NCBI GenBank assembly: GCA_009594995.1
Contig: VOPR01000011.1
Location: 1-64,000, forward strand
DNA length: 64,000 nt
Origin: Nitrospira sp.
Lineage (GTDB): Bacteria > Nitrospirota > Nitrospiria > Nitrospirales > Nitrospiraceae
Direction: 5' to 3'
Below the pieces are notes generated by a model. It worked only from the letters and a program-made list of their open reading frames with translations. It made no database searches and was not told the DNA's origin. Positions 1 to 64,000 of this stretch are shown here, in pieces. Position numbers and translations under genes: made by a program. Each line of letters starts with the position of its first letter. Positions within the stretch are counted from its first letter, which is position 1.

Positions 1-48
1 GTGACGTTTCGGCCCAGTCAGGTCTTTAAAAAGTACGTCAATTCCTAG
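1..48 (+). CDS. ihfA: C-terminal tail of an IHF-alpha/HU-type DNA-bending protein (partial)
   Basis: The window opens inside a reading frame that encodes VTFRPSQVFKKYVNS and stops with TAG at 46-48. This matches the conserved end of IHF/HU family proteins, where a beta arm is followed by a final helix. The next genes are a MerR regulator and tRNA-Pro, an order that commonly follows pheT-ihfA in other bacteria, so the alpha subunit of integration host factor is the best guess. Only 15 residues are visible, and plain HU cannot be excluded. Confidence 0.65.
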   Translation: MTFRPSQVFKKYVNS

Positions 49-89
49 TCGCTACCTTGCCACGAGCACACGCAGCATGAGGACCGGTC

Positions 90-443
90 ATGGGGAATGA
101 TCCCAGACTGGGAAGTAAGGTTTTTTATAAAATCGGCGAAGTCAGCAAGATTTCAAAGTTGCCGGCTTATGTCTTGCGGTTTTGGGAGTCGGAGTTCGCC
201 TTCCTGAGACCGAAGAAAAGCCGTGGCAATCAGCGGCTGTATGTGCAGCGTGATGTGGATACGGTGCTGGAGATCAAGCGGATGCTCTATGATGAGGGGC
301 ACACGCTGGCCGGTGTCAAGCGATACTGGGCTCGTCGGGGACGAGCTACCGTCAAGAAGAGCGGGTCGCGAAAAGAGTTGGCACAGCGGGTCAGAGGCGA
401 TCTCCAGGCGATCATTCGGATGATCGATTCACATTCAGCGTGA
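90..443 (+). CDS. MerR family transcriptional regulator
   Basis: This 117-residue protein has a MerR-type winged helix-turn-helix at its start. The pattern [22 protein letters not shown] (about residues 12-33) holds the two-helix motif, and the wing continues through [22 protein letters not shown]. No cysteine-rich effector loop or long ligand domain follows, so it is a short MerR of the kind found beside ihfA, with an unknown signal. It starts at ATG 90, preceded by GAGGA, and lies 41 bases after the IHF-like stop, so the two are probably co-transcribed. Target genes cannot be told from sequence. Confidence 0.85.
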
Positions 444-503
444 ACTGTTCCGGTGATGCGGGCGGCTGCGTCAAACCGTGTGGGTACATCGATGTCGCCG
501 TGT

Positions 504-580
504 CGGGGCGTAGCGCAGCCCGGTAGCGCACTCGCTTGGGGTGCGAGGGGTCGTGGGTTCAAATCCCGCCGCCCCGACCA
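504..580 (+). tRNA. tRNA-Pro (anticodon GGG)
   Basis: A complete cloverleaf can be folded. The acceptor stem CGGGGCG pairs with CGCCCCG, the anticodon stem CTCGC/GCGAG encloses loop TTGGGGT with anticodon GGG, and the T arm contains GGTTCAAATCC. The 3' CCA is encoded (578-580). It sits between merR and surE. Confidence 0.97.
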
Positions 581-743
581 TCGGCACGATGTGGTCCACC
601 ACGCACTGTCCTGAGGGACGTTGATTATTGCGACCGGTCATGTGCGCGTGCGTGTGAGTCTTCCCGCCTTTCTTGTCACCACCCTCGATCTGACAGATCC
701 GGTTCTCCCCATTCACGATGGTTTCAATGTGTAAGGAGCAGCT

Positions 744-1559
744 GTGGCGCGTGTACGGATTCTTGTAACCAACGACGATGGGATTGCGTCTCCCGGTCTC
801 CACGCAGTCGCGGCTGCGCTCAGTGCATTGGGCGAAGTGTGGATTGTCGCGCCAGACCGGGAGCGAACCGCGGTCGGGCATGCGGTCACGTTGCACAAGC
901 CGCTGCGCATCACAAAAATGGCACCTCGAGTATTCATGGTCAATGGTACGCCGGTGGACTGTGTCAATTTGGCTTTGGTGAAAGTCTTGCCGGGGCGTCC
1001 GGCATTGATCGTGTCGGGTATTAATCGTGGCGTCAATCTCGGTGATGATGTGATGTACTCCGGCACCGTCTCGGGCGCCTTGGAAGGAACGATCCTCGGC
1101 ATTCCATCGGTGGCGGTGTCGCAGGAAGGCGGCGAGACGTTCCGGTTCGAGGTCGGGGCGAAATATGCGGCTCGCGTGGCCGCCGAAGTGCTGCAGCACG
1201 GATTGCCGACGGAAACTATTTTGAATGTGAATATTCCCGATGTTCCGTTGCGATCTATCAAGGGAGTCAAGGTCACGTGTTTGAGTCGGCGCCGCTTTAA
1301 CAATCCGATCGTGGAGAAAGTCGATCCGAGGGGCCGGAAGTATTACTGGATTGCCGGGACGCGTCAGTCGTGGAGTCGTGAGAAGGATGCCGACCATGAA
1401 GCGCTCGAGCAGCACATGGTGTCCGTGACACCGATTCATCTCGATACGACTCATCACGCCATGCTGGAACATTTTAGAGCCTGGGAGCAGTCGCTCTCGC
1501 GACCGGCCGCGAGTCCGATGCTGAAGACGTCGCGTTCACGAAAGCAGGCTCGCGCGTGA
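744..1559 (+). CDS. surE: 5'/3'-nucleotidase SurE
   Basis: SurE removes phosphate from nucleoside monophosphates and is linked to stationary-phase survival. The 271-residue product opens with the diagnostic metal-binding motif ILVTNDDGI (residues 6-14) and also has SGINRGVNLGDDVMYSGTV (about 93-111), which builds the active site. The GTG start at 744 follows AAGGAG at 733-738. The length fits the family (about 250-270). Its stop overlaps the DedA gene start by four bases (GTGA), so the two are translated together. The last 25 residues, rich in serine and arginine, are a non-conserved tail. Confidence 0.96.
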   Translation: MARVRILVTNDDGIASPGLHAVAAALSALGEVWIVAPDRERTAVGHAVTLHKPLRITKMAPRVFMVNGTPVDCVNLALVKVLPGRPALIVSGINRGVNLGDDVMYSGTVSGALEGTILGIPSVAVSQEGGETFRFEVGAKYAARVAAEVLQHGLPTETILNVNIPDVPLRSIKGVKVTCLSRRRFNNPIVEKVDPRGRKYYWIAGTRQSWSREKDADHEALEQHMVSVTPIHLDTTHHAMLEHFRAWEQSLSRPAASPMLKTSRSRKQARA

Positions 1560-2191
1560 CCGGACTGATCGAATGGTTGATTGAGGTGCTCGGTCGGTTC
1601 GTCATTGCGACAATCTCGACCTTCGGCTACACCGGCATTGTCATCACGATGGCGATCGAAAGCGCCTGTATCCCCCTGCCGAGTGAAATCATCATGCCGT
1701 TCTCGGGCTACCTGGTTTCCACCGGACAATTTTCGATGTGGGGCGTGGCCTTCGCCGGCGCGATCGGCAATGTGCTCGGGTCTTTGGTGGCGTACTATGT
1801 CGGGGTATGGGGCGGGCGGCCGTTTGTCGAACGCTATGGGCGGTATTTCCTGATCTCGCAACACGATGTGGACGTGGCCGACCGGTGGTTTGCGAAACAT
1901 GGGGAGGCGGCGGTGTTGATCGGCCGGCTGTTACCTGTCGTTCGAACGTTCATCTCTCTCCCGGCGGGAATTGCGCGCATGGACATCAAGAAGTTCGTGC
2001 TGTATTCATTCGTGGGAGCGCTGCCTTTTTGTTATGCGTTAGCTTATGTGGGATTGAAGATGGGGGAGCACTGGAATGAATTGCACCAGTACTTCCATCA
2101 TGCGGATCTCGTGATCGGGTTGTGTCTTGCCGTGGGCCTCGGGTATTTTCTCTGGTCGCATTGGCCCAAGCGCCGCCCATCTATGGAGTAA
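1556..2191 (+). CDS. DedA family inner-membrane protein
   Basis: This 211-residue membrane protein belongs to the DedA/SNARE-associated family, which contains phospholipid (undecaprenyl phosphate, phosphatidylethanolamine) flippases and proteins needed for envelope integrity. Visible family marks are ESACIPLPSEIIMPFSGYL (about residues 35-53), the re-entrant GNVLGSLVAYYVGVWGGR segment, and GRLLPVVRTFISLPAGIARM (about 124-143). Hydrophobic stretches lie at both ends. The GTG start overlaps the surE stop. Function in this organism is inferred from family only. Confidence 0.92.
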   Translation: MTGLIEWLIEVLGRFVIATISTFGYTGIVITMAIESACIPLPSEIIMPFSGYLVSTGQFSMWGVAFAGAIGNVLGSLVAYYVGVWGGRPFVERYGRYFLISQHDVDVADRWFAKHGEAAVLIGRLLPVVRTFISLPAGIARMDIKKFVLYSFVGALPFCYALAYVGLKMGEHWNELHQYFHHADLVIGLCLAVGLGYFLWSHWPKRRPSME

Positions 2192-2200
2192 TGACGCATC

Positions 2201-3661
2201 ATGTTGCGTGTCTACAATACGTTATCTGGAAGTAAGGATCCGTTCGAGCCGATGGTGCCCGGCAAGGTCCGCATGTACGTCTGCGGCGTCACGGTCTACG
2301 ACTATTGTCATATCGGGCATGCGCGCAGCGCCTTGGTGTTTGATGTGTTGCGGCGCTATCTGGAATATTCCGGCTTTGCCGTTGAGTTTGCCAAGAACTT
2401 CACCGATGTCGACGACAAGATCATCAAACGGGCCAACGAACAAGGCGTGAGTTGCGAGCACGTCACCACGACCTACATTCAGGCGTACTACGAGGATATG
2501 GAAAAACTCGGCGTGCGCAGAGCCACGCTTGAACCGAGGGCGACGGAGCATATCGCCGACATTGTCGCGCTCGTCGACACGCTGCTGGCAAAGGGCATGG
2601 CCTATCGCGTCGAAGGCGATGTGTATTTTCAGGTGGATCGGTACCCGGTCTATGGCCGGCTATCCAGGCGGAAAGTCGAAGATCTGCAGGCCGGTGCACG
2701 TGTAGATGTGGACGAGCGCAAACGGCACCCCATGGATTTTGCCCTCTGGAAAGGGAGCAAACCCGGTGAGCCGTCATGGGACAGCCCGTGGGGACCGGGT
2801 CGTCCCGGTTGGCACATCGAGTGCTCAGCCATGGCCATGCGGCATCTGGGCGAGACGTTTGATATTCATGGCGGCGGGATGGATCTGATTTTTCCGCACC
2901 ACGAAAATGAAATTGCTCAATCCTGCGGCGCGACCGGCAAGGAATTCGCGCGGTACTGGGTGCACAACGGGTTCGTACAGATCAATCAGGAAAAGATGTC
3001 CAAGTCTTTGGGGAATTTCTTTACCATTCGAGAGATCTTTCAGAAGTCCGAATGGCCTGACATGATCACCGGCGAGATGCTGCGCTATTTCTTGCTGTCC
3101 ACACACTATCGCAGCCCCCTGGATTTTTCTGATCAAAGCCTTGCCGAGGCGAAGAACGCGCTCAATGGATTTTATGACCTGTTTGCGCGGCTCAAGGAGT
3201 CGGCGCCCGCACAGGGCGCGGCCGACCAGCAGATGCGCGAGGCCACGCACCGGATGCGGCAGGCCTTTGTTGAGGCCATGGACGATGATTTGAATACACC
3301 CAATGCGGTGGCCGTCCTGCAGAAGTTACGTGGGGAAGTGAACAAGGCGCTCGAGGTTGGACTCTCCGATGAGCTCCGGCGTGTGATACGCCAGGAATTT
3401 CGGTCATTGGGTGCGGTGCTCGGACTGTTGCAGCCAGATGACTGGCAGTTCAAGAGTCAACGTCAGCAAGGCGTTTCCGGCGCGACAGGTGCGCCCATGA
3501 CGAGTCTGTCGGATGAGGAGATCGCGCACAAGATTGCGGCCAGGCTCGCCGCGAAACAAGCTAAAAACTACAAGTTGGCAGACCAGCTTCGGGCCGAATT
3601 GTCGTCCCATGGCATCACGATCGAGGACCGGCCAGATGGCACCAGTCGATGGAAACGATAA
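2201..3661 (+). CDS. cysS: Cysteinyl-tRNA synthetase
   Basis: This 486-residue class I synthetase charges tRNA-Cys. The ATP-binding HIGH signature is present as CHIGHAR (about residues 36-42), and the second signature as EKMSKSLGNF (about 266-275). Zinc-binding positions are visible at VCGVTVYD (Cys28) and in WHIECSAMA and FPHHENEIAQS. The C-terminal anticodon-binding part ends in an RP-rich tail. It begins at ATG 2201, nine bases after the DedA stop, and its end overlaps the start of rlmB by 26 bases. Confidence 0.98.
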   Translation: MLRVYNTLSGSKDPFEPMVPGKVRMYVCGVTVYDYCHIGHARSALVFDVLRRYLEYSGFAVEFAKNFTDVDDKIIKRANEQGVSCEHVTTTYIQAYYEDMEKLGVRRATLEPRATEHIADIVALVDTLLAKGMAYRVEGDVYFQVDRYPVYGRLSRRKVEDLQAGARVDVDERKRHPMDFALWKGSKPGEPSWDSPWGPGRPGWHIECSAMAMRHLGETFDIHGGGMDLIFPHHENEIAQSCGATGKEFARYWVHNGFVQINQEKMSKSLGNFFTIREIFQKSEWPDMITGEMLRYFLLSTHYRSPLDFSDQSLAEAKNALNGFYDLFARLKESAPAQGAADQQMREATHRMRQAFVEAMDDDLNTPNAVAVLQKLRGEVNKALEVGLSDELRRVIRQEFRSLGAVLGLLQPDDWQFKSQRQQGVSGATGAPMTSLSDEEIAHKIAARLAAKQAKNYKLADQLRAELSSHGITIEDRPDGTSRWKR

Positions 3662-4412
3662 TTCGTCGGAAGTGATTTACGGTCTCCATGCCGTGCGCGA
3701 AGCGCTTCGCGCCGGGGCTCGCCCGCTTCAGCGGCTGCTCGTGTTGGCCACGGATCGGCAGTTCGGGGAGATAGTCCGGCTGGCCAGAGAGCAGCGTGTG
3801 CCAGTGTATGTTGAGCCACGCGCGGCCATTGATCGGCTGGTTCCCGGTGGGCATCACCAGGGCGTGGTCGGTCTGGTAGCCGCCAAGTCCTATGCGGAGC
3901 CGGATGATATTCTCGCGGCGGCGCAAGGTCCTGGTCAGACTCCGCTACTAGTGTTGCTCGACGGCGTCGAAGATCCTCACAACCTCGGGGCGATCCTTCG
4001 AACGGCTGAAGCCTCCGGTGTACAAGGCGTATTTATTCCGGAACGCCGCGCGGTCGGGCTGACCAGTGTGGTGGCCAAGGCCTCTGCCGGGGCTGTGGAC
4101 TACATGCCGGTCGGACGGGTTCCGAACTTGTCGCGATGGATTGAGCGTTTGCAAAGTGCAGGAGTCTGGGTCTATGCGCTGGATGCCGAGGCTCCGAAGG
4201 CGTATACCCAGCTGGACTACCGGGGGCCGGTTGCCTTGGTATTCGGCGGAGAGGGGAAGGGGGTACGGCCAGGGGTTCGCGGAACCTGCGACGATGCCGC
4301 CCACATTCCCATGTTGGGGAAAGTCAGCTCGCTCAATGTGTCAGCTTCGGCGGCCATCGTCCTGTATGAGGCGCTACGGCAGCGTCGGGAGCGAGCGGGG
4401 GAAAGACCCTGA
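3636..4412 (+). CDS. rlmB: 23S rRNA (guanosine-2'-O-)-methyltransferase RlmB (SpoU family)
   Basis: This SPOUT-class enzyme is expected to methylate a 2'-hydroxyl of 23S rRNA (G2251 in E. coli). The 258-residue product has an N-terminal substrate-binding domain (EVIYGLHAVREALRAG) followed by the catalytic domain with the three SpoU motifs: LDGVEDPHNLGAILRTAEA, ALVFGGEGKGVRP and IPMLGKVSSLNVSASAAIVLYE. The ATG at 3636 is preferred over the upstream in-frame start at 3513 because the extra residues are unconserved and lie wholly within cysS. The closely related TrmH-type methyltransferases are the alternative. Confidence 0.93.
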   Translation: MAPVDGNDNSSEVIYGLHAVREALRAGARPLQRLLVLATDRQFGEIVRLAREQRVPVYVEPRAAIDRLVPGGHHQGVVGLVAAKSYAEPDDILAAAQGPGQTPLLVLLDGVEDPHNLGAILRTAEASGVQGVFIPERRAVGLTSVVAKASAGAVDYMPVGRVPNLSRWIERLQSAGVWVYALDAEAPKAYTQLDYRGPVALVFGGEGKGVRPGVRGTCDDAAHIPMLGKVSSLNVSASAAIVLYEALRQRRERAGERP

Positions 4413-4429
4413 GGAGGGGAAGCAGCGGA

Positions 4430-4714
4430 CTACCGAAGCTTCAACATTTTCCCTTGGATGGCGGCCTTGAGCAGCTGAGCGGTATTGGAGACGCGGATTT
4501 TCTTCATCATATTAGCGCGATGCGCCTCAACGGTCTTCACGCTGATCTTGAGCCGCTGCGCGATTTCCTTGTTCTTGAACCCGGTCCAGATCAACTCAAG
4601 AATTTCCTGCTCGCGCGTGGTCAGAGCTTCCGGGCGTCGTTTGCGAGGGGGAAGAACCGGATCAGGTAAGGATGCTTTGGTTCGACCTTTGCTGGTCCTG
4701 GCAGCTGTCGGCAT
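4430..4714 (-). CDS. Small LuxR-type helix-turn-helix regulator
   Basis: This 94-residue protein is little more than a LuxR/GerE DNA-binding domain. After a basic, proline-rich leader comes LTTREQEILELIWTGFKNKEIA (about residues 31-52), then RLKISVKTVEAHRANMMKKI, the recognition helix. There is no receiver domain, so it may be constitutive or may pair with a separate partner. It is transcribed toward rlmB and away from the prepilin peptidase gene. A good sigma-70-type promoter lies upstream of it (4792-4821). Confidence 0.88.
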   Translation of the reverse strand: MPTAARTSKGRTKASLPDPVLPPRKRRPEALTTREQEILELIWTGFKNKEIAQRLKISVKTVEAHRANMMKKIRVSNTAQLLKAAIQGKMLKLR

Positions 4715-4791
4715 GTACTTCTAGCTCCACTTCGGGTAAAGGCAATGCACAGATTGAGGTCTGCGACCTCCCGCGTCAAAATCGAAGTAGG

Positions 4792-4821
4792 ATTATACGC
4801 AGTGCTCCTGGCGTTTGTAAA
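4792..4821 (-). promoter_or_regulatory. Sigma-70-type promoter for the small LuxR regulator
   Basis: Read on the minus strand, TTTACA (4821-4816) is followed after 18 bases by a perfect TATAAT (4797-4792). Transcription would start about 70 bases before the ATG at 4714. Prediction from sequence only. Confidence 0.6.
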
Positions 4822-4936
4822 TGGAAAGCGCCTGCGTCCGGCCGCCTGCTGACTGCTTCTATTGACTTAGGTTTGCCTACGTATTGTTAGATGTGCCCTG
4901 TGTGCCTGATGCGAGCGAATTGATGAGGGCGTGCTG

Positions 4937-5710
4937 ATGATGTTGTATCTGACGGTACTGGCCTTCGGCGCGGTGATCGGCAGTTTTCTCAATGTCTGTA
5001 TCTACCGACTGCCTCGCGAAGAGTCGGTCGCCTGGCCCGCTTCTCATTGCCCGGCCTGTCTCCGGCCCATCGCGGTTTACGACAATATCCCGATCATGAG
5101 TTATCTGATTCTTCAGGGGCGATGCCGCGCCTGCCGGGTGCCGATTTCCATCCAATACCCTGTGGTGGAGGCGGTCAATGCGCTCGGATACGTACTGCTC
5201 TTTTGGAGATTCGGTTTTACGGCAGAAGCGTGTGCGTACGCAGTCTTGTTTTCCGCGCTGGTCGTCATAACGGGCACGGATCTCTCCCATACCATGATCC
5301 CGGACGCAGTCACCCTGCCGGGGATTGCTGTGGGCCTGGTCTGTGCCGCCGGCATACTACCGATCGGCTTGGTCGACTCGCTGCTCGGTGTCGTGATGGG
5401 AGGAGGGATTCTGTGGTTCCTGGCTTGGGTCAGTCCCTATGTCTTTGGAAAAGAAGGCATGGGAGGGGGAGATATCAAACTCATGGCCATGGTCGGCGCG
5501 TTCATCGGGTGGCAGCCAGTGCTGTTAGCCATTATGATCGGATCCTTTCTTGGCTCCCTTGTCGGCGTCGGACTTATGGCTACCGGAATCATCCGGCGTG
5601 AGCAATATATTCCCTTTGGCCCCTTCCTTGCGGTGGGCTCCCTTCTCGCGCTCCTGTTTCACCAGCCCCTCCTTGACTGGTATTGGTCTCTGTTTAATAT
5701 TCCCCAGTAA
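4937..5710 (+). CDS. pilD: Type IV prepilin peptidase / N-methyltransferase (PilD/GspO)
   Basis: This inner-membrane aspartic protease cleaves the leader of type IV prepilins and methylates the new N-terminus. The N-terminal domain carries GSFLNVCIYRLP and a zinc-type pair of CxxC motifs, HCPACLRP and GRCRACRVP (about residues 39-67). The catalytic aspartates are in the conserved contexts TDLSHTMIPD and GMGGGDIKLM. Several hydrophobic segments follow. The ATG at 4937 has GAGGG seven bases upstream; a GTG two codons earlier is an alternative. It heads a region of at least eight pseudopilin genes, its likely substrates. Confidence 0.95.
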   Translation: MMLYLTVLAFGAVIGSFLNVCIYRLPREESVAWPASHCPACLRPIAVYDNIPIMSYLILQGRCRACRVPISIQYPVVEAVNALGYVLLFWRFGFTAEACAYAVLFSALVVITGTDLSHTMIPDAVTLPGIAVGLVCAAGILPIGLVDSLLGVVMGGGILWFLAWVSPYVFGKEGMGGGDIKLMAMVGAFIGWQPVLLAIMIGSFLGSLVGVGLMATGIIRREQYIPFGPFLAVGSLLALLFHQPLLDWYWSLFNIPQ

Positions 5711-6003
5711 CTGCCTGTAAATCGGCTGCCATGGCCAGTTTATGGCCATTCTCGTTTCTGCACGCTGTATCCGAACGGACGTGGCACTGTATCTGATTCG
5801 GAACAGTTCAGAATTGTCCATCCCTTTGTCATTGATCATTCCAGGGGCTGATCGCAGATCCCTCCTGCACACTTCTTCGCAATCTCGACATCTTTCCGCG
5901 TGGATCCGATGGACATACACCATTGGCTGTTCCCGGGCATTGTGTGCAGGAGTAACGGCACGAAACTTGGAAATGCTCTACGCGCTCGAGGAAAGGAGCC
6001 GGT

Positions 6004-6438
6004 ATGAATGAACGTGGAGTGAGTCTTGTGGAGTTGTGCACGGTGATGGCCATCGTGATGATTGTGATGGGAGTGAGTGTGCCGGGGTGGACGGCCCTTA
6101 TCGCGAAACACCGTCAGCGGGCAGTGGTAACGGAGATTGCTTCGGAATTACGTTTTGCCCGGCAATTGGCTATGGCGCGCCACGAGCGTATTCGAGTCGT
6201 CGTGAATGCGGAGCACTCAGAGCTGCGGACCGAATGTGTCGATTGTGAAGAGGGTGTGCTGCGCCGCTATGAGTTTGCGCGCACGGGCACTGTCATCGAT
6301 TCGATGAGCACCAGGCCTGAGATTCTTTTTCAATCCAGCGGCCGTTCCGCAACGGCGACAACGGTGATGCTGGTCGATTCCAGGCAGGTGACGCATCAAG
6401 TGACCGTCAGCATCACCGGGCGGGTGGCGGTGTCATGA
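6004..6438 (+). CDS. FimT/GspH-like minor pseudopilin (cassette 1)
   Basis: The 144-residue product starts with a very short prepilin leader, MNERG, then VSLVELCTVMAIVMIVMGVS, the conserved hydrophobic helix with glutamate at mature position 5. This is the site cut by the prepilin peptidase encoded just upstream. The rest contains SELRFARQLAMARHERIRV, typical of the FimT/GspH head domain. RBS GAAAGGAG lies just before the ATG. Its stop overlaps the next gene (ATGA), so translation is probably coupled. It likely primes pilus or pseudopilus assembly in the inner membrane. Confidence 0.9.
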   Translation: MNERGVSLVELCTVMAIVMIVMGVSVPGWTALIAKHRQRAVVTEIASELRFARQLAMARHERIRVVVNAEHSELRTECVDCEEGVLRRYEFARTGTVIDSMSTRPEILFQSSGRSATATTVMLVDSRQVTHQVTVSITGRVAVS

Positions 6439-6962
6439 AACCATCTGAGGTGTGTATTACGGGGCGAGGGCGACGGGCGATGGGTTCCGCAGGGTTTACC
6501 TTGGTGGAAAGCATGGTGGCGTTGGTGGTGCTGTCGATTGGAATCATCGGGACGATCGGGATGTGTGAGTGGGCGCAACGCGGCCTTCAGCGCGGAGCGC
6601 TGACGACCACTGCGCTGGCACTGGCAGAATCACGCCTGGAGGCAAAGCGAAGCCTGCCGTGGGATCAGCTTCTCGCCGATGATCTCGATCAAGACGGGAC
6701 ATTGGAGTCCAGCATGCGCGACGACGGTTTGCTGGATGATCGAGCAAGCGGCGACGGGATTTTCACCTCCAGTCTGACGCGGTCCAATATCAGACTTGTC
6801 TGGACGGTAGAACTCAATCGAGGGAATCAACCTGGGGCTGCGAGTCTGGCCTCGATCGAGGCGCGTGCGATTTTCATGACACTGGGAGGGCAGGAACGGG
6901 AAGTTCGGGTGCGCACGATCCGGGCTAATCCACGGTATGTCGGCCTGTCATCGCTATCGTGA
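6435..6962 (+). CDS. PilV-like minor pseudopilin (cassette 1)
   Basis: This 175-residue protein has a basic leader ending in SAG, followed by FTLVESMVALVVLSIGIIGT, a class-III prepilin signal with the usual glutamate at mature position 5. The head domain is hydrophilic and has LALAESRLEAKR, the helix often seen in PilV/GspI proteins. A second in-frame ATG at 6480 would give a shorter leader. The GTGA overlap at its end joins it to the next pilin gene. Assignment to PilV rests on gene order and helix pattern. Confidence 0.85.
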   Translation: MKPSEVCITGRGRRAMGSAGFTLVESMVALVVLSIGIIGTIGMCEWAQRGLQRGALTTTALALAESRLEAKRSLPWDQLLADDLDQDGTLESSMRDDGLLDDRASGDGIFTSSLTRSNIRLVWTVELNRGNQPGAASLASIEARAIFMTLGGQEREVRVRTIRANPRYVGLSSLS

Positions 6963-7735
6963 TTCGGACATGGTTTGTCGTCTCAAGAGAGCCGAAGCAC
7001 CCGCGATCCGAATGGCGATGGAGTTGCGACGGTGTGAGCCTCATTGAATTGCTCATTGCCATGGCGATCAGCAGCGTGGCCATCTCGGCGGCGGTTCAAG
7101 CGTTCGCCGCCTATGGTGTTCGCTTGAGTTCTCAGCATGCCACGATAACAGCCAATCAGGAATTGCGGCTTGGGATGGATGTGTTGTGCAGCGAGATTCG
7201 GTTGGCAGGAGGTGGGTTGTTAGCCGGAGATGCCCCGTTTGTGAAGGCGGAGGCCGATGAGGTCGAGTTCTTCGCCAACTTGAATGGCTCTTCAACCCGT
7301 CTGACGCAGGTTGTGGAAGTGGGTCGACAGGACTTGCCGGTTGAAGATGGCGCTGACTGGCCGAAGGGCAAGCAAGTGCTGGTCTGTACGTCTTCGCATT
7401 GCAGCTGGCATCGCCTCGCTGTTGACGGCCGGAAGCAAGCACTGACGCTCACGACACCGACTCCCGAACAGTTTCAGGAGAAGAGTGCCGTCTTTCTCTT
7501 GAATCGGGTGCGTTATTACATGAAGCGGCAGAGTGACGGGATGTTGCGACTGATGCGTGAGGTAGATGGCGGGGCGAGCACATTGTTGGGCGATGTGAGC
7601 GAGTTTAAACTGCAGTATTTCAACAGAGACGGACATGTGACGACGGATGTGCGGGAGATGGTGCGTGTTCGGGTGACGATTCAGGTCGGACGGCAAGGAT
7701 CGTTGATGTCGCGAGATATCGCGATCCGGATGTAA
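6959..7735 (+). CDS. PilW-like minor pseudopilin (cassette 1)
   Basis: This 258-residue protein starts at a GTG that overlaps the previous stop. Its leader is unusually long (about 28 residues) and ends at DG, followed by VSLIELLIAMAISSVAISAAV. Next comes QELRLGMDVLCSEIRLAGGG, matching PilW/GspJ proteins, where a long helix leads into the globular head. It is the third gene of a four-gene minor pilin operon, and PilW usually works with PilX, PilV and FimT at the pilus tip. Confidence 0.86.
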   Translation: MIRTWFVVSREPKHPRSEWRWSCDGVSLIELLIAMAISSVAISAAVQAFAAYGVRLSSQHATITANQELRLGMDVLCSEIRLAGGGLLAGDAPFVKAEADEVEFFANLNGSSTRLTQVVEVGRQDLPVEDGADWPKGKQVLVCTSSHCSWHRLAVDGRKQALTLTTPTPEQFQEKSAVFLLNRVRYYMKRQSDGMLRLMREVDGGASTLLGDVSEFKLQYFNRDGHVTTDVREMVRVRVTIQVGRQGSLMSRDIAIRM

Positions 7736-7755
7736 TCAGCAAAGGGGACGGAGGC

Positions 7756-9243
7756 ATGCATAGGAGCGGCGGGCATTCAGTGATTACTCTGCGGCGGGAT
7801 GAACGGGGGATGGCGTTGTTGGCGGTGTTGATGGTGGTGTGTCTCCTGACATTGTTGGGTATGACCTCTCTGCAGCTTGCAGGCCAGGAGGTGGTCGGTG
7901 CCAGCGCCTTGCAGGAAGAACGGGTTGCTCATCATGCCGCGGAAGCGGCTGTCGATGTCGTGATGGGGTGGTTTCATGATCCGGCACTCCTGTCACAGGA
8001 GGTTGGGACGTCGTGGTTCGCCAAACGATTGGTCAATGTGCAGGGAGACCCGTCGTACTTTGATGCGCAGGGGCGTGCGCAATTTGTCGGGACCGTCGCC
8101 AATCCCGACATTGTGTTCGATGCGGCCAATCTCCAACACGACCGTTTGCTCAACGATCCTCAAACAGGTTGGTTCAAGTCGCTCAAGGGGCTGGCCAGAA
8201 TTCTCAAGTTGCGGGTGTATGGCGCGACGCGGCCTGGCCTGCTGTGTACGGTAGAGGTGACGGCGGGAGCCGGCCATGCGTCGCGTGTGACGAAGACATT
8301 AAGCGTTGAGTTGGGTGCTTATGCCGTTCCGGCTCTGCACGCGCCGCTGCAAAGCGGCACTCTTGGAAGCGAGTCGGCACAAGCACGAGCCGGTTCCGTC
8401 TTTGCGCATTGGGGTGAAATGGTGATTCGCGGCCGGGCCTATTTCCCTCGTCCGGAGGAAGTACCGGTCAAGAGCGGGTTGGCTCCCGTGAGCGGGCAGG
8501 CGTATGACGAAATGAGTCATCGCGAGGATCGGTGGCTGAACATTCGTCTCGGGGGCGACGTCTTCTTTGCCCAGCTTCCGATTGAGGCCTGGTCTGGCGT
8601 GCCCTTAAACGTTCACGCACATCAGGAACCGGTTCCTGGCATCAAAGTGGATCAGTGGGACTACGCGACCTTGAAGCGAATGGCCATGCAGTTCGGACGA
8701 TATTACGGTCTTGATCGAGAAGGGCTGCTGTACCCGGGTGGCGTGATTGAGCCGGGGCTTGGGCGCTCTGCGGCGGAGGTATTTGCGTCGAAAGGACCTG
8801 GGGATCATCGAGGACTGATCTTTGTCGACACGCTTGACGGGCTGCCGCCGCGCGCGGACAACATGGGCACGATCGTGCTTGATCAGGACTATGCCGAAGG
8901 CATCTTTATTGTGAACGCGCATGTTCTCTGGAAGGCAGGGGCATCCGGGAAATCCGTTCCGGCGTTGAGCCCCCCGCCGGATGGCCAACAGTCGCTTGGG
9001 ACGAGAATTCCGGTGCAGTTGTCCGGGATTCATCTTCAGGGAGTCTTGTATTCAGCCGGTGATGTCCGATACGTCGGCCACCTCAAAGTCTACGGCGGTG
9101 TGGTGGCGCAAGGGGCCGTTGTAGACGGCACGAACGGATCGGGGACGTTCGAGGTCTGGTACAACCACGATCTTCGAGAAGGGTTAGTGCAAGGTCTCCC
9201 GCTGGTGTATGTCGCGCCAGGCAGTTGGCAGGCTAAGCTATGA
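7756..9243 (+). CDS. PilX-like large minor pilin / tip protein (cassette 1)
   Basis: The 495-residue product has an N-terminal PilX-type segment, DERGMALLAVLMVVCLLTLLG, followed by a helix with EERVAHHAAEAAVDVVMGW. PilX/GspK proteins lack the usual glutamate-5 pilin signal, as here. The long C-terminal part is not recognised; GspK proteins also carry a large extra domain, so this could cap the fibre. ATG 7756 follows GGACGGAGG. It closes cassette 1, and the ATPase gene starts 68 bases later. It is more than twice the size of its counterpart at 13623. Confidence 0.75.
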   Translation: MHRSGGHSVITLRRDERGMALLAVLMVVCLLTLLGMTSLQLAGQEVVGASALQEERVAHHAAEAAVDVVMGWFHDPALLSQEVGTSWFAKRLVNVQGDPSYFDAQGRAQFVGTVANPDIVFDAANLQHDRLLNDPQTGWFKSLKGLARILKLRVYGATRPGLLCTVEVTAGAGHASRVTKTLSVELGAYAVPALHAPLQSGTLGSESAQARAGSVFAHWGEMVIRGRAYFPRPEEVPVKSGLAPVSGQAYDEMSHREDRWLNIRLGGDVFFAQLPIEAWSGVPLNVHAHQEPVPGIKVDQWDYATLKRMAMQFGRYYGLDREGLLYPGGVIEPGLGRSAAEVFASKGPGDHRGLIFVDTLDGLPPRADNMGTIVLDQDYAEGIFIVNAHVLWKAGASGKSVPALSPPPDGQQSLGTRIPVQLSGIHLQGVLYSAGDVRYVGHLKVYGGVVAQGAVVDGTNGSGTFEVWYNHDLREGLVQGLPLVYVAPGSWQAKL

Positions 9244-9311
9244 ATACATAGATAGAGCCGCAGAGTTGTCCCTCGATTCGTGCCCTAGGTAGGTAGAAAG
9301 GAACCGGTTTC

Positions 9312-11111
9312 ATGATTCGCGCAACCTCATCAGTCCTATCGGCAAGTAGTGCATTGCAATGTGCGGCACGCTCGGGCCGGACACGTTCATCCGGCCGCTA
9401 CGACCAGCTGGTCTTACAGGGTTTTCTTCGGCAGGAAGAGCTCACACTCGCTATGTCAGAAGCTTCACGCAAGCGGCTTGATGTGGCCACGTTGCTCATG
9501 GATCGGTATCGGATTCCGAAGCCGGCCATCGGAGCAGCTCTGGCGGAGTACTACGGCTGCCAGTTTCTTGCCTATGACGAACGTACCATGGTGGAACCGG
9601 AGCTATTGAAGAACCTCAGCTTTGACTACCTCAGGATGAACCATTGGGTTCCTCTCCGGCGGCAGGAATCCAAAGTGGAGGTCCTGATCGACGATCCCCA
9701 TAATCCTGACAAGCTTCTTGATGTGCGGCGCGCGTTTCCCGGGCAGACGCTGGAGTATCGTGTCGGACTGCGTGCAGACATCGAGCGCGTGTTGAGTGCC
9801 GTGTGCGGACGTGATCTGGATGATCCGATCACGGATATTCTGGGTGAGCTGGTCAGTGAGGCCCAGCTGGAAGAGCAGCAGAATGCGACCATTGCCGCAA
9901 TTACCGAAAACGATTCAGCGATCGTTCGTCTCGCCAACCAGATCATTGCGGAGGCCTATCGGCGCGGGGCGTCGGATATCCATATTGAACCTTACGCCGA
10001 CCGGAAGGAAACGGCGGTGCGATTCCGGGTTGATGGCACATGCTTTACCTACATGAAGATTCCGGCGGCCTACCGCCGTGCGATCGTGTCTCGCGTGAAG
10101 ATTATGGCCAATTTGGATATTGCCGAACGGCGGAAACCTCAGGATGGAAAAATCCGCTTCAAATTGACCACGGGACAGGAAATTGAGTTGCGCGTTGCAA
10201 CCCTGCCCACCGCTGGGTTTAACGAAGATGTCGTGATTCGGTTGTTGAGCGCCAATGGTCCCCGACGGCTTGAGGGCTTGGAATTCAGTGCCGACACTCG
10301 CCGCCAGGTGGAGCAGTTGGCGCAGAAACCGCATGGCATCGTGCTCTGTGCCGGCCCTACCGGGTCGGGCAAGACGACGACGCTACACGCCATTCTGGCG
10401 TCTATCAACACTGATGAACGAAAGATCTGGACGGCTGAGGATCCGATCGAGATTACGCAGGATGGGTTGCGACAGGTTCAAGTGCATCCCAAGATCGGCC
10501 TGACCTTTGCCACCACCATGCGGGCCTTCTTGCGAGCAGACCCGGATGTCATCATGATCGGAGAAATGCGCGACAAGGAAACGGCGGATATTGCCATCGA
10601 AGCCTCTCTGACCGGCCATTTGGTGTTCAGTACGATCCATACGAATAGCGCGGTGGAAACGGTCGTGCGATTGCTCGACCTCGGTTGTGACCCGTTCAAT
10701 TTCTCCGATGCCATGTTAGGCGTGTTGGCCATGCGGTTGTGTAAACGTATTTGTCCCAATTGCCGTGAGTCCTATCATCCGACTCGCAGCGAATACGATG
10801 AATTGGTGCAAGCCTTCGGGGCGGTCGAGTGGAGGGAACAGCAGCCTGCGTACGATCCAGCCTTTACACTGTTTCGCGGACGCGGATGTGACGCCTGTAA
10901 CCAGACCGGGTATCGCGGGCGGGTTCCCATCCATGAGCTCATGGTGGTGTCCGAGCGCATGAAAGCGCTCATTCAAACGCGGACCCGTACCGGAGAACTG
11001 TTGGCGCTCGCGAAAAGTGAAGGCATGAAGACCTTGCTTCAGGATGGTATTGAGAAAGTCCTTCAGGGGATCACTACGTATAAACAGGTCAGAGCCGTGG
11101 CGATAAAGTAG
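9312..11111 (+). CDS. PilB/GspE-type assembly ATPase
   Basis: This 599-residue cytoplasmic hexameric ATPase is expected to power pilus or pseudopilus extension. An N-terminal GSPII_E domain (about residues 30-160) is followed by the core ATPase. Walker A is AGPTGSGKTTTL (about 347-358), the Asp box lies around EDPIEITQDGLRQVQV, Walker B is DPDVIMIGEMRD, and the His box is FSTIHTNSA. A zinc tetracysteine is present as CKRICPNC and CDACNQTG, as in GspE/PilB rather than PilT. It lies between two minor pilin cassettes; no PilC platform or PilMNOPQ genes are in view. Confidence 0.93.
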   Translation: MIRATSSVLSASSALQCAARSGRTRSSGRYDQLVLQGFLRQEELTLAMSEASRKRLDVATLLMDRYRIPKPAIGAALAEYYGCQFLAYDERTMVEPELLKNLSFDYLRMNHWVPLRRQESKVEVLIDDPHNPDKLLDVRRAFPGQTLEYRVGLRADIERVLSAVCGRDLDDPITDILGELVSEAQLEEQQNATIAAITENDSAIVRLANQIIAEAYRRGASDIHIEPYADRKETAVRFRVDGTCFTYMKIPAAYRRAIVSRVKIMANLDIAERRKPQDGKIRFKLTTGQEIELRVATLPTAGFNEDVVIRLLSANGPRRLEGLEFSADTRRQVEQLAQKPHGIVLCAGPTGSGKTTTLHAILASINTDERKIWTAEDPIEITQDGLRQVQVHPKIGLTFATTMRAFLRADPDVIMIGEMRDKETADIAIEASLTGHLVFSTIHTNSAVETVVRLLDLGCDPFNFSDAMLGVLAMRLCKRICPNCRESYHPTRSEYDELVQAFGAVEWREQQPAYDPAFTLFRGRGCDACNQTGYRGRVPIHELMVVSERMKALIQTRTRTGELLALAKSEGMKTLLQDGIEKVLQGITTYKQVRAVAIK

Positions 11112-11463
11112 CGCTTTTCGTCTCCAGCCAGGCCCCTTCGTCTCAGTACGGTCTGTTCTCCGTTAAAGACGGTTTGTGTCTATGCGTCTATTGCAGTGAA
11201 CCCGCGTAAGCGTCCCGCCGTCCTGCAACCTGCTCCGCGAATGAAATAGATCTCCGCGTCAGCAACCAAAGATGGGCTGCGGTCCCTTGCCTACCGCCGT
11301 TGCTCCGCCATTCTGGCTCGTCAGGCAGACTAAACATCGCCATCGTTTCGACAAAAATTGTCATCTAGGTGATCATCAAACGCTCGGAATTGTACGGCGG
11401 TCGAGATGAATGCGGTCTATATATCAAATAGTTACGTAGATATTCGCGTGAAATTCCATCGGC
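11112..11463 (+). other. Intergenic stretch upstream of minor pilin cassette 2
   Basis: About 350 bases separate the ATPase from cassette 2. No convincing gene, tRNA or hairpin with a U-tract was seen. The last 80 bases are AT-rich (CTATATATCAAATAG near 11415) and probably hold the promoter of cassette 2, but no pair of -35/-10 boxes with good spacing could be fixed. Confidence 0.5.
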
Positions 11464-11967
11464 ATGGCACTTGCTCATCTGCCTGTTGCCATGTGTGTCT
11501 CTAGCTATCACCAACGATTTGTTGCTGTCCGTCGCCAAGGGGGCTTCACCCTTATCGAAGTGATGATTGCCGTGGCGATTGTCGGCATCCTGGCGATGGT
11601 GGCTGTCCCCAACTATCTTCAATGGAATGCGCGATATCAGCTGAAACAAGGCACGACAGAACTTGCCGGTAGCCTTAGCCTGGCACGTATGGCGGCGATG
11701 AATCGCAATCTGGCTGTTACTGTGACGTTGGCGCTGGTATCCGGCCGGGTGAATGTGGACTTTGGTGGTGCATTGGCCCCCCTGGTGCTGCCCCAGACGA
11801 TCGTCGCATTTACGGGCGGCCCGACCATTCAGTTCACGCGACAGGGGTTGAGCGGAGCCGCCGCAAATGTGCCCCTGACTCTGGTGTCCCAACAGGGGAC
11901 AGTCTATTCCCTGGTCGTCACTCCATCCGGCAAGGTGAACTGGTGCGCCCAAGCGACCTGTCCGTAG
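11464..11967 (+). CDS. FimT/GspH-like minor pseudopilin (cassette 2)
   Basis: The 167-residue product has leader RRQGG followed by FTLIEVMIAVAIVGILAMVA, a textbook prepilin signal. SLSLARMAAMNRNLAVTV matches the FimT/GspH family helix and first strand. The leader is long if the first ATG (11464) is used; ATG 11491 would shorten it by nine residues, and neither has a strong ribosome site. Two cysteines close to the C-terminus (CAQATC) could form a disulfide. It opens the second minor pilin set, paralogous to the gene at 6004. Confidence 0.88.
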   Translation: MALAHLPVAMCVSSYHQRFVAVRRQGGFTLIEVMIAVAIVGILAMVAVPNYLQWNARYQLKQGTTELAGSLSLARMAAMNRNLAVTVTLALVSGRVNVDFGGALAPLVLPQTIVAFTGGPTIQFTRQGLSGAAANVPLTLVSQQGTVYSLVVTPSGKVNWCAQATCP

Positions 11968-11974
11968 AACCTGA

Positions 11975-12499
11975 ATGAGACCCACGATGGAACGAGAAGC
12001 ATTGTCAGGACCCCCCGCGCCATGTCAGCAAGGGTTTACCCTGTTAGAGGCTATGGTCGCGGCAAGTGTCCTCTCAGTCGGTTTGTTGGGGTTGGCGGGC
12101 TTGTCGGGAATGTCGCTGGGGAAAAACGTGGATGCGAATGACATGGCGCGTGTCACCAATATCGCGGCAGATATGACGGAGCGCATTCAAAATAACCGGC
12201 AGCGCGTTCTGGATTACCACAACACCACGACAGCCGCGGCCTGTCCGCAGAGCGTGAGTACCCAACGTATGGCGTGGGGCGATTGCACTCAATGGCAAAG
12301 TCTGGTGACCAATTCCGGTCTCTTGGGCGCCGCGGGGGTTGTGACGGCGGCTCGTCTCGACCCGGACCCCACTGCCAACCCTGTCACGATGAATCGATTC
12401 TTGGTCACGATCACGGTGAGTTGGCAGACCCGGAAGACCGATGTGAGTACCGCCCGAAACAAAACCGCTGTGTTTACGACGGTAGTTGCGCCCGAATAG
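11975..12499 (+). CDS. PilV-like minor pseudopilin (cassette 2)
   Basis: This 174-residue protein carries the leader CQQG and then FTLLEAMVAASVLSVGLLGL, followed by an amphipathic helix with TNIAADMTERIQNNRQRV. That NxAxxMxERI(Q)xN pattern is typical of PilV. A central CPQS...GDC pair may form a disulfide. The gene starts seven bases after the FimT-like gene stops and ends two bases before the PilW-like start, so the cassette is one transcription unit. Confidence 0.9.
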   Translation: MRPTMEREALSGPPAPCQQGFTLLEAMVAASVLSVGLLGLAGLSGMSLGKNVDANDMARVTNIAADMTERIQNNRQRVLDYHNTTTAAACPQSVSTQRMAWGDCTQWQSLVTNSGLLGAAGVVTAARLDPDPTANPVTMNRFLVTITVSWQTRKTDVSTARNKTAVFTTVVAPE

Positions 12500-12501
12500 G
12501 C

Positions 12502-13623
12502 ATGATGTGGAGCACCACGATGCGTCGATGTGAACAGAACCAGCAAGGCTTTACACTGGTGGAATTGATGGCCGCTGTGTTGATCACGGTGGTGATCGTG
12601 GCGGCCACGATGACGACGGTCGTCACTTCCAATCGTGCCAATGTGGTGAACACGCAGGTCGCGGATACGCAGCAGAATGTCCGATTGGCGATTGATTTAA
12701 TGAGTCGGGATCTCAAGCTTGCGGGCTTCAACTATAACGCCACCGACCCGGCAACGACCTCCGTCGGTGCCTGCAATGCCACTATCGGTGCGGTTACGAA
12801 GCCGGTTGGTTTGCTTCCGCAGGATCAAACACCAACCGGGGCGGATACCGGCGCGGATGGTGTGTCGATGGTGCTTCCGATCATGAATACAACCGGTTGG
12901 ACGTTGACGGCGGCGGTGGGTGGAACTGCGAATGCCGTGACATTCGACAATTCAATCAGCCTCTCAGGAACCGCGATTACTGAAATGCTTGCGCAGGGGC
13001 TTGCGGTCAATTCCACGGTGTCGATCGGAGGCGCGCTGTCAAAAACCGTGAAAACGATCGGGGCCACGTCCATCGGGTTCGGCGCCGGGAACTATGTGAG
13101 CGGACAATTTCCAATCGGAACGCCTGTGTATCTGATGCAGTGTGTTCGATACCAAATTGTGGCCAATACGCCGGCAACCTGTGGAAGTAATACGCCCTGT
13201 CTGGTTCGAGATAACGTGCCGCTCGTCGATGGCGTCGAAGATATGCAGATCACCTATGCCTGTGACGGATGCAATCAAGCGGCGCCTAATCCGCTCTATG
13301 CGGACGGGGTGATCGATGATCAAGACGGCTCTTCCTCTTCCGGGTTTCCGACCTTTTCGCAGGGAGATTTTGTTTCGAACGGATCCTGGGCGATCAGTCC
13401 GAGGACGCCGGATAAGATCAGGATGGCGCAAGTGAGTCTGGTTGTCAGACCCACGAAAGCAGATGATGGCCTTGATGAGCGGGGAACCAAGGCCGCGAAT
13501 ACCACAGGCCCCGTGATCGTCGGCGACCACAACCCTTCAGCCGACACCGGGTATAACGCCACTACCTACAACCAGCAACGAAGACGAGTGCTGGTTCGTA
13601 CGATCCAGCCGAGAAACCTGTAA
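12502..13623 (+). CDS. PilW-like minor pseudopilin (cassette 2)
   Basis: The product is 373 residues from the tandem ATGs at 12502/12505; a longer upstream frame from 12274 is rejected because it lies in the PilV-like gene. The leader NQQG is followed by FTLVELMAAVLITVVIVAAT. The helix NVRLAIDLMSRDLKLAGFNY is the mark of PilW. Near the C-terminus RRRVLVRTIQPRNL resembles the conserved PilW ending. CDGC (about residue 254) may be a disulfide. The TAATG overlap couples it to the next gene. Confidence 0.92.
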   Translation: MMWSTTMRRCEQNQQGFTLVELMAAVLITVVIVAATMTTVVTSNRANVVNTQVADTQQNVRLAIDLMSRDLKLAGFNYNATDPATTSVGACNATIGAVTKPVGLLPQDQTPTGADTGADGVSMVLPIMNTTGWTLTAAVGGTANAVTFDNSISLSGTAITEMLAQGLAVNSTVSIGGALSKTVKTIGATSIGFGAGNYVSGQFPIGTPVYLMQCVRYQIVANTPATCGSNTPCLVRDNVPLVDGVEDMQITYACDGCNQAAPNPLYADGVIDDQDGSSSSGFPTFSQGDFVSNGSWAISPRTPDKIRMAQVSLVVRPTKADDGLDERGTKAANTTGPVIVGDHNPSADTGYNATTYNQQRRRVLVRTIQPRNL

Positions 13624-14273
13624 TGAGAGACGTCGTGATGAAGCTGCGACAGGCATCCATTGCTGCAACTCCAGGGCGCGAGGAAAGTGAGGCACGAGAT
13701 CAACGAGGCATCGCCTTGCTCACGGTGATGTTGATGTTGTTGATTCTTTCCATCCTCGGCATCGCGTCGATCACCGTCACCAGCATGGAAAACCGCATGG
13801 CAGGATTTTTTCGAACGACTGAAGCGGTGGTGGCTGCGGCAGATTCTTGTGAAGGGCTTGCCGCCAATATTATTCAGCAAACGTTGTCGCCTCCCGGAGT
13901 GCTTCCGACGTCGTTCGTCGCGCCGGCAGGTCCGGTTCCTGCCGCGAATGCCACCATTCTCTGGCAGGAGATCTATGGCTCTTCACCTCTACCGTCACCC
14001 GCACCGAGTGGAACGTTAGCCGAAAACTACGCAGATTCTGCGGCCACGGACCCCAACTTTGTGATGACGAATTTGCCGGGATTTACGGTCAACGGGGACA
14101 TCGACCGTCTTTACGCACACCCTAAATATGGGCAGGACGCCAAGGTTGCTTCCACTGAATTTGTATACCGCATCACTTGTACGGCCACTAACGCCACAAC
14201 TGGGGCAAGTAGCACGGTGACCTCAGTGTACGGCTGTCTGGATGGCGATACGTGCGTGAAGAAAATCAATTGA
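13623..14273 (+). CDS. PilX-like minor pilin (cassette 2)
   Basis: This 216-residue protein contains QRGIALLTVMLMLLILSILGIASI, the PilX N-terminal membrane segment, then VTSMENRMAGFFRTTEAVVAAADS, the usual helix that packs into the fibre. No glutamate-5 type signal is present, as in other PilX/GspK proteins. Late cysteines (CTAT, CLDGDTC) may be paired. It starts one base inside the PilW stop. The next gene begins 17 bases after its stop, with its own AAGGAGG. Confidence 0.9.
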   Translation: MRDVVMKLRQASIAATPGREESEARDQRGIALLTVMLMLLILSILGIASITVTSMENRMAGFFRTTEAVVAAADSCEGLAANIIQQTLSPPGVLPTSFVAPAGPVPAANATILWQEIYGSSPLPSPAPSGTLAENYADSAATDPNFVMTNLPGFTVNGDIDRLYAHPKYGQDAKVASTEFVYRITCTATNATTGASSTVTSVYGCLDGDTCVKKIN

Positions 14274-14290
14274 GACAAGGAGGCACGGTG

Positions 14291-14611
14291 ATGAACAACA
14301 GGGTCCTCCTCATGGTGCTTGGCATGGTGCTGATGCTGTCTGCCACGCCAGCCACAAGTTTTGCGCAGACTGACCAGACACAACCGACAATGTTGTTTTC
14401 GACCGTCGGGTTTCAATCCGGGGTGATTGACGAGGTTCAGGGATCGACGATTCGCATCGATGGCCGGAGTTATGTGTTAAAGGCCGCCGTGGTGGTGGTC
14501 ACCCATGAAGGGGAGCCGCTCGAACTTGACCGGATCATCCCAACATCGCTGGTGAAATTCCATTTGAAGGAAGGCCACATCGACAAGATGGTGGTCACAT
14601 TGCCGCAATAG
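14291..14611 (+). CDS. Small exported protein, PilY2-like by position
   Basis: The 106-residue product starts at ATG 14291, eight bases after AAGGAGG; an in-frame start at 14252 lies inside the PilX gene and is rejected. The first 25 residues form a clear Sec signal peptide (VLLMVLGMVLMLSATPATSFAQT). The mature part is a small beta-rich module with VIDEVQGSTIRIDGRSYVL. Position (directly before pilY1), size and export match PilY2 of pseudomonads, but sequence alone does not prove homology. Confidence 0.7.
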   Translation: MNNRVLLMVLGMVLMLSATPATSFAQTDQTQPTMLFSTVGFQSGVIDEVQGSTIRIDGRSYVLKAAVVVVTHEGEPLELDRIIPTSLVKFHLKEGHIDKMVVTLPQ

Positions 14612-14688
14612 CATAAGAAAGGTCTTGTCTCAACTCGTAGCCGAGATTCGACGGCTGTTGTCCTGCTTGAGATAAGGAGGAAGAACGC

Positions 14689-17600
14689 ATGAATCGCCGA
14701 ACCCTTGCTGCTGTCATGGCCGTGGTTGGTAGTGTGAGTGCTGCCCTGTTTGGCTCCGGCGATGCCGTGGCGGTGGTGTCTAATGCCGACTACACTGCCG
14801 TGCCGCCGTTCGTGTCCAGCGCGACGACGCCGAATATCATCATCTTGATGGACAATTCCGGCAGTATGAGTAACCGGGCTTGCGAGTCGACGTCCTGTGG
14901 AACGTTGGCGGACGGGAGCACGTCGACGACCACGACTTGGACCAACACGACTCGGTACTCCGGGTATTTTGATCCGATGACCTGCTATACGTACAACACG
15001 ACCGATACCCGTTTTGAGAGCGGCGCCAGCAAGGCGACATTGGCGACCGCTTGTTCGGACACTCAGTGGGACGGAAATTTCCTGAATTGGTCCACGTTGC
15101 GCCGGTTCGATGCGGTAAAGCGGGCCATGATCGGCGGAGATTGTTTCAGCACCAGAGCGACGGATGGAACCTGCCCGACCAGCGGCACGCCGGCTCTCAA
15201 GACGGTTCGTGCGCAGGCCAGTGGGGTAAACACCGAACGCGCGGACGTCAATTATGCCGGCGGCACCGGAGCCAACACCTATGTTGGACGCATTCCATTG
15301 GCTGATAGAGGCAGTAGCCCCGGAACCATATCTGTCCACGTGTCAGATGCCTACTTCTGCATCGATAACGATACCAGCTTCAATAGCAACTGTGGCGATT
15401 CGTACAGCGTTCGAAAATATCATTTGAAAGTGGGATACACGACCGAGCCCACCGGGGTCATTCAGCAGATTGGCAGCAAGGCACGATTCGGTTTGATGGA
15501 ATTTAAGTCCAGCAGTGAAGGTGCGCGCATGCTGGTAGGCGCTGGGTCACGTCAATCCATCGATTGGGCCGACGGCGACGTTGAGACGTTCACGACGAAT
15601 ATGGCGGCCATGGTGGACGCGGTGCAGGAGTCCAGCCCTTCTACGTGGACCCCGCTGAGCGAGGCCCTCTATGAAACGGCGCGGTATACCGCGCAGATTC
15701 AGTCTACCTTTGCGACCGGGTATGTCTATCCGATTGCTTTTTCCGGCGGCATCTCCAACGGAGTAAATTTTGCCACGACCGGTGCCGGGTCCATTGGGAC
15801 AGATGAAATCACGGCATTGGTCGGCACAGAAACCTGCCCTTCGGGATATATTACGAATGCCTGCGGTCGCGATCCCTACTTCTTCGGGCAAAATCATACG
15901 CCGCCTTGGGCTTCGACGTCCCAGGTCGTCAACTGTTGTCGCACCTTTGTGATCCTCTTTACAGATGGTGAACCGACGCAAGATCAAAGTATTCCATCGG
16001 CGCTTCAGGACTATGCCCACGCCCACCACGGGCAGCACTGTAATGGGAGTGATGGGGCGGCACCCCCAAGACCCGTCAATGGCACGTGTAATACCAATGC
16101 AGCGACGCCGTTCAGCGACCTGCTGGCTGAGCACAAAACCGATTACGCTGATAGCGGCAGTCACTATCTGGACGATGTGGCCTATTGGGCTCATACGAGT
16201 GACCTGAGACCCTGCAGCGGAACAAGCGACGGTACCATTGCAGGATTATCCGTGACCGGACATTGCATCGCCGGTACGCAGAGTTTGACGGTGTATTCGT
16301 TCTTCGCGTTTGGAAATATCAATGGCCGCGGAATTCTCGCGCAAACCGCCCGGCTTGGTGGGTTTGAAGATGCGAATAATGATGGCATTCCACAAACCAG
16401 TGAGTGGGATAAGGAGAATAACCTGACAGGAGCCTCTACGCCGGACGGCATCCCGGATGCGTATTTTGAATCCTCGAATGTCGACGATCTGCAAGACAAG
16501 CTGCTGGCTACGATTGCGAGTATTCTCCGTCGAAGTGCGTCTGGATCGTCAGTCTCGGTGTTGGCCACCGCCTCCACGGGCGAAGGCGCGCTCTATCAAT
16601 CTTATTTCTATCCCAGCACGATCGAACCGTCCACGCTGAGTGATGTGAAATGGACGGGCTATACGCAAGCGTTGTTCATCGACACATTCGGCAATACTCG
16701 CGAGGATACGAATCAAGATGGTCGACTCGACTACAAAGTCGACAAGATCATCAAAACTCGTTTTGACAGCGCATCAAATTCGGTGAAGGTCGACAAATAT
16801 GTGGATACCGACGGCGACGGATTACCCGACGATCAGAATACCGACCATGTGGTGACCCTAGCGGACTGCAATCCCTGCGGACAGGCGTTGAGTGACATCG
16901 TCCCAATTTGGGAAGCGGGGAAGCAGTTGGCATTGAAGGATGCATCGACTCGCAACATTCTCACCTGGGTCGATTCTGACCACGATGGCGTGGTTGATTC
17001 CGGTGAACAGATTGCGTTCACGACGGCGAATGAAGCGACGCTGCGTCCCTATCTTCGTGCGGCGTCGAGCGCAGAAGGCACCAAGATCATCAACTTTGTG
17101 CGTGGGTGTGATGCGACCACATGCACGGAACAGGCGACGACGAGAGACCGTCGACTCAGTGTCACGTCCGGGGCGAGTACCTCCTTGAAGGTGTGGAAAC
17201 TCGGGGACGTGATTCACTCGACGCCGACAATCGTCGCCGGTCCTAAAGATCGGCATGACGCAATCTACGGCGACCAGAGTTATTCGGCTTTCCTTCAGAA
17301 GTGGTACAACCGCAGGCAGGTCGCCTACGTAGGAGGCAATGACGGCATGCTGCATGCATTTAATGCCGGGTACTACCACCCCGGCGATGATTCGAGTACC
17401 GCCTATAACCCTACCACCGGCGGCATTGAGCACGGTTGGTTTACCACGGCTCCCGCAGACAATTCCACGGGAGCGGCGCTCGGTGATGAGTTGTGGGGGT
17501 TTGTTCCCTACGAACTGCTTCCGCAACTCGAGTTCTTGAGTCGTGCCGACTACCAACATGCCTACTATGTTGATTTGCCTCTCAAGGTCGCCGACGTGCG

Positions 17601-19101
17601 GATCTTTACCGCGGATACTGATCACCCCAACGGTTGGGGCACGATCCTGATCGGCGGATTCAGAATGGGCGGTAGTTGCGGCGCCTGTGTGGCCGGGACC
17701 GGTGCACCGCCAATGACCGTCAATATCAGCGGGACCAACTACAATTTTTACAGTTCCTATTTTGTGATGGATATCACCAATCCCGATTCTCCGAAGTTGC
17801 TCTGGTCGTTCAACAGTTCGGATTTGGGGTTGACGACCAGTGTGCCGACTGTCGTCCGGGTGAATCCGGCCGCCGATGCCAAAGCGAGCAATACGAATGC
17901 GAAGTGGCACATGATCGTAGGGTCCGGTCCAACCGGATATGACGCCAGCGTGGCTCAGGGCGCAAAAGTCTTTGTCATCAATCTCGCAACCGGGCCAGGG
18001 AGCAACAACAGCCTGGTCACCTCCTATTCAATAGGGTCGTGGGATTCGTACATCGGAGATCTAACGGCCTTCGATCGCGATCTCGACTATCGGCACGACG
18101 TCGTGTATTTCGGTCGGGTTATCAATGATGGGGCGCTTCCCTGGAGAGGAAAGATCTACCGGTTGACGATGGGGGCCGGAGGATCCACAGCTAAGTTCGG
18201 CACGGTGACTAATCCGACGCAATGGGGAATCGCATCCGGAAGCGCTCGAGTGCCGACGGAGATGTTGGATACGTTTGCGTCCGGAGCGGAGATGGGACCG
18301 GTTGCCACTGCACCATCCGTCACGATGGATGATGCGGCCAATGTGTGGGTCTTTGCGGGCAGCGGCCGGTACTACAGCAAATCCGACAAGACCGATACCT
18401 CGATCCAGTATTTCGTGGGTCTGAAAGACTCGGTACTGAATGCCGGATGCGACCAGTCAGCCGGCGTGACCAGCTGCATGGACAATGACCTGGTGGATGT
18501 CACCACTGCCACGGTGTGTGTGGTCGGGGTCGGCGACTGCGGACAGGCAAGTGGGACCAATCAAGTCACTGGTGTGACCGGCGCGACGACCTTTACCGGA
18601 CTGATCGGGTTGGTCCAGAGCAAGGATGGATGGGTGACAAGATTGGTTGAGCCGGCCAGTCTGCCTACTCACCCGGTTGCGTATGGCATTGGAGAGCGCG
18701 CGGTGAGTAGCCCCACGGTGTTCGGAGGGGTGGTATTTTTCCCCACCTTTATTCCGACCAATGATATCTGCGTCTCATCCGGGACGAGTCGACTCTGGGC
18801 GCTGTTCTACAAGACGGGAAGCGCCTATCAGGAGCCGATCATCGGAACGAGTGCCGCAGGCGCGAATCAGACGGTGAACAAATTCGGTTCACTTGGTGAG
18901 GGATTAGCGTTTGGTATCGTCGTTCATATGGGATCTGGTCGAGACGGCGGTAGTCCATTCGGATTGTTGATCAACATGAGCCAAGGTAATTTCGGCGGCT
19001 GCGTGACCTGTACGACAGGCGGAGGTGCGCCTGGCTCGAACATCAGTGTCCCTGTCGCCATCGATCCACGGAGTCGGTACTTCTCATGGACAAACATGTG
19101 A
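14689..19101 (+). CDS. pilY1: PilY1-type tip adhesin with vWA domain and C-terminal propeller
   Basis: This very large (1470-residue) exported protein has a signal peptide (to about residue 28). It has a von Willebrand A domain with the MIDAS motif DNSGS (55-59) and a C-terminal beta-propeller typical of PilY1/PilC; YVGGNDGMLHAFNAG (about 879-893) is the family signature. PilY1 sits at the pilus tip, helps extension and acts in adhesion and surface sensing. Several calcium-type loops are visible: DTNQDGRLD, DTDGDGLPDD, DSDHDGVVD. Many cysteine pairs suggest disulfides. RBS ATAAGGAGG precedes ATG 14689. The last 16 bases overlap the next gene. Confidence 0.95.
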   Translation: MNRRTLAAVMAVVGSVSAALFGSGDAVAVVSNADYTAVPPFVSSATTPNIIILMDNSGSMSNRACESTSCGTLADGSTSTTTTWTNTTRYSGYFDPMTCYTYNTTDTRFESGASKATLATACSDTQWDGNFLNWSTLRRFDAVKRAMIGGDCFSTRATDGTCPTSGTPALKTVRAQASGVNTERADVNYAGGTGANTYVGRIPLADRGSSPGTISVHVSDAYFCIDNDTSFNSNCGDSYSVRKYHLKVGYTTEPTGVIQQIGSKARFGLMEFKSSSEGARMLVGAGSRQSIDWADGDVETFTTNMAAMVDAVQESSPSTWTPLSEALYETARYTAQIQSTFATGYVYPIAFSGGISNGVNFATTGAGSIGTDEITALVGTETCPSGYITNACGRDPYFFGQNHTPPWASTSQVVNCCRTFVILFTDGEPTQDQSIPSALQDYAHAHHGQHCNGSDGAAPPRPVNGTCNTNAATPFSDLLAEHKTDYADSGSHYLDDVAYWAHTSDLRPCSGTSDGTIAGLSVTGHCIAGTQSLTVYSFFAFGNINGRGILAQTARLGGFEDANNDGIPQTSEWDKENNLTGASTPDGIPDAYFESSNVDDLQDKLLATIASILRRSASGSSVSVLATASTGEGALYQSYFYPSTIEPSTLSDVKWTGYTQALFIDTFGNTREDTNQDGRLDYKVDKIIKTRFDSASNSVKVDKYVDTDGDGLPDDQNTDHVVTLADCNPCGQALSDIVPIWEAGKQLALKDASTRNILTWVDSDHDGVVDSGEQIAFTTANEATLRPYLRAASSAEGTKIINFVRGCDATTCTEQATTRDRRLSVTSGASTSLKVWKLGDVIHSTPTIVAGPKDRHDAIYGDQSYSAFLQKWYNRRQVAYVGGNDGMLHAFNAGYYHPGDDSSTAYNPTTGGIEHGWFTTAPADNSTGAALGDELWGFVPYELLPQLEFLSRADYQHAYYVDLPLKVADVRIFTADTDHPNGWGTILIGGFRMGGSCGACVAGTGAPPMTVNISGTNYNFYSSYFVMDITNPDSPKLLWSFNSSDLGLTTSVPTVVRVNPAADAKASNTNAKWHMIVGSGPTGYDASVAQGAKVFVINLATGPGSNNSLVTSYSIGSWDSYIGDLTAFDRDLDYRHDVVYFGRVINDGALPWRGKIYRLTMGAGGSTAKFGTVTNPTQWGIASGSARVPTEMLDTFASGAEMGPVATAPSVTMDDAANVWVFAGSGRYYSKSDKTDTSIQYFVGLKDSVLNAGCDQSAGVTSCMDNDLVDVTTATVCVVGVGDCGQASGTNQVTGVTGATTFTGLIGLVQSKDGWVTRLVEPASLPTHPVAYGIGERAVSSPTVFGGVVFFPTFIPTNDICVSSGTSRLWALFYKTGSAYQEPIIGTSAAGANQTVNKFGSLGEGLAFGIVVHMGSGRDGGSPFGLLINMSQGNFGGCVTCTTGGGAPGSNISVPVAIDPRSRYFSWTNM

Positions 19102-20123
19102 TAGCCGGTATGTGGCGAGCCAGACACGGGAGGGTGGGAAGCCTGCGTCTTCCTGCCCTTCCTCAGGTCTCTCGCTTTGGCGTCATCACCGTCGTTGCCG
19201 TTGCCTGCTGGGGTTGTTCGTCCTCGCCTCAAGACGGGGCGGTTGCCGTAACCAGCACGAAGAATAATCACCCTCCTACTGTTCGCCTTGTAACGATCGT
19301 GCCAGATCCCCTGATACTAGCCGGTCCGGTAACTGCGCATGTGGTGGCAGACGATCCGGAGGGCACCGAACTCACGAAGCGATTCCAATGGATCGTCAAT
19401 GGCGTTCCAATGGTGGGCGCGACCGCCTCTGAGTTAGATCCGAGCTATGTGAAGCGAGGCGACCAAGTCGCCCTCGAGGTGGTCGTGTCGGATGGTCAGG
19501 CGGAGAGTGCTCCTTACCGGTCGGAACCCGTTATGGTGGCCAATACTCCCCCGCTTGTCTCCCATGTGACGGTTGAGGCCGATGCGCCCGAAAAGAGTAA
19601 TCGGGTTCTTGCGAAGATTGAGGCTATTGACCCTGATCGAGATGAGATCCATTACAGCTATCGCTGGTGGCGGAACGACAAGCAGGTCAAGGAGGGCGAA
19701 GAAAACGTCCTTGATACCACCGGCTTCGGACGCAAGGATGTCGTCGTTGTCGAAGTCATTGCGCGAGATCAGGAGGCGGCCGCCGCGCCGGTCCGCTCGG
19801 CGCCGAGTGCACTGGGCAATTCCCCGCCGCTGATCGTCTCAAACCCGGCGGCGTTGACCAATCGAGAACAGTACGAGTATGTGGTCCAGGCCAAGGACGT
19901 CGACGGAGACACGGTTACGTATGGCCTAGAGACAGGCCCTCCTGGAATGACCATCGATAAAACAACAGGGCAGGTGTCCTGGAAGGTGTCACCGGGCGTG
20001 GCGGGGACTCATCGCGTCAAGGTCATGGCGGAAGACGGGCAGGGGGGGGCAGCCTGGCAGGAGTTTGAGCTCTCGATTCCCTCCACGGCTCAGGCTCTGG
20101 CGCCACCGCCGTCTCAAGGATAG
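19086..20123 (+). CDS. Probable lipoprotein with Ig/cadherin-like repeats
   Basis: The 345-residue product overlaps the end of pilY1 by 16 bases. A hydrophobic segment (about residues 32-44) ends in WGC followed by SSS, so lipid attachment at that cysteine is plausible, though the residue before the glycine (W) is unusual. Three beta-sandwich repeats follow, with phrases such as DDPEGTELTKRFQWIVNG, DPDRDEIHYSYRWWRN and AKDVDGDTVTYGLETGP. The last matches the He-PIG/Ig-like type, ending in TGQVSWKVSP. It may be an anchor or partner of the pilus tip protein; function is inferred from context. The end is proline-rich. Confidence 0.8.
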   Translation: MDKHVIAGMWRARHGRVGSLRLPALPQVSRFGVITVVAVACWGCSSSPQDGAVAVTSTKNNHPPTVRLVTIVPDPLILAGPVTAHVVADDPEGTELTKRFQWIVNGVPMVGATASELDPSYVKRGDQVALEVVVSDGQAESAPYRSEPVMVANTPPLVSHVTVEADAPEKSNRVLAKIEAIDPDRDEIHYSYRWWRNDKQVKEGEENVLDTTGFGRKDVVVVEVIARDQEAAAAPVRSAPSALGNSPPLIVSNPAALTNREQYEYVVQAKDVDGDTVTYGLETGPPGMTIDKTTGQVSWKVSPGVAGTHRVKVMAEDGQGGAAWQEFELSIPSTAQALAPPPSQG

Positions 20124-20167
20124 CCTGGCCCTGCGGACTCCTAATTTCCCCCACCCTTCTTCCGATC

Positions 20168-20196
20168 TTGTTCCTGGCTTCCGCTGTTGGTAGAAT
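20168..20196 (+). promoter_or_regulatory. Candidate promoter of phoH-ybeY-ftsY
   Basis: TTGTTC (20168-20173), a 17-base spacer and TAGAAT (20191-20196) precede phoH by about 40 bases. The -10 box is good and the -35 box weak. Confidence 0.4.
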
Positions 20197-20235
20197 CTCC
20201 CTATCGTCCTGGCGAAAGGAGTTTTCGACACCGGC

Positions 20236-21288
20236 GTGCGAAAGATCAAACTACGGGAAGGCACGAATACCGCGGTCCTCTTTGGTCACCACGATCGCCA
20301 CCTCAAGTTGATTGAGGAAGAGTTCGGGGTGCGATGCTCGGCGCGGGGTGAAGAAGTCACGGTGGAGGGTACGCCTGAGACCGTCAAACAGGCCGAACGG
20401 GTACTCAATGAACTCGCCTCGCTGACCAATGAAGGGTACGATTTACGGTCTGACGACGTCACGCACGCATTAACTGCACTCCGACATAACCAGGACGCTT
20501 CCCTCAAAGAGCTACTGTTCAGCGCTTCTCCTATCGTAACCCGAAAGCGCTTCATCGTCCCCAAGACCCCGACTCAGAAGTATTACCTCGACGCGATCGA
20601 AAAACACGACATCGTGATCGGCATCGGTCCTGCCGGTACAGGCAAGACCTATCTGGCCATGGCCATGGCGGTGAGTGCGCTGATGAAAAAGGATGTCAGC
20701 CGCATCATTCTCGCCCGACCGGCTGTGGAAGCCGGAGAAAAGCTCGGGTACCTGCCCGGTGACATGTATGCCAAGGTCAATCCTTACCTTCGACCGCTCT
20801 ACGATGCGCTGTTCGACATGATGGATATGGAACGGGCCAATCGTCTTATCGATCGGGGCGATATCGAAATTGCCCCTCTCGCATTCATGCGCGGCCGTAC
20901 GCTCAACGACTCATTCGTGATTTTGGACGAAGCCCAAAACGCGACTGCGGAACAAATGAAGATGTTTCTGACCCGGCTGGGGTTTCACTCGAAAGCGGTC
21001 GTGACCGGGGACATCACGCAGATCGACCTGCCCTCTGATCGAGTCTCAGGGCTTATCGAGGTGCGGGACATTCTCCAGGATATCGCCGGAATTGAGTTTG
21101 TCTATTTTGACGAGCGGGATGTCGTGCGGCATCGTCTCGTCCAGGAAATCATCAAAGCCTACGATCGTCATTCTGTGACTCCGACCAATCCTCGAAAGGG
21201 CGAGAGTCAGGCGAAGAGTCAGCGTTCCGATCCTAAAGCCGTTCGTCCCACACCTCCTCCCACAGACTCCTGGGGCCAATCGCATTAA
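20236..21288 (+). CDS. phoH: PhoH-like ATPase
   Basis: This 350-residue PhoH/YbeZ protein is a P-loop NTPase that works with YbeY in rRNA and ribosome quality control. An N-terminal KH-like region (VKQAERVLNELASL) precedes the ATPase with Walker A GPAGTGKTYLAMA (about residues 134-146) and Walker B SFVILDEAQNAT. TRLGFHSKAVVTGDITQID is conserved in the family. GTG 20236 is used, though AAAGGAG is 14 bases upstream, a wide gap. Its stop overlaps ybeY by one base. The C-terminal 35 residues are a disordered basic tail. Confidence 0.95.
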   Translation: MRKIKLREGTNTAVLFGHHDRHLKLIEEEFGVRCSARGEEVTVEGTPETVKQAERVLNELASLTNEGYDLRSDDVTHALTALRHNQDASLKELLFSASPIVTRKRFIVPKTPTQKYYLDAIEKHDIVIGIGPAGTGKTYLAMAMAVSALMKKDVSRIILARPAVEAGEKLGYLPGDMYAKVNPYLRPLYDALFDMMDMERANRLIDRGDIEIAPLAFMRGRTLNDSFVILDEAQNATAEQMKMFLTRLGFHSKAVVTGDITQIDLPSDRVSGLIEVRDILQDIAGIEFVYFDERDVVRHRLVQEIIKAYDRHSVTPTNPRKGESQAKSQRSDPKAVRPTPPPTDSWGQSH

Positions 21289-21758
21289 TGCCGGTTGTGA
21301 TCGGCATGCGGCTTACGAGGTGGCGGGTCCGCCTCGGAGCCCTCAGGAGACTTGCCGGTCATGTTCTGCATGCTATCGGCGAAAGCGAGGCGCTCCTCAG
21401 CCTCGAAATTGTAGGCGACGACCGGATGCGTCGCTTGAATCGAACCTTTCGCCATCGTGACAAAACAACCGACGTCCTCGCGTTTGCGACGAGGGAAGGA
21501 CCAGGGCCGCCCTCTGCGCTGCTGGGCGATGTTGTCATTTCCCTGCCCCAGGCCATTCGTCAAGCCCGTCGTCATCAACAAGGGATCGATCACGAGTTGG
21601 TGGTGCTTCTGATTCACGGCATCCTGCATTTGTGCGGGTATGACCATGAGCGAAGCGAGCCGGAGGCGAAACGCATGGTCCGGCGAGAACGGGCAGTTCT
21701 CCGTGGCATCGGTCCGATCCCGCGGTTATTGGTGTCTGGCGATTCAGATCGGGTATGA
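21288..21758 (+). CDS. ybeY: Endoribonuclease YbeY
   Basis: This 156-residue zinc-dependent RNase acts in 16S rRNA 3' end maturation and ribosome quality control. The zinc motif HGILHLCGYDHE (about residues 110-121) shows all three histidines, and TFRHRDKTTDVLAFA and LLGDVVIS complete the family pattern. It starts within the phoH stop (TAATG), and the pairing with phoH is a classic conserved one. Confidence 0.96.
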   Translation: MPVVIGMRLTRWRVRLGALRRLAGHVLHAIGESEALLSLEIVGDDRMRRLNRTFRHRDKTTDVLAFATREGPGPPSALLGDVVISLPQAIRQARRHQQGIDHELVVLLIHGILHLCGYDHERSEPEAKRMVRRERAVLRGIGPIPRLLVSGDSDRV

Positions 21759-21816
21759 TCCAGGGCCTGACAGTCGGAGTGGACAGCGTTATCGGTAACA
21801 GGGAATGAGGTGAGCG

Positions 21817-22731
21817 GTGGGTTGGTTTCAGAAACTGAGCGAGGGGCTCTCAAAGACACGCGATGCGGTCACAGGACAACTGGACCGGCTTCTCGGGCGT
21901 GCGGCCGACCCGGCCCTTCTGGACGAGTTAGAAGTGGCGCTGATCAGCGCGGATCTAGGCGTGCCGGTCGTGGACCGTGTCATGGAGCAACTGCGCGCAC
22001 AGATGCGCGGAGGCAATTTTTCCGCTGCCGAGAAGGTGCGGGAGCTGCTGCGAAAATCCGTTTTGGACATTCTGGTTCCCGCACAATCGGCTTCAATCGA
22101 CCAACTGATCGCGCAAGGGCCGCGCCCGTTTGTCATTCTCGCCGTGGGGGTCAATGGTGTTGGCAAGACCACCACGGTGGCCAAGCTGACCCAGCGGTTT
22201 CGCCAACAAGGGAAAACGCCGCTGCTTGTCGCCGGCGACACCTTCCGGGCGGCGGCGATCGATCAACTGCAGGTGTGGGCAGATCGCACCAACGTGGACG
22301 TCATTCGCCATCGGCCCGGCGCCGATCCGGCCGCCGTGGCCTATGACGGAATTACAGCCGCAAAAGCGCGCGGGTCTGATGTGGTACTGATCGATACGGC
22401 CGGCCGGTTGCACACCAAAACAAACTTGATGGACGAGTTGCGCAAAATCAAACGGATTGTCGCTCAGGAGTGTCCGGGCGCGCCTCACGAAGTGCTGCTG
22501 GTCTTGGATGCGACGGTCGGCCAGAACGCGATTGCTCAGGCCAGGCAGTTTCACGAGGCGGTGGGGGTGACCGGCATCGCGCTGACCAAACTTGATGGAA
22601 CGGCGCGGGGCGGCATCGTGGTGGCGATCGCCGATACCCTCAAGATCCCGGTCCGGTTGATCGGCGTCGGGGAATCCGTGGAGGACCTGCAGGACTTCAA
22701 TGCCAAGGCCTTTGTCGACGCCTTGTTCTAG
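21817..22731 (+). CDS. ftsY: Signal recognition particle receptor FtsY
   Basis: FtsY is the SRP receptor GTPase that delivers ribosome-nascent chain complexes to the Sec translocon. The 304 residues hold only the N and G domains; the acidic A domain of the E. coli protein is absent, as in many bacteria. G motifs are GVNGVGKTTTVAKL (about residues 107-120), DTFRAAAIDQL, DTAGRLHTK and TKLDGTARGG. An N-terminal amphipathic start (GWFQKLSEGLSK) can serve in membrane targeting. GTG 21817 follows GAGGTGAG. It is third in the phoH-ybeY-ftsY group. Confidence 0.96.
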   Translation: MGWFQKLSEGLSKTRDAVTGQLDRLLGRAADPALLDELEVALISADLGVPVVDRVMEQLRAQMRGGNFSAAEKVRELLRKSVLDILVPAQSASIDQLIAQGPRPFVILAVGVNGVGKTTTVAKLTQRFRQQGKTPLLVAGDTFRAAAIDQLQVWADRTNVDVIRHRPGADPAAVAYDGITAAKARGSDVVLIDTAGRLHTKTNLMDELRKIKRIVAQECPGAPHEVLLVLDATVGQNAIAQARQFHEAVGVTGIALTKLDGTARGGIVVAIADTLKIPVRLIGVGESVEDLQDFNAKAFVDALF

Positions 22732-22972
22732 CCGGCTACAGAAAAACGGTGTGATGCTTCCTACGATTTCGATACCCTGAACAGGTGGCCCACGAGCGAA
22801 TATCCAGCAGCCTGCTAGGATAACCTGCCGAATCGACGGTCCGTGCCGTTGCCCTTACGCTTTCGTTCAATTTCTTCTCATCCCGCGCACCCCATGCTAG
22901 GCTGTTTCTGGTGGCGCCATTTCGTTCGGTGCCCCGGATGCGCCAGCGGCTGCACACAAGCGAGACAATACT

Positions 22973-23758
22973 ATGACGACGTTATTGGTGATCGACGACG
23001 ATCGGTTGCACTGTGACCTGTTGCAGGTGGCGCTGGCTCGTCACGGCTATCAAGTGAGCACGGCCACCAGCGGGCGTGAAGGGGTGACATTGTTTCGGCA
23101 GCTCCGTCCCGTCGTCACCTTGCTTGATCTGCGCATGCCGGAAATGGATGGCCTCGCGGTCCTCAAGGAACTTCGTACCTATGATCCTCGCGCTGGGGTG
23201 ATTATGCTCGGTGGCGGTGCCACTGAGGAGCTGGAGAATCGAGCCAGAGAGCTCCGCGTCACGGATTTTTTGCGCAAAGGGCTGTCACTGGATGTCCTCA
23301 TCGGCGCGGTGCACAGGATCGCCCAGCAGGCTAGGCGGGAGGCGTCCTCCGCGCAGTCCCGCACGGCAACCGAGGTGGATCAGACCCCGGAAGAGCGGAT
23401 CTTGGTGGTGGATGACGATGTCATGGCCCGTGATCTGCTGGTGCGGTTTCTCAGCTTGCGCGGGTATCACGTTCGTGCTGCCAAAGATGGGCGCGAAGCG
23501 CTGCGCCTGATCGAGGAAATGCCGCCCGATCTGTTGATTCTCGATCTTGTGATGCCGGAGATGAACGGGGTGGAGTTGTTGCGGACGTTGGCCGCGCGGG
23601 AGTATGCCGGCCGGACGATCATTTTAAGCGGTCATCAGAACGATCCGTTACTGGCAGACGCCTGGGCATTGGGCCCGCAAGAGGTGCTGGATAAGCCCAT
23701 CGATTTGGAGCGAGCGTTGATGGCTATCCAGCTTGTGATGGTCTGCCGGGAGTGTTAA
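22973..23758 (+). CDS. Response regulator with two receiver domains
   Basis: The 261-residue protein consists of two CheY-like receiver domains and no DNA-binding or enzymatic output. Domain 1 begins LLVIDDDRLHCDLL with the phosphoacceptor in LLDLRMPEMDG (Asp about residue 51). Domain 2 begins ILVVDDDVMARDLL with LILDLVMPEMNG (Asp about 190). The first domain has GGGATEE where a conserved Thr/Ser is expected and keeps the lysine (FLRKG); the second ends with DKPID. Such tandem receivers often act in phosphorelays. No histidine kinase lies next to it. Confidence 0.9.
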   Translation: MTTLLVIDDDRLHCDLLQVALARHGYQVSTATSGREGVTLFRQLRPVVTLLDLRMPEMDGLAVLKELRTYDPRAGVIMLGGGATEELENRARELRVTDFLRKGLSLDVLIGAVHRIAQQARREASSAQSRTATEVDQTPEERILVVDDDVMARDLLVRFLSLRGYHVRAAKDGREALRLIEEMPPDLLILDLVMPEMNGVELLRTLAAREYAGRTIILSGHQNDPLLADAWALGPQEVLDKPIDLERALMAIQLVMVCREC

Positions 23759-23791
23759 TCTTCACCGTCCACCTCGGGGTGCCGGTGAAGG

Positions 23792-25981
23792 GTGAATGGT
23801 TTGTATCGCCTCATCCGTTTTAGTCTACTTGCCAGTTGTCTTGTTCCTGCGTTTGCAGTTGCCGAGCCTGGTTCACATCCACCGACCATTCAACATCATC
23901 AGCTGACGCTTGAGCTGCTGCCTGATTCTCATCAGCTCATTGCGACGGATCGCCTGACTCTGTCCGGTGGTGCTTCGGGCCGCGACCTCTCGTTTTCCCT
24001 TGCTCCTACGCTGCAGGTGGACCGGATTCAGGATCTGACACACTGTCCGGATCCTTGCGAGTCTGCGCCGGAGATTGCGTTTGCCAGGGACGGGGCGGCT
24101 GGAGAGAAGGCGCCGCAGCGCGTGATCCTGAAGCAGCCTGTCGCAGGTCATGGAGACGGTGCGGTCCGCATACAGTTTTCCTACCATGGGGTAATCGACG
24201 ACCCGCCGCGAGATCCACGGCACCTCCGTTTTGTCACCCCGAGCGAGACCTCCGGCCACATTGGGCCGGAAGGCGTTTACCTCAGCAGTGAAAGCCAGTG
24301 GTATCCCGATGTGGATGATTCGCTCGCGACCTATGACCTGACGATCAAGGTGCCTGAGGGGTGGGCCGCCGTGACGCAGGGACTCGCCCAATCCGATCAC
24401 GCTCGCTGGCTTGTCTCCAGCAAAAGTGAGGCACTCACGGTGGTCGCGAACCGTTTCGTGGTGAAGACTCGGGACTGGAAGGCGCAGTCCGGACAGGCGA
24501 TTCAATTGGCCACCTATCTGTTTCCGGAAGAAGCGGCGCTGGCCGACGAATATCTCGACGCGTCGGCCCGATATCTCGACGCGTATATCCCACTGCTCGG
24601 TCCCTATCCTTTTTCGCAGTTTGCGGTGGTCGAAAATTTCTTCTCGAGTGGATTGGGCATGCCCGGCTTCACGTTGCTGGGGAGCGGCGTCATCAAGCGC
24701 CATTACACGCAGCCCTATGCGCTGGGCCACGAGATTGTGCATTCCTGGATCGGCAATGGAGTGTTCAACCGGGTGAGTGACGGCAATTGGGTGGAAGGGC
24801 TGACGACCTATCTCTCCAATTATTACTATCACGAGCTCAGTGGGGACGAGGCACAGGCGCGCGAACAACGGCGGTTGATGCTTATGGGATATTCCGTCTA
24901 TGTCCGTCCCGGCGAGGAGTATCCGGTCAGACAGTTTGCGCAAAAGCACGATGAGAAAGACAACGCCATCGGCTATCAACAAGCCGCGATGATCTTTCAT
25001 GCACTCCGGCAGGAAGTGGGAGAGGCAGTGTTCTGGCGGGTGCTGAAGCAGATACCGGCGCGGTATCTGGGGGCGGTCGCCGATTGGCGTGATTTGGAGC
25101 GCACGTTTCAGGAAGCTGCCGGTCGAGACCTCCGATGGTTTTTTGCGCAGTGGGTTGAACGGGCCGGTGTCCCCAAACTTGAGCTCTCCGGATTTGACGT
25201 GCGGCCTGCCCATGGGACTTCAGGGCAAGTGAGAGCCCTTGATGCAGTCGTCCACATTACCCAAGAGGGAGCGCCCTACCGGATTCCGGTCGAGTTGGAG
25301 TTCGTGTTGAGCGAGGGCCGTACCTACCCTGTGCGTATTCAGCTAAGCGATGCTCAACAGGATGTGATCGTGCCGCTTGCGGAGCGGCCGCTGGCCGTCC
25401 GGCTGGACCCGGGGCTCCATCTGATTCGCCGAGTCGCGCGGAACGAACTGGCGCCTATGTTGAATCTGTATGTGACGGATGCGCAACGTACGGTGGTGGT
25501 GCCTCGCACCTCCCCGCAACAGCCTGGTCCCCTTGCCGAGATCGTTCAACGGATTACCGCGCAGGAGGAGGCAAAATCCGTCGCGGCGCGCACCACAGTG
25601 CGTGAAGCGAGTGAGAGCGCAGGGCCTCTGCCGTCGGGATCGTTGCTGGTGCTGGGCGGGCCGGGGGAGAATCCGGCGGCAACAGATGTGCTCCGCAATT
25701 GTGGCGATCATGTTCATGTGACCGATAAGGGCTTTACGGTGGAGGGACAGTCGTACGAGGGGGCCACGATGGCGCTGCTGGTGTCCTGCCGACGCCAGGA
25801 CCATCCGGGCAGTGTGGTGACCTTGCTCTACGGGGTGACGCCGCAGGCGCTGGGACGTGTGGCGCGACTCTTGTTTTTTTACGGATGGCAGAGTTATGTG
25901 GTGTTTCACGACGGAGCCGTGGTGGCACGGGGAGATTGGGAGGATAGGATGAGTGCGGAGGTGCGAATTGAAACACGTTAA
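23792..25981 (+). CDS. Exported M1-family-like metallopeptidase
   Basis: The 729-residue product starts with a signal peptide (LIRFSLLASCLVPAFAVAEP) and has an N-terminal M1-type beta domain. The catalytic zinc site HEIVH (about residues 312-316) is followed by GNWVEGLTTYLSNYY. The third ligand glutamate lies 17 residues after the second histidine, one fewer than in aminopeptidase N, a spacing seen in the GNWxEGLTTY subgroup. The substrate-binding loop reads FSSGLGMPGFTLL in place of GAMEN. The C-terminal 150 residues are a separate domain. It likely works in the periplasm or at the surface; substrate unknown. Its end overlaps the next gene. Confidence 0.85.
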   Translation: MNGLYRLIRFSLLASCLVPAFAVAEPGSHPPTIQHHQLTLELLPDSHQLIATDRLTLSGGASGRDLSFSLAPTLQVDRIQDLTHCPDPCESAPEIAFARDGAAGEKAPQRVILKQPVAGHGDGAVRIQFSYHGVIDDPPRDPRHLRFVTPSETSGHIGPEGVYLSSESQWYPDVDDSLATYDLTIKVPEGWAAVTQGLAQSDHARWLVSSKSEALTVVANRFVVKTRDWKAQSGQAIQLATYLFPEEAALADEYLDASARYLDAYIPLLGPYPFSQFAVVENFFSSGLGMPGFTLLGSGVIKRHYTQPYALGHEIVHSWIGNGVFNRVSDGNWVEGLTTYLSNYYYHELSGDEAQAREQRRLMLMGYSVYVRPGEEYPVRQFAQKHDEKDNAIGYQQAAMIFHALRQEVGEAVFWRVLKQIPARYLGAVADWRDLERTFQEAAGRDLRWFFAQWVERAGVPKLELSGFDVRPAHGTSGQVRALDAVVHITQEGAPYRIPVELEFVLSEGRTYPVRIQLSDAQQDVIVPLAERPLAVRLDPGLHLIRRVARNELAPMLNLYVTDAQRTVVVPRTSPQQPGPLAEIVQRITAQEEAKSVAARTTVREASESAGPLPSGSLLVLGGPGENPAATDVLRNCGDHVHVTDKGFTVEGQSYEGATMALLVSCRRQDHPGSVVTLLYGVTPQALGRVARLLFFYGWQSYVVFHDGAVVARGDWEDRMSAEVRIETR

Positions 25982-27098
25982 ACGAATGATGGTGGGAATG
26001 CTGGGGCTCGTGCTCTCCGTTGCCGTGACGGGTCCGGCGACAGCGGCCTCGAAGCCGGCAGAGACCGCGGTGAAACCTGCCGCTTCTGCAGAACGGCACC
26101 TCACCAATATCAGGCAACTGACATTCGGACGTCAGAATGCCGAAGCCTACTTTTCTTTCAGCGGGGATAAACTTATCTTCCAGTCCACGAACAATTGGAT
26201 GAAAGACACGTTTGCTGCGGCCATGCATCCAGCGGACATTCCGCTGGGCTGTTATCAGATGTACGTGATGGATCTCGCGAGCGAAAAGATTCGGATGGTC
26301 AGTACCGGTTCCGGCACCACGACTTGCGGGTATTTCTTTCCCGGCGATCGGCGCGTCTTGTACTCGTCCACTCATTTGAGAGGCCCCAATTGCCCCCCGA
26401 AGCCAAAGCGGGACGGCGGCGCATACCGATGGGCGTTGGACGACTATGATTTGTTCTCCGTTCGGATCGACGGATTGGATCCGCAGCGATTGACGAACAC
26501 GCCTGGGTATGATGCCGAGGCCACCGTGTCTCCAAACGGCAAGACGATTGTCTGGACCTCCATGCGCGACGGCGATTTGGATATCTACGCCATGGATCTC
26601 GACGGAACCCACCCCCGGCGATTGACTCAGGAACTCGGGTACGACGGCGGCGCATTCTTCTCACCAGACAGCAAGCGGATCGTGTATCGTGCGCAGCATC
26701 CGGGCAATCAAGAAGAATTGGACCAATACAAAGCCCTCTTGGCCCAGAATCTGGTGGAGCCGGGCCGGCTCGAAATCTTCATCATGAATGCCGACGGGTC
26801 GAACAAGCAGCAGGTGACCACGAACGGCGCCTCCAACTTCTCTCCCTATTTCCATCCGGATGGGCACCGGGTGATCTTTTCGTCGAACGTAGAGACCCGG
26901 AATGAAGGGGGACGGCCGGATTTTCATCTGTATCTCACCAATGAGGACGGGTCCGGTCTGGAGCGACTGACGTTCGATGGGAAGTTCAATAGCTTTCCGA
27001 TGTTCTCCCCCGACGGCAAGCACCTCGTCTGGGTCTCTGATCGGTTGGCCAAAGAGCCGGGAGAGTTTAACGTGTTTCTTGCCGACTGGGTTCCATGA
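25968..27098 (+). CDS. Exported TolB-like beta-propeller (PD40) protein
   Basis: The 376-residue product most likely starts at TTG 25968, which has GGAG seven bases upstream and gives a clean signal peptide (MKHVKRMMVGMLGLVLSVAV...). A GTG at 25953 is the longer alternative. The mature part has repeated PD40/WD40-like blades with the pattern PDGxxIVWxSxRDG and FSPDSKRIVYR, as in the TolB propeller. PD40 propellers usually bind proteins. It overlaps the peptidase gene by 14 bases and the PAP2 gene by four, so the three form an operon. Confidence 0.85.
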   Translation: MKHVKRMMVGMLGLVLSVAVTGPATAASKPAETAVKPAASAERHLTNIRQLTFGRQNAEAYFSFSGDKLIFQSTNNWMKDTFAAAMHPADIPLGCYQMYVMDLASEKIRMVSTGSGTTTCGYFFPGDRRVLYSSTHLRGPNCPPKPKRDGGAYRWALDDYDLFSVRIDGLDPQRLTNTPGYDAEATVSPNGKTIVWTSMRDGDLDIYAMDLDGTHPRRLTQELGYDGGAFFSPDSKRIVYRAQHPGNQEELDQYKALLAQNLVEPGRLEIFIMNADGSNKQQVTTNGASNFSPYFHPDGHRVIFSSNVETRNEGGRPDFHLYLTNEDGSGLERLTFDGKFNSFPMFSPDGKHLVWVSDRLAKEPGEFNVFLADWVP

Positions 27099-28174
27099 TC
27101 GAATCGGGTGACGGGCAGGCTGCGTCGCCGCCGACGCAGCCTGAGCCACCACCGGATTGCCCGCCGGTCCCGGCGGTGGCCCTCTCTGCGCTGGTGGTGC
27201 TCGGGTCGTTCGCCGCACTGTTCCACATCGATATTCCCATCCTGAAATTTCTGCGGTCGCACAATCTGTCGACGCTTCAATCCCTGGGCGATCTGGGAGA
27301 AAAGCTCGGCAATGGCGGCACCCTCATCACCATCAGCGCGCTTCTCCTGGGGACCGGATTCTTCCTGAAGCGACAGGCGTGGACGCGTGTGGCGCTGGAT
27401 AGTCTGCTGGCGCACGGGGTGGTGGCGCTTGTGGTGAATAGCCTCAAGCATATCGTCGGCCGCCCGAGGCCGCGTTTGACCCATTCGGGCGGTTGGCAAT
27501 GGTGGCCGTCGTTGGAGTCGGGGTTGGACTCGTTTCCCTCCGGCCATACTTCGGCGACCGTCGCCGTGGTGACGGTCTTGGCGCGGGCGCTGCCCAGGTT
27601 GCGATGGGTACCGTTTGCCATAGCCGGATGGGTCGGGGCCAGCCGAATCTGGAGAGGTTCGCATTTCCCCGGCGATGTGGTGGGCGGGATGGTGTTAGGG
27701 TTTATGGTCGGATCCGTCTTTAACGGACCGCTACGCTGGTGGGGCCGATCCTGCGCACAGGCGCTCGTGCGTATCGCGCCCCTCGTCGTCCTGCTGACGG
27801 GCCTCTTCTGGGTGCTCACGCATCGCGTCCTCGATCCGACAACAGATGGCATCCTGCTTGGGTCCGGGGTGCTACTGGTGGCTGGTGGCGTAGTGCTCCG
27901 GGTGATGCGCCATCGGAAATCAGCGAATGGGAGCGATCATGCAGGACAGGCGACCTCGGAAGGTCTCATGTTATTGGGGCTAGGGGTGGCGACCAGCGCG
28001 CCCGTTGTGATCGGGCTGACCATCCTGCTCTGTCTGGCTCGATGGAGCGGTGCAGCGGCAGTGCCCGGCTCAGCGAGCCCACCATCCTGGCGTCACGACG
28101 GCCTCTATGCGGCGGGCTTTTTCGCCGGTCTGGTAGCGATTCAGTTCCTGAAGGGCCTTGTTCCCTTGCAGTGA
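27095..28174 (+). CDS. PAP2-family membrane phosphatase
   Basis: The 359-residue membrane protein carries the three PAP2 motifs: KHIVGRPRPR (about residues 115-124), FPSGHTSAT (about 148-156) and SRIWRGSHFPGDVVGG (about 182-197). These form the histidine phosphatase site used on lipid phosphates such as undecaprenyl pyrophosphate or phosphatidic acid. About six membrane spans surround them. The extra C-terminal 120 residues hold two or three more spans of unknown role. It starts inside the propeller gene's stop and ends five bases from a convergent glycosyltransferase gene. Confidence 0.9.
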   Translation: MIESGDGQAASPPTQPEPPPDCPPVPAVALSALVVLGSFAALFHIDIPILKFLRSHNLSTLQSLGDLGEKLGNGGTLITISALLLGTGFFLKRQAWTRVALDSLLAHGVVALVVNSLKHIVGRPRPRLTHSGGWQWWPSLESGLDSFPSGHTSATVAVVTVLARALPRLRWVPFAIAGWVGASRIWRGSHFPGDVVGGMVLGFMVGSVFNGPLRWWGRSCAQALVRIAPLVVLLTGLFWVLTHRVLDPTTDGILLGSGVLLVAGGVVLRVMRHRKSANGSDHAGQATSEGLMLLGLGVATSAPVVIGLTILLCLARWSGAAAVPGSASPPSWRHDGLYAAGFFAGLVAIQFLKGLVPLQ

Positions 28175-28179
28175 AGCGA

Positions 28180-29979
28180 TCAGTGACCGGGAATCCGAAT
28201 CGGAGGCTTCTCTGCCTCTTCGGGGACATGGATCATCGACTGGTTGGCCAACAGGATGTAGCCGTAGCGTTCCAACATGACCGGATACTCCATGGTCTCG
28301 AACGGCAATCTATTTCGCATGGCCGCCGGTAGGAGGATCATCGTGCGTCCCGGTTGGGTCAGGTAGGGCTTAATATTGGCCTCTTCGCCTTTGGGCACGA
28401 CGATGGCTTTTCGTTTCGCATAGAACACCAGCGAGGGACGTGGTTGCCCGTACAGAATCAGCCGGTCGTTGGGACCAAGATTGAGCCCTGCGACATCCGC
28501 CAGCCGCTGCGGCGGGTCGATGACAAAGTGATGCACTATTGGAAACGTCAGTTGCGTAGTGGCGAGCACCACGAGGGCTAATGATCCACCGGCGGCCCAG
28601 AACGCGGCCGGTCGTCTGGTCTCACTCAGTCCAAAGTACGCGACAAGACCCATTCCCACCAGGAAGATCGATGCGATGGTATAGGGCCCTGGTCCGAGTG
28701 TGACCTGTCCCGCTAGGGGAAACTCATCGATCAATTTCACGGCAAACTTGGCATAGAGCGGCGGGAGCGAGGCAAAGGCCAGCGCCAGGATATAGCCGAC
28801 CGCCGTCATCGTATGGATCGCGGCACGCAGGCTGGGCGCGGCATGATCGGTCACGCAACGATTCCAATAGGTAGCCGTCAAGATTGCCGCCGCGGGAAAC
28901 AGAGGCCCGATGTAGTGCGGCAAGCGGGTCGAGGAGAGACTGAAGAAGACGAATCCACCCAGAACCCAGGCGGCGGCAAACCATTCAAGCGCATGGGGGG
29001 AGGGCTGGAAATCGGAGGCCGTGGGCTGTGACGGCGGCAGGGTTCCGCTTTGTCTCGCATCCCGCCAGGTTCGATAGGACTGATACCAGGCGAAGGGCAG
29101 GAGGCCGCTCCAGGGGAAGAACCCGAGGAGGAACACGGGCAGATAAAATAGCAACGTGCCCCCGTGCCCTTCCATGGCGCCGAAGAACCGGCCGATCGTG
29201 TCGCCCTGTGCGGAGGTTGTGTAGCGCTGCCCATGAATATTCAGCATCATGAGGTACCAGGGGAGCGCGAGCAGGAGAAGGAGGGCCAGGCCTGGAACCA
29301 GAAACCCTTGGCGTCGGAATTGCGACCAGGAGCGGGTCAGCCAGAGGTACAGTCCTGCGGCCAGCATTGGAATGAGAAAACCGATTGGGCCTTTCGTCAG
29401 CGTCGCCAGTGCCATGCCGATATAGAAGAACCACATGGCATGGCGTTCACGTCCCTCCCCGTACAGGCCCAGCCAGAATCCATAGAGCGACAAGGTCGTG
29501 AAGAAGATCAGCACACTGTCGGTGAGGGCCATTCGACTGAGCCCGATGATCTCGAGGTTCAGTAAGAGCATCGCTGCGCCGAACAGGCCGATCACCGGCC
29601 CCCGGCAGCGTGTCAGAAACAAATATTGGAGTAGGATGAGGCCCAGGCCGAACAAGGCGGACGGAAAGCGCGCCGCGAATTCGTTCACACCGAATGCGTG
29701 ATAGGACAGCGTCATGAGCCAATAGACGAAGACCGGCTTGGCAAAACGCGGCTCATAATTGAAGGTGGGGCTGATGTAATTGCCCGTTTCATACATTTCG
29801 CGGCCGGCTTCAGCATTGCGCCCTTCGTCCCGATCGGTCAAGCCGAGGGACCCGAGTCCGACAAAAAACAGCACGGCGGCCAGGGACAGCAGCAGGACGA
29901 GGGCCAATGGTTGAATCGACCGATCGATGGGCGCAGGTGTCTGCAAGGGCGGGAGCTCTCCGTTCATTTGGGGTTCCAT
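28180..29979 (-). CDS. ArnT-like GT39 membrane glycosyltransferase
   Basis: The 599-residue product is a polytopic inner-membrane protein of the ArnT/PMT (GT39/GT83) type, which moves a sugar from a polyprenyl phosphate to lipid A or protein on the periplasmic side. The catalytic loop is seen as GLTDRDEGRNAEAGREM (about residues 46-62), with the Asp-Glu pair, and NYEPRFAKPVFVYW follows. A stretch of about a dozen hydrophobic segments comes next. ATG 29979 is chosen over an upstream in-frame start at 30204, as it overlaps the preceding stop (TAATG). It is last in a three-gene glycosylation operon. Confidence 0.9.
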   Translation of the reverse strand: MEPQMNGELPPLQTPAPIDRSIQPLALVLLLSLAAVLFFVGLGSLGLTDRDEGRNAEAGREMYETGNYISPTFNYEPRFAKPVFVYWLMTLSYHAFGVNEFAARFPSALFGLGLILLQYLFLTRCRGPVIGLFGAAMLLLNLEIIGLSRMALTDSVLIFFTTLSLYGFWLGLYGEGRERHAMWFFYIGMALATLTKGPIGFLIPMLAAGLYLWLTRSWSQFRRQGFLVPGLALLLLLALPWYLMMLNIHGQRYTTSAQGDTIGRFFGAMEGHGGTLLFYLPVFLLGFFPWSGLLPFAWYQSYRTWRDARQSGTLPPSQPTASDFQPSPHALEWFAAAWVLGGFVFFSLSSTRLPHYIGPLFPAAAILTATYWNRCVTDHAAPSLRAAIHTMTAVGYILALAFASLPPLYAKFAVKLIDEFPLAGQVTLGPGPYTIASIFLVGMGLVAYFGLSETRRPAAFWAAGGSLALVVLATTQLTFPIVHHFVIDPPQRLADVAGLNLGPNDRLILYGQPRPSLVFYAKRKAIVVPKGEEANIKPYLTQPGRTMILLPAAMRNRLPFETMEYPVMLERYGYILLANQSMIHVPEEAEKPPIRIPGH

Positions 29980-30278
29980 TAGGATTTGGTTGCCGAAGAG
30001 GCGGCGCCGGGGTCGGCCTGGTTCGGACGGTGGATGAGCATGAGGTTGCGCAGGTAGACGACACTGCCGATGCTTTGTCCGGCAATGAAGACCGGGTCTT
30101 TTCGGTAGATCGCATAGGCAAGCGTGATCAATCCGCCGATCATGCTCATGTACCAGAACGCCGTCGGCACACGGCTTTCCGCGTGGCGCTCGGAGGCGAT
30201 CCACTGGACAACCCAGCGCATGAAGAAGATTCCCTGCCCGAGGAATCCGATAATCAACCAGATGGTGTCGAGTGTCAT
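29979..30278 (-). CDS. Small membrane protein with lipid A biosynthesis N-terminal (LAB_N) fold
   Basis: The 99-residue protein has three hydrophobic segments and the family phrase GQGIFFMRWVVQWIASE, with PTAFWYMSMIGG and YRKDPVFIAGQS. This is the LAB_N domain, seen as a free protein or fused to LpxB. Free copies sit beside GT2/ArnT genes, as here, and may help move or modify the polyprenyl-linked sugar, an inference. The long ORF that begins at 30569 is antisense-like in its first 97 codons and rejected; ATG 30278 overlaps the GT2 stop. Confidence 0.88.
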   Translation of the reverse strand: MTLDTIWLIIGFLGQGIFFMRWVVQWIASERHAESRVPTAFWYMSMIGGLITLAYAIYRKDPVFIAGQSIGSVVYLRNLMLIHRPNQADPGAASSATKS

Positions 30279-31051
30279 AGGCGTACGGGGGCCGAAATCG
30301 AAGGCGATGAGGTGGTTCCGGCGGCGCGGTAGTGGTAACGCAGACAACGGTGCTGCATCCATCGCACGGCCACCAAATCGTACAGACCCTTGAAGAGGCG
30401 GTTGCCCACGCCGTATTTCGAGGTGCCCCGGGTGCGCGGATAGTGGCGCACCGGTACCTCGGTCACGGTGAACCCATGCATCAAGGCGAGGGCGGGAAAG
30501 AACCGGTGCATGCCCTCGAACAGCTGTAGTTTGTCGATCACCGACCGGCGAAACAGTTTCAGCGAACAACCGGTGTCGTGCACTCGGTCGCCGGTGACGG
30601 CGCTACGCACGCTGTTGGCTATGCGTGACGAAATTTTGCGGGTCAGGTTATCGTGACGGTCTTTGCGCCAGCCGCAGACGAGGTCGAACGTGCGGATGAG
30701 CGGCAGCAGCGTGGCGATATCTGCCGGGTCGTTTTGGAGATCGCCGTCGATGGTCATTACGAGCTCGCCGGTCGACTGTTTGAATCCGGCATCGAAGGCT
30801 GCCGATTGGCCGTAGTTGCGGTCGAAGTGAAAGACTTTCACGACAGGGTATTGAGCGGCCAGCCGATCCAGCATTTCGGAACTCCCGTCCGTGCTGCCGT
30901 CGTCGATAAAAAGCAGCTCGAAGGGAGCTGAGCGCGACTCCTCCCGGCTGTCCAGGACCTTCACGAGTTGCTCTGTCAGGGGGACCAGATTGTCGCGTTC
31001 ATCCTTGATCGGGATGACAACGGAAGCCCATGGGCGGGTGGCCACAGTCAT
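30275..31051 (-). CDS. GT2 glycosyltransferase (polyprenyl-phosphate sugar synthase, DPM/ArnC-like)
   Basis: The 258-residue enzyme has the GT2 fold: SVVIPIKDERDNLVPL (about residues 10-25), FIDDGSTDGS, and DGDLQNDPADI with the metal-binding DxD-like DGD. HDTGCSLKLFRR and HYPRTRGTSKYG are typical of dolichol-phosphate mannosyltransferase and ArnC-like proteins. No clear transmembrane hairpin is seen at the C-terminus. It is first of three coupled genes (GT2, LAB_N, ArnT-like), and would supply the lipid-linked sugar used by the GT39 enzyme. Confidence 0.92.
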   Translation of the reverse strand: MTVATRPWASVVIPIKDERDNLVPLTEQLVKVLDSREESRSAPFELLFIDDGSTDGSSEMLDRLAAQYPVVKVFHFDRNYGQSAAFDAGFKQSTGELVMTIDGDLQNDPADIATLLPLIRTFDLVCGWRKDRHDNLTRKISSRIANSVRSAVTGDRVHDTGCSLKLFRRSVIDKLQLFEGMHRFFPALALMHGFTVTEVPVRHYPRTRGTSKYGVGNRLFKGLYDLVAVRWMQHRCLRYHYRAAGTTSSPSISAPVRL

Positions 31052-31163
31052 GGAGCGGGATCAGTTCCTTCACGCAGCGGTTTATCAGTGTGCACGGCGC
31101 ACATTCTACAAAACGCATGGAGGGGTGGTCAAACGATTCCGTCCCCGCGACGACCCTTCTGCC

Positions 31164-32864
31164 TCAGGCCGGCAGGTCGATCGATATCCGCCGATCGACG
31201 TGTGCGGAGAATGTCGGATCGTTCGAGATGAAGACCACCGACCAGGGCTCGTCTTTCGCGCAAAGCCGGCGAAGCAACAACTCCCTCGTGGCGGGCAGCA
31301 TATTGTGGAGCGTGCCGTCGAAGATCAACAGTTGCGGACGGGTCACAATGGCACGGGCCACGAGGAGGCGGAGAATCTGACTCATGGAGAGGTGCGTGTC
31401 CAGGCTGGAGACCGTCGTGTGCAATCCCTGCGGCATCGCGTCGATGTCACCGTCCAGCTCCACGAAGCGCAGCGCCCATTGGAGGTCATGATAGTCGATG
31501 GTGGGGCGGCCGAGCGTAATGTTGTCTTCGAGCGTGCCGTCCAGCAGCGTCGGATGCGAGTCCAGGACGAGTCCGCGTACTCGGCTGATGGACTGTTGCT
31601 TCACTTCCACCAGATTCATGTCGTTGTACCGGACGAATCCGCTCGTGGGAGGATGAAGTCCGGCAAGAGTCTTGGCGAGGGCGGTCTTGGCCCTGTTCGT
31701 GCCGCAGAGCACCGCGATTTTCTCCCCCGGTGCGATCTCCAAGGACACGTTCTGGAAAATTGTCGCGCCGTCTGTGGCTGTATAGGAGATGTTTCGGCAG
31801 GTCACGCGAATGCCGAAGGCTCCAAACTGCGACACCGGCACGTCTTCTTTTGCGCCCTCTTCCTCCGTCGGCAGGGAAAACACGGCTGCCATCTCACGGC
31901 AGGAGACGAACGTAAAAAACATCGCCACCATACGGCGTGCCAGAGTGTCCATGTTGATCAACAGGTTGCCGACCAGGACTTCGGCGGCGGCGAATTGTCC
32001 CACGGTCAATTGCCCATCGACCACGAGGAGTCCGGCGGTGATGAGCAAGCCACTATGGCCGACCACCTGCCACAGGGCCGCCGCTTTGTATTGCCGCCCC
32101 GTGAGGGTGTCGGAGCGGCGCTGCCGGATTCGTGCATAGTTGCGGGCCAGGCCATCCGTCCGCTCCAGAAGATAGGGGCTCTCTCCGGCCGCCCTGAGGT
32201 GAGGGAGGTTGTGCGCGATGTTTTGGATCCAGCCGAAAATCTCGTAGTGCAGCCGCGACATCTCCAGCGTAATGAAAAAGCCCCCGCGTCCGAACAGGGT
32301 GAGGAGTCCCACAAATCCCAGGATCAATATCAGAATGTACAGGACGAAGAAGGGATGGAACAGCATCAGCATGGTGACCCCGATGGTTCCGACGACGGCC
32401 ACGTTGAACAGATCCGCCACCATGGCAACCAGGGCGCGAGTGAGCAGGTCGGCCTCCATGAAGCGATGGGCTTGTTGGGGCGCAAACGTATCGTCGCGTA
32501 GACGGGGGAGCAGCCGGGTAAATCCGATGGCAATGCGGGTATAGATGCGTTGCTGCAAGGTTTCCACGGCACGCGCTTGCAGCACGCGGAACGCTGCGAC
32601 GCCTGTGAGGGAACTGGCGACGAACAGCGTCAGCGTAAAAATCATGCGGGGTTCCATGGCAAAGGAGAAGGTGCTGACCAGCTCCTGAACGGCGATGGGG
32701 ACGCAGAGCAGGAACAACCCGATGGCGACGGCATAGGAGGCGATGATGCCGAGCATCGGTCGCTCCAGTTTCAGTAGAAACGTAAGGTGCGCGAAGATAT
32801 CGCGCAGCACTTGGGTGAGCTGATACTGAGGATAAGTCGGGGTGTGTGAGGGGGGCTCGTTCAA
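31164..32864 (-). CDS. ABC half-transporter-like protein with degenerate ATPase domain
   Basis: The 566-residue protein has the layout of an ABC exporter: six hydrophobic segments in residues 35-320 and a nucleotide-binding-type domain after about 355. Nearly every catalytic motif is altered. The Walker A region reads CGTNRAKT (387-394), with all three glycines changed but Lys393-Thr394 kept. The signature is LSMSQ (492-496) instead of LSGGQ. Walker B is LLIFDG, with Gly517 in place of the catalytic glutamate, and the H-loop region reads FISNDPTF with no histidine. It is probably unable to hydrolyse ATP alone. It starts at TTG 32864, with AGGAG five bases upstream inside a hairpin, 112 bases upstream of the glycosyltransferase operon. 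Confidence 0.88.
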   Translation of the reverse strand: MNEPPSHTPTYPQYQLTQVLRDIFAHLTFLLKLERPMLGIIASYAVAIGLFLLCVPIAVQELVSTFSFAMEPRMIFTLTLFVASSLTGVAAFRVLQARAVETLQQRIYTRIAIGFTRLLPRLRDDTFAPQQAHRFMEADLLTRALVAMVADLFNVAVVGTIGVTMLMLFHPFFVLYILILILGFVGLLTLFGRGGFFITLEMSRLHYEIFGWIQNIAHNLPHLRAAGESPYLLERTDGLARNYARIRQRRSDTLTGRQYKAAALWQVVGHSGLLITAGLLVVDGQLTVGQFAAAEVLVGNLLINMDTLARRMVAMFFTFVSCREMAAVFSLPTEEEGAKEDVPVSQFGAFGIRVTCRNISYTATDGATIFQNVSLEIAPGEKIAVLCGTNRAKTALAKTLAGLHPPTSGFVRYNDMNLVEVKQQSISRVRGLVLDSHPTLLDGTLEDNITLGRPTIDYHDLQWALRFVELDGDIDAMPQGLHTTVSSLDTHLSMSQILRLLVARAIVTRPQLLIFDGTLHNMLPATRELLLRRLCAKDEPWSVVFISNDPTFSAHVDRRISIDLPA

Positions 32865-32867
32865 AAC

Positions 32868-32899
32868 AACTCCTACCGCGTAGTGCGCTGGTAGGAGTT
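32868..32899 (-). promoter_or_regulatory. Hairpin that covers the ribosome site of the ABC-like gene
   Basis: On the transcript, AACTCCTACC (32899-32890) can pair perfectly over 10 bp with GGTAGGAGTT (32877-32868). The Shine-Dalgarno AGGAG (32874-32870) lies in the second arm, five bases before the TTG start. The 12-base loop can also pair GCG with CGC. This is a plausible translational switch, attenuator or thermometer. Confidence 0.6.
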
Positions 32900-32976
32900 A
32901 TCAGCCGTACGCGGGGATCGCGGCCGGCGGTTCTCGGTGAACTCCATCACCCGGGGGATTGTCTCAGTCTGGACGA

Positions 32977-33006
32977 AGTCTAGACCGGGACCCTACCGGT
33001 CGTCAA
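32977..33006 (-). promoter_or_regulatory. Candidate promoter of the ABC-like gene
   Basis: On the minus strand TTGACG (33006-33001), an 18-base spacer and TAGACT (32982-32977) lie about 110 bases upstream of the TTG start, so the hairpin at 32868-32899 would be in the leader. Confidence 0.45.
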
Positions 33007-33050
33007 TACGGCCGGTGTTTCGCGGCGCGAGAATACTCCACGCTCCGAAT

Positions 33051-33782
33051 TTAGCGCAGGAAGATCGATTTGAAAATCAGCACGGTCCCGGACAGGAAGA
33101 GAAACACCGCAAACGTGGCGCGGTATCGCTCTGTGCTCAGCTTGCTATACAGCAGCAGTTCGGTGGCGAGAAACATACTCACGCCCACCGCCATATACAA
33201 GCCGGTGACGGGCGTGGCGATCGCAGATGGGCCGAGGGAGAGCCCAAGGGTCACGAGTTGAAAGAGCGCAAAGGTACCGTATGACGCGGCGGTCGTGGCG
33301 CGGGTCTGTTGTTTGTCGTACGGCTTGCTGTGAATGATCGCCGTCAGGAGCGAGCCGCCCAGATTGGTCAGGCCATGGACGATGCCCATGGCAATGAAGT
33401 AGGTGCGTTCATACCGCACGAGTGATTCGATCAACCGATTAAACGGCGTGTAGACGCTCTTCAGGGCGGCGACAATGAGGAACACCCCGACGAGACTGCC
33501 GATATTCATCTTGAGTGTTGCCACCACCAGGAGGCAGAGCACCACGCAGGGAATCGAGAGGGTAAGGATCAGTCGGTAGAAGGGGAGATGGATGTGCCGG
33601 TAGTCCTTGCTGACCTGCAATAGATTGATGGTCAGCGAGATCGGGAGAAGAATGGTCAAGGCGCTGATGAAGTCGTAGCCCAAGACAAGCAGAATCGGCG
33701 TGCCGAACAGCAGCACACCCACGCCGAACAACGACTGGATCGTGGCTGTCAGAAGAATTGTTGCAAGAATGTCCCAATGCAT
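33051..33782 (-). CDS. TauE/SafE-family (TSUP) membrane transporter
   Basis: The 243-residue protein is highly hydrophobic, with about seven or eight spans, and has the two-fold TSUP repeat. One copy is around SLFGVGVLLFGTPILLVLGYDFISAL and the other around GIVHGLTNLGGSLL. The family exports small anions, often sulfite, sulfoacetate or other organosulfur compounds; the substrate here cannot be told. It lies 77 bases downstream of an exported protein gene on the same strand, likely one transcript. Confidence 0.85.
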   Translation of the reverse strand: MHWDILATILLTATIQSLFGVGVLLFGTPILLVLGYDFISALTILLPISLTINLLQVSKDYRHIHLPFYRLILTLSIPCVVLCLLVVATLKMNIGSLVGVFLIVAALKSVYTPFNRLIESLVRYERTYFIAMGIVHGLTNLGGSLLTAIIHSKPYDKQQTRATTAASYGTFALFQLVTLGLSLGPSAIATPVTGLYMAVGVSMFLATELLLYSKLSTERYRATFAVFLFLSGTVLIFKSIFLR

Positions 33783-33859
33783 GGCGATGATGATTTTTCG
33801 AGACTTGAATCCCTACGTGCACCTGGCTCGCGCGCCCGTTCGTCAGGCACCTGCGGTCG

Positions 33860-34432
33860 CTAATGCGTGGTTGCGGTCGATGAATTCGGGGCGGCGGCAA
33901 TCGTAAATCGCATGGTGCCCATCAAGCTCATATCGTTGACCTGTTCGCCAGCATGGATTTCCACCTTGTATCGGCCTGGTTTCCAGGTGCCCTCGGCAGG
34001 CAACAGCTTTAGGTAACCAGTTTGGTCTTCCAGGGCGATGTACATCGCATCTTCAGCGACCACCGTTTGTCCATCCAGCCCGGCAACCTGTTCGCCATAG
34101 CAGCGCCCGAACACCTGAAATGATTGATAATGCTGATGGAGTTCGAAGACGATGAAGACGGGTTTGCCCCCGACTGAGAACTGTTCGGTCGGTTTGACGG
34201 GCACGATTTCATGCGTCCGCTGAAAGCCCAGTTCTTCCTCAAAGCCTTCAGCCAGGACGATATGGCGAAACATGCCTTCCGGAGGCGCATCGAAGTTGTA
34301 GGGTTTGGCGGTCTCGGTGCGGTTCTGGAAATCAGGAATCGGCACATTGCGCGTGAGCGGAAGATCTTCGGCCCAGAGCAGGGAACTCGAGAAAAGGATG
34401 ATGGCACCGAAGAGCCAGCACAATCGCCTCAT
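33860..34432 (-). CDS. Exported protein of unknown function
   Basis: The 190-residue product begins with a clear signal peptide, MRRLCWLFGAIILFSSSLLWA, cut before EDLPL. ATG 34432 is preferred over the long ORF start at 34627 because only this gives a signal sequence. The mature part looks all-beta: FIVFELHQHYQSFQVFGRCYGE and GTWKPGRYKVEIHAGEQVND. The latter resembles ligand-binding or invasin/BACON-like beta-sandwich strands. The family is not recognised. It is divergent from the methyltransferase gene at 34560 and upstream of the TauE-like gene. Confidence 0.75.
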   Translation of the reverse strand: MRRLCWLFGAIILFSSSLLWAEDLPLTRNVPIPDFQNRTETAKPYNFDAPPEGMFRHIVLAEGFEEELGFQRTHEIVPVKPTEQFSVGGKPVFIVFELHQHYQSFQVFGRCYGEQVAGLDGQTVVAEDAMYIALEDQTGYLKLLPAEGTWKPGRYKVEIHAGEQVNDMSLMGTMRFTIAAAPNSSTATTH

Positions 34433-34559
34433 GTTGCCTTGGTACACTCCGCCCGGCGGGCCTGTCAAGGAATGCCTCCGGTGTCCGGAATCGCTCGGGA
34501 CAGGTTGCGGGTGAAATTTGCTTCCTGATAGACTTTCGCTCTTTCTATGGGGGAACAGA

Positions 34560-36044
34560 ATGGAACAGCACCTCATGACCCAGCTCGAAGATCCTGACGC
34601 GTTGCCGCAGCCGATCGGGGAATACAAACCGGTCGATTACTGGCAGGCCCATATCAACACCCTGTTCTATCAGCTGCGGGGTGATCAACAACGTAGCTTT
34701 TATCAGACCTTTACCTCGGCCGATTATCGATTGGCCCATGCGTTGGCCGCCGACTATTTCGAGCAGGTTGTGAAACGTGACAAAAAGGCTGCTGCGAAGC
34801 CTGTGGCCCCCGGCGGAGTGAGTGGGACGGCGTCAACCGATTCCGGCTCCCGGCCCCCGCTGACGGTGATGGAGTGGGGCCCCGGCAACGGCAATCTGGC
34901 GGCCTGTTTTCTGAGCCATTTGCAGCGCCTCGACAAGGCAGGCCAGGTGTATCCTCGCGTCCGGTATGTGCTGGTCGATTCCCAGGCCGCTGCGTTGGAG
35001 CGGGCGCGGATGCATCCAGATCTCGCCCCGCATCTGGCCAACGTGGAGTCGCTCTGCGCGGATGTCGAACATTTGGAGACGATTGCCGACGGCTCTGTGG
35101 ATCGTATTCTGTGCAATGAACTCTGGAACGAATTAGCGACCAAGCTCATTGTGAAGAAGGGCGCCGAGTATGAGGAGGAGTACATCCGGCCGAACCTCAA
35201 CGAACGCAAGGCGGCGGCGATTGCCGATTGGTCGGGGTTTGTTCGCGCGTTTGATGCGAAGGACATCGAGAAGTTGAAGCAGTTCCCGCCCTTTCTGGAC
35301 GATCTCATTTGGGAGCGCGAGTACCATAAGGTCGATTGGAAAGATGTCCCCTATCGAAAGACCATCACCGAATTCATGAAGGCGATCGATAATGAGGTAT
35401 TGGTCCCGGTGAACCTCGGCGCCTGCGCATCGATCAAGGAAGCGAAGCGGGTGCTGGCTCCGGATGCCGTGGGCTTCAGCAGTTTCGATGCCGGGACGGC
35501 GGACATGCAGGTGCTCAATGATCCCGATAAGCCCTGTTACGGTCTGTTCGGGGGCCAATATAGTTTCATGGTGAACCTGGCCTTCATTCAAGCGGTGGCC
35601 AAGCATCTCGGGATTTCGACAAGCGCCGTTGAGACGCAGCGGGAATTCGTCGGGAGCCGGCTCGGCACGAACGTGATGACGCTCATGGATCTGCTGGCCT
35701 GTCATCCAATGGTCGGCTCAAAGGTTCAGCCCTGGGAGCTGGATCGGCTCACTCTGCAAACCATTCGCACGCTCAATGAGATCTACGAGAGCCCGTACCA
35801 ACGCAAGATCGAGTTTCCGTTGCGCAATGAAATGCCTCCGGAGGAGCGGGAGTCCGCGCAGGGCATTCTGCTCTCGCTCAAAGCGAACGGGATTCCCGAT
35901 ACCATCGCGTATGTCAGCGAGGAAGAGTTGAGTCAGGCGCAGGTTGACCTGGAAAGTCTCGGGTACGAGCGGGAGGCCTGGTTGATGGCGTTGGGCGCGC
36001 CTCCCAGCCCCGTCGAGTATCATCACTTCGGCTTTCGGCCGTAG
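34560..36044 (+). CDS. SAM-dependent methyltransferase, MidA/NDUFAF7-like (DUF185)
   Basis: The 494-residue product starts at ATG 34560 after GGGGG; an ORF start 14 codons earlier lacks support. The SAM-binding motif reads MEWGPGNGNL (about residues 104-113), followed by YVLVDSQAAALERA and DRILCNELWNELATKL. The last matches the ANEFxDALP segment of MidA/NDUFAF7, which in mitochondria dimethylates an arginine of complex I. This protein is longer, with extra C-terminal helices. Its actual target is unknown. Confidence 0.75.
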   Translation: MEQHLMTQLEDPDALPQPIGEYKPVDYWQAHINTLFYQLRGDQQRSFYQTFTSADYRLAHALAADYFEQVVKRDKKAAAKPVAPGGVSGTASTDSGSRPPLTVMEWGPGNGNLAACFLSHLQRLDKAGQVYPRVRYVLVDSQAAALERARMHPDLAPHLANVESLCADVEHLETIADGSVDRILCNELWNELATKLIVKKGAEYEEEYIRPNLNERKAAAIADWSGFVRAFDAKDIEKLKQFPPFLDDLIWEREYHKVDWKDVPYRKTITEFMKAIDNEVLVPVNLGACASIKEAKRVLAPDAVGFSSFDAGTADMQVLNDPDKPCYGLFGGQYSFMVNLAFIQAVAKHLGISTSAVETQREFVGSRLGTNVMTLMDLLACHPMVGSKVQPWELDRLTLQTIRTLNEIYESPYQRKIEFPLRNEMPPEERESAQGILLSLKANGIPDTIAYVSEEELSQAQVDLESLGYEREAWLMALGAPPSPVEYHHFGFRP

Positions 36045-36313
36045 GCGTCCGTTTCGACGAGGTGAATGAGGCGCAGGGCGCGGTTCGTAGGAGAAAGAGC
36101 TTGACTAATTCCAGTCGTTTCTATAGCCTTTCCCGCGATTTCCGATAGAAGACCCGTTCCTCCTCCGTGCGTTGCGAGAATTCAGAAGGGAACGGGGCTC
36201 GCAGGCAAGATCATCTCAGACGACGTACTTCACGATTGGCAAATGTGGTCGCCGGTGCGTGGGGAGAGGTCGTGCGAATAATCGCACAGCTGTAACAAGG
36301 AGCATACAGTACC

Positions 36314-36598
36314 ATGTTTGGTTCGTTCGGCTGGATGGAGCTGCTGCTGATTCTCATCATCGTCCTGATCATCTTCGGCGCGGGGAAAATTCCCCAGCTC
36401 GGTGAAGGATTAGGTAAAGCTATCAAAGGGTTCAAGAAGTCGGTTCACGAAGCGGATGCCATCGATGTCACGGCAACCGAGGCGGAACCAGCCGCGGCTC
36501 AGCCGGCGGCACAGATCCAGCAAACCGGACAGCCGGCCACACCGCCGCCTGCGCAGCAGGCCGGTGCGGCTCCACCGCCACGGACAACGCAGGGGTAA
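36314..36598 (+). CDS. tatA: Twin-arginine translocase subunit TatA
   Basis: This 94-residue protein has the TatA layout: a short N-terminus, one transmembrane helix ([20 protein letters not shown], residues 8-27), the [22 protein letters not shown] hinge and amphipathic helix, and a flexible tail rich in alanine, proline and glutamine. TatA builds the pore for folded, cofactor-bearing proteins. RBS AAGGAG lies 12 bases before ATG. A second Tat protein follows; tatC is not in the window. Confidence 0.93.
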
Positions 36599-36691
36599 CT
36601 TGCGAGACTGAGGATGCAGACCGAATGACGGCGAGGTTCCTTCAAGGTCGCGCCGCCGGGTCTTTCACACAACCACCTCAGTAGGAACACC

Positions 36692-36991
36692 ATGTTCGGT
36701 CTTGGCGCTGGAGAAATTCTCATTATCCTGGTCATTGCGTTCCTGTTGTTCGGGCCTAAGCAATTGCCCGAAATCGGACGCCAGGTGGGCAAGGCCGTCA
36801 AGGGATTCAAAGAGACGGCAGACGATCTGAAGAAGACGGTTGAGCCGGAGCTCAACATGATTCAGCAGGAAATGAAGATGGTGGAGCAGGATTTCGAATC
36901 GTCGATGAAGGAAGCAGAAGAACAGATCAACCATGCAACATCGGGCGTAGAGCACGGGGCAGAGGAATCGGGTTTGCCCAAGCAGGCCTAA
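36692..36991 (+). CDS. tatB: TatA/TatB-family protein (TatB-like)
   Basis: This 99-residue protein has a transmembrane helix (GEILIILVIAFLLFGPKQLPE) with the FGPKQLPEIGR motif, then KAVKGFKETADDLKKT and a long charged helix. The GPK(Q)LPE hinge and longer charged tail fit TatB, the substrate-binding partner of TatC, but TatA-like function is possible. It follows tatA by 93 bases on the same strand. Confidence 0.85.
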   Translation: MFGLGAGEILIILVIAFLLFGPKQLPEIGRQVGKAVKGFKETADDLKKTVEPELNMIQQEMKMVEQDFESSMKEAEEQINHATSGVEHGAEESGLPKQA

Positions 36992-37243
36992 TACCATTTC
37001 ATACTCGCTCTACGGCTGTGAAGGGAGGTGACCACGGCGACAGTACAAGACCTGACGGTGTGAGGGGTTTGCTTCGGGAATGAAGCAAGGTCGTGGCCGG
37101 ATGGTGGGCACCATTCTGGTTCGGCAGACTGAGACCCGCACATACGAGTTGGCTTTGTAGTGCAATAGCGGTTGGATGTATAGGCGGCACCCGGAGTGAA
37201 TGGGTACACGAAGGGTTGCCATCCAATTCACAGGAGGAACGCT

Positions 37244-38935
37244 ATGAACAGCATCCATGGACGGACCAGATGGGGCCGGTTGGCCGCCATCTTCGGCGCT
37301 GCGGCAGTGACGGCTCTGCAGTGTCTGACGCTCCCGGCCTTCGCCGGATTTGAACTTCCCCCGGGCGAACGTATCACCAATCTCCCTGCAATTCCCCGTA
37401 ACATGCCGCAGAAGGAAGCGTACGAACTGTACGATCCGATCATCGGCCGGAATTTTGACATCAAGAACCTCTGGATGCGCGCCGATCTGCGTGTGCGCCC
37501 GGAAATGCGCAACAATGCCTGCTTCGGCCTGGCCCAAGGGCTGGGTGGAACTTGTAACTCGTTCGGTACCAGAGGGGCCAATCCAACTGGGGGCAACAAA
37601 GGCAACGACATGTTCGTGCAGCAGTGGATGCGTTTGGGAATCGGGTATGACCTGTCCCCGGACGTGAACTTCTATGTGGAAATCATCGACAGCGCGAACT
37701 GGGGCAGCAACGGTAGCGCGGTCAATGCTGGAAATGGTGGTGATCCGCTGACTCATAACGGCGCAAGCGCCGGCGGGGCCGGTAACGGTGGCCGTCTGGG
37801 CGTTCGTGCTGCCTACATGTTGGTCCGCAATCTGGCCGACATCCAAGGTCTGAGCATGAAGGTCGGTCGTCAGTATGTGGTTTTCGGCAATCACTCACTC
37901 TTCGGCCACTTCGATTGGGCCAACACTGGCTATTCCCATGACGGCGTAATGTTTGCCTACCAGACCAAGAACTGGGACAGCTATTTCGGTTGGTTCCGGA
38001 ACTCCGAAAGCGATCTGGGCCAGGCTGCGGCAGTCGGCAGTGCGGCACCGAACGTCGCCGGAGGTTCGGCAACCGTTGGAGGTGCTGGCAACTTAGTGGG
38101 CGGAGATGCAAACCGTGATGCGGACATGTTCATTTTCTACAACCAGATCAAGATGGTTCCGGGAATGGTCATTGAGCCGTTTTACGTCTATTACAAAAAT
38201 AACTACAGTTCGGCGGATAATGCGGGGCAGGGTGTAGGAACGGCCAAACACTCCAACCAGACTCGTCATATGATTGGCAACCGCATTGAACTCCGCAAGG
38301 GTGGGTTCGATTTTAGCAACGAAATCGCCTATCAGTTCGGACAAATGGGGCAATTGGGTGCTTGCCAAGGTGAGCAGAAGTGCTTGCATATCAATGCCTG
38401 GGCGACCAGAAACTGGATCGGCTACACGTTCTATGACACGGCGTGGAAGACGCGGCTGGCCTTCAATCTCGACTATGCCTCCGGTGATAGCAGGAACAAT
38501 TGTGGAACCGGTGGCGGAAATATGGGTTGCAAATCAGCCAATACCTTCGAAAACTTCTTCCCGACGAACCACATCCATATGGGTTACATGGACGTGCAAG
38601 CCTGGAAGAACATGTTGTCTCCTTCGGTCAACTTGCAGGCCCGGCCTTCGGCGCGTGACCATATCGAACTGTGGTACACGAACTTGAACCTGGCTAATTC
38701 GAAGGATTGCTGGTATCGAGCGGCACAGGGTTGCTATGTATTCTCCAACAACGCTAATACGAAAACGCATATCGGCGACGAAATCGACGTGGCCTATACC
38801 AGAATGTTTGCCGACGGCAAAGTCGCCCTTCAGGCTGCCTACGGCACGATCTTCAGCGGTGGCTATTTGACCAGCACGTTGAATCAGACGCAAAATCAAC
38901 ACTGGGCATATATGTCGCTCTGGATGAACTTCTAA
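37244..38935 (+). CDS. Alginate-export-type outer-membrane porin
   Basis: The 563-residue protein starts at ATG 37244 after CAGGAGGAAC; the longer frame from 37196 lacks a ribosome site. A signal peptide ends near AFAGF. The rest is an outer-membrane barrel: repeated alternating strands such as WMRADLRVRPEMRNN, LSMKVGRQYVVFGNH and WKTRLAFNLDYASGD, and a terminal strand WAYMSLWMNF ending in Phe. Length and strand patterns match the alginate_exp/OprD-like porins. Cysteine pairs in loops (NCGTGGGNMGC, DCWYRAAQGC) suggest disulfides. The substrate is unknown. The gene follows tatAB. Confidence 0.85.
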   Translation: MNSIHGRTRWGRLAAIFGAAAVTALQCLTLPAFAGFELPPGERITNLPAIPRNMPQKEAYELYDPIIGRNFDIKNLWMRADLRVRPEMRNNACFGLAQGLGGTCNSFGTRGANPTGGNKGNDMFVQQWMRLGIGYDLSPDVNFYVEIIDSANWGSNGSAVNAGNGGDPLTHNGASAGGAGNGGRLGVRAAYMLVRNLADIQGLSMKVGRQYVVFGNHSLFGHFDWANTGYSHDGVMFAYQTKNWDSYFGWFRNSESDLGQAAAVGSAAPNVAGGSATVGGAGNLVGGDANRDADMFIFYNQIKMVPGMVIEPFYVYYKNNYSSADNAGQGVGTAKHSNQTRHMIGNRIELRKGGFDFSNEIAYQFGQMGQLGACQGEQKCLHINAWATRNWIGYTFYDTAWKTRLAFNLDYASGDSRNNCGTGGGNMGCKSANTFENFFPTNHIHMGYMDVQAWKNMLSPSVNLQARPSARDHIELWYTNLNLANSKDCWYRAAQGCYVFSNNANTKTHIGDEIDVAYTRMFADGKVALQAAYGTIFSGGYLTSTLNQTQNQHWAYMSLWMNF

Positions 38936-39046
38936 GCATGCGTGAAGCGTGAAATGTGACGCGACAGGGTTGATGGAGGCTGGAAGCGGCTGTGCAGGCT
39001 GCAGCGGTTCTTCCGCCCTGACGATGACAAGAAAAGGAGACACGCA

Positions 39047-39475
39047 ATGAAGAAACTCATGTTCGTAACGCTGGGCGTTGCAGCGTTGGCGATCGGCAGC
39101 CAGCCGGTCACCGCGCAGGCTCAGGTCGCGGATGCGATTCAAGCAGTGAACGATGCCATCGTCGAGTTGACCGATGCGCCGGGTCTCGGCAAACGGACGA
39201 CTGTGGACCTGACAAAGCGATGGGGATCTGATCGGTCCGTCATCGACAGTGCCACCGCAAAACTCCAGGACGGACTCAGCAAAGCCCAGTCCGGAGGAGT
39301 CGGCGCCGATGCCATGCGTCAGTTGAAGTCGGCGGTGGATTACGGCAAGGCTCGCATGCACAAGGAAGCTCGGTTGTCCGCACAGGGTGCCTTGCGCCAT
39401 CTGTGCGTGGCGAATCAAGACCAGGGCCCAGGCTGCGATACCGTGCCGAAGTTCGGCAGCTACACTGCGCCATAG
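39047..39475 (+). CDS. Small exported helical protein, function unknown
   Basis: The 142-residue product has a Sec signal peptide (MKKLMFVTLGVAALAIGSQPVTAQA) and a mature part of mostly helix-forming residues. There are two late cysteines (HLCVANQDQGPGCDT), possibly a disulfide. RBS AAAAGGAG is strong. It lies 111 bases after the porin and ends before a strong terminator, so it is probably part of the porin transcript. No known motif was recognised. Confidence 0.75.
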   Translation: MKKLMFVTLGVAALAIGSQPVTAQAQVADAIQAVNDAIVELTDAPGLGKRTTVDLTKRWGSDRSVIDSATAKLQDGLSKAQSGGVGADAMRQLKSAVDYGKARMHKEARLSAQGALRHLCVANQDQGPGCDTVPKFGSYTAP

Positions 39476-39534
39476 TCGTACCTGTGAGTGACACATTCGA
39501 GGCGTGAGGGAGATCCCCTGCCTGTCTCGACTCT

Positions 39535-39572
39535 GAAACCCCGCCGGGTGATCCCCGGCGGGGTTTCTTTTT
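39535..39572 (+). terminator. Rho-independent terminator after the porin operon
   Basis: A perfect 14-bp stem, GAAACCCCGCCGGG (39535-39548) with CCCGGCGGGGTTTC (39554-39567), has a 5-base loop and is followed by TTTTTG. Confidence 0.92.
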
Positions 39573-39712
39573 GATGGCGGGGCATGCGCTGCGGTCAGGG
39601 TGCGATCGTGCCATCGGCTGTTGTGCCAAGCGGCTTGCCCGGGATTCGTCGGGCGTCTTATACTCAGCCCGTTCCCGATGTGTATGATTGTGTCCGTGTT
39701 TGAGTTCTCACC

Positions 39713-41575
39713 GTGGATGATCTGACCAAACAACTCAGCCAACAATTCGGGTTTGCTGCATTCCGTCCCGGCCAACGGGAGGTGATTGATGCTGTGTTGT
39801 CCCGGCGTGATGCGATGGCTGTCATGCCGACCGGCTTGGGGAAATCACTCTGCTATCAGTTGCCGGCCACGGTGCTGCCGGGCTTGACCCTGGTGATTTC
39901 TCCGCTGATTGCGTTGATGCAGGACCAGGTCAATAGTCTGAAGGCGCGCAACATTGCCGCGGCGGCATTTCATTCCGGTCTTTCGGAGCAAGAGCGGGAC
40001 AAGGTGGTATTAAATCTCAAGCTGCGGCGGTTGCAGTTGCTCTATCTCGCTCCCGAGCGGATGCAGCATGAGCGCTTCCTCCGGCTCTTGCGCTCGTTGT
40101 GGGTCTCTTTATTGGTCGTGGACGAAGCGCATTGCATTTCCCAGTGGGGGCATGATTTCAGGCCGGATTATCTGAATATCGGTCGACTGCGCCGGGAACT
40201 CGAAAACCCGCCTTGCCTGGCCTTGACGGCTACGGCCACCGCGCGTGTGCAAGCCGATCTGTGCGAGCGGTTATCGCTCCACGACCCGCTACGGTTGGTG
40301 ACAGGCTTTCGACGGCCCAATCTGGCCCTCTCCGTCCGCCCCTGCCGTTCGCGTCAGGAGAAACTCGCGCAATTGGAGCGTGCGGTGCGCGACTATGAGG
40401 CGGGAACGATCCTCATTTATTGCGCCACACGTCGCGCGGTGGAAGAAGTGGCGGCCTGTCTGGGCCGTGCCCATTCGTCAGTCGGCTACTACCATGCGGG
40501 CCTCACGGATGAAGAGCGGCGGTCAGTGCACGAGGAATTTCGTGTGGGGACGATCAGGATTTTGGCGGCGACCAATGCGTTCGGCATGGGAATCGATAAG
40601 TCGGATGTCCGGCTGGTCGTCCATTTCGATATTCCGGGTAGTCTCGAGGCGTATTACCAGGAAGTCGGGCGGGCCGGGCGTGACGGGCAGCCTGCTGCCT
40701 GCCTGCTGCTGTTCCACGAGCGGGATGTGGCCACGCAGGAATATTTTATTCAACAGGCTTCGAAGGAATCGGGCAACGCCACCCGTGTGGAACGCATGAA
40801 GACCCTGCTCCAGGACTTACTGGAGTATGTGTCGGTGCGGACCTGCCGCCAGCTTGCCATCCTGGACTATTTTAGCGATGAGGTCGAACGAGCCTTGGGG
40901 CCCTGCGGGTTGTGTGATCGTTGTGTGACGACACCGCAGTTGCCCGCGGATGTCCTCAGCGACGAAGCGGCGTGTGCGAAGGCCATCCTCACGGCAGTCT
41001 CTTGGTGCGGGGGGCGATTCGGAGTGACCCGAATCGTGGATATGCTTCGGGGGAGTCGCTCAAAAGCATTACTGGCCTATGGCGCCGAAGACTGTCCTGG
41101 GTACGGGTTGTACCATTCTTGGTCAAAGGTGTCGCTGACTCGTCTGCTCAAAAACCTGATCGATTCCCGGTACCTGCATGTCGAAGGTCTGGAATATCCT
41201 ACGCTGGACCTGACTCGACGCGGACAGGAAGTCGTGGACGGAGTTGCCTCCGTGGAGTTGAATCAGTCGGCAGCGCCGACAGCAGCATCGCTTCCGAAGG
41301 TGCCGGTGACCGTCGGGGGCAACTCCGTTGCCGGCTCGCTCATGACCTCTATGGACCCGCAGCTCTTTGAGCGCCTGCGCCAATTGCGGAAAGAATTGGC
41401 CGAGGAAGAGGGCGTCGCGCCGTTTGTGATATTTCACGACAAGACGCTGCGCACGATCGCGGGGCACAAACCCGTGACGCTCACTGCCTTACTGGAGATT
41501 CCCGGCATCGGGGAAGTCAAGGTGGAGCGATACGGTCGCCGTGTGCTTGGTGTCGTGAACGAGGAGTGCGGATAA
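39713..41575 (+). CDS. recQ: ATP-dependent DNA helicase RecQ
   Basis: The 620-residue helicase unwinds recombination intermediates in the 3'-5' direction. Q motif GFAAFRPGQREVI is near residue 14, Walker A is MPTGLGKSLCYQLP (about 37-50), and the DEAH box is DEAHCISQWGHDFRP. Helicase C motifs include YYHAGLTDEER and GRAGRDGQ. A zinc-binding cluster, C-X16-17-C..CDRC, follows (CRQLAILDYFSDE..., CGLCDRC). A winged helix comes next, and the C-terminal HRDC domain (LRKELAEEEGVAPFVIFHDK). GTG 39713 is the start. Confidence 0.96.
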   Translation: MDDLTKQLSQQFGFAAFRPGQREVIDAVLSRRDAMAVMPTGLGKSLCYQLPATVLPGLTLVISPLIALMQDQVNSLKARNIAAAAFHSGLSEQERDKVVLNLKLRRLQLLYLAPERMQHERFLRLLRSLWVSLLVVDEAHCISQWGHDFRPDYLNIGRLRRELENPPCLALTATATARVQADLCERLSLHDPLRLVTGFRRPNLALSVRPCRSRQEKLAQLERAVRDYEAGTILIYCATRRAVEEVAACLGRAHSSVGYYHAGLTDEERRSVHEEFRVGTIRILAATNAFGMGIDKSDVRLVVHFDIPGSLEAYYQEVGRAGRDGQPAACLLLFHERDVATQEYFIQQASKESGNATRVERMKTLLQDLLEYVSVRTCRQLAILDYFSDEVERALGPCGLCDRCVTTPQLPADVLSDEAACAKAILTAVSWCGGRFGVTRIVDMLRGSRSKALLAYGAEDCPGYGLYHSWSKVSLTRLLKNLIDSRYLHVEGLEYPTLDLTRRGQEVVDGVASVELNQSAAPTAASLPKVPVTVGGNSVAGSLMTSMDPQLFERLRQLRKELAEEEGVAPFVIFHDKTLRTIAGHKPVTLTALLEIPGIGEVKVERYGRRVLGVVNEECG

Positions 41576-41623
41576 GTTCTTCCCGTTCGCTTATCCCTCG
41601 CCGGTCCCGTCTTGCTGCCTATT

Positions 41624-42244
41624 CTACGCTCTCAACCCGCCTGCTTTTCGAAACTGCTCCTGTAGCTCCGCATAGGTCTTGGTCACTGGAAATTGCGGGA
41701 ACTCTTTCGGGAGATGGTCGGGCGGACGGAAGAAGAACCCGGCGTGGGCTTCTCCCAGCATCGCAGTATCGTTGTAGGCATCTCCCGCGGCCATGACTCT
41801 GAAATTGAGATTCTTGAGCGCGGCAACCGCATGTTTCTTCTGATTGGGTTGCCGGAGTTTGTAGCTGACGATGCGGCCGTTGGGGCCAATTTCCAATTGA
41901 TTGCAGAATATGGTCGGATAGCCGAGCTGCCGCATCAATGGAAGGGCGAACTCGTAGAATGTATCCGACAGGATGATGACCTGGGCTCGTTCGCGCAGCC
42001 AGGCTATGAATTCTGCCGCGCCCTCCATTGGGCCCATGGCATCGATGACAGACTGGATGTCGGCAAGGGTGTATCCGTGCTGGTCGAGAATGCTCAGCCG
42101 GCGCGTCATCAAGGCGTCGTAGTCCGGCATTTCGCGAGTGGTGATCTTGAGTTCTTCAATGCCGGTCTTGATCGCAAAGTTGACCCAAATTTCTGGAACC
42201 AGCACACCCTCAAGATCGAGGCATACAATCACAGGATTCTGCAT
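41624..42244 (-). CDS. thrH: ThrH-like phosphoserine phosphatase / homoserine phosphotransferase
   Basis: This 206-residue HAD-superfamily enzyme has motif I CLDLEGVLVPE (nucleophile Asp10), where a glutamate stands in the second acidic position, as in ThrH. Motif II is IILSDTFYEF, and motif III-IV AAGDAYNDTAML. ThrH of Pseudomonas removes phosphate from phosphoserine and can transfer it to homoserine. RBS AAGGAG precedes ATG 42244. It lies 17 bases after the YkgJ-type gene on the same strand. Confidence 0.9.
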   Translation of the reverse strand: MQNPVIVCLDLEGVLVPEIWVNFAIKTGIEELKITTREMPDYDALMTRRLSILDQHGYTLADIQSVIDAMGPMEGAAEFIAWLRERAQVIILSDTFYEFALPLMRQLGYPTIFCNQLEIGPNGRIVSYKLRQPNQKKHAVAALKNLNFRVMAAGDAYNDTAMLGEAHAGFFFRPPDHLPKEFPQFPVTKTYAELQEQFRKAGGLRA

Positions 42245-42261
42245 GAAATCTCCTTCTTCTC

Positions 42262-43059
42262 CTATCCGCCATTGCTGCGGCGGGCCTTTTCCTGACTGAG
42301 GTACCGCCCAATTTTATCAATCGCCTTTTCGAACAGCTCCGTGCCGGCCCATCGGCCCTGCTGCTCAGCCTGATGCCGCTTTGCCCAGTCGACGGCCAGC
42401 GGAAGCGGGATGAGTCGCGGAGTTGTTGTCGTGAGGTCCGCCCAGAGGAGACTGAGAGCCGTACTGATGCGAACCGCCACTGGAACCGGCCGGATGCTCT
42501 GCCGGGTCATGTCTTGACAGTCCGTGGCCGGTGAGGTGACGGCGAGTTCCCGGCAGGCCGCCGGTCGATCGTCGTAGATGCTGCACACTTCATTTTCCAG
42601 AAAGGGACAGGGCATCCGAAGCGCATAATACGCCCGATTCAAGGGCTCGATGGCCTCGTCACTGACAGGATCTGGAGAGTCCGCCAGGGCGGAGAGTTGC
42701 TTCAGCACCCCGGCTCGGGCCAACTGCTGTTGGGCCAGGTCGAGTTTGGTCAGGAGGCGTTCGCGCTCAGGTTGCTCCAAACGTTCAACTCTGTTTGCGA
42801 GGGCCAAGGCTTCGGGGACTGAAATTGGGACCAGCATGCGACAACAGGCGGCGCAGCCCTTTTGGCAGGATACGGTGTGGCCGGCTTCGCGCACCTGCGC
42901 GAGTTCCAGCTCCTGCACTTCCTCGCCGAGACTGCGCATCAGCGGCAGGATTGCCGTGACCGGCACGAAGCTCGTCGGTACCCCCACGGCCGTGGAAACC
43001 TCTCCACTCGGGGTCTGCAGGGAAATTTCGAAGTGTTCAATGAGCGTCTGATTGCTCAC
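42262..43059 (-). CDS. YkgJ-type cysteine-cluster protein (copy 1)
   Basis: This product of about 265 residues carries the YkgJ cysteine cluster, CQKGCAACCRMLVPIS, then CPFLENEVCSIYDDRPAACRE and a later ATDCQ. Such proteins bind a zinc or iron-sulfur centre, and their biochemistry is poorly known. The start is uncertain: GTG at 43059 gives a compact N-terminus, while the frame is open to 43134. A second member lies at 56234-56842. It precedes thrH, and the two may be co-transcribed. Confidence 0.8.
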   Translation of the reverse strand: MSNQTLIEHFEISLQTPSGEVSTAVGVPTSFVPVTAILPLMRSLGEEVQELELAQVREAGHTVSCQKGCAACCRMLVPISVPEALALANRVERLEQPERERLLTKLDLAQQQLARAGVLKQLSALADSPDPVSDEAIEPLNRAYYALRMPCPFLENEVCSIYDDRPAACRELAVTSPATDCQDMTRQSIRPVPVAVRISTALSLLWADLTTTTPRLIPLPLAVDWAKRHQAEQQGRWAGTELFEKAIDKIGRYLSQEKARRSNGG

Positions 43060-43178
43060 GGGCGCGGCGTCTGCTCTCTTTTTATGACAGGAATTGTGAT
43101 GACAGCCTGTGTGGCTGGCTGTCGCTGCTATCATAGAGAACCATCGAATCGGCGGTCAACCGATGGCCGACTCCGGTC

Positions 43179-43586
43179 TTGCTCCCCGGAGAGAATTGCG
43201 GCTACTCTGTCGCCATGCGCCTCTCCGGACACATCATAGGCTTATTGAAAGAGTACATGGGGGATCTTGTCGAGCAGGCCCGGCAGGAATCACAAGCACA
43301 GCAAGCGTTCGGCTTTTCCTCGCCCCCCTACCAACCGGATCATGCCATTGCGGATCTGCTCGCGATCCTGGACGATCGGATAGAGTCTGAGGGCATGCAA
43401 GTCGGAATGCCCCTTGAGTTTTTGCATGAGATGTGGCGGCATTGTAACGAGGCGCGCGGTCAGGTCATGGAGCAGGTGTGGCTGGAAACTAATTTGGGCC
43501 CGCCGGGTTCCTCCAAGGCGCGGATTCGAGAATTAACATACGCCGCGCTGATCGAGCATCTCGAAGGAGACTCAACGACCGAATGA
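43179..43586 (+). CDS. Hypothetical protein
   Basis: The 135-residue frame has a helix-rich composition, with phrases such as HIIGLLKEYMGDLVEQARQE and LEFLHEMWRHCNEARGQVME. No known domain was recognised. ATG 43215 (MRLSGHIIGLL) may be the true start, as the first 12 residues look unconserved. It is divergent from the YkgJ-type gene and convergent with ydcF-like. Base usage resembles its neighbours, which supports a real gene. Confidence 0.55.
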   Translation: MLPGENCGYSVAMRLSGHIIGLLKEYMGDLVEQARQESQAQQAFGFSSPPYQPDHAIADLLAILDDRIESEGMQVGMPLEFLHEMWRHCNEARGQVMEQVWLETNLGPPGSSKARIRELTYAALIEHLEGDSTTE

Positions 43587-43623
43587 CTTCTGCCGGCGTG
43601 AATAGTCAACGCTTCGCCTGAGC

Positions 43624-44436
43624 TCACCACTTTCCAGTGATCCAATAGACCAGGATTCCGGCGACTTCGTCGATGGTCTGCGTGGTGAGGAGTAAGGCCC
43701 TTGCCGTGGGCAGGAAATCAAAGACGGTTTTTTGTTCCCAGGCCTGTTGCGGCTGATGTCTCGACTCATAGCCGCAGGCGACCGGCGTGACGACAAACCC
43801 TTGTTTTTCAAACAGGCCTACGGCGCGGGGCAAATGGTAAGCAGCGGTGACCAGCAGGATGTGTCCTGACCCCAGAACGGTTTTGGTCTGCACCGCGTTT
43901 TCATAGGTGGTGCGGGACTTCTCCTCTACCTGGATAACGGATTCCGGCACGCCAAGGCGCAGGGCCCACCGTTTCATTTCTCGGGATTCCGGGGGGCCGC
44001 TTCGAAGCACTGTTGCATCGCCTCCTGTGAGCAGGAGGGTGGGGGCCAAGCCCTTGAGCCACAGTTCTGCACCGCAGGCGGTGCGCTGGCGCGAGGCATC
44101 CGAGGTCTCATCGGCAGGTCTGAGCGATCCTTTCTGAAAGACGCCCCCTGCCAGGACGACCACCGCGTCGAATTTCGATGAGGGGGCTGGCGTAAACGGC
44201 GGATATCGTGTTTCAAGCAAGGCGATATAGGTGGTGGAGAGAATGGGTGTGGCCGTGAGGAGCAGGAGTAGCACCGTGCAGAAGGCGAAGCGCCTGACCC
44301 AGGTAGTTCGTCGGGGCGTGACAGGAAGGCAGGCGATCAGCAGAGTTCCCAGTCCTGCGGCGACAATCCATGACAATGGATACAGGAGATATTTCGAGGA
44401 CTTGTATACACCGAACCACAGGGGCGTCAGATCCAT
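43624..44436 (-). CDS. YdcF/ElyC-family (DUF218) membrane protein
   Basis: The 270-residue protein has two N-terminal membrane spans (about residues 15-35 and 48-70) and a DUF218 domain. AVVVLAGGV (about 107) is the family opening, followed by GLAPTLLLTGGDA, EEKSRTTYENA and VTAAYHLPRAVGLFEKQG. ElyC/YdcF proteins act in envelope biogenesis near the undecaprenyl pyrophosphate pool; the exact reaction is not known. It is divergent from the EVE-domain gene. Confidence 0.9.
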   Translation of the reverse strand: MDLTPLWFGVYKSSKYLLYPLSWIVAAGLGTLLIACLPVTPRRTTWVRRFAFCTVLLLLLTATPILSTTYIALLETRYPPFTPAPSSKFDAVVVLAGGVFQKGSLRPADETSDASRQRTACGAELWLKGLAPTLLLTGGDATVLRSGPPESREMKRWALRLGVPESVIQVEEKSRTTYENAVQTKTVLGSGHILLVTAAYHLPRAVGLFEKQGFVVTPVACGYESRHQPQQAWEQKTVFDFLPTARALLLTTQTIDEVAGILVYWITGKW

Positions 44437-44517
44437 AGGTGCTCCAGTTTACCCAGCTCAATTGAGAGCTCAGCATACACTGAGGTCTACGAGACACCAA
44501 GTGTTCAGGAGGAATAC

Positions 44518-45000
44518 ATGGCAGTGGAACGGCGCTATTGGTTGATGAAATCGGAGCCTGATGTGTTTTCGATCGATGATCTGGCCCGATCGCCGAAGCA
44601 AACGACGGCATGGGATGGGGTGCGGAACTACCAGGCGCGCAATTTTATGCGGGCCATGAAGGTGGGGGACCAGGTGCTGTTTTATCACAGCAATGCCAAG
44701 CCGCCTTCCGTGGTGGGAATCGCCGAAGTGGTGAAGACCGCTTATCCCGATGCCACGCAGTTCGACAAGCAGGATGTGCACTATGATCCGGCCAGCGTTC
44801 CTGATCAGCCTCGCTGGGATGTGGTGGATGTCCGGTTTGTGCACAAGTTCGCCGCACCGCTGTCGTTGGACCTGTTGCGGGAGCAGTCGAGTCTGAAGGG
44901 TATGGAGTTGCTTCGAAAAGGATCACGGCTGTCAGTGCAGCCGGTGCGGGCAACCGAATGGAATGAGGTTCTTCGACTTGGACGAAGCCAGGCCGTCTAA
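44518..45000 (+). CDS. EVE-domain protein
   Basis: The 160-residue protein is a stand-alone EVE domain (PUA-like superfamily, thymocyte nuclear protein 1 type). Family marks are YWLMKSEPDVFSIDDL (residues 7-22), WDGVRNYQARNFMRAMKVGDQVLFYHS and the aromatic cage residues around it. EVE domains bind modified bases in DNA or RNA. RBS CAGGAGG lies just upstream. It is divergent from the YdcF-like gene; the palindrome CTCAATTGAG (44456-44465) lies between them. Confidence 0.93.
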   Translation: MAVERRYWLMKSEPDVFSIDDLARSPKQTTAWDGVRNYQARNFMRAMKVGDQVLFYHSNAKPPSVVGIAEVVKTAYPDATQFDKQDVHYDPASVPDQPRWDVVDVRFVHKFAAPLSLDLLREQSSLKGMELLRKGSRLSVQPVRATEWNEVLRLGRSQAV

Positions 45001-45064
45001 GAGAAATGTCAGAGAGGTTGGTTGCTTGAGGGGGAGGTATGCGCAGACCTACCCCCGGAACACG

Positions 45065-45322
45065 CTAGCTACGGGCCTTCCCGTCATCCAGGTAGCGATG
45101 TTGCCAGTCGAGCCATGCGTGTCCGAGCTCATGGGCAAGAATGTAACGTCGTCGCGTGACGGGGAGTCGCTTGCGGATATAGATCGTTTTCGCTTCGTTG
45201 TCCCAAATCCCATCCGCATTGGCATCCTGCCGGTCCATCTCCGAGTCGGTGACCTGCCGGATCATGATGTGATAGCCGAATGGAAGGACGACCTTGTTTG
45301 GTATTCGCACCGTGCCCCTCAC
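45065..45322 (-). CDS. Minimal HExxH metallopeptidase-like protein
   Basis: The 85-residue frame contains TIYIRKRLPVTRRRYILAHELGHAWLDWQH. HELGH (about residues 63-67) is a zinc-binding motif within the arrangement used by ImmA/IrrE-type peptidases. No C-terminal third ligand region is evident beyond LDD, so it may be a small stand-alone peptidase. It starts at GTG 45322 with AAAAGG unusually close. It might be co-expressed with nothing nearby; both neighbours are on the other strand. Confidence 0.65.
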   Translation of the reverse strand: MRGTVRIPNKVVLPFGYHIMIRQVTDSEMDRQDANADGIWDNEAKTIYIRKRLPVTRRRYILAHELGHAWLDWQHRYLDDGKARS

Positions 45323-45518
45323 TGCCTTTTAAGCAGACGCCTTTTGCGCCGCATTCCAGTTCTCGAATAGCCTAACATATTTCACGTTTCGTCTTCCCCG
45401 TTTAAAAACTCATTGTTATCAGCATGTTGTGAAAATTTTTCGTGCAAGAGCGTTCAGTGAACCTTCTTTTCTTTGCCCATAGTTTCTAATAATCCTGACC
45501 CGTGGTTGAGGATTTCAA

Positions 45519-46304
45519 TTGAAAGATCGGATGGTGTATCATCCAACCATGGTCGATAAACTTCTGGCTCAAGAACTTGCCAAGCCCTATCCCTCGGCGG
45601 TTCGGATCGTGGGTGTAAAGATCCGTGACCGTGGAGAAGTAAAGAAATTCGACGCAGGAGAAGCCAACCTGGTTGTCGGAGATCGGGTGCTGGTCGACGT
45701 GGCTGGGGAATTGAGCTACGGGGTCGTGTATGGAGCTCCCCAGGTGATGCCTTTTATCCCGCCCATGCGCGTTCTGCAGGCTATTGCCCGCAAGGCGACC
45801 CCTGAGGATGTCGCGACCATAGATCGTTACGAACGGCTGGCCTCCGAAGGCATGAAGGCCTGCCGGGAGCAGGCGGCCGCACTGGGCCTCAGGATGAAAC
45901 TGGTAGAGGTTTTCTGCTCTTTTCATCGCCGGCAGATGACCTTTGTCTACACGGCTGACGATCGCATCGATTTCCGGGAATTGGTCCGCCTGCTTGCTCG
46001 ACGCTTTGGCGGACGGATTGAAATGCGTCAGGTCGGGGTTCGAGACGAGGCGAGCCGGTTGGGCGGCATCGATACTTGCGGGTTGGTGCTCTGTTGCGCC
46101 GCGTTTCTGACTGAGGTCAAGCCGGTGACCGTGAAACAAGCCCGGGTCCTTGGTCTTCCGGTAGACGATCCTAAATTGTTGGGTGTCTGTGGCCGTCTCA
46201 AGTGCTGCCTGTTGTTCGAGGCCATGGAGAATCAACCGTCCTCATCATCGTCAAAGCCGTCCTCCCTCATTAACCCCGCGCGTTCGCGCCTGGCATCGTC
46301 TTAG
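45519..46304 (+). CDS. PSP1-domain protein (YaaT/RicT-like)
   Basis: This 261-residue protein has the PSP1 C-terminal domain: VEVFCSFHRRQMTFVYTADDRIDFRELVRLLARRFG, then ARMxQVGVRDEASRLGGIDTCGLVLCC, and GVCGRLKCCLLFE. These cysteines bind an Fe-S cluster in the RicAFT (YlbF-YmcA-YaaT) complex of Bacillus, which affects RNase Y activity. TTG 45519 has GAGGA six bases upstream; ATG 45531 or 45549 are alternatives. The final 25 residues are a serine-rich unconserved tail. Confidence 0.9.
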   Translation: MKDRMVYHPTMVDKLLAQELAKPYPSAVRIVGVKIRDRGEVKKFDAGEANLVVGDRVLVDVAGELSYGVVYGAPQVMPFIPPMRVLQAIARKATPEDVATIDRYERLASEGMKACREQAAALGLRMKLVEVFCSFHRRQMTFVYTADDRIDFRELVRLLARRFGGRIEMRQVGVRDEASRLGGIDTCGLVLCCAAFLTEVKPVTVKQARVLGLPVDDPKLLGVCGRLKCCLLFEAMENQPSSSSSKPSSLINPARSRLASS

Positions 46305-46425
46305 TCCGCATCATTTCCCATCATCGTTTCTCCCGTGCGACGACTCCCTGCGCCGTTCCTGCAATCTGCGCTCAGAAACCCTCGTGATTTTAATTTGAAA
46401 GAGTATAATGACCATGAGGTGACGG

Positions 46426-47517
46426 ATGCCTCAGGTACTGGTGCTCGGAGCGGGGAAAATCGGGTCTCTCGTGGCGGGGCTGCTGTCCGCTAAGGGGCAG
46501 TACCAGGTGCACCTGGCCGACCTCACACTGGATGCACCCAAACGACTGGTTGATGAGCTGGCCCTCTCAACGGTGACTCCCTGTGCGTTGGATGTGCGCC
46601 GGCCTGACACAGTCGCCGCCTATATCAGCTCCCACCGGTTTGATGCCGTCATTTCAAGCCTTCCATACTTTTATAATCCGGCGGTCGCGGACATTGCGCG
46701 GATCCACCAGCTGCACTATTTCGATCTGACCGAGGATGTGGCCGTCACCGGTCGCGTCAAGGCGATCAGCGAAGGTGCCGATCGGGCGTTTCTCCCGCAG
46801 TGCGGATTGGCTCCCGGGTTCATCAGTATCGTCACGAACGACCTCATTGGCCATTTTGAATCCATTGACAATGTGAAGATGCGGGTAGGCGCGTTGCCGG
46901 TCCATCCGAGCAATGCCTTGAAGTATTCCCTTACCTGGTCTACCGACGGATTACTCAATGAGTATGGAAACGTCTGCATCGGGATTGAAGGCGGAGAAGA
47001 GGTCCACCTGCAGCCGCTGGAAGGATACGAGACGATTGAACTGGATGGCCTGCTTTACGAAGCCTTCAACACGTCTGGCGGGCTGGGTACGTTAGCGGAC
47101 ACCTATCGCGGACGGGTCCGGACGATGAATTATAAGACCCTCCGGTATCCCGGGCATTGCGAAAAAATCCAATTTCTCATGAACGATCTCAAGCTGAATG
47201 AGGATCGGGAGACCCTCAAGCGAATCCTGGAGCGGGCGATTCCTCAGACGCATCAAGATGTGGTGTTAATCTATGCGGCCGTGACAGGCACCCGGCAGGG
47301 CGAGTTGTTTGAGGAGACCTATGTGAAAAAGGTCTATCCCCGGACGATGCTCGGGCGCCTCTGGTCCGCAATTCAAGTCACCACGGCGTCGTCCCTCTGT
47401 TCCGTGGTTGATCTGGTCATGGCGAAGCCATCCGCCTACTGCGGTTTCATCCGCCAGGAACATTTTCGCTTGCAGGACGTGTTAGACAATCGCTTCGCAG
47501 ATTGTTTTCGTTCCTAG
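46426..47517 (+). CDS. Saccharopine dehydrogenase-family oxidoreductase (lysine 6-dehydrogenase-like)
   Basis: The 363-residue protein opens with a Rossmann motif VLVLGAGKIGSLVAGLLSA (residues 4-22) and has DAVISSLPYFYNPAVADIA and LPQCGLAPGFISI, which mark the saccharopine dehydrogenase C-terminal/lysine dehydrogenase group. Such enzymes oxidise lysine or saccharopine to 2-aminoadipate 6-semialdehyde. An ALDH7-type dehydrogenase follows directly, and that is the enzyme that takes this product. A TATAAT at 46404-46409 may be the -10 box. Confidence 0.85.
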   Translation: MPQVLVLGAGKIGSLVAGLLSAKGQYQVHLADLTLDAPKRLVDELALSTVTPCALDVRRPDTVAAYISSHRFDAVISSLPYFYNPAVADIARIHQLHYFDLTEDVAVTGRVKAISEGADRAFLPQCGLAPGFISIVTNDLIGHFESIDNVKMRVGALPVHPSNALKYSLTWSTDGLLNEYGNVCIGIEGGEEVHLQPLEGYETIELDGLLYEAFNTSGGLGTLADTYRGRVRTMNYKTLRYPGHCEKIQFLMNDLKLNEDRETLKRILERAIPQTHQDVVLIYAAVTGTRQGELFEETYVKKVYPRTMLGRLWSAIQVTTASSLCSVVDLVMAKPSAYCGFIRQEHFRLQDVLDNRFADCFRS

Positions 47518-47521
47518 TCCA

Positions 47522-49081
47522 ATGATGACGACACAATCCCTATTCAAACGGCTGGGCCTGGCGCTGGAACAGCCGGGAGGATGTTATTCCTCCACGACCT
47601 GGATTCGCACGACAGACGCCGGAGTCATGGAGTCGCAGAATCCCTCGACAGGAACGGTGTTGGCTCGCGTGTACGGTTGTTCCGATGCAGATTACAACAC
47701 GTTCGTCACGGGTTTGCAGCAGACCCATACGTCGTGGCGTATGGTGCCGGCTCCGAAGCGCGGTGAGGTTATTCGGCGGATCGGGCAGGCGCTGAGAGAA
47801 CACAAAGATGCATTGGGCACGCTGGTCTCCCTGGAAGTAGGCAAGATCAAAGCCGAGGGCGATGGCGAAGTGCAGGAGATGATCGACATGGCGGATTTTG
47901 CCGTGGGTCTCTCCCGGATGTTGTATGGACAGACCATGCATTCAGAGCGCGTGCACCATCGGATGTATGAGCAATGGCACCCCCTCGGTGTGGTAGGTGT
48001 GATCACCGCGTTCAACTTTCCGGTTGCGGTCTGGGCCTGGAATGCCTTCGTCGCGGCAGTGGCCGGAAATACGGTGTTATGGAAGCCCTCACCGAAAGCG
48101 CCGCTCTGCGCTCTGGCCGTGCAACAGCTGTGCAATCGCGTGTTAGAAGAGGCCGGTTACCCTGGGGTGTTCGCCCTGTGTGCGACGGACCGAGTTGCAT
48201 TGGCTGAGAAGATGGTGGGCGATGAACGGCTTCCGCTGATTTCATTCACCGGATCTGTGCCGGTTGGAAGGCGTGTGGCGGCGACGGTTGGACATCGCCT
48301 GGGCCGGACGCTGCTGGAATTGAGCGGGAACAATGCCATCATTGTGGATGAGACGGCCGATCTGGAGTTGGCGACGCGCGCCATCATGTTCGGCGCGGTC
48401 GGCACGGCGGGACAGCGTTGCACCAGCACGAGGCGTCTGATCGTGCATGAGTCTCAATACGGGAAGCTGCTTCCTCGCCTCCTGTCCGCGTATGCGCAAG
48501 TCACGATCGGTGATCCGCTCCAGCCCAATGTCTTGATGGGGCCGCTGATTGATGGTCAGGCGGTCGCGCGGTATCGAGCGGCACTGGATGAGGTGACGAA
48601 GGAGGGCGGCGAAGTCCTCTGCGGGGGGCGTGTGTTGGATCGTCCCGGGTATTTTGTCGAGCCGACGATCGTGCGAGCCCAGAACCATTGGAATATTGTT
48701 CAGCAGGAGACCTTTGCGCCGATCCTCTATGTGATGACCTATCGAACGCTGGACGAGGCCATTCAAATGCAGAATGCCGTTCCTCAAGGCTTATCGTCGG
48801 CCCTATTTACCACGCATCTTCGGCATAGCGAGGCCTTTCTCTCGGCGGCGGGGAGCGACTGCGGCATTGCTAACCTGAACATCGGCACTTCCGGGGCGGA
48901 AATCGGCGGGGCATTCGGTGGCGAGAAAACCACAGGGGGCGGGCGCGAAGCGGGGTCTGACGCCTGGAAGGCATACATGCGGCGTCAAACCACCACGATC
49001 AATTGGGGTGCTGAGCTGCCGTTAGCGCAGGGGGTGACCTTTGGGCCGACGGAAGGAGGGGCCAATGGGGCAAGCCACTGA
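47522..49081 (+). CDS. amaB: Alpha-aminoadipic semialdehyde dehydrogenase (ALDH7/antiquitin-like)
   Basis: The 519-residue protein is an aldehyde dehydrogenase of the ALDH7 type. NAD-binding and catalytic motifs are AFNFPVAVWAWN, SFTGSVPVGRRVA, LELSGNNAIIVDE and TAGQRCTSTRR, with the nucleophile at Cys300. EIGGAFGGEKTTGGGREAG and DAWKAYMRRQT are distinctive of antiquitin/AmaB, which oxidises aminoadipate semialdehyde to 2-aminoadipate. The gene starts four bases after the upstream dehydrogenase and overlaps the next gene. Confidence 0.92.
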   Translation: MMTTQSLFKRLGLALEQPGGCYSSTTWIRTTDAGVMESQNPSTGTVLARVYGCSDADYNTFVTGLQQTHTSWRMVPAPKRGEVIRRIGQALREHKDALGTLVSLEVGKIKAEGDGEVQEMIDMADFAVGLSRMLYGQTMHSERVHHRMYEQWHPLGVVGVITAFNFPVAVWAWNAFVAAVAGNTVLWKPSPKAPLCALAVQQLCNRVLEEAGYPGVFALCATDRVALAEKMVGDERLPLISFTGSVPVGRRVAATVGHRLGRTLLELSGNNAIIVDETADLELATRAIMFGAVGTAGQRCTSTRRLIVHESQYGKLLPRLLSAYAQVTIGDPLQPNVLMGPLIDGQAVARYRAALDEVTKEGGEVLCGGRVLDRPGYFVEPTIVRAQNHWNIVQQETFAPILYVMTYRTLDEAIQMQNAVPQGLSSALFTTHLRHSEAFLSAAGSDCGIANLNIGTSGAEIGGAFGGEKTTGGGREAGSDAWKAYMRRQTTTINWGAELPLAQGVTFGPTEGGANGASH

Positions 49082-49658
49082 TCTGGATGCTGTGATAGGT
49101 CGAATGACGGCTGATTTTCTGGCCCGGAATAGCGCGGCTGGAATGCTTCGGCGGGCGTTGGAGGATGTTGGCGTCGGGTTTGTGCCGGTGATGGACCACC
49201 TGACGATTCGAACTATGAACATCGATCAGCGCGCGGAAGAATTCATTGCGCTGGGATATGGGTATGATGAAACGATTCGCTACGAAGATTGGTTCGCCAA
49301 AGTCTTCAGGAAAGCCGGGTATCCGGCGTTGTTCGTCGACCAGGCGTATGCGGACGATCGCGGGAAGACCAGTATCATTCCCCGCTGGGTCGAGAAATTC
49401 GGTGACCGCGTGTTTCATCATGTGGCCGTACGGGTGGAAGACATCGAGCACGCGATTCTCACGCTGAAAGCGAAGGGTGTGGTCTTCGCCGGGGAAATCG
49501 TCGGAGCCCGCGGGGGCCCGTTACGACAGATTTTTACTGCTCCTGAGATGGTCGATGGACAACCTTTTTCTGTGCTGGAATTAGCCGAGCGGCATCAAGG
49601 GTATCAGGGATTTCTTCCTCCACAAGCTGACAGTCTTATGCGCTCAACGGTGCGTTAG
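49065..49658 (+). CDS. VOC-fold metalloenzyme, DUF1338/2-oxoadipate decarboxylase-like
   Basis: The 197-residue protein begins at ATG 49065 after GGAAGGAGGGG and overlaps the ALDH gene by 17 bases. Candidate metal ligands are His45 (VMDHLTIRT), His118 or His119 (FHHVAVRVED) and Glu172 (FSVLELAER), in the arrangement of vicinal oxygen chelate enzymes. DUF1338 proteins convert 2-oxoadipate to 2-hydroxyglutarate in lysine degradation and are usually longer. The lysine context supports this role, but a different VOC reaction is possible. Confidence 0.6.
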   Translation: MGQATDLDAVIGRMTADFLARNSAAGMLRRALEDVGVGFVPVMDHLTIRTMNIDQRAEEFIALGYGYDETIRYEDWFAKVFRKAGYPALFVDQAYADDRGKTSIIPRWVEKFGDRVFHHVAVRVEDIEHAILTLKAKGVVFAGEIVGARGGPLRQIFTAPEMVDGQPFSVLELAERHQGYQGFLPPQADSLMRSTVR

Positions 49659-49735
49659 CCGGCCTGTTGTTTCGAGTTCTCGGTCGCACGGTGTCGCATT
49701 CGCTACCCCGAGCCTATTCCGCAGAAACGAGAGTC

Positions 49736-49764
49736 TCGACCGAATCCATGTTTCTGCGTACAAT
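49736..49764 (+). promoter_or_regulatory. Candidate promoter of the di-heme peroxidase operon
   Basis: TCGACC (49736-49741), a 17-base spacer and TACAAT (49759-49764) lie about 65 bases before the ATG. Confidence 0.45.
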
Positions 49765-49829
49765 GTCTTGCCTATCCCAAGTGCCTCAATCGATTCCATC
49801 ATACGTGGTACACACAGGAGGTCATTGAT

Positions 49830-50900
49830 ATGGTTCGACCGGTCTTGCCCCTCTGCTCGATCCTGATGCTGGTGTGCATCGCTGCCTTCGTAACCGGGGA
49901 CGGTCTCGTGCACGCGTCACCGTCCGGTCATGCGCCTCACGGTACCGTGACCATTGACGGGGTGACGGTTCCTGATATCGGCCCACTGCCGAGCGTGGTT
50001 CCGATCCCATCCTCCAACCTGAACTACGCCGCGAAAATCGAGCTTGGAAAGCAGCTCTATTTCGATGGACGGCTGTCAAAAAACAACGCGATTTCTTGCG
50101 CCTTCTGCCACAACCCCGGAACCGGATTCGCGGATTCTCGCCAGACCTCCATCGGGGTCGGCGGCGGGATCGGTGGGCGGCAATCGCCAACAGTCTACAA
50201 TACAGCCTTCAACCATGTGCAGTTCTGGGATGGCCGGGCGCGCTCCCTGGAGGAACAGGCTATCGGGCCGATCCACAATCCCGTTGAGATGGCGGAGACG
50301 CATGAACATGTGGTGGCCAAGTTGGGCAAGATCAAGGGGTATCAACAACAATTTCGGGCCGTCTTCGGGACTGAGGTCAATCTGCAGGGTATTGGCGAGG
50401 CCATTGCGGCTTATGAGCGCACGGTGCTGTCCACGAACTCAGCGTTCGATAAGTATGTCCTCGGAGATTCAAAAGCCATGGACGAAGCGGCGGTTCGAGG
50501 CCTCTCGGTTTTTAAAGGGAAGGGGCGCTGTATCCTGTGCCATAACGGAGCGAACTTCACGGACAACCAGTTTCATAATCTGGGCGTGCCCCAAGTGGGT
50601 CCAATGAAGGAGGATCTGGGCCGGTTCAATGTCAGCCGTGCGGAGAAAGACAAGGGTGCGTTCAAGACACCGACCCTTCGGAGTATTACCGAAACTGCTC
50701 CGTACATGCACGATGGCGCCTTCAAAACATTGGAGGAAGTCGTCGAATTTTTGGATCAGGGCGGCGGGAACAACCCTCATCTGAGTCCTCTGATGAAACC
50801 GCTCAATATGACCGCCGACGAGAAGGCTGATCTCGTGGCGTTTCTGAAGGCGTTGACGGGAGAGCGCATAAAGTTCAGCATGCCACAGTTGCCGAAATAA
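49830..50900 (+). CDS. Di-heme cytochrome c peroxidase (CcpA/MauG family)
   Basis: The 356-residue exported protein has a signal peptide and two heme c sites: ISCAFCHNPG (about residue 88) and CILCHNGANFTD (about 231). AFNHVQFWDGRARSLEEQA and APYMHDGAFKTLEEVVEFL are conserved in bacterial cytochrome c peroxidases, which reduce hydrogen peroxide in the periplasm with electrons from small cytochromes c. RBS AGGAGG lies eight bases before ATG. It leads a cluster with two DUF1264 genes and a monoheme cytochrome. Confidence 0.95.
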   Translation: MVRPVLPLCSILMLVCIAAFVTGDGLVHASPSGHAPHGTVTIDGVTVPDIGPLPSVVPIPSSNLNYAAKIELGKQLYFDGRLSKNNAISCAFCHNPGTGFADSRQTSIGVGGGIGGRQSPTVYNTAFNHVQFWDGRARSLEEQAIGPIHNPVEMAETHEHVVAKLGKIKGYQQQFRAVFGTEVNLQGIGEAIAAYERTVLSTNSAFDKYVLGDSKAMDEAAVRGLSVFKGKGRCILCHNGANFTDNQFHNLGVPQVGPMKEDLGRFNVSRAEKDKGAFKTPTLRSITETAPYMHDGAFKTLEEVVEFLDQGGGNNPHLSPLMKPLNMTADEKADLVAFLKALTGERIKFSMPQLPK

Positions 50901-51012
50901 TTTACGAATCCATTTGGGGCGACGATGACTCTCACTGGCAGACATTCGTGACAGATAGGTCTATTCATACGACACATCAGTGCATTCCAACCCCAACCAC
51001 AGGAGGCCTTCT

Positions 51013-51519
51013 ATGTTTCGACATCTTTGCGTGCTAGGTGCGAGCACGCTCGCGCTCGCCATTGGCGGGCCGGCGTTTGCGGCGGATATGAAACCGGGTC
51101 CGGCCGACGGGTTCGATATTCATGTGATGGCTCCGCATAAAATGGAAGATGGCTCGGTGGCGGGTCCCTTCCATCACTACTGCAAAGCCATCAAGCCGGA
51201 AGTGTTGCAGTGTTTGTTGTTCGAATCGACGGAGCCGAATGCGGTGCTGACCGATGTAGAGTATTTCGTGGCGAAACCCGTTTCTCGTTCGGCGGTACCG
51301 CTCGATGTGTGGAACAAGTTCTACCATGACCATGAGGTTGAGATTGCGACCGGCCGCGTCCAAGTCCTGGACATGCCGGACGCGCAGGCCAAGGAAGTTG
51401 CAGCGGCCGCAGCCAAGACGGACGGCATCATTTTTCATCTGTGGCCCAAGGGCGCTAAAGCTCCGGACGGATCGGTCGGACATCCCACGTCTGTGGGGCA
51501 CAAACTGCGGACGGAATAA
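51013..51519 (+). CDS. Exported DUF1264 protein (copy 1)
   Basis: The 168-residue protein starts at ATG 51013 after ACAGGAGG; the earlier frame start (50980) is rejected. A signal peptide ends at AFAA. The DUF1264/OBAP pattern is seen as IHVMAPHKMEDG, FHHYCKAIKPEVLQCLLFES, VEYFVAK and FYHDHEVEIATGRVQVL. Conserved histidines and cysteines (HHYC, QC, HDHE) could bind a metal. Function of the family is unknown; it is best known from oil-body-associated proteins of plants. A second copy lies 52 bases downstream. Confidence 0.87.
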   Translation: MFRHLCVLGASTLALAIGGPAFAADMKPGPADGFDIHVMAPHKMEDGSVAGPFHHYCKAIKPEVLQCLLFESTEPNAVLTDVEYFVAKPVSRSAVPLDVWNKFYHDHEVEIATGRVQVLDMPDAQAKEVAAAAAKTDGIIFHLWPKGAKAPDGSVGHPTSVGHKLRTE

Positions 51520-51571
51520 CGTTGTCATTTACGAATGATCGATCCTACAGACACCTTGTAAGGAGGCCCCT

Positions 51572-52126
51572 ATGCGAAGTGCGATTGCGATAATCGGGTT
51601 GTGTGCGGCTGCCCTCACAGTTACCGGCTGTGCGGAAACGTCCCACGAAATGAAATCCTCATCAACTGCAGCGCCTGCTGCAGCGGCGGCGAGAGCTATG
51701 CCGACACCCGCCCAGGGCTATACTATTCACGTCATGGCACCCCATAAGTTCGAAGATGGTTCGGTGCATGGTCCCTATCATCACTACTGCAAGCCGATCT
51801 CGCCTGAGATCCTGCAGTGTTTGTTGTTTGAATCAACAGAATCGAATGCCTTGTTGACCGACATTGAGTATTTTGTCGCGAAGTCGGTATCGCGCGCGCA
51901 TGTTCCGTTGGAGACCTGGAATAAGTATTACCACGATCACGAGGTCGAGATTGCAACGGGACGGGTTCAAATCCTAGATATGCCGGATGCGCAGGCGAAG
52001 GAAGTCGCGGCGGTCGCGGCAAAGACCGACGGAATTATTTTCCATCTTTGGCCGGACGGGGCCAAGGCGCCGAACGGCGAAGTCGGGCATCCGCAGTCAG
52101 TCGGCCACAAGCATCGGACCGAGTAA
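51572..52126 (+). CDS. Lipoprotein DUF1264 (copy 2)
   Basis: The 184-residue protein resembles its upstream neighbour over most of the mature domain (IHVMAPHKFEDG, YHHYCKPISPEILQCLLFES, YYHDHEVEIATG). Its N-terminus differs: a lipoprotein signal with lipobox LTVTGC and an alanine-rich spacer. One copy would thus be soluble in the periplasm and the other anchored to a membrane. RBS AAGGAGG is strong. The duplication is recent enough to be obvious but the proteins have diverged throughout. Confidence 0.88.
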   Translation: MRSAIAIIGLCAAALTVTGCAETSHEMKSSSTAAPAAAAARAMPTPAQGYTIHVMAPHKFEDGSVHGPYHHYCKPISPEILQCLLFESTESNALLTDIEYFVAKSVSRAHVPLETWNKYYHDHEVEIATGRVQILDMPDAQAKEVAAVAAKTDGIIFHLWPDGAKAPNGEVGHPQSVGHKHRTE

Positions 52127-52213
52127 AAAAGTTGTGTGGAGTGACCAGGCGGAGGGGACGCATCTTGCGGCCTCTCCGCCTGTGCTATTTCTTCTAGGGA
52201 GGAAGAAACTGCG

Positions 52214-52660
52214 ATGAGAGTTGGCCATCTGTTTCTGTTCGCTTGGGTCGTGGTCGGCGGGATGGCGGTCGCCTGGTCGGCGGATTCGGAAGTCCTACGT
52301 CCTCGTGTACCGATCGATCAGATGGAGACCGCCCGTGCAATGACGAATCCATTTACTGTGACGCCCGAAATGCGGGAGAAAGGAAAGGCACTGTTTGAAG
52401 GCAAAGCATTCTGCCGCGCTTGCCATGGTACGGACGGTAAAGGGCTGGGAATGGACTTGGACTATTCTACTTTCAAGGGACCACTTCCTCGAAACTTTAC
52501 CGACAAGATGTGGCAACAGGCCAGAACGGACGGCGAATTGTTCTGGATTCTGAAAAATGGGAGCCCTGGAACAGATATGGCGTCATTTATTCCATTGGTG
52601 TTGACGGAAGAAGAGGCCTGGCAGGTGCTGACGTATGTGCGTTCGTTTGGCGGGCGGTGA
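52214..52660 (+). CDS. Monoheme c-type cytochrome
   Basis: The 148-residue exported protein has a signal peptide and one heme site, AFCRACHGTDGKG (about residue 61). A distal methionine is probable in GTDMASFIPLVL. It is a class I cytochrome c, suited to carry electrons in the periplasm, perhaps to the di-heme peroxidase. RBS AGGGAGGAAG precedes the ATG. Confidence 0.9.
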   Translation: MRVGHLFLFAWVVVGGMAVAWSADSEVLRPRVPIDQMETARAMTNPFTVTPEMREKGKALFEGKAFCRACHGTDGKGLGMDLDYSTFKGPLPRNFTDKMWQQARTDGELFWILKNGSPGTDMASFIPLVLTEEEAWQVLTYVRSFGGR

Positions 52661-52884
52661 GCCTTTCTCCGAGCTATCTGACCGACTCGACACTTCCCAG
52701 GTCCCCTCCCTGCGAGTAAGCGGTTCGCCTTAACTGAGGAAGACTCCCCAGACCGGCAACGCGTCTGACCTTCTTTCCATTCAGCGCCTCGCGCGGGTAG
52801 AGGCACCAATTCGCAATCATTCCCAGTAAGCAGATTCAGGATGGCCTGTGCAAACCGTCACACACTGTGTGGCGACTGCGGGGA

Positions 52885-53259
52885 CTATTGGCGATGGCGT
52901 GATAAGAATCGATCCAGGCGGCTGCGTTCCGAGACCGGAAGTCGAAGAAATTCGATGCCAAAGTACTGTGCGTGAACCCAGCGGACTGCGGTGAGTTCTA
53001 TCATCAAGGCTCGGGCATCGTCCGGCAATAGCAGCCGCAAGGTCAGGTAGGTGCCCTCAATGACCGTGCGCTCGCATTCCATGAGGCAGCCGTCGGGTGA
53101 TAGATTGAGAACGGTTCCCTCTCCGATGAATGGGGCACCGGCGAACATGGCGGGACAGACGATCCCCAGGCGGTCCCGGGACCGTTGAAAGGAGAGCGTG
53201 GTTCCTGAAATGGTAGGAAGCGTGGAGGGCGTTGGAAATGTAGGAGGTCGTGACTGCAT
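52885..53259 (-). CDS. PilZ-domain protein
   Basis: The 124-residue protein has a PilZ-type beta-barrel. A basic box QRSRDRLGI (around residues 25-33) and NLSPDGCLM (about 53-61) correspond to the RxxxR and [D/N]xSxxG motifs that bind cyclic di-GMP. The length allows only this domain. Single-domain PilZ proteins relay c-di-GMP to pili, flagella or enzymes. No partner gene is adjacent; the pilus genes are 35 kb away. Confidence 0.78.
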   Translation of the reverse strand: MQSRPPTFPTPSTLPTISGTTLSFQRSRDRLGIVCPAMFAGAPFIGEGTVLNLSPDGCLMECERTVIEGTYLTLRLLLPDDARALMIELTAVRWVHAQYFGIEFLRLPVSERSRLDRFLSRHRQ

Positions 53260-53370
53260 GAGCGACAGTGTAGTGCAAGGAATTGGGGGAACAAAATCCC
53301 GCCTTAGGGGGGCCTGGACTGGTCTAATCTAGTCTGCTCTAGCAGGTTCTGAAAGGGGGCAGCCGAGAGA

Positions 53371-53568
53371 TTACTGACGCCTGGAGGTATAGAAGCGGTG
53401 GTTACAGGATCGGCAACGCCAGGGGAAACAACCGAAAAGGTGCCAGAAAAAATCCCGCCATCCGCGGCGTTCCGACCTCCGAACGGTTCCGACACAGAGG
53501 GGGCAGGACTGAGAGGTTTCGGTGACAGTCTCAGGTGAGACGTGATCACCCATTGAGGGGGTAGGCAT
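53371..53568 (-). CDS. Small zinc-ribbon protein
   Basis: The 65-residue protein has two CxxC pairs: CPLCVGTVRRSERRGWRDF and FPWRCRSCNHRFY. The 25-30 residue spacing and the basic aromatic middle (WHLFGCFPWRC) fit a four-cysteine zinc ribbon. The ATG at 53568 is chosen; one at 53577 is three codons longer. Function is unknown. Confidence 0.65.
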   Translation of the reverse strand: MPTPSMGDHVSPETVTETSQSCPLCVGTVRRSERRGWRDFFWHLFGCFPWRCRSCNHRFYTSRRQ

Positions 53569-53794
53569 GACTAACAACCTACTTCGAGAGGATCAGTCTG
53601 GGGCGGAGGGTATAGGGGGAGTATGGCGGAGGTTGCTCGTGAAGTGCTTCGTTGTGCCATGCGTGACAATCGGTCCCGATAAGGTACACGAAGCAAATCG
53701 AACGGGGTGTATGGCAGACAAGCTGCAAGTTGCTCCCGATCGCCGAGTGCCGTCTCATCCTGAAGATGGACTGCATGCTGCACTTGGGCGTCCA

Positions 53795-53872
53795 TTACTC
53801 CTGCCACCACACCAAGCGTATGACATAAATTCCTGCCACATAGGTTGCCGCAATTAAGATGGCCCAGAGCAT
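53795..53872 (-). CDS. 25-residue single-span membrane microprotein
   Basis: A frame too short for usual gene calls runs MLWAILIAATYVAGIYVIRL then VWWQE. AAGGAGG lies seven bases before the ATG, an ideal ribosome site. The peptide is one hydrophobic helix with a tryptophan at each end and a charged C-terminus. Size and N-terminus recall accessory subunits of terminal oxidases, such as CydX, but no oxidase gene is in view, so function is open. Confidence 0.6.
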   Translation of the reverse strand: MLWAILIAATYVAGIYVIRLVWWQE

Positions 53873-54280
53873 GATCACGCCTCCTTCTCTTATCGTAACG
53901 CTGCCACGTCATCTGCGTTGACGTGATGGCATAGATGTTAGCAACTCGCGTACCACTTGTGTGATCCCGTCGTGGCTCGTTGGGAGTGCGTGGTTTCCTT
54001 TGTAGCGACGTCGTATTGCCATTGCGGAAAATCCCAACCGACCCAGATCAACGCGGAGTTGTATCCGATTCGATAACGGATGAATCTATTTGGATAACAG
54101 GAGAAAGGAGATGCGATAGATTTAGGTTGTGCTGAACAAGGCGTGTAGAAGACGCAGTCCGAGATCGCTCACGAAGGGCGCATACGGCGGAGTCTGCATA
54201 GCGCGCGGCTATTGTTCCTGGCGTTGCACTAGTGCCTAGCAGGAGTTCCTGACTTGATCGAAGTGCGGCTGAGCGTGAGC
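53873..54280. other. Stretch with no supported gene
   Basis: Between the microprotein and the small-gene cluster no frame combines a ribosome site with plausible protein composition. The 153-residue minus frame (54048-54509) is arginine- and serine-rich and overlaps better candidates. It may hold the promoter of the microprotein. Confidence 0.4.
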
Positions 54281-54409
54281 TTAGTGAAGAAGCGAGCTCA
54301 AGAGCGCACCTAGAAGCATAAGTAAAGACACGAAAAGGCTGAGTGCGGCTGATAGATCGCTTCGCGTTTTGCGGATGACATATCTTCTGAGGGAATGTTT
54401 TGCCAACAT
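54281..54409 (-). CDS. Possible 42-residue membrane protein
   Basis: This frame begins MLAKHSLRRYVIRKTRSDLS, a basic N-terminus, followed by a hydrophobic helix (AALSLFVSLLMLLGALLSSLL). It starts 18 bases after the stop of the zinc-ribbon gene at 54428, so it could be the last gene of the small-protein operon. The ribosome site is poor, which lowers confidence. Confidence 0.35.
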   Translation of the reverse strand: MLAKHSLRRYVIRKTRSDLSAALSLFVSLLMLLGALLSSLLH

Positions 54410-54427
54410 GGCGCCAGATCAGGTCGG

Positions 54428-54583
54428 TCAGCCCTGTAAACGGTACGGCGGGCCATTGTGTGAGCGTTGCTCGACGGCCAGGGCATAAGCGGTGATGGCA
54501 TAGCCGCACTGTCCGCAGGACAAGAATCCTCCGGTCGGGATCAGGCTATGTTGTCTGCAGCGAGGGCAGTCATAAATCTTCAT
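54428..54583 (-). CDS. 51-residue zinc-ribbon protein
   Basis: Too short for standard gene calls, this frame begins MKIYDCPRCRQHSLIPTGGF and continues LSCGQCGYAITAYA. The two CxxC pairs (CPRC and CGQC) form a compact zinc ribbon. AGGAGG is six bases before the ATG. It lies 15 bases after the stop of the 72-residue gene (54599), so both probably share a transcript. Function is unknown. Confidence 0.72.
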   Translation of the reverse strand: MKIYDCPRCRQHSLIPTGGFLSCGQCGYAITAYALAVEQRSHNGPPYRLQG

Positions 54584-54598
54584 CGGTAGCCTCCTGCG

Positions 54599-54817
54599 TT
54601 AGTGACAGAGATCACTGTGAAGCAATGGCGTCGCGCCAGTGGAGTGCGCTGGTTGCAGTTGCTGATATTCCGCAAACAGGCGAGCCACAGCGCTGGCAAA
54701 CCTCGCGAAATCGTCGGGTTCGAAGTGTAAGGTGATTGGGCCGTAGCCAAACTGAACCTTACCGCAGGTGCACACATTGAGCGTGACGGATCTGTCGGAT
54801 TGTTCTAATGACTGCAT
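54599..54817 (-). CDS. 72-residue hypothetical protein
   Basis: The product starts at ATG 54817 with AAGGAG ten bases upstream. SVTLNVCTCGKVQFGYGPIT followed by LHFEPDDFARFASAVARLFAEY looks like a conserved globular unit: a strand pair with a CxC, then a helix. The tail has HSTGATPLLHSDLCH. It lies 28 bases from the upstream zinc-ribbon gene. No known domain. Confidence 0.68.
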   Translation of the reverse strand: MQSLEQSDRSVTLNVCTCGKVQFGYGPITLHFEPDDFARFASAVARLFAEYQQLQPAHSTGATPLLHSDLCH

Positions 54818-54845
54818 GGGACGATGACTCCTTAGTTGGGGAGAA

Positions 54846-55049
54846 TCATTTAGGTTGTGCATTGCCGACAGGGGAAGATGTTGTTTCGTAAGCATGGAGC
54901 TGGTTGCAGCTATTTACCCGCGGCTTGGGTCCTCGAGGGACATGTCCCATGTGGGCCCTGCAGTTGACGCATCGCCAACGGCCTTCCGGCTGATAGAAAT
55001 TCATAGATGGTTCGATCGCCAGATACCCTCCGCATCGGGAGCATTTCAT
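54846..55049 (-). CDS. 67-residue zinc-ribbon protein
   Basis: The product begins MKCSRCGGYLAIEPSMNFYQ, then WRCVNCRAHMGH. The CxxC pairs are about 28 residues apart. ATG 55049 has AAAGGGA upstream; a start at 55175 is the longer option, with a leader of unclear sense. It seems to be the first gene of a small-protein operon running to 54281. The last 25 residues look disordered. Confidence 0.68.
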   Translation of the reverse strand: MKCSRCGGYLAIEPSMNFYQPEGRWRCVNCRAHMGHVPRGPKPRVNSCNQLHAYETTSSPVGNAQPK

Positions 55050-55959
55050 AGATAGGTCCCTTTCTGGTTGGCAGCCAAGTGAGAAGCCGTTGAATGGAGA
55101 GCTATGAAGTGGGTTCATCTCCAGTCTCTCCATCCAACGGGTTCGTTCGCGCTGCTCCAATGGACTGATGGGCATGGTCAGCGCCTTTTGCCTTCAGGCG
55201 AGGGAGTTAAACGGGCCGTTCAATTCCTAGTCGCATTGAAGGTAGGAACAGGGCGAATCTTTATATGATATCAATTCTCAAAATCATTATATGGGAAGTT
55301 GGCTGGTGTAGGAATGTTTATTTTCCTGAATCAGGAACCTTACCGTAATGTTCTGGAGATGGTGCTTTCTCCAGACGCACGCCGACTGAGGCCGCGGGTG
55401 CTGTCCCATGATTGGGTGCGTCGCGACTTCCCGCCGCCGTGCAGGCCGTAGAGATTTTTGGCGATCCTGTGCTTCAGGGCTGTAGTGCTCCCGTCCCTTC
55501 AATCACGTCCTGTTCGAAGCCTCCAATCCGCCAAGGCGGCTCTGTCCAGGGCTCTCTGGAATCGTCCAAGAGGGAATCATTGCTGTGAGTCCGGCGCTTG
55601 GTCTGTTCCGAGAGTCTCCCACGGCTTGAAGTTCTCGCGCGACGAATGCACGTCATTGGAACGGTGGACAGTTGAAGCGCTCCAATCAAGCGATTGATCT
55701 AGTGGTAACTGGGTCTCAGTTGTCTGGGATCGACATGGGATTCTGAGTGACGGAAGAGACAGGCTTACGGCCATGCGAAGCAGACCACCCCGTTAACGCA
55801 CGAGGTCAAGTGGATGCCGAGCGGGGATCGACGCTATGTCGATGTGCTAGATCGGGAGTTTGAGAAAGTTTGGCACCAAAAGTTGGCACCAACGGTAGAA
55901 ATGACGGCCGAGCTATCCCGGCCAGAATCACAAGTGATTGAGAGGATTAAGGATGAAAA
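55050..55959. other. Gene-poor stretch upstream of two tRNA genes
   Basis: About 0.9 kb holds no supported gene. It includes an AT-rich patch (about 55255-55325), an open frame (55814-56029) that runs into tRNA-Lys and so is rejected, and a short repeat of TTGGCACCA (near 55869 and 55882). The makeup is compatible with remnants next to tRNA genes, but no integrase or transposase is readable. Confidence 0.5.
55286..55314 (-). promoter_or_regulatory. Possible promoter for the small-protein operon
   Basis: On the minus strand a perfect TATAAT (55291-55286) lies in the AT-rich patch. The -35 region (TTCCTA, 17-base spacing) is weak. It would give a leader of about 230 bases to the gene at 55049. 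Confidence 0.3.
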
Positions 55960-56035
<76 letters not shown>

Positions 56036-56089
56036 CACCGGTGTGCTTCGTGCACTATGTATTGATCGTGACGTGCCTGATAGAGCGAT

Positions 56090-56166
56090 TGGTGCGCCTG
56101 ACAGGATTTGAACCTGTGGCCCTCAGCTCCGGAGGCTGATGCTCTATCCAGCTGAGCTACAGGCGC
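56090..56166 (-). tRNA. tRNA-Arg (anticodon CCG)
   Basis: On the minus strand acceptor stem GCGCCTG pairs with CAGGCGC, the anticodon stem TCAGC/GCTGA encloses CTCCGGA with anticodon CCG, and the T arm is GGTTCAAATCC. CCA is encoded. Confidence 0.96.
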
Positions 56167-56233
56167 TCCCGTCGATCAGACCAGGCACCTTAGCATAGCG
56201 TTTCCATTTCTGTCTAGGGAGTTGAAGGGTGAT

Positions 56234-56842
56234 CTAGACGAATCCATATGGCAGGAGCAGTTCGTCGTCTGACTCTAGTTGGGCTGAGTGCAGGGTCGAC
56301 AAGGCAATGGCCTCGTCTTCTGCTAGTCGATGCAAATCCGTTCGCAGGCTGGGTGATAGCCGGACAATAGGTACGGCGGTTTGGACTGTGCAGGCGCCAT
56401 GGACCATCCCATTGGTTTCGCTGGGAATGCCCATCGTGCGGCAGGTAATGGGTCTGAACGCATACACGCTGCAGCTTCCGTCTGCAGCCAGGGCTGGGCA
56501 AGGAAGGTCTCCGAAGCGTTCAACCATGTCGTCGATGCTGCTGTCCGTCAAACTATCCAGCCCTGGTTTGGATTGAAGAATCGGGTAGGCCGCCTCAAGC
56601 AAAGCGATTTGCTCACGAGCCCGCGCCACGACGGTGAGCTTATGGGCGGAGGGCAGCGTGTCGAGCCCCCGCTGCAATTCCAGGGCGTCGAGCCTGGTGA
56701 TGGGGAAGATGCCGATGCAGCACTGGCAGCAACCTTGGCTGCATGGAATGGCGCCAAGCAGTGAGGCGCGGGCGCGCCGAAACCAGTGCGAGGCTTGTTG
56801 GAACAAGGGCAGCGGGAGCGGAGAGGACACGTCGGTCCCCAT
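56234..56842 (-). CDS. YkgJ-type cysteine-cluster protein (copy 2)
   Basis: The 202-residue product shows the cluster PCSQGCCQCCIGIFPITRL (about residues 33-51), then CPALAADGSCSVYAFRPITCRT and GACTV. The layout matches YkgJ-family proteins, which bind a metal or Fe-S centre. It differs much from the copy at 42262. It starts five bases after the stop of the gene at 56848, on the same strand, so the two are probably one operon. Confidence 0.85.
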   Translation of the reverse strand: MGTDVSSPLPLPLFQQASHWFRRARASLLGAIPCSQGCCQCCIGIFPITRLDALELQRGLDTLPSAHKLTVVARAREQIALLEAAYPILQSKPGLDSLTDSSIDDMVERFGDLPCPALAADGSCSVYAFRPITCRTMGIPSETNGMVHGACTVQTAVPIVRLSPSLRTDLHRLAEDEAIALSTLHSAQLESDDELLLPYGFV

Positions 56843-56847
56843 GAGTC

Positions 56848-57405
56848 CTACTCCTCGGACAGGGACAGATCGACGATGAGTTCTCCCTTCGGAGAGAAAA
56901 ATCCTTGCCGATCAATTTGCACGATACCGTTACAGTGTTCTTGGAAAAACTCAAGGATCCAGCCGTTGAAATCGTAGCCTTCTTCCGTGACATCGGCTTC
57001 GACCATGCGCGTGGTCAGGATGAAACGCGCGCGTGTGACGTGTTCCTGTGCGAGGCTGGCTTCAAGGTCGTCATGGGAGGACAGGTCTTCCAGAAATTGT
57101 TTCTGCTCCTGCTCAAACAGGTCCTGATAGGTGCCGCGATCGCGGACGCAAAACACCTGGATCGGCTTGCGTTCGCGCGCATAGCCCAGAATAACCTGGA
57201 CCCACGCCCATTCATCCAGCATGGAATCGTTCATGTCGGGGGGCAGAATCGGCAGTTGCCCACGGGATTTCAAAAACTCCACCAGCAGGCGAAGCGGGGG
57301 GGCATTGTCATTCTTGCAGAAGACCCGTGAATAGATGACCGCTTCCGGGGCGGCGCCCTCTGCAGGCTGGGCATTCGAAGGAAGTATGGGAAGTTCTTTG
57401 GCCAT
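56848..57405 (-). CDS. Hypothetical protein upstream of YkgJ copy 2
   Basis: The 185-residue protein starts at ATG 57405; an open frame to 57495 adds residues with no support. Phrases such as VFCKNDNAPPLRLLVEFLKSRG, WVQVILGYARERKPIQVFCV and SLAQEHVTRARFILTTRMVE suggest a mixed alpha/beta fold, but no family was recognised. Its place next to a cysteine-cluster protein suggests a linked role. The end is acidic. Confidence 0.72.
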   Translation of the reverse strand: MAKELPILPSNAQPAEGAAPEAVIYSRVFCKNDNAPPLRLLVEFLKSRGQLPILPPDMNDSMLDEWAWVQVILGYARERKPIQVFCVRDRGTYQDLFEQEQKQFLEDLSSHDDLEASLAQEHVTRARFILTTRMVEADVTEEGYDFNGWILEFFQEHCNGIVQIDRQGFFSPKGELIVDLSLSEE

Positions 57406-57542
57406 GAAGACGCCTCTTGTTCCTGAGTGATACGCTGCGCGACGACGCGCCGCCGTACTGTACTCTGTGATCCACGTGACGCGCAAGGGCGTCAATCGCG
57501 CCTGTCGCCTGTCTGAATGCGTATGATTCCAGGTGGCGGCTC

Positions 57543-57571
57543 TTGACAGCCCCTAGGGCTTTGGATACACT
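57543..57571 (+). promoter_or_regulatory. Sigma-70 promoter of the HU gene
   Basis: A perfect TTGACA (57543-57548), a 17-base spacer and TACACT (57566-57571) lie 131 bases upstream of the HU start, predicting a leader of about 125 bases. Confidence 0.72.
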
Positions 57572-57702
57572 CTCGCCCTGTTTTCGGACTGATTCTGCAG
57601 ACCACGCGCAGATTTCCGGCTCCACCTCTGTACGTACGAGTTTATAGATCGCAGACCGCACAAGTCAGTTCACTTTCATTCGTTGTTCAAAGGGAGGAAC
57701 GC

Positions 57703-57990
57703 ATGGCCAAGTCGATGACGAAATCGCAGATTGCTGACCATCTTGCTGGAAAGGCGGGCATTACGAAAAAGACGGCTGTCCAATTTTTGGACGATTTCGC
57801 CGCCCTTGCCTATCGCGAAGCGAAGAACGCTTTCGTGGTCCCCGGCATCGGAAAGTTGGTGCTTGCCAATCGGAAGGCGCGCATGGGCCGGAATCCGCAG
57901 ACCGGCGAGCCGATCAAGATTCCCGCCAAGCGCGTGGTGAAGTTCCGGGTCGCGAAGATGGCCAAAGATTCGATCCTCGGAAAGAAGTAA
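57703..57990 (+). CDS. HU-family DNA-binding protein
   Basis: The 95-residue protein is a nucleoid protein that bends DNA as a dimer. SKSMTKSQIADHLAG leads the helical body, PGIGKLVLANRKARMGRNPQTGEPIKIPAKRV is the beta arm, and FRVAKMAKDSILGKK forms the end. In place of the usual GFGKF there is GIGKL, and the alpha/beta arm residue pattern GRNPQTGE is standard. RBS AGGGAGG precedes ATG. Strong upstream promoter and a downstream hairpin suggest a single-gene unit with high expression. Confidence 0.95.
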   Translation: MAKSMTKSQIADHLAGKAGITKKTAVQFLDDFAALAYREAKNAFVVPGIGKLVLANRKARMGRNPQTGEPIKIPAKRVVKFRVAKMAKDSILGKK

Positions 57991-58015
57991 TCAGCCTCGT
58001 TCCTCTTTCGACACC

Positions 58016-58047
58016 AGGGCCGGTGCTTCTCTTAAGGCACCGGCCCT
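58016..58047 (+). terminator. Terminator hairpin after the HU gene
   Basis: AGGGCCGGTGC (58016-58026) pairs perfectly with GCACCGGCCCT (58037-58047), with a 10-base loop. CGCATTTTG follows, so the U-tract is short. Confidence 0.7.
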
Positions 58048-58098
58048 CGCATTTTGTGCAGCCGGTTCGCTGCCATTCAGTCGTCAGGACCTGCAACG

Positions 58099-58371
58099 CT
58101 AGAATGACGGAGCCAGTCCGCTTCCGCCGGCACCGTCATGCCCCACGAAGCGCACAGCGTCTCCGTCCTGGACAATCGAATCCTCGCTGGCGATACGTTT
58201 GTTGATGGTGACCAGCACCTTTTTCTCCCGCAAGAGCTGGAGCATGTGACGAAGGCCGCGGCCCTGTCGTTGAATCACCTGCCGCACCGTCACCGGAGCG
58301 GGCAGTTCGCAGGCAAGGTCCCGTTCTCCGTCGGTCGTTTGAAGTTGCCCCATAAGTGTAATCGTGATCAT
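58099..58371 (-). CDS. MoaD/ThiS-like ubiquitin-fold protein with C-terminal extension
   Basis: The 90-residue protein has the beta-grasp pattern of MoaD/ThiS sulfur carriers: MITITLMGQLQ at the start, VTVRQVIQRQG in the middle and KKVLVTINKRIASEDSIVQDGDAVRF near the end. MoaD and ThiS normally end in GG, which is adenylated and carries sulfur. Here the sequence reads GHDGAGG and then SGLAPSF, so GG is at 82-83 with seven further residues. Processing, or no carrier function, must be assumed. It is convergent with the HU gene. Confidence 0.7.
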   Translation of the reverse strand: MITITLMGQLQTTDGERDLACELPAPVTVRQVIQRQGRGLRHMLQLLREKKVLVTINKRIASEDSIVQDGDAVRFVGHDGAGGSGLAPSF

Positions 58372-58475
58372 ACGACGCGTGTCCTCTTGATCTATAGGCA
58401 GCCGTTTTCATTGCGCCTGTCGGAGGCATGGAACCAAATTGACTCCCCTCGTCGGCCGCGACTAATATTACCACT

Positions 58476-58877
58476 ATGCAATCCCTCAATATCCAGCGGC
58501 CGGGCATGCCGGATCTCCAATTTGTTCTCGTGGTCTCTGCACTGTGTACCTCTGGTCTCGAGACGCTGAACGTGCCGGAAGATCTGCGTCGCAGAGTGTT
58601 TGATGCCTGTTGGGCGCTCGTCAGTACCGATCCGCCGCCGACCTCCCGGCAGGAGCGTGTGCTGGATTTGCGGTCGGGAACGGAGTTGACGCTCGACGCG
58701 TTGGTTGCCACGATTCGCCAACTCTTCACGGAAGCGGGAATTGACACGCTGACCTGGGACCATCCGCCCAGCGAGCCCACGCGTCCCAGCAGTCCTGCCG
58801 CAGAGCCGCTCATTGATCGTTTGCAGAAGTTGTATCCGGACCCTCCTCCCACTTCAGGCCCGTCTGACCGCAACTAG
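58476..58877 (+). CDS. Hypothetical protein
   Basis: The 133-residue frame has LQFVLVVSALCTSGLETLNVPEDLRRRVFDACWALVSTD and LDALVATIRQLFTEAGIDTLTW, looking like a small helical protein with a proline-rich tail (HPPSEPTRPSSP, PDPPPTSGPS). ATG 58506 (MPDLQF) may be the real start. It is divergent from the MoaD-like gene. No known domain was recognised; base usage suits a coding frame. Confidence 0.6.
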   Translation: MQSLNIQRPGMPDLQFVLVVSALCTSGLETLNVPEDLRRRVFDACWALVSTDPPPTSRQERVLDLRSGTELTLDALVATIRQLFTEAGIDTLTWDHPPSEPTRPSSPAAEPLIDRLQKLYPDPPPTSGPSDRN

Positions 58878-59029
58878 CCGCCCCGTCGCAGTTCTCGTTC
58901 GCTAGGCACAGACCAGCTGGGCGAGAAGGGCCCGGACGAGTGCCAAGGCGCATTTTTACGGACAGCTTTTCCACTGTGCCGGAACGAGGTATGATGCGCC
59001 CGTCGGATCCATTTGATTGAAGGGGTGTC

Positions 59030-59587
59030 ATGCAGATTACGCCGACGCCGCTCAGCGGCCTGTTTCAGATTGAACCTGATGTCTTCGGGGACGCGCGGGG
59101 AAAGTTCGTCGAGATCTTTCGTGAGTCCCGTTATGGCGCGGCCGGAATCGACAAGCCCTTTGTGCAGGATAATTTTTCCTGGTCCGTCCGTGGCACGTTG
59201 AGAGGCCTCCACTATCAATTGGCTCGGCCTCAGGGGAAGTTAGTGATGGTCGTGAAGGGCACAGTCTATGATGTCGCGGTCGATATTCGTCAGGGCTCAC
59301 CGACGTTCGGGCAATCGTACGGGGTGGAACTGTCCGATACGAACATGCGACAGTTGTATATTCCTCCCGGGTTTGCCCATGGATTTTGCGTGCTCAGCGA
59401 GGAAGCCGGATTTCTGTATAAATGCACGGATGTGTATTCGCCGCCGGATGAGCGGGGCATCATCTGGAATGATCCGGCGTTGGCCATTGCCTGGCCCATT
59501 ACGGCACCGATCCTTTCAGCGAAAGATCAGGCGTACAAGTGTCTCGCCGACATGACTGCGGAATTGCCTCGGTATCCGGCTCGTTAA
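59030..59587 (+). CDS. rfbC: dTDP-4-dehydrorhamnose 3,5-epimerase
   Basis: The 185-residue protein is a cupin enzyme of dTDP-L-rhamnose synthesis. Visible marks are DARGKFVEIFRES, FVQDNFSWSVRGTLRGLHYQ with the catalytic histidine, KGTVYDVAVDIR, YIPPGFAHGFCVL and YKCTDVYSPPDERGI with a conserved tyrosine-aspartate pair. It starts at ATG 59030 after GAAGGGGTG. The other rml genes are not in the window. Confidence 0.95.
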   Translation: MQITPTPLSGLFQIEPDVFGDARGKFVEIFRESRYGAAGIDKPFVQDNFSWSVRGTLRGLHYQLARPQGKLVMVVKGTVYDVAVDIRQGSPTFGQSYGVELSDTNMRQLYIPPGFAHGFCVLSEEAGFLYKCTDVYSPPDERGIIWNDPALAIAWPITAPILSAKDQAYKCLADMTAELPRYPAR

Positions 59588-59766
59588 CCGCAGAACCTGC
59601 ATTGTTCGATTCAATCCTCTTCTGTGCTCGATCAAGCCCGGATTTCTTCATCAGCGGCAAAGCCTGTCCGTCGTCGATGGCGTAGTCGTAGCGACGGCTC
59701 TCGTTGCAACAAAGCCATCAGCGGCGAACCTTCCGTCTTGCTGTGCGGTGAAGCTCCGTGCTATGT

Positions 59767-59779
59767 AGGAATCATTCCT
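59767..59779. promoter_or_regulatory. Palindromic operator candidate for the Fur-family regulator
   Basis: AGGAATCATTCCT is a perfect 6-1-6 inverted repeat, 17 bases before the regulator's ATG. Fur and PerR boxes are inverted repeats with a one-base centre and an AAT/ATT core, as here. Confidence 0.5.
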
Positions 59780-59796
59780 GTCTAGCAATCACTGGT

Positions 59797-60249
59797 ATGA
59801 CGCTTGATCCGCAGGACATTCAGACTCGTTTTCGCCGGCACGCGGTTCGTGTCACCCGTCAGCGGGCGGCCATTTACGCGGCCTTGGCCGGGACCACGAG
59901 TCATCCGACTGCCGAGGACCTGTATCGGCTGGTGAAGCGTCAGCAGCCGATGATATCCCGCAATACTGTCTACTACACGTTGGGTGTCTTGCGGAAAGCC
60001 GGGTTGGTACAGGAAGTCAACGTGGGTCATGCTGTGGCGCGGTTTGACGGGAATGTGAGCATGCACCATCATCTTATCTGTCTGGGGTGCAGTCAGATCA
60101 TAGATGTGATGGATGAAGGTCTGAACCGATTGGATCTGTCGAACGGGCAGGCGAGGGGATTTCACGTGGTCGGGCATCGAGTGGAGTTTCACGGATATTG
60201 TGCAAGTTGTCGGCAGACACAGCACGACGCGCCACCGCGTCGCGGGTAG
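59797..60249 (+). CDS. Fur/PerR-family metal-dependent repressor
   Basis: The 150-residue protein has the Fur winged helix, RVTRQRAAIYAALAG, HPTAEDLYRLVKRQQP and ISRNTVYYTLGVLRKAGLVQEV. The metal site is visible as MHHHLICLGCSQIIDV, and a second cysteine pair is YCASC, giving the structural zinc. The distribution, and the rubrerythrin gene right after it, point to a PerR-like peroxide sensor. ATG 59797 is chosen; GTG 59758 would place the palindrome within the gene. Confidence 0.9.
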   Translation: MTLDPQDIQTRFRRHAVRVTRQRAAIYAALAGTTSHPTAEDLYRLVKRQQPMISRNTVYYTLGVLRKAGLVQEVNVGHAVARFDGNVSMHHHLICLGCSQIIDVMDEGLNRLDLSNGQARGFHVVGHRVEFHGYCASCRQTQHDAPPRRG

Positions 60250-60275
60250 GCGTCAATTTACTGAAGGAGGAGCGC

Positions 60276-60701
60276 ATGGGAAACAGTTTGAAGGGTACGA
60301 AAAGTCACGAAAATCTCAAACACGCGTTTGCCGGTGAGTCGCAGGCCAATCGCCGGTATCTGTATTTTGCGCGTCGCGCCGACATTGAAGGGTATCCCGA
60401 TGTCGGAGGGCTCTTCCGTGACACATCCGAAGCGGAAACCGGCCACGCCTTTGGGCACTTGGATTTCCTGAAGGAAGTCGGCGATCCCGCCACCGGCGTG
60501 CCGATCGGAAACACCGAAGCGAATTTGAAGTCCGCCATCGAAGGCGAAACCTACGAATATACCCAGATGTATCCGGGGATGGCGAAGACCGCGCGTGACG
60601 AAGGGTTCTCGGAATTGGCGGAGTGGTTTGAGACGTTGGCGAAAGCCGAGCGGTCTCATGCCAATCGCTTCACCAAGGGCCTCGACAGCTTGAAGCAGTA
60701 A
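60276..60701 (+). CDS. Rubrerythrin-like ferritin-fold protein without rubredoxin domain
   Basis: The 141-residue four-helix protein starts at ATG 60276 after GAAGGAGG. Di-iron ligands are in [40 protein letters not shown] and [12 protein letters not shown]. The C-terminal CxxC rubredoxin module of classic rubrerythrin is missing, as in the erythrin/sulerythrin type. The protein likely detoxifies hydrogen peroxide in the cytoplasm, receiving electrons from elsewhere. It follows the Fur-like gene by 26 bases. Confidence 0.93.
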
Positions 60702-60736
60702 GAGCCCATCGCGCACAGGATCGGGCTCCTATCGAT

Positions 60737-60768
60737 CAGGGGGGGCGGAGGTCTCTCCGACCCCCCTG
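60737..60768 (+). terminator. Strong hairpin after the rubrerythrin-like gene
   Basis: CAGGGGGG (60737-60744) pairs with CCCCCCTG (60761-60768), one mismatch follows, then CGGAG/CTCCG close on a GTCT loop. No U-tract is present, so it may be an attenuator or a processing site between two genes rather than a full terminator. Confidence 0.55.
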
Positions 60769-60809
60769 TATCCTGCCCAATCAGTACGTGTCACAAGGAT
60801 TTCCCTTCT

Positions 60810-62096
60810 GTGAAAGAACTGCGTCTTCTCCAACCCATCGATCCGGCAACGCTTGAGCAGGAAACCCTGCGGATCTACGATGTCTGCGACGGCTGCCGCC
60901 GCTGCTTCAATCTTTGCCCGTCCTTCAATACGCTACTGGACCGCATCGATGAGTACGAGAGCGATGTCAGCAAATTCACGCCGGCCGATCATCATCGAGT
61001 CGTCGATGAATGTTACTATTGCAAGCTTTGCTACAATCACTGCCCTTACACGCCCCCGCATCAATACGGGATCGATTTCCCGCTCCTCATGGCGGTCTGG
61101 AAAAAGCGATTGGCCGGTGTGCGAGGGATCCGGTGGCGGGATTGGCTGCTGACCAGGACTGATCTTCTGGGGCGACTGAATAGCGCCCTCGCGCCGTTGG
61201 TGAATTGGGGGTTGAACCAGGGGTGGGTAAGAGGCCTCATGCAAACCGTAATGGGGGTGCATCGAGACCGGCAGGTCTTGCACTATCAGCGCGAAACATT
61301 TGTGCGTTGGTGGGCAGGACGGTCGTCCGAGGAAAAACCTGCTACTGGAAAGAAAGTGGCGTTGTTCGCCAGTTGTCTCGTCAATTATCAGGCGACCGAT
61401 GTCGGCAAGGCGACCGTGCAGGTGCTGGAAAAAAACGGTGTTCAGATAGTTTTGCCGGATCAGTCTTGTTGCGGCATGCCGTCCTTTGATACCGGGGATA
61501 CCGCAGCGATGGTGACGGCGGCACAGCGGACGATTGCCTCCCTGAAGCCCTGGGTCGATCAAGGGTATGATGTCGTCATTCCCACTCCCAGTTGCAGTCT
61601 CATGGTGAAGCGGGAATACGCGAATCTCCTTGCCGGGGACGATGCCACGCGAGTGGCCAGCCAAACGTACGATGTTTGCGAGTATCTCATGAAACTCAAG
61701 CGGGAGGGCCGCCTGGCGACAGATTTCACGCAGAAGCCGGGGCGGGTGGCCTATCAAGTGCCCTGTCACTTACGCGACCAAAACATCGGGTTTAAGTCGA
61801 AAGAGCTCATGGAATGTGCCGGTGCCCAGGTTGAGGTCATCGAAAAATGCTCCGGCCATGATGGCTCTTGGTCCGCCAAGACAGAATTCTTCCCGCTTTC
61901 GATGAAGATTGCACAGAAAGCCGTGCGCATGGTCGAACAGGCTCCGGCGGATCTTGTGGCATCCGATTGTCCGCTCGCAGGCCTTCAACTCGATCAAGCC
62001 GGCGCTGCGTCCCATGTCGGGGGGAAAGCCGCGCGGCATCCGATCCAGATTGTGCGTGATGCCTATGGGTTGCCCAGCGATCCGCGGGCCTCGTAG
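60810..62096 (+). CDS. GlpC/HdrD-like iron-sulfur oxidoreductase subunit
   Basis: The 428-residue protein has two ferredoxin-type [4Fe-4S] motifs, CDGCRRCFNLCP (about residues 27-38) and CYYCKLCYNHCP (about 71-82). They are followed by two cysteine-rich (CCG) domains: QSCCGMPSFDTGD in the first, and KCSGHDGSW in the second, where one cysteine is missing. PCHLRDQN precedes it. This is the layout of anaerobic glycerol-3-phosphate dehydrogenase subunit C and heterodisulfide reductase D. With rubrerythrin and DUF3501 it forms a known stress-linked cluster; it may supply electrons to the di-iron protein. GTG 60810 is the start. Confidence 0.88.
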   Translation: MKELRLLQPIDPATLEQETLRIYDVCDGCRRCFNLCPSFNTLLDRIDEYESDVSKFTPADHHRVVDECYYCKLCYNHCPYTPPHQYGIDFPLLMAVWKKRLAGVRGIRWRDWLLTRTDLLGRLNSALAPLVNWGLNQGWVRGLMQTVMGVHRDRQVLHYQRETFVRWWAGRSSEEKPATGKKVALFASCLVNYQATDVGKATVQVLEKNGVQIVLPDQSCCGMPSFDTGDTAAMVTAAQRTIASLKPWVDQGYDVVIPTPSCSLMVKREYANLLAGDDATRVASQTYDVCEYLMKLKREGRLATDFTQKPGRVAYQVPCHLRDQNIGFKSKELMECAGAQVEVIEKCSGHDGSWSAKTEFFPLSMKIAQKAVRMVEQAPADLVASDCPLAGLQLDQAGAASHVGGKAARHPIQIVRDAYGLPSDPRAS

Positions 62097-62144
62097 CCAA
62101 TAGTATGACCTCTTTGTCATCGATTTGTTGTCCCGGACAGAATT

Positions 62145-62729
62145 ATGAACCAGCTCACGCGAGATGATCTGATCGCTCAGGATGAGTATGAGCGGCAGCG
62201 CGAGACGTACCGCCAGTCGATTATCGACCTCAAACGTCGTCGTCGGATCGGTGTCGGTGACAAAATCACGCTGGTGTTTGAAAATCGGGAGACGCTACGC
62301 TTCCAGGTTCAAGAAATGATTCGCGTCGAGCGGATTGTCGACCCGCAGAAGGTGCAGGAGGAGTTGGATGTCTACAATGCCCTTCTGCCGACTCCCGGCG
62401 AATTGAGCGCGACCCTCTTGATCGAACTCACGGACGCCGACACGATGAAGCACTGGCTGGATCTGTTTATGGGCTTGGATCATGGCCAGAAGCTCGGCTT
62501 GCGGGCCGGGGGCGAAGTCGTCTACGGGGAGTTCGAAGGCGGCCACAGCCATGAAACGAAGATCAGCGCGGTGCATTTCGTGCGCTTCCGTCCGACCCCG
62601 GCCATGGTGAAGGCCCTGAGGGATCAGGCCGTGCGCGTGGCGCTTTCTGTGCGCCATGCCGGGTACGAGGCTGAAGCCGAGGTGCCATGGGCGATGCGGC
62701 AGGAATGGCTGTCCGACCTCGGTGCCTAA
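62145..62729 (+). CDS. DUF3501 protein
   Basis: The 194-residue protein matches DUF3501: NQLTRDDLIAQDEYERQRETYR at the start, VGDKITLVFENRETLRFQVQEMIRVERI and DVYNALLPTPGELSATLLIELT. It typically sits with a GlpC/HdrD-like Fe-S protein and rubrerythrin, exactly as here; the function is unknown. It starts 48 bases after the Fe-S gene and is probably co-transcribed. Confidence 0.92.
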   Translation: MNQLTRDDLIAQDEYERQRETYRQSIIDLKRRRRIGVGDKITLVFENRETLRFQVQEMIRVERIVDPQKVQEELDVYNALLPTPGELSATLLIELTDADTMKHWLDLFMGLDHGQKLGLRAGGEVVYGEFEGGHSHETKISAVHFVRFRPTPAMVKALRDQAVRVALSVRHAGYEAEAEVPWAMRQEWLSDLGA

Positions 62730-62822
62730 ATGGTGAGTTTTTAGGTGTGAGTTTCAGGGGCACAATCCACTATAATCTCCTCACGGCAAGTCTCAAGACT
62801 CACCACACATCCCTAGTGATCT

Positions 62823-63575
62823 ATGGCATCTGTGCTCCTGAATAAACGCATTGAGTTTTGCGCCTCGCACCGCTACCACAAGCCAGAGTGGGACGCCGCG
62901 AAAAACCGTGCGACCTTTGGCGCTTGCAACAACGATCCGGGCCATGGCCACAATTATATGTTGGAAGTGACCGTGGCAGGTGAGGTCGACCAGCGAACCG
63001 GCATGGTCGTCAATCTGTTTGACCTGAAGCGCGTGTTGCTGCAGGTGTTGGAAGAATTTGATCACAAGCACCTCAATTTGGACCTGCCCTATTTCGAACG
63101 GCAGATTCCTACGTCCGAAAATATTGCGCGTGTACTCTGGGACAAGCTCCAAGCCCAGCCCGACATCGGCACGCTTCAACGGCTGTCCCTGTATGAAGAC
63201 GAGGATCTCTGTGCCGACCTCACGGCAGAGGCCGGGCTGGATGTCGCGTCGGTTACCAGACGGTATTCATTTACGGCCGTGCACGAAGGCCATCGAGGTC
63301 ATACCTGGGACTTGTTCGTGTCCATACATGGGCCGATTGATTCTGAAACCGGCATGGTGACTGATATCGTCGCTCTGGATCGACTGGTGAAAGAACGTGT
63401 GCTGGTTCCATTTGATGGACGGGATCTGCGCATGGTGTTGGCGACTCCGTCCGTCACAGGGGAATATCTCGCCAAGGCCGTGTGGGATCGCATTGCATCG
63501 GCTGTTCCGACTGGCCGCCTTCAGCTCGTGAAACTCGTCCAAACCCGCGACCTCTCCTACGAATACGCCGGCTAA
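62823..63575 (+). CDS. Two-domain 6-pyruvoyltetrahydropterin synthase-like protein
   Basis: The 250-residue protein is about twice the usual length. Residues 1-125 are a PTPS/QueD domain with zinc ligands His16 (ASHRYH), His41 and His43 (GHGHNY) and Cys35. The spacing C-X5-HGH is like the biopterin-type PTPS rather than QueD (C-X3-HGH). Residues 140-250 repeat the fold, with YSFTAVHEGHRGHTWDLFV, MVTDIVALDRLVKE and PSVTGEYLAKAVWDRI. The second copy lacks the cysteine. A TATAAT lies at 62771-62776. Confidence 0.85.
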   Translation: MASVLLNKRIEFCASHRYHKPEWDAAKNRATFGACNNDPGHGHNYMLEVTVAGEVDQRTGMVVNLFDLKRVLLQVLEEFDHKHLNLDLPYFERQIPTSENIARVLWDKLQAQPDIGTLQRLSLYEDEDLCADLTAEAGLDVASVTRRYSFTAVHEGHRGHTWDLFVSIHGPIDSETGMVTDIVALDRLVKERVLVPFDGRDLRMVLATPSVTGEYLAKAVWDRIASAVPTGRLQLVKLVQTRDLSYEYAG

Positions 63576-63721
63576 GTCGTTTCGTATTTCATCTCAGTCT
63601 TCCTTCTGGCGTCCACTCGCGCCACACCCGCACATTCGAGGGCAGTTTCAGCGCTCTGCCGCCAGTTTACCGACGTCGCAGATTGGATCGTGAGGGGCTT
63701 CCCTCGATCAGGTCTGTCGAG

Positions 63722-63747
63722 AGAGCCCCCTTCAAAATGGGGGCTCT
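63722..63747. terminator. Hairpin between convergent genes
   Basis: AGAGCCCCC (63722-63730) pairs perfectly with GGGGGCTCT (63739-63747), with an 8-base loop. Neither side has a good U-tract. It lies between the ends of two convergent genes and may end both transcripts. Confidence 0.5.
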
Positions 63748-63754
63748 ATTGAGC

Positions 63755-64000
63755 TCAGACTCGGAAGAGGAGATACGCGATCGTCGTCAGGGAGAGCAGC
63801 ATGGCCACGGCAAACATGGCCCAGCTGACAATCAACGAGCGTTTGGTGGCACGCAACGAGGTTTGGAGTTGCCCGATGGTGTCGGCTTGGAGGGTGATTG
63901 TGCGTTGCAAGGCGTCGATCTGTTCCTGCAGTGCTGCAATGGCCGGGTCGGCGAGTGCCGGATCCGGCGGGGGAGGAGTCGCACGAAAACGGCCGATCGT
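63755..64000 (-). CDS. C-terminal part of a coiled-coil membrane protein (partial)
   Basis: The frame is open to the window edge and encodes 81 residues, ending at TGA 63757-63755. It has a proline-rich linker (ATPPPPDPALAD), a heptad-like helix (AALQEQIDALQRTITLQADT, then IGQLQTSLRATKR) and one membrane span near the end (LIVSWAMFAVAMLLSLTT, then IAYLLF). No family is recognised. Confidence 0.65.
   Translation of the reverse strand, partial: TIGRFRATPPPPDPALADPAIAALQEQIDALQRTITLQADTIGQLQTSLRATKRSLIVSWAMFAVAMLLSLTTIAYLLFRV

Follow-up and report, generated by a model that had tools for sequence, protein, structure and literature searches.

Gene and neighbourhood

The window, the whole stretch of 64,000 nucleotides analysed here, belongs to a draft assembly (3.78 Mb, 98 contigs) of Nitrospira, a main oxidiser of nitrite in soils, water and sewage plants. 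On its minus strand, positions 31164..32864 hold an uninterrupted reading frame with a TTG start, encoding a 566-aa protein that we refer to as a type A pseudo-ABC, a putative ATPase-less ABC half-exporter. Its N-terminus agrees with those of the orthologues, in which a GTG or TTG start is found at the same spot behind the Shine–Dalgarno (SD) sequence. A membrane domain (TMD) is followed by a nucleotide-binding domain (NBD) in one half-transporter, as judged from NCBIfam exporter profiles and from PF00005 (ABC_tran), the sole Pfam match (residues 371–516, E 1.7e-11). TIGR03797 matched residues 23–516 (E 8.5e-43) with 146.8 bits against a curated cut-off of 709.4, and the protein scored far under every curated cut-off of the ABC exporter profiles. 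PF00664 gave no match at E 0.001, although the Bacteroidota members and one Sphingomonadales member of the family described below score above that profile's own threshold. The Pfam search also placed the protein outside the Fluc (PF02537) and CLC (PF00654) families. An AlphaFold model from 14 close orthologues had a pLDDT of 42 and was left out of all inferences. An in-frame stop close to the junction of membrane domain and NBD divides the type A gene of one draft assembly (L042:4184-5884) into parts of 372 and 192 aa; this could be an assembly error.

Downstream on the same strand (28180..31051), as the original prediction had described, lie three genes encoding a GT2 protein, a LAB_N domain protein and an ArnT-like GT39 protein. 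From this arrangement a connection with envelope glycolipids had been proposed; it appears weak, and we regard these genes as context outside the system. The order methyltransferase - c6 - [ABC] - GT2 - LAB_N - ArnT is old, and the ABC gene occupies the same locus in other genera (L125, L126 and L131; in L128 it lies on the other side), so a loose positional tie remains. However, the GT2, LAB_N and ArnT genes were present in 11/11 tested relatives without the ABC gene, which indicates that the operon is independent of it. These relatives also keep c6, located directly beside GT2 in most cases where the locus was readable, with the ABC slot closed. The ABC gene is separated from GT2 by further genes in several genomes, and it has a promoter-like element and a riboswitch of its own.

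A fluoride riboswitch precedes the gene

A fluoride riboswitch aptamer (RF01734), which the original prediction had missed, was detected at 32885..32960 on the minus strand, covering the full model (1–64) with 52.3 bits in cmscan against a gathering threshold of 34 (E 7.6e-14). It lies 20 nt upstream of the start codon, on the same strand, and is the single fluoride riboswitch of the window genome. Immediately 5' of the gene, a putative expression platform (32868..32899, minus strand) forms a predicted SD-sequestering hairpin with an MFE of -19.8 kcal/mol, whose stem is nearly invariant in 15 orthologues. In this hairpin, AACTCCTACC (32899-32890), which is the 3' strand of the aptamer, pairs with GGTAGGAGTT (32877-32868), the latter holding the SD sequence AGGAG, while AACTCC has an alternative partner, GGAGTT (32945-32940), inside the aptamer. 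Just 5' of the aptamer lies a promoter-like element, TTGACG-N18-TAGACT (32977..33006, minus strand), recognised as a consensus match; its -35 hexamer is invariant and its -10 hexamer nearly invariant in the 15 orthologues. The leader as a whole is nearly invariant in this set, and the sequence farther upstream is not.

This layout reads as a translational ON switch: AACTCC would pair with the aptamer in the fluoride-bound form or else with the SD segment, so that fluoride would free the SD and the protein would be made. Judging from these sequence features, regulation of the pseudo-ABC gene by fluoride is well supported. A riboswitch lies 20–60 nt ahead of 21/21 copies of the gene in 20 congeneric genomes, and also precedes the copies in L125, L126 and L131, which belong to other genera. 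In G025, a type A gene shares a 19-kb stretch (G025:C17:240342-259150) with five fluoride riboswitches, a cluster that is a candidate fluoride-resistance island.

Conserved alteration of the ATPase motifs

The changes in the catalytic motifs read exactly as originally predicted for Walker A, the signature, the Walker B glutamate and the H-loop. The Walker A region is CGTNRAKT (residues 387–394; 31683..31706, minus strand), in which K393 and T394 are kept and both Walker A glycines are gone. The signature is LSMSQ, not LSGGQ, and the Q-loop is altered too, with one extra residue. In the Walker B/D-loop segment LIFDGTLH (residues 513–520; 31305..31328, minus strand), the Walker B aspartate D516 is kept, Gly517 replaces the catalytic glutamate (FDGTLH) and the invariant His520 follows; in the H-loop, which reads ISNDP, the histidine is replaced by N548.

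The same altered motifs were found in 52 distinct family members, and homologues at 80–90% identity were present in about 20/29 congeneric genomes. Among 73 distinct Nitrospirota homologues, Gly517, His520, Trp541 and Asp549 were each present in 73/73, whereas a canonical Walker A (GxxxxGK[ST]) and the H-loop histidine were each present in 0/73; K393 was kept in 63/73 and the Walker B aspartate in 60/73. By comparison, canonical exporters used as controls, some encoded in these genomes and others on plasmids, had the Walker A motif and the H-loop histidine in 21/21 cases and the catalytic glutamate in 20/21. Since the altered motifs are conserved among homologues, none of the Nitrospirota members carrying the canonical ones, the pseudo-ATPase character proposed at the outset is supported, and the ABC exporter scaffold appears, from its motifs, to work no longer as an ATPase. 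Given that Lys393, Thr394 and Asp516 are kept, the window protein may still bind nucleotide.

The orthologues are under purifying selection, with a dN/dS of about 0.06–0.13 at a dS of about 1; the ratio was about 0.03–0.09 in the membrane domain versus about 0.08–0.18 in the NBD. Decay of the gene, already discounted in the original prediction on account of its open frame, is ruled out by this dN/dS range and by the conserved altered motifs. Recent loss in a single strain is ruled out by the presence of the same alterations across the 73 Nitrospirota homologues. An ordinary heterodimer with one good site was likewise rejected, given that the operons contain no canonical partner and that both members of a paralogue pair in the source genome (contig C22, see below) are degenerate.

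The membrane domain defines a separate family

The membrane domain (residues 1–345; 31830..32864, minus strand) carries family-specific invariants, namely Q60, H170, F173, S203, Q258 and E295. The first five are invariant in 88/88 family members, and Glu295 is present in all members outside a subtype that has multiple TolC genes; there it is mostly Gln. This subtype, from one sister genus (L113, L115, L118, L121 and L122), encodes three tandem TolC/OEP proteins ahead of pseudo-ABC and HlyD, and most of its members show the Glu295-to-Gln change. Canonical exporters seldom or never have H170, F173, S203, Q258 or Glu295 at the equivalent place, and the membrane-domain residues are fixed or nearly fixed across three phyla. 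Glu295 of the window protein is probably located in TM6, and together with His170 it would be a candidate coupling or gating residue.

In a TMD-only tree, 45 family rows fell on one side of a branch with 100% support and 20 canonical exporters on the other, although long branches meet at this dividing branch and leave the deep branching uncertain. Among 198 Nitrospirota genomes, a search with the TMD alone returned pseudo-ABC proteins as its only matches, all with E <= 1e-111; no canonical member of the same TMD clade was found in these genomes, and nothing fell between 1e-111 and 1e-12.

Relatives in HlyD-TolC operons

The source genome encodes two adjacent paralogues (51% and 45%) on contig C22, downstream of genes for an HlyD-like adaptor and a TolC/OEP protein. 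Both of these paired half-exporters (G000:C22:28263-31714; L048 7264-13940) are degenerate, and a gene for a 4HB_MCP four-helix-bundle protein lies just past them. The HlyD-TolC-pseudo-ABC layout repeats across the order. Beyond it, 20 plasmid records matched an adaptor query from an order-level relative, and the loci that were opened carry ABC-HlyD-TolC; they come from Bacteroidota (Persicobacter, Aureibacter and Riemerella) and from Sphingomonadales (Novosphingobium, Sphingobium, Sphingomonas and Croceicoccus), and such plasmid records are the only source of family members outside Nitrospirota. None of the plasmid-borne ABC proteins has the full catalytic set. Bacteroidota members retain parts of Walker A; in Riemerella this motif is kept, and the signature and H-loop are altered. 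All Sphingomonadales members have lost the Walker A lysine and the Walker B aspartate with the operon retained, and order-level relatives likewise retain the operon without the Walker A lysine.

Scans of HlyD-TolC operons, type D paralogues and plasmid loci detected no fluoride riboswitch, and fluoride is thus not the ancestral cargo. Other neighbours recur. In L050, L051 and L054 (type D) and in L039 and L045 (type A), the pseudo-ABC gene is followed on the same strand by genes for a histidine kinase and an NtrC-like sigma-54 regulator, which suggests, by analogy, a sensing role as in BceAB-type transporters. A gene for DabA (inorganic carbon transporter, PF10070) adjoins a pseudo-ABC operon in a Nitrospirota genome (L060:15975-19223, minus strand) and, independently, on a Sphingobium plasmid (L104:1362-3914, plus strand).

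Fluoride exporters and fluoride-linked genes across genomes

Profile searches detected neither CrcB/Fluc nor CLC in the draft window genome, nor in the single-contig genomes G004, G009 and G023, all of which carry the pseudo-ABC gene. Fluc was present in 1/24 genomes with the gene versus 20/40 without it, a count that leaves out a short CrcB fragment in G015 and for which the Fisher value of 1e-4 is optimistic, the genomes being related. Within the genus, the corresponding figures were 0/20 and 2/9 (p 0.09). One genome, G169, has the pseudo-ABC gene and Fluc together. In five Nitrospira genomes (G005, G016, G024, G027 and G028) we found none of the pseudo-ABC gene, the fluoride riboswitch and Fluc; an exporter is therefore not strictly needed.

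The genes usually found under fluoride riboswitches encode exporters, Na+/H+ antiporters and enolase (PMC11139923). In our dataset, the riboswitch lies directly ahead of CrcB in G216 and G228 and ahead of a Na+/H+ exchanger in G001 and G007. At locus L043, the pseudo-ABC gene heads Na+/H+ exchanger pieces, Usp and enolase, which are followed by a second fluoride riboswitch before a dynamin-like gene. Such a dynamin-like GTPase gene behind a fluoride riboswitch was observed twice (L043:6726-9189 and L128:583-2493); to our knowledge, this association has not been reported.

A proposed fluoride-resistance gene on an exporter scaffold

Considering these data together, we favour on balance the explanation that the pseudo-ABC gene provides resistance to fluoride by means of an ABC exporter scaffold without a working ATPase, and that it evolved from the transporter of an HlyD-TolC-pseudo-ABC tripartite system that lacks the fluoride switch. 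The protein is probably an ATP-independent fluoride exporter or channel, with which the channel-like role guessed in the original prediction is compatible. Its NBD is without the catalytic glutamate, the H-loop histidine and both Walker A glycines, losses seen throughout Nitrospirota, and a homodimeric membrane domain would let fluoride leave the cell without ATP. In Fluc channels the membrane potential drives passive fluoride exit, and CLC-F works by proton antiport. By analogy with the former, the pseudo-ABC dimer might let anions through passively, with the inside-negative membrane potential as the driving force; by analogy with CLC-F and with the membrane domains of LmrA and MsbA, which can be proton-coupled for substrates of their own, it might be coupled to protons. 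In either mode, it would do the job of Fluc or CLC-F in those Nitrospira that have neither. ATP-free transport has been measured for the LmrA and MsbA membrane domains, which run on ion gradients (PMC6155054, PMC4979069), and a plant ABCB protein cuts fluoride in Escherichia coli and oocytes (PMC9317437).

Several other explanations have to be weighed against this one. The protein could be induced by fluoride and yet serve something other than fluoride transport, relieving acidification, metal-fluoride damage or envelope damage through the transport of ions or of some other substrate, for which the Na+/H+ antiporters of the same regulon offer a parallel. Fluoride-riboswitch regulons do include many non-exporter genes (PMC11139923), the genes clustered with the pseudo-ABC gene include Na+/H+ exchanger, Usp, enolase and dynamin-like ones, and its paralogues serve systems without fluoride control. 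We nevertheless consider this role unlikely, if worth keeping in view, because the gene occurs in genomes that are without both known fluoride exporters and because a switch of the same kind drives CrcB in sister genomes. The pseudo-ABC protein might otherwise be an inactive partner or scaffold, which forms mixed dimers with the HlyD-TolC-pseudo-ABC complex specified at another site of the genome, or docks to it, and so modifies that complex under fluoride. It is closely related to the pseudo-ABC proteins of the HlyD-TolC type, at least one of which is encoded in 20/20 genus genomes with the gene (adaptor and OEP genes having been read in a subset of the 20). However, nearly every genome that lacks the gene has the HlyD-TolC operon as well, and this co-occurrence therefore carries little weight. 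The partners in the operon pairs are catalytically degenerate too and would supply no energised site. Moreover, no HlyD adaptor or TolC/OEP gene linked to the window gene was found at its locus and no partner ABC protein is encoded nearby, while linkage to HlyD and TolC/OEP is seen for the G000:C22 paralogues and among relatives from three phyla. A partner role thus seems improbable.

It is also conceivable that the protein is still powered by ATP, bound through Lys393, Thr394 and Asp516, with unusual residues in place of the glutamate and the histidine. The retention of K393 (63/73) and of the Walker B aspartate (60/73) and the fixation of the new Gly517, His520, Asp549 and Trp541 point in this direction, and nucleotide binding alone can drive translocation by TmrAB (PMC7756269). 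Against it stand the order-level relatives and all Sphingomonadales members, which do without the Walker A lysine, the latter also without the Walker B aspartate, and we judge an ATP-powered mechanism very unlikely.

Returning to the favoured reading of an ATP-independent route for fluoride, a fluoride-switched gene in genomes without the known fluoride exporters may encode a new type of bacterial fluoride-resistance protein. Only two classes of bacterial fluoride exporter are known (PMC11139923), and in the open-access literature we found neither an ABC protein under a fluoride riboswitch nor an ATPase-less ABC protein in a tripartite operon. We tentatively put forward, as one joint proposal that may well need revision, that the pseudo-ABC protein adds a third class to the fluoride exporters of bacteria, namely an ATPase-less ABC membrane dimer, passive or proton-coupled, under a translational fluoride riboswitch, and that it forms one branch of a wider family of ATPase-less ABC transporters, whose members run tripartite systems with HlyD and TolC in three or more phyla. 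Nitrospira are often without both known exporter classes, and the pseudo-ABC gene is a concrete candidate for the third. The family in turn raises the question of how a tripartite exporter of the ABC type that is conserved across three phyla runs without a catalytic nucleotide site.

Comparison with known systems

The best profile matches over both TMD and NBD are type I secretion and NHLM bacteriocin exporters (TIGR03797, which is NHLM bacteriocin exporter ABC2, TIGR03796 and LssB TIGR03375), and the paralogues resemble type I secretion systems in their operons with an HlyD-like adaptor and TolC/OEP. The window protein differs from these exporters in its score (146.8 versus 709.4 bits), in the loss of its catalytic residues, in its position away from HlyD and TolC and in its fluoride switch. 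With Fluc/CrcB and CLC-F it shares the place behind a fluoride riboswitch, the proposed ATP-free operation and the company of Na+/H+ antiporter and enolase genes, but it belongs to an unrelated family. CsABCB9 of the tea plant is an ABCB-type protein reported to lower cellular fluoride (PMC9317437); this 227-aa chloroplast protein is likened to the window protein by type and reported effect only.

An ABC exporter fold with a degenerate nucleotide site is also found in TM287/288, TmrAB, TAP and CFTR, the last being an ABC anion channel. These proteins keep one catalytic site, whereas all sites of the pseudo-ABC proteins are degenerate, two-gene operons included. The membrane domains LmrA-MD and MsbA-MD resemble the window protein in that an ABC exporter membrane domain works without ATP, as is proposed here; they were, in contrast, obtained by engineering shortened forms of active ATPases whose substrates are drugs or lipids. 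LmrA has an essential glutamate in TM6, E314 (PMC6155054), and Glu295 of the window protein is probably in TM6 as well.
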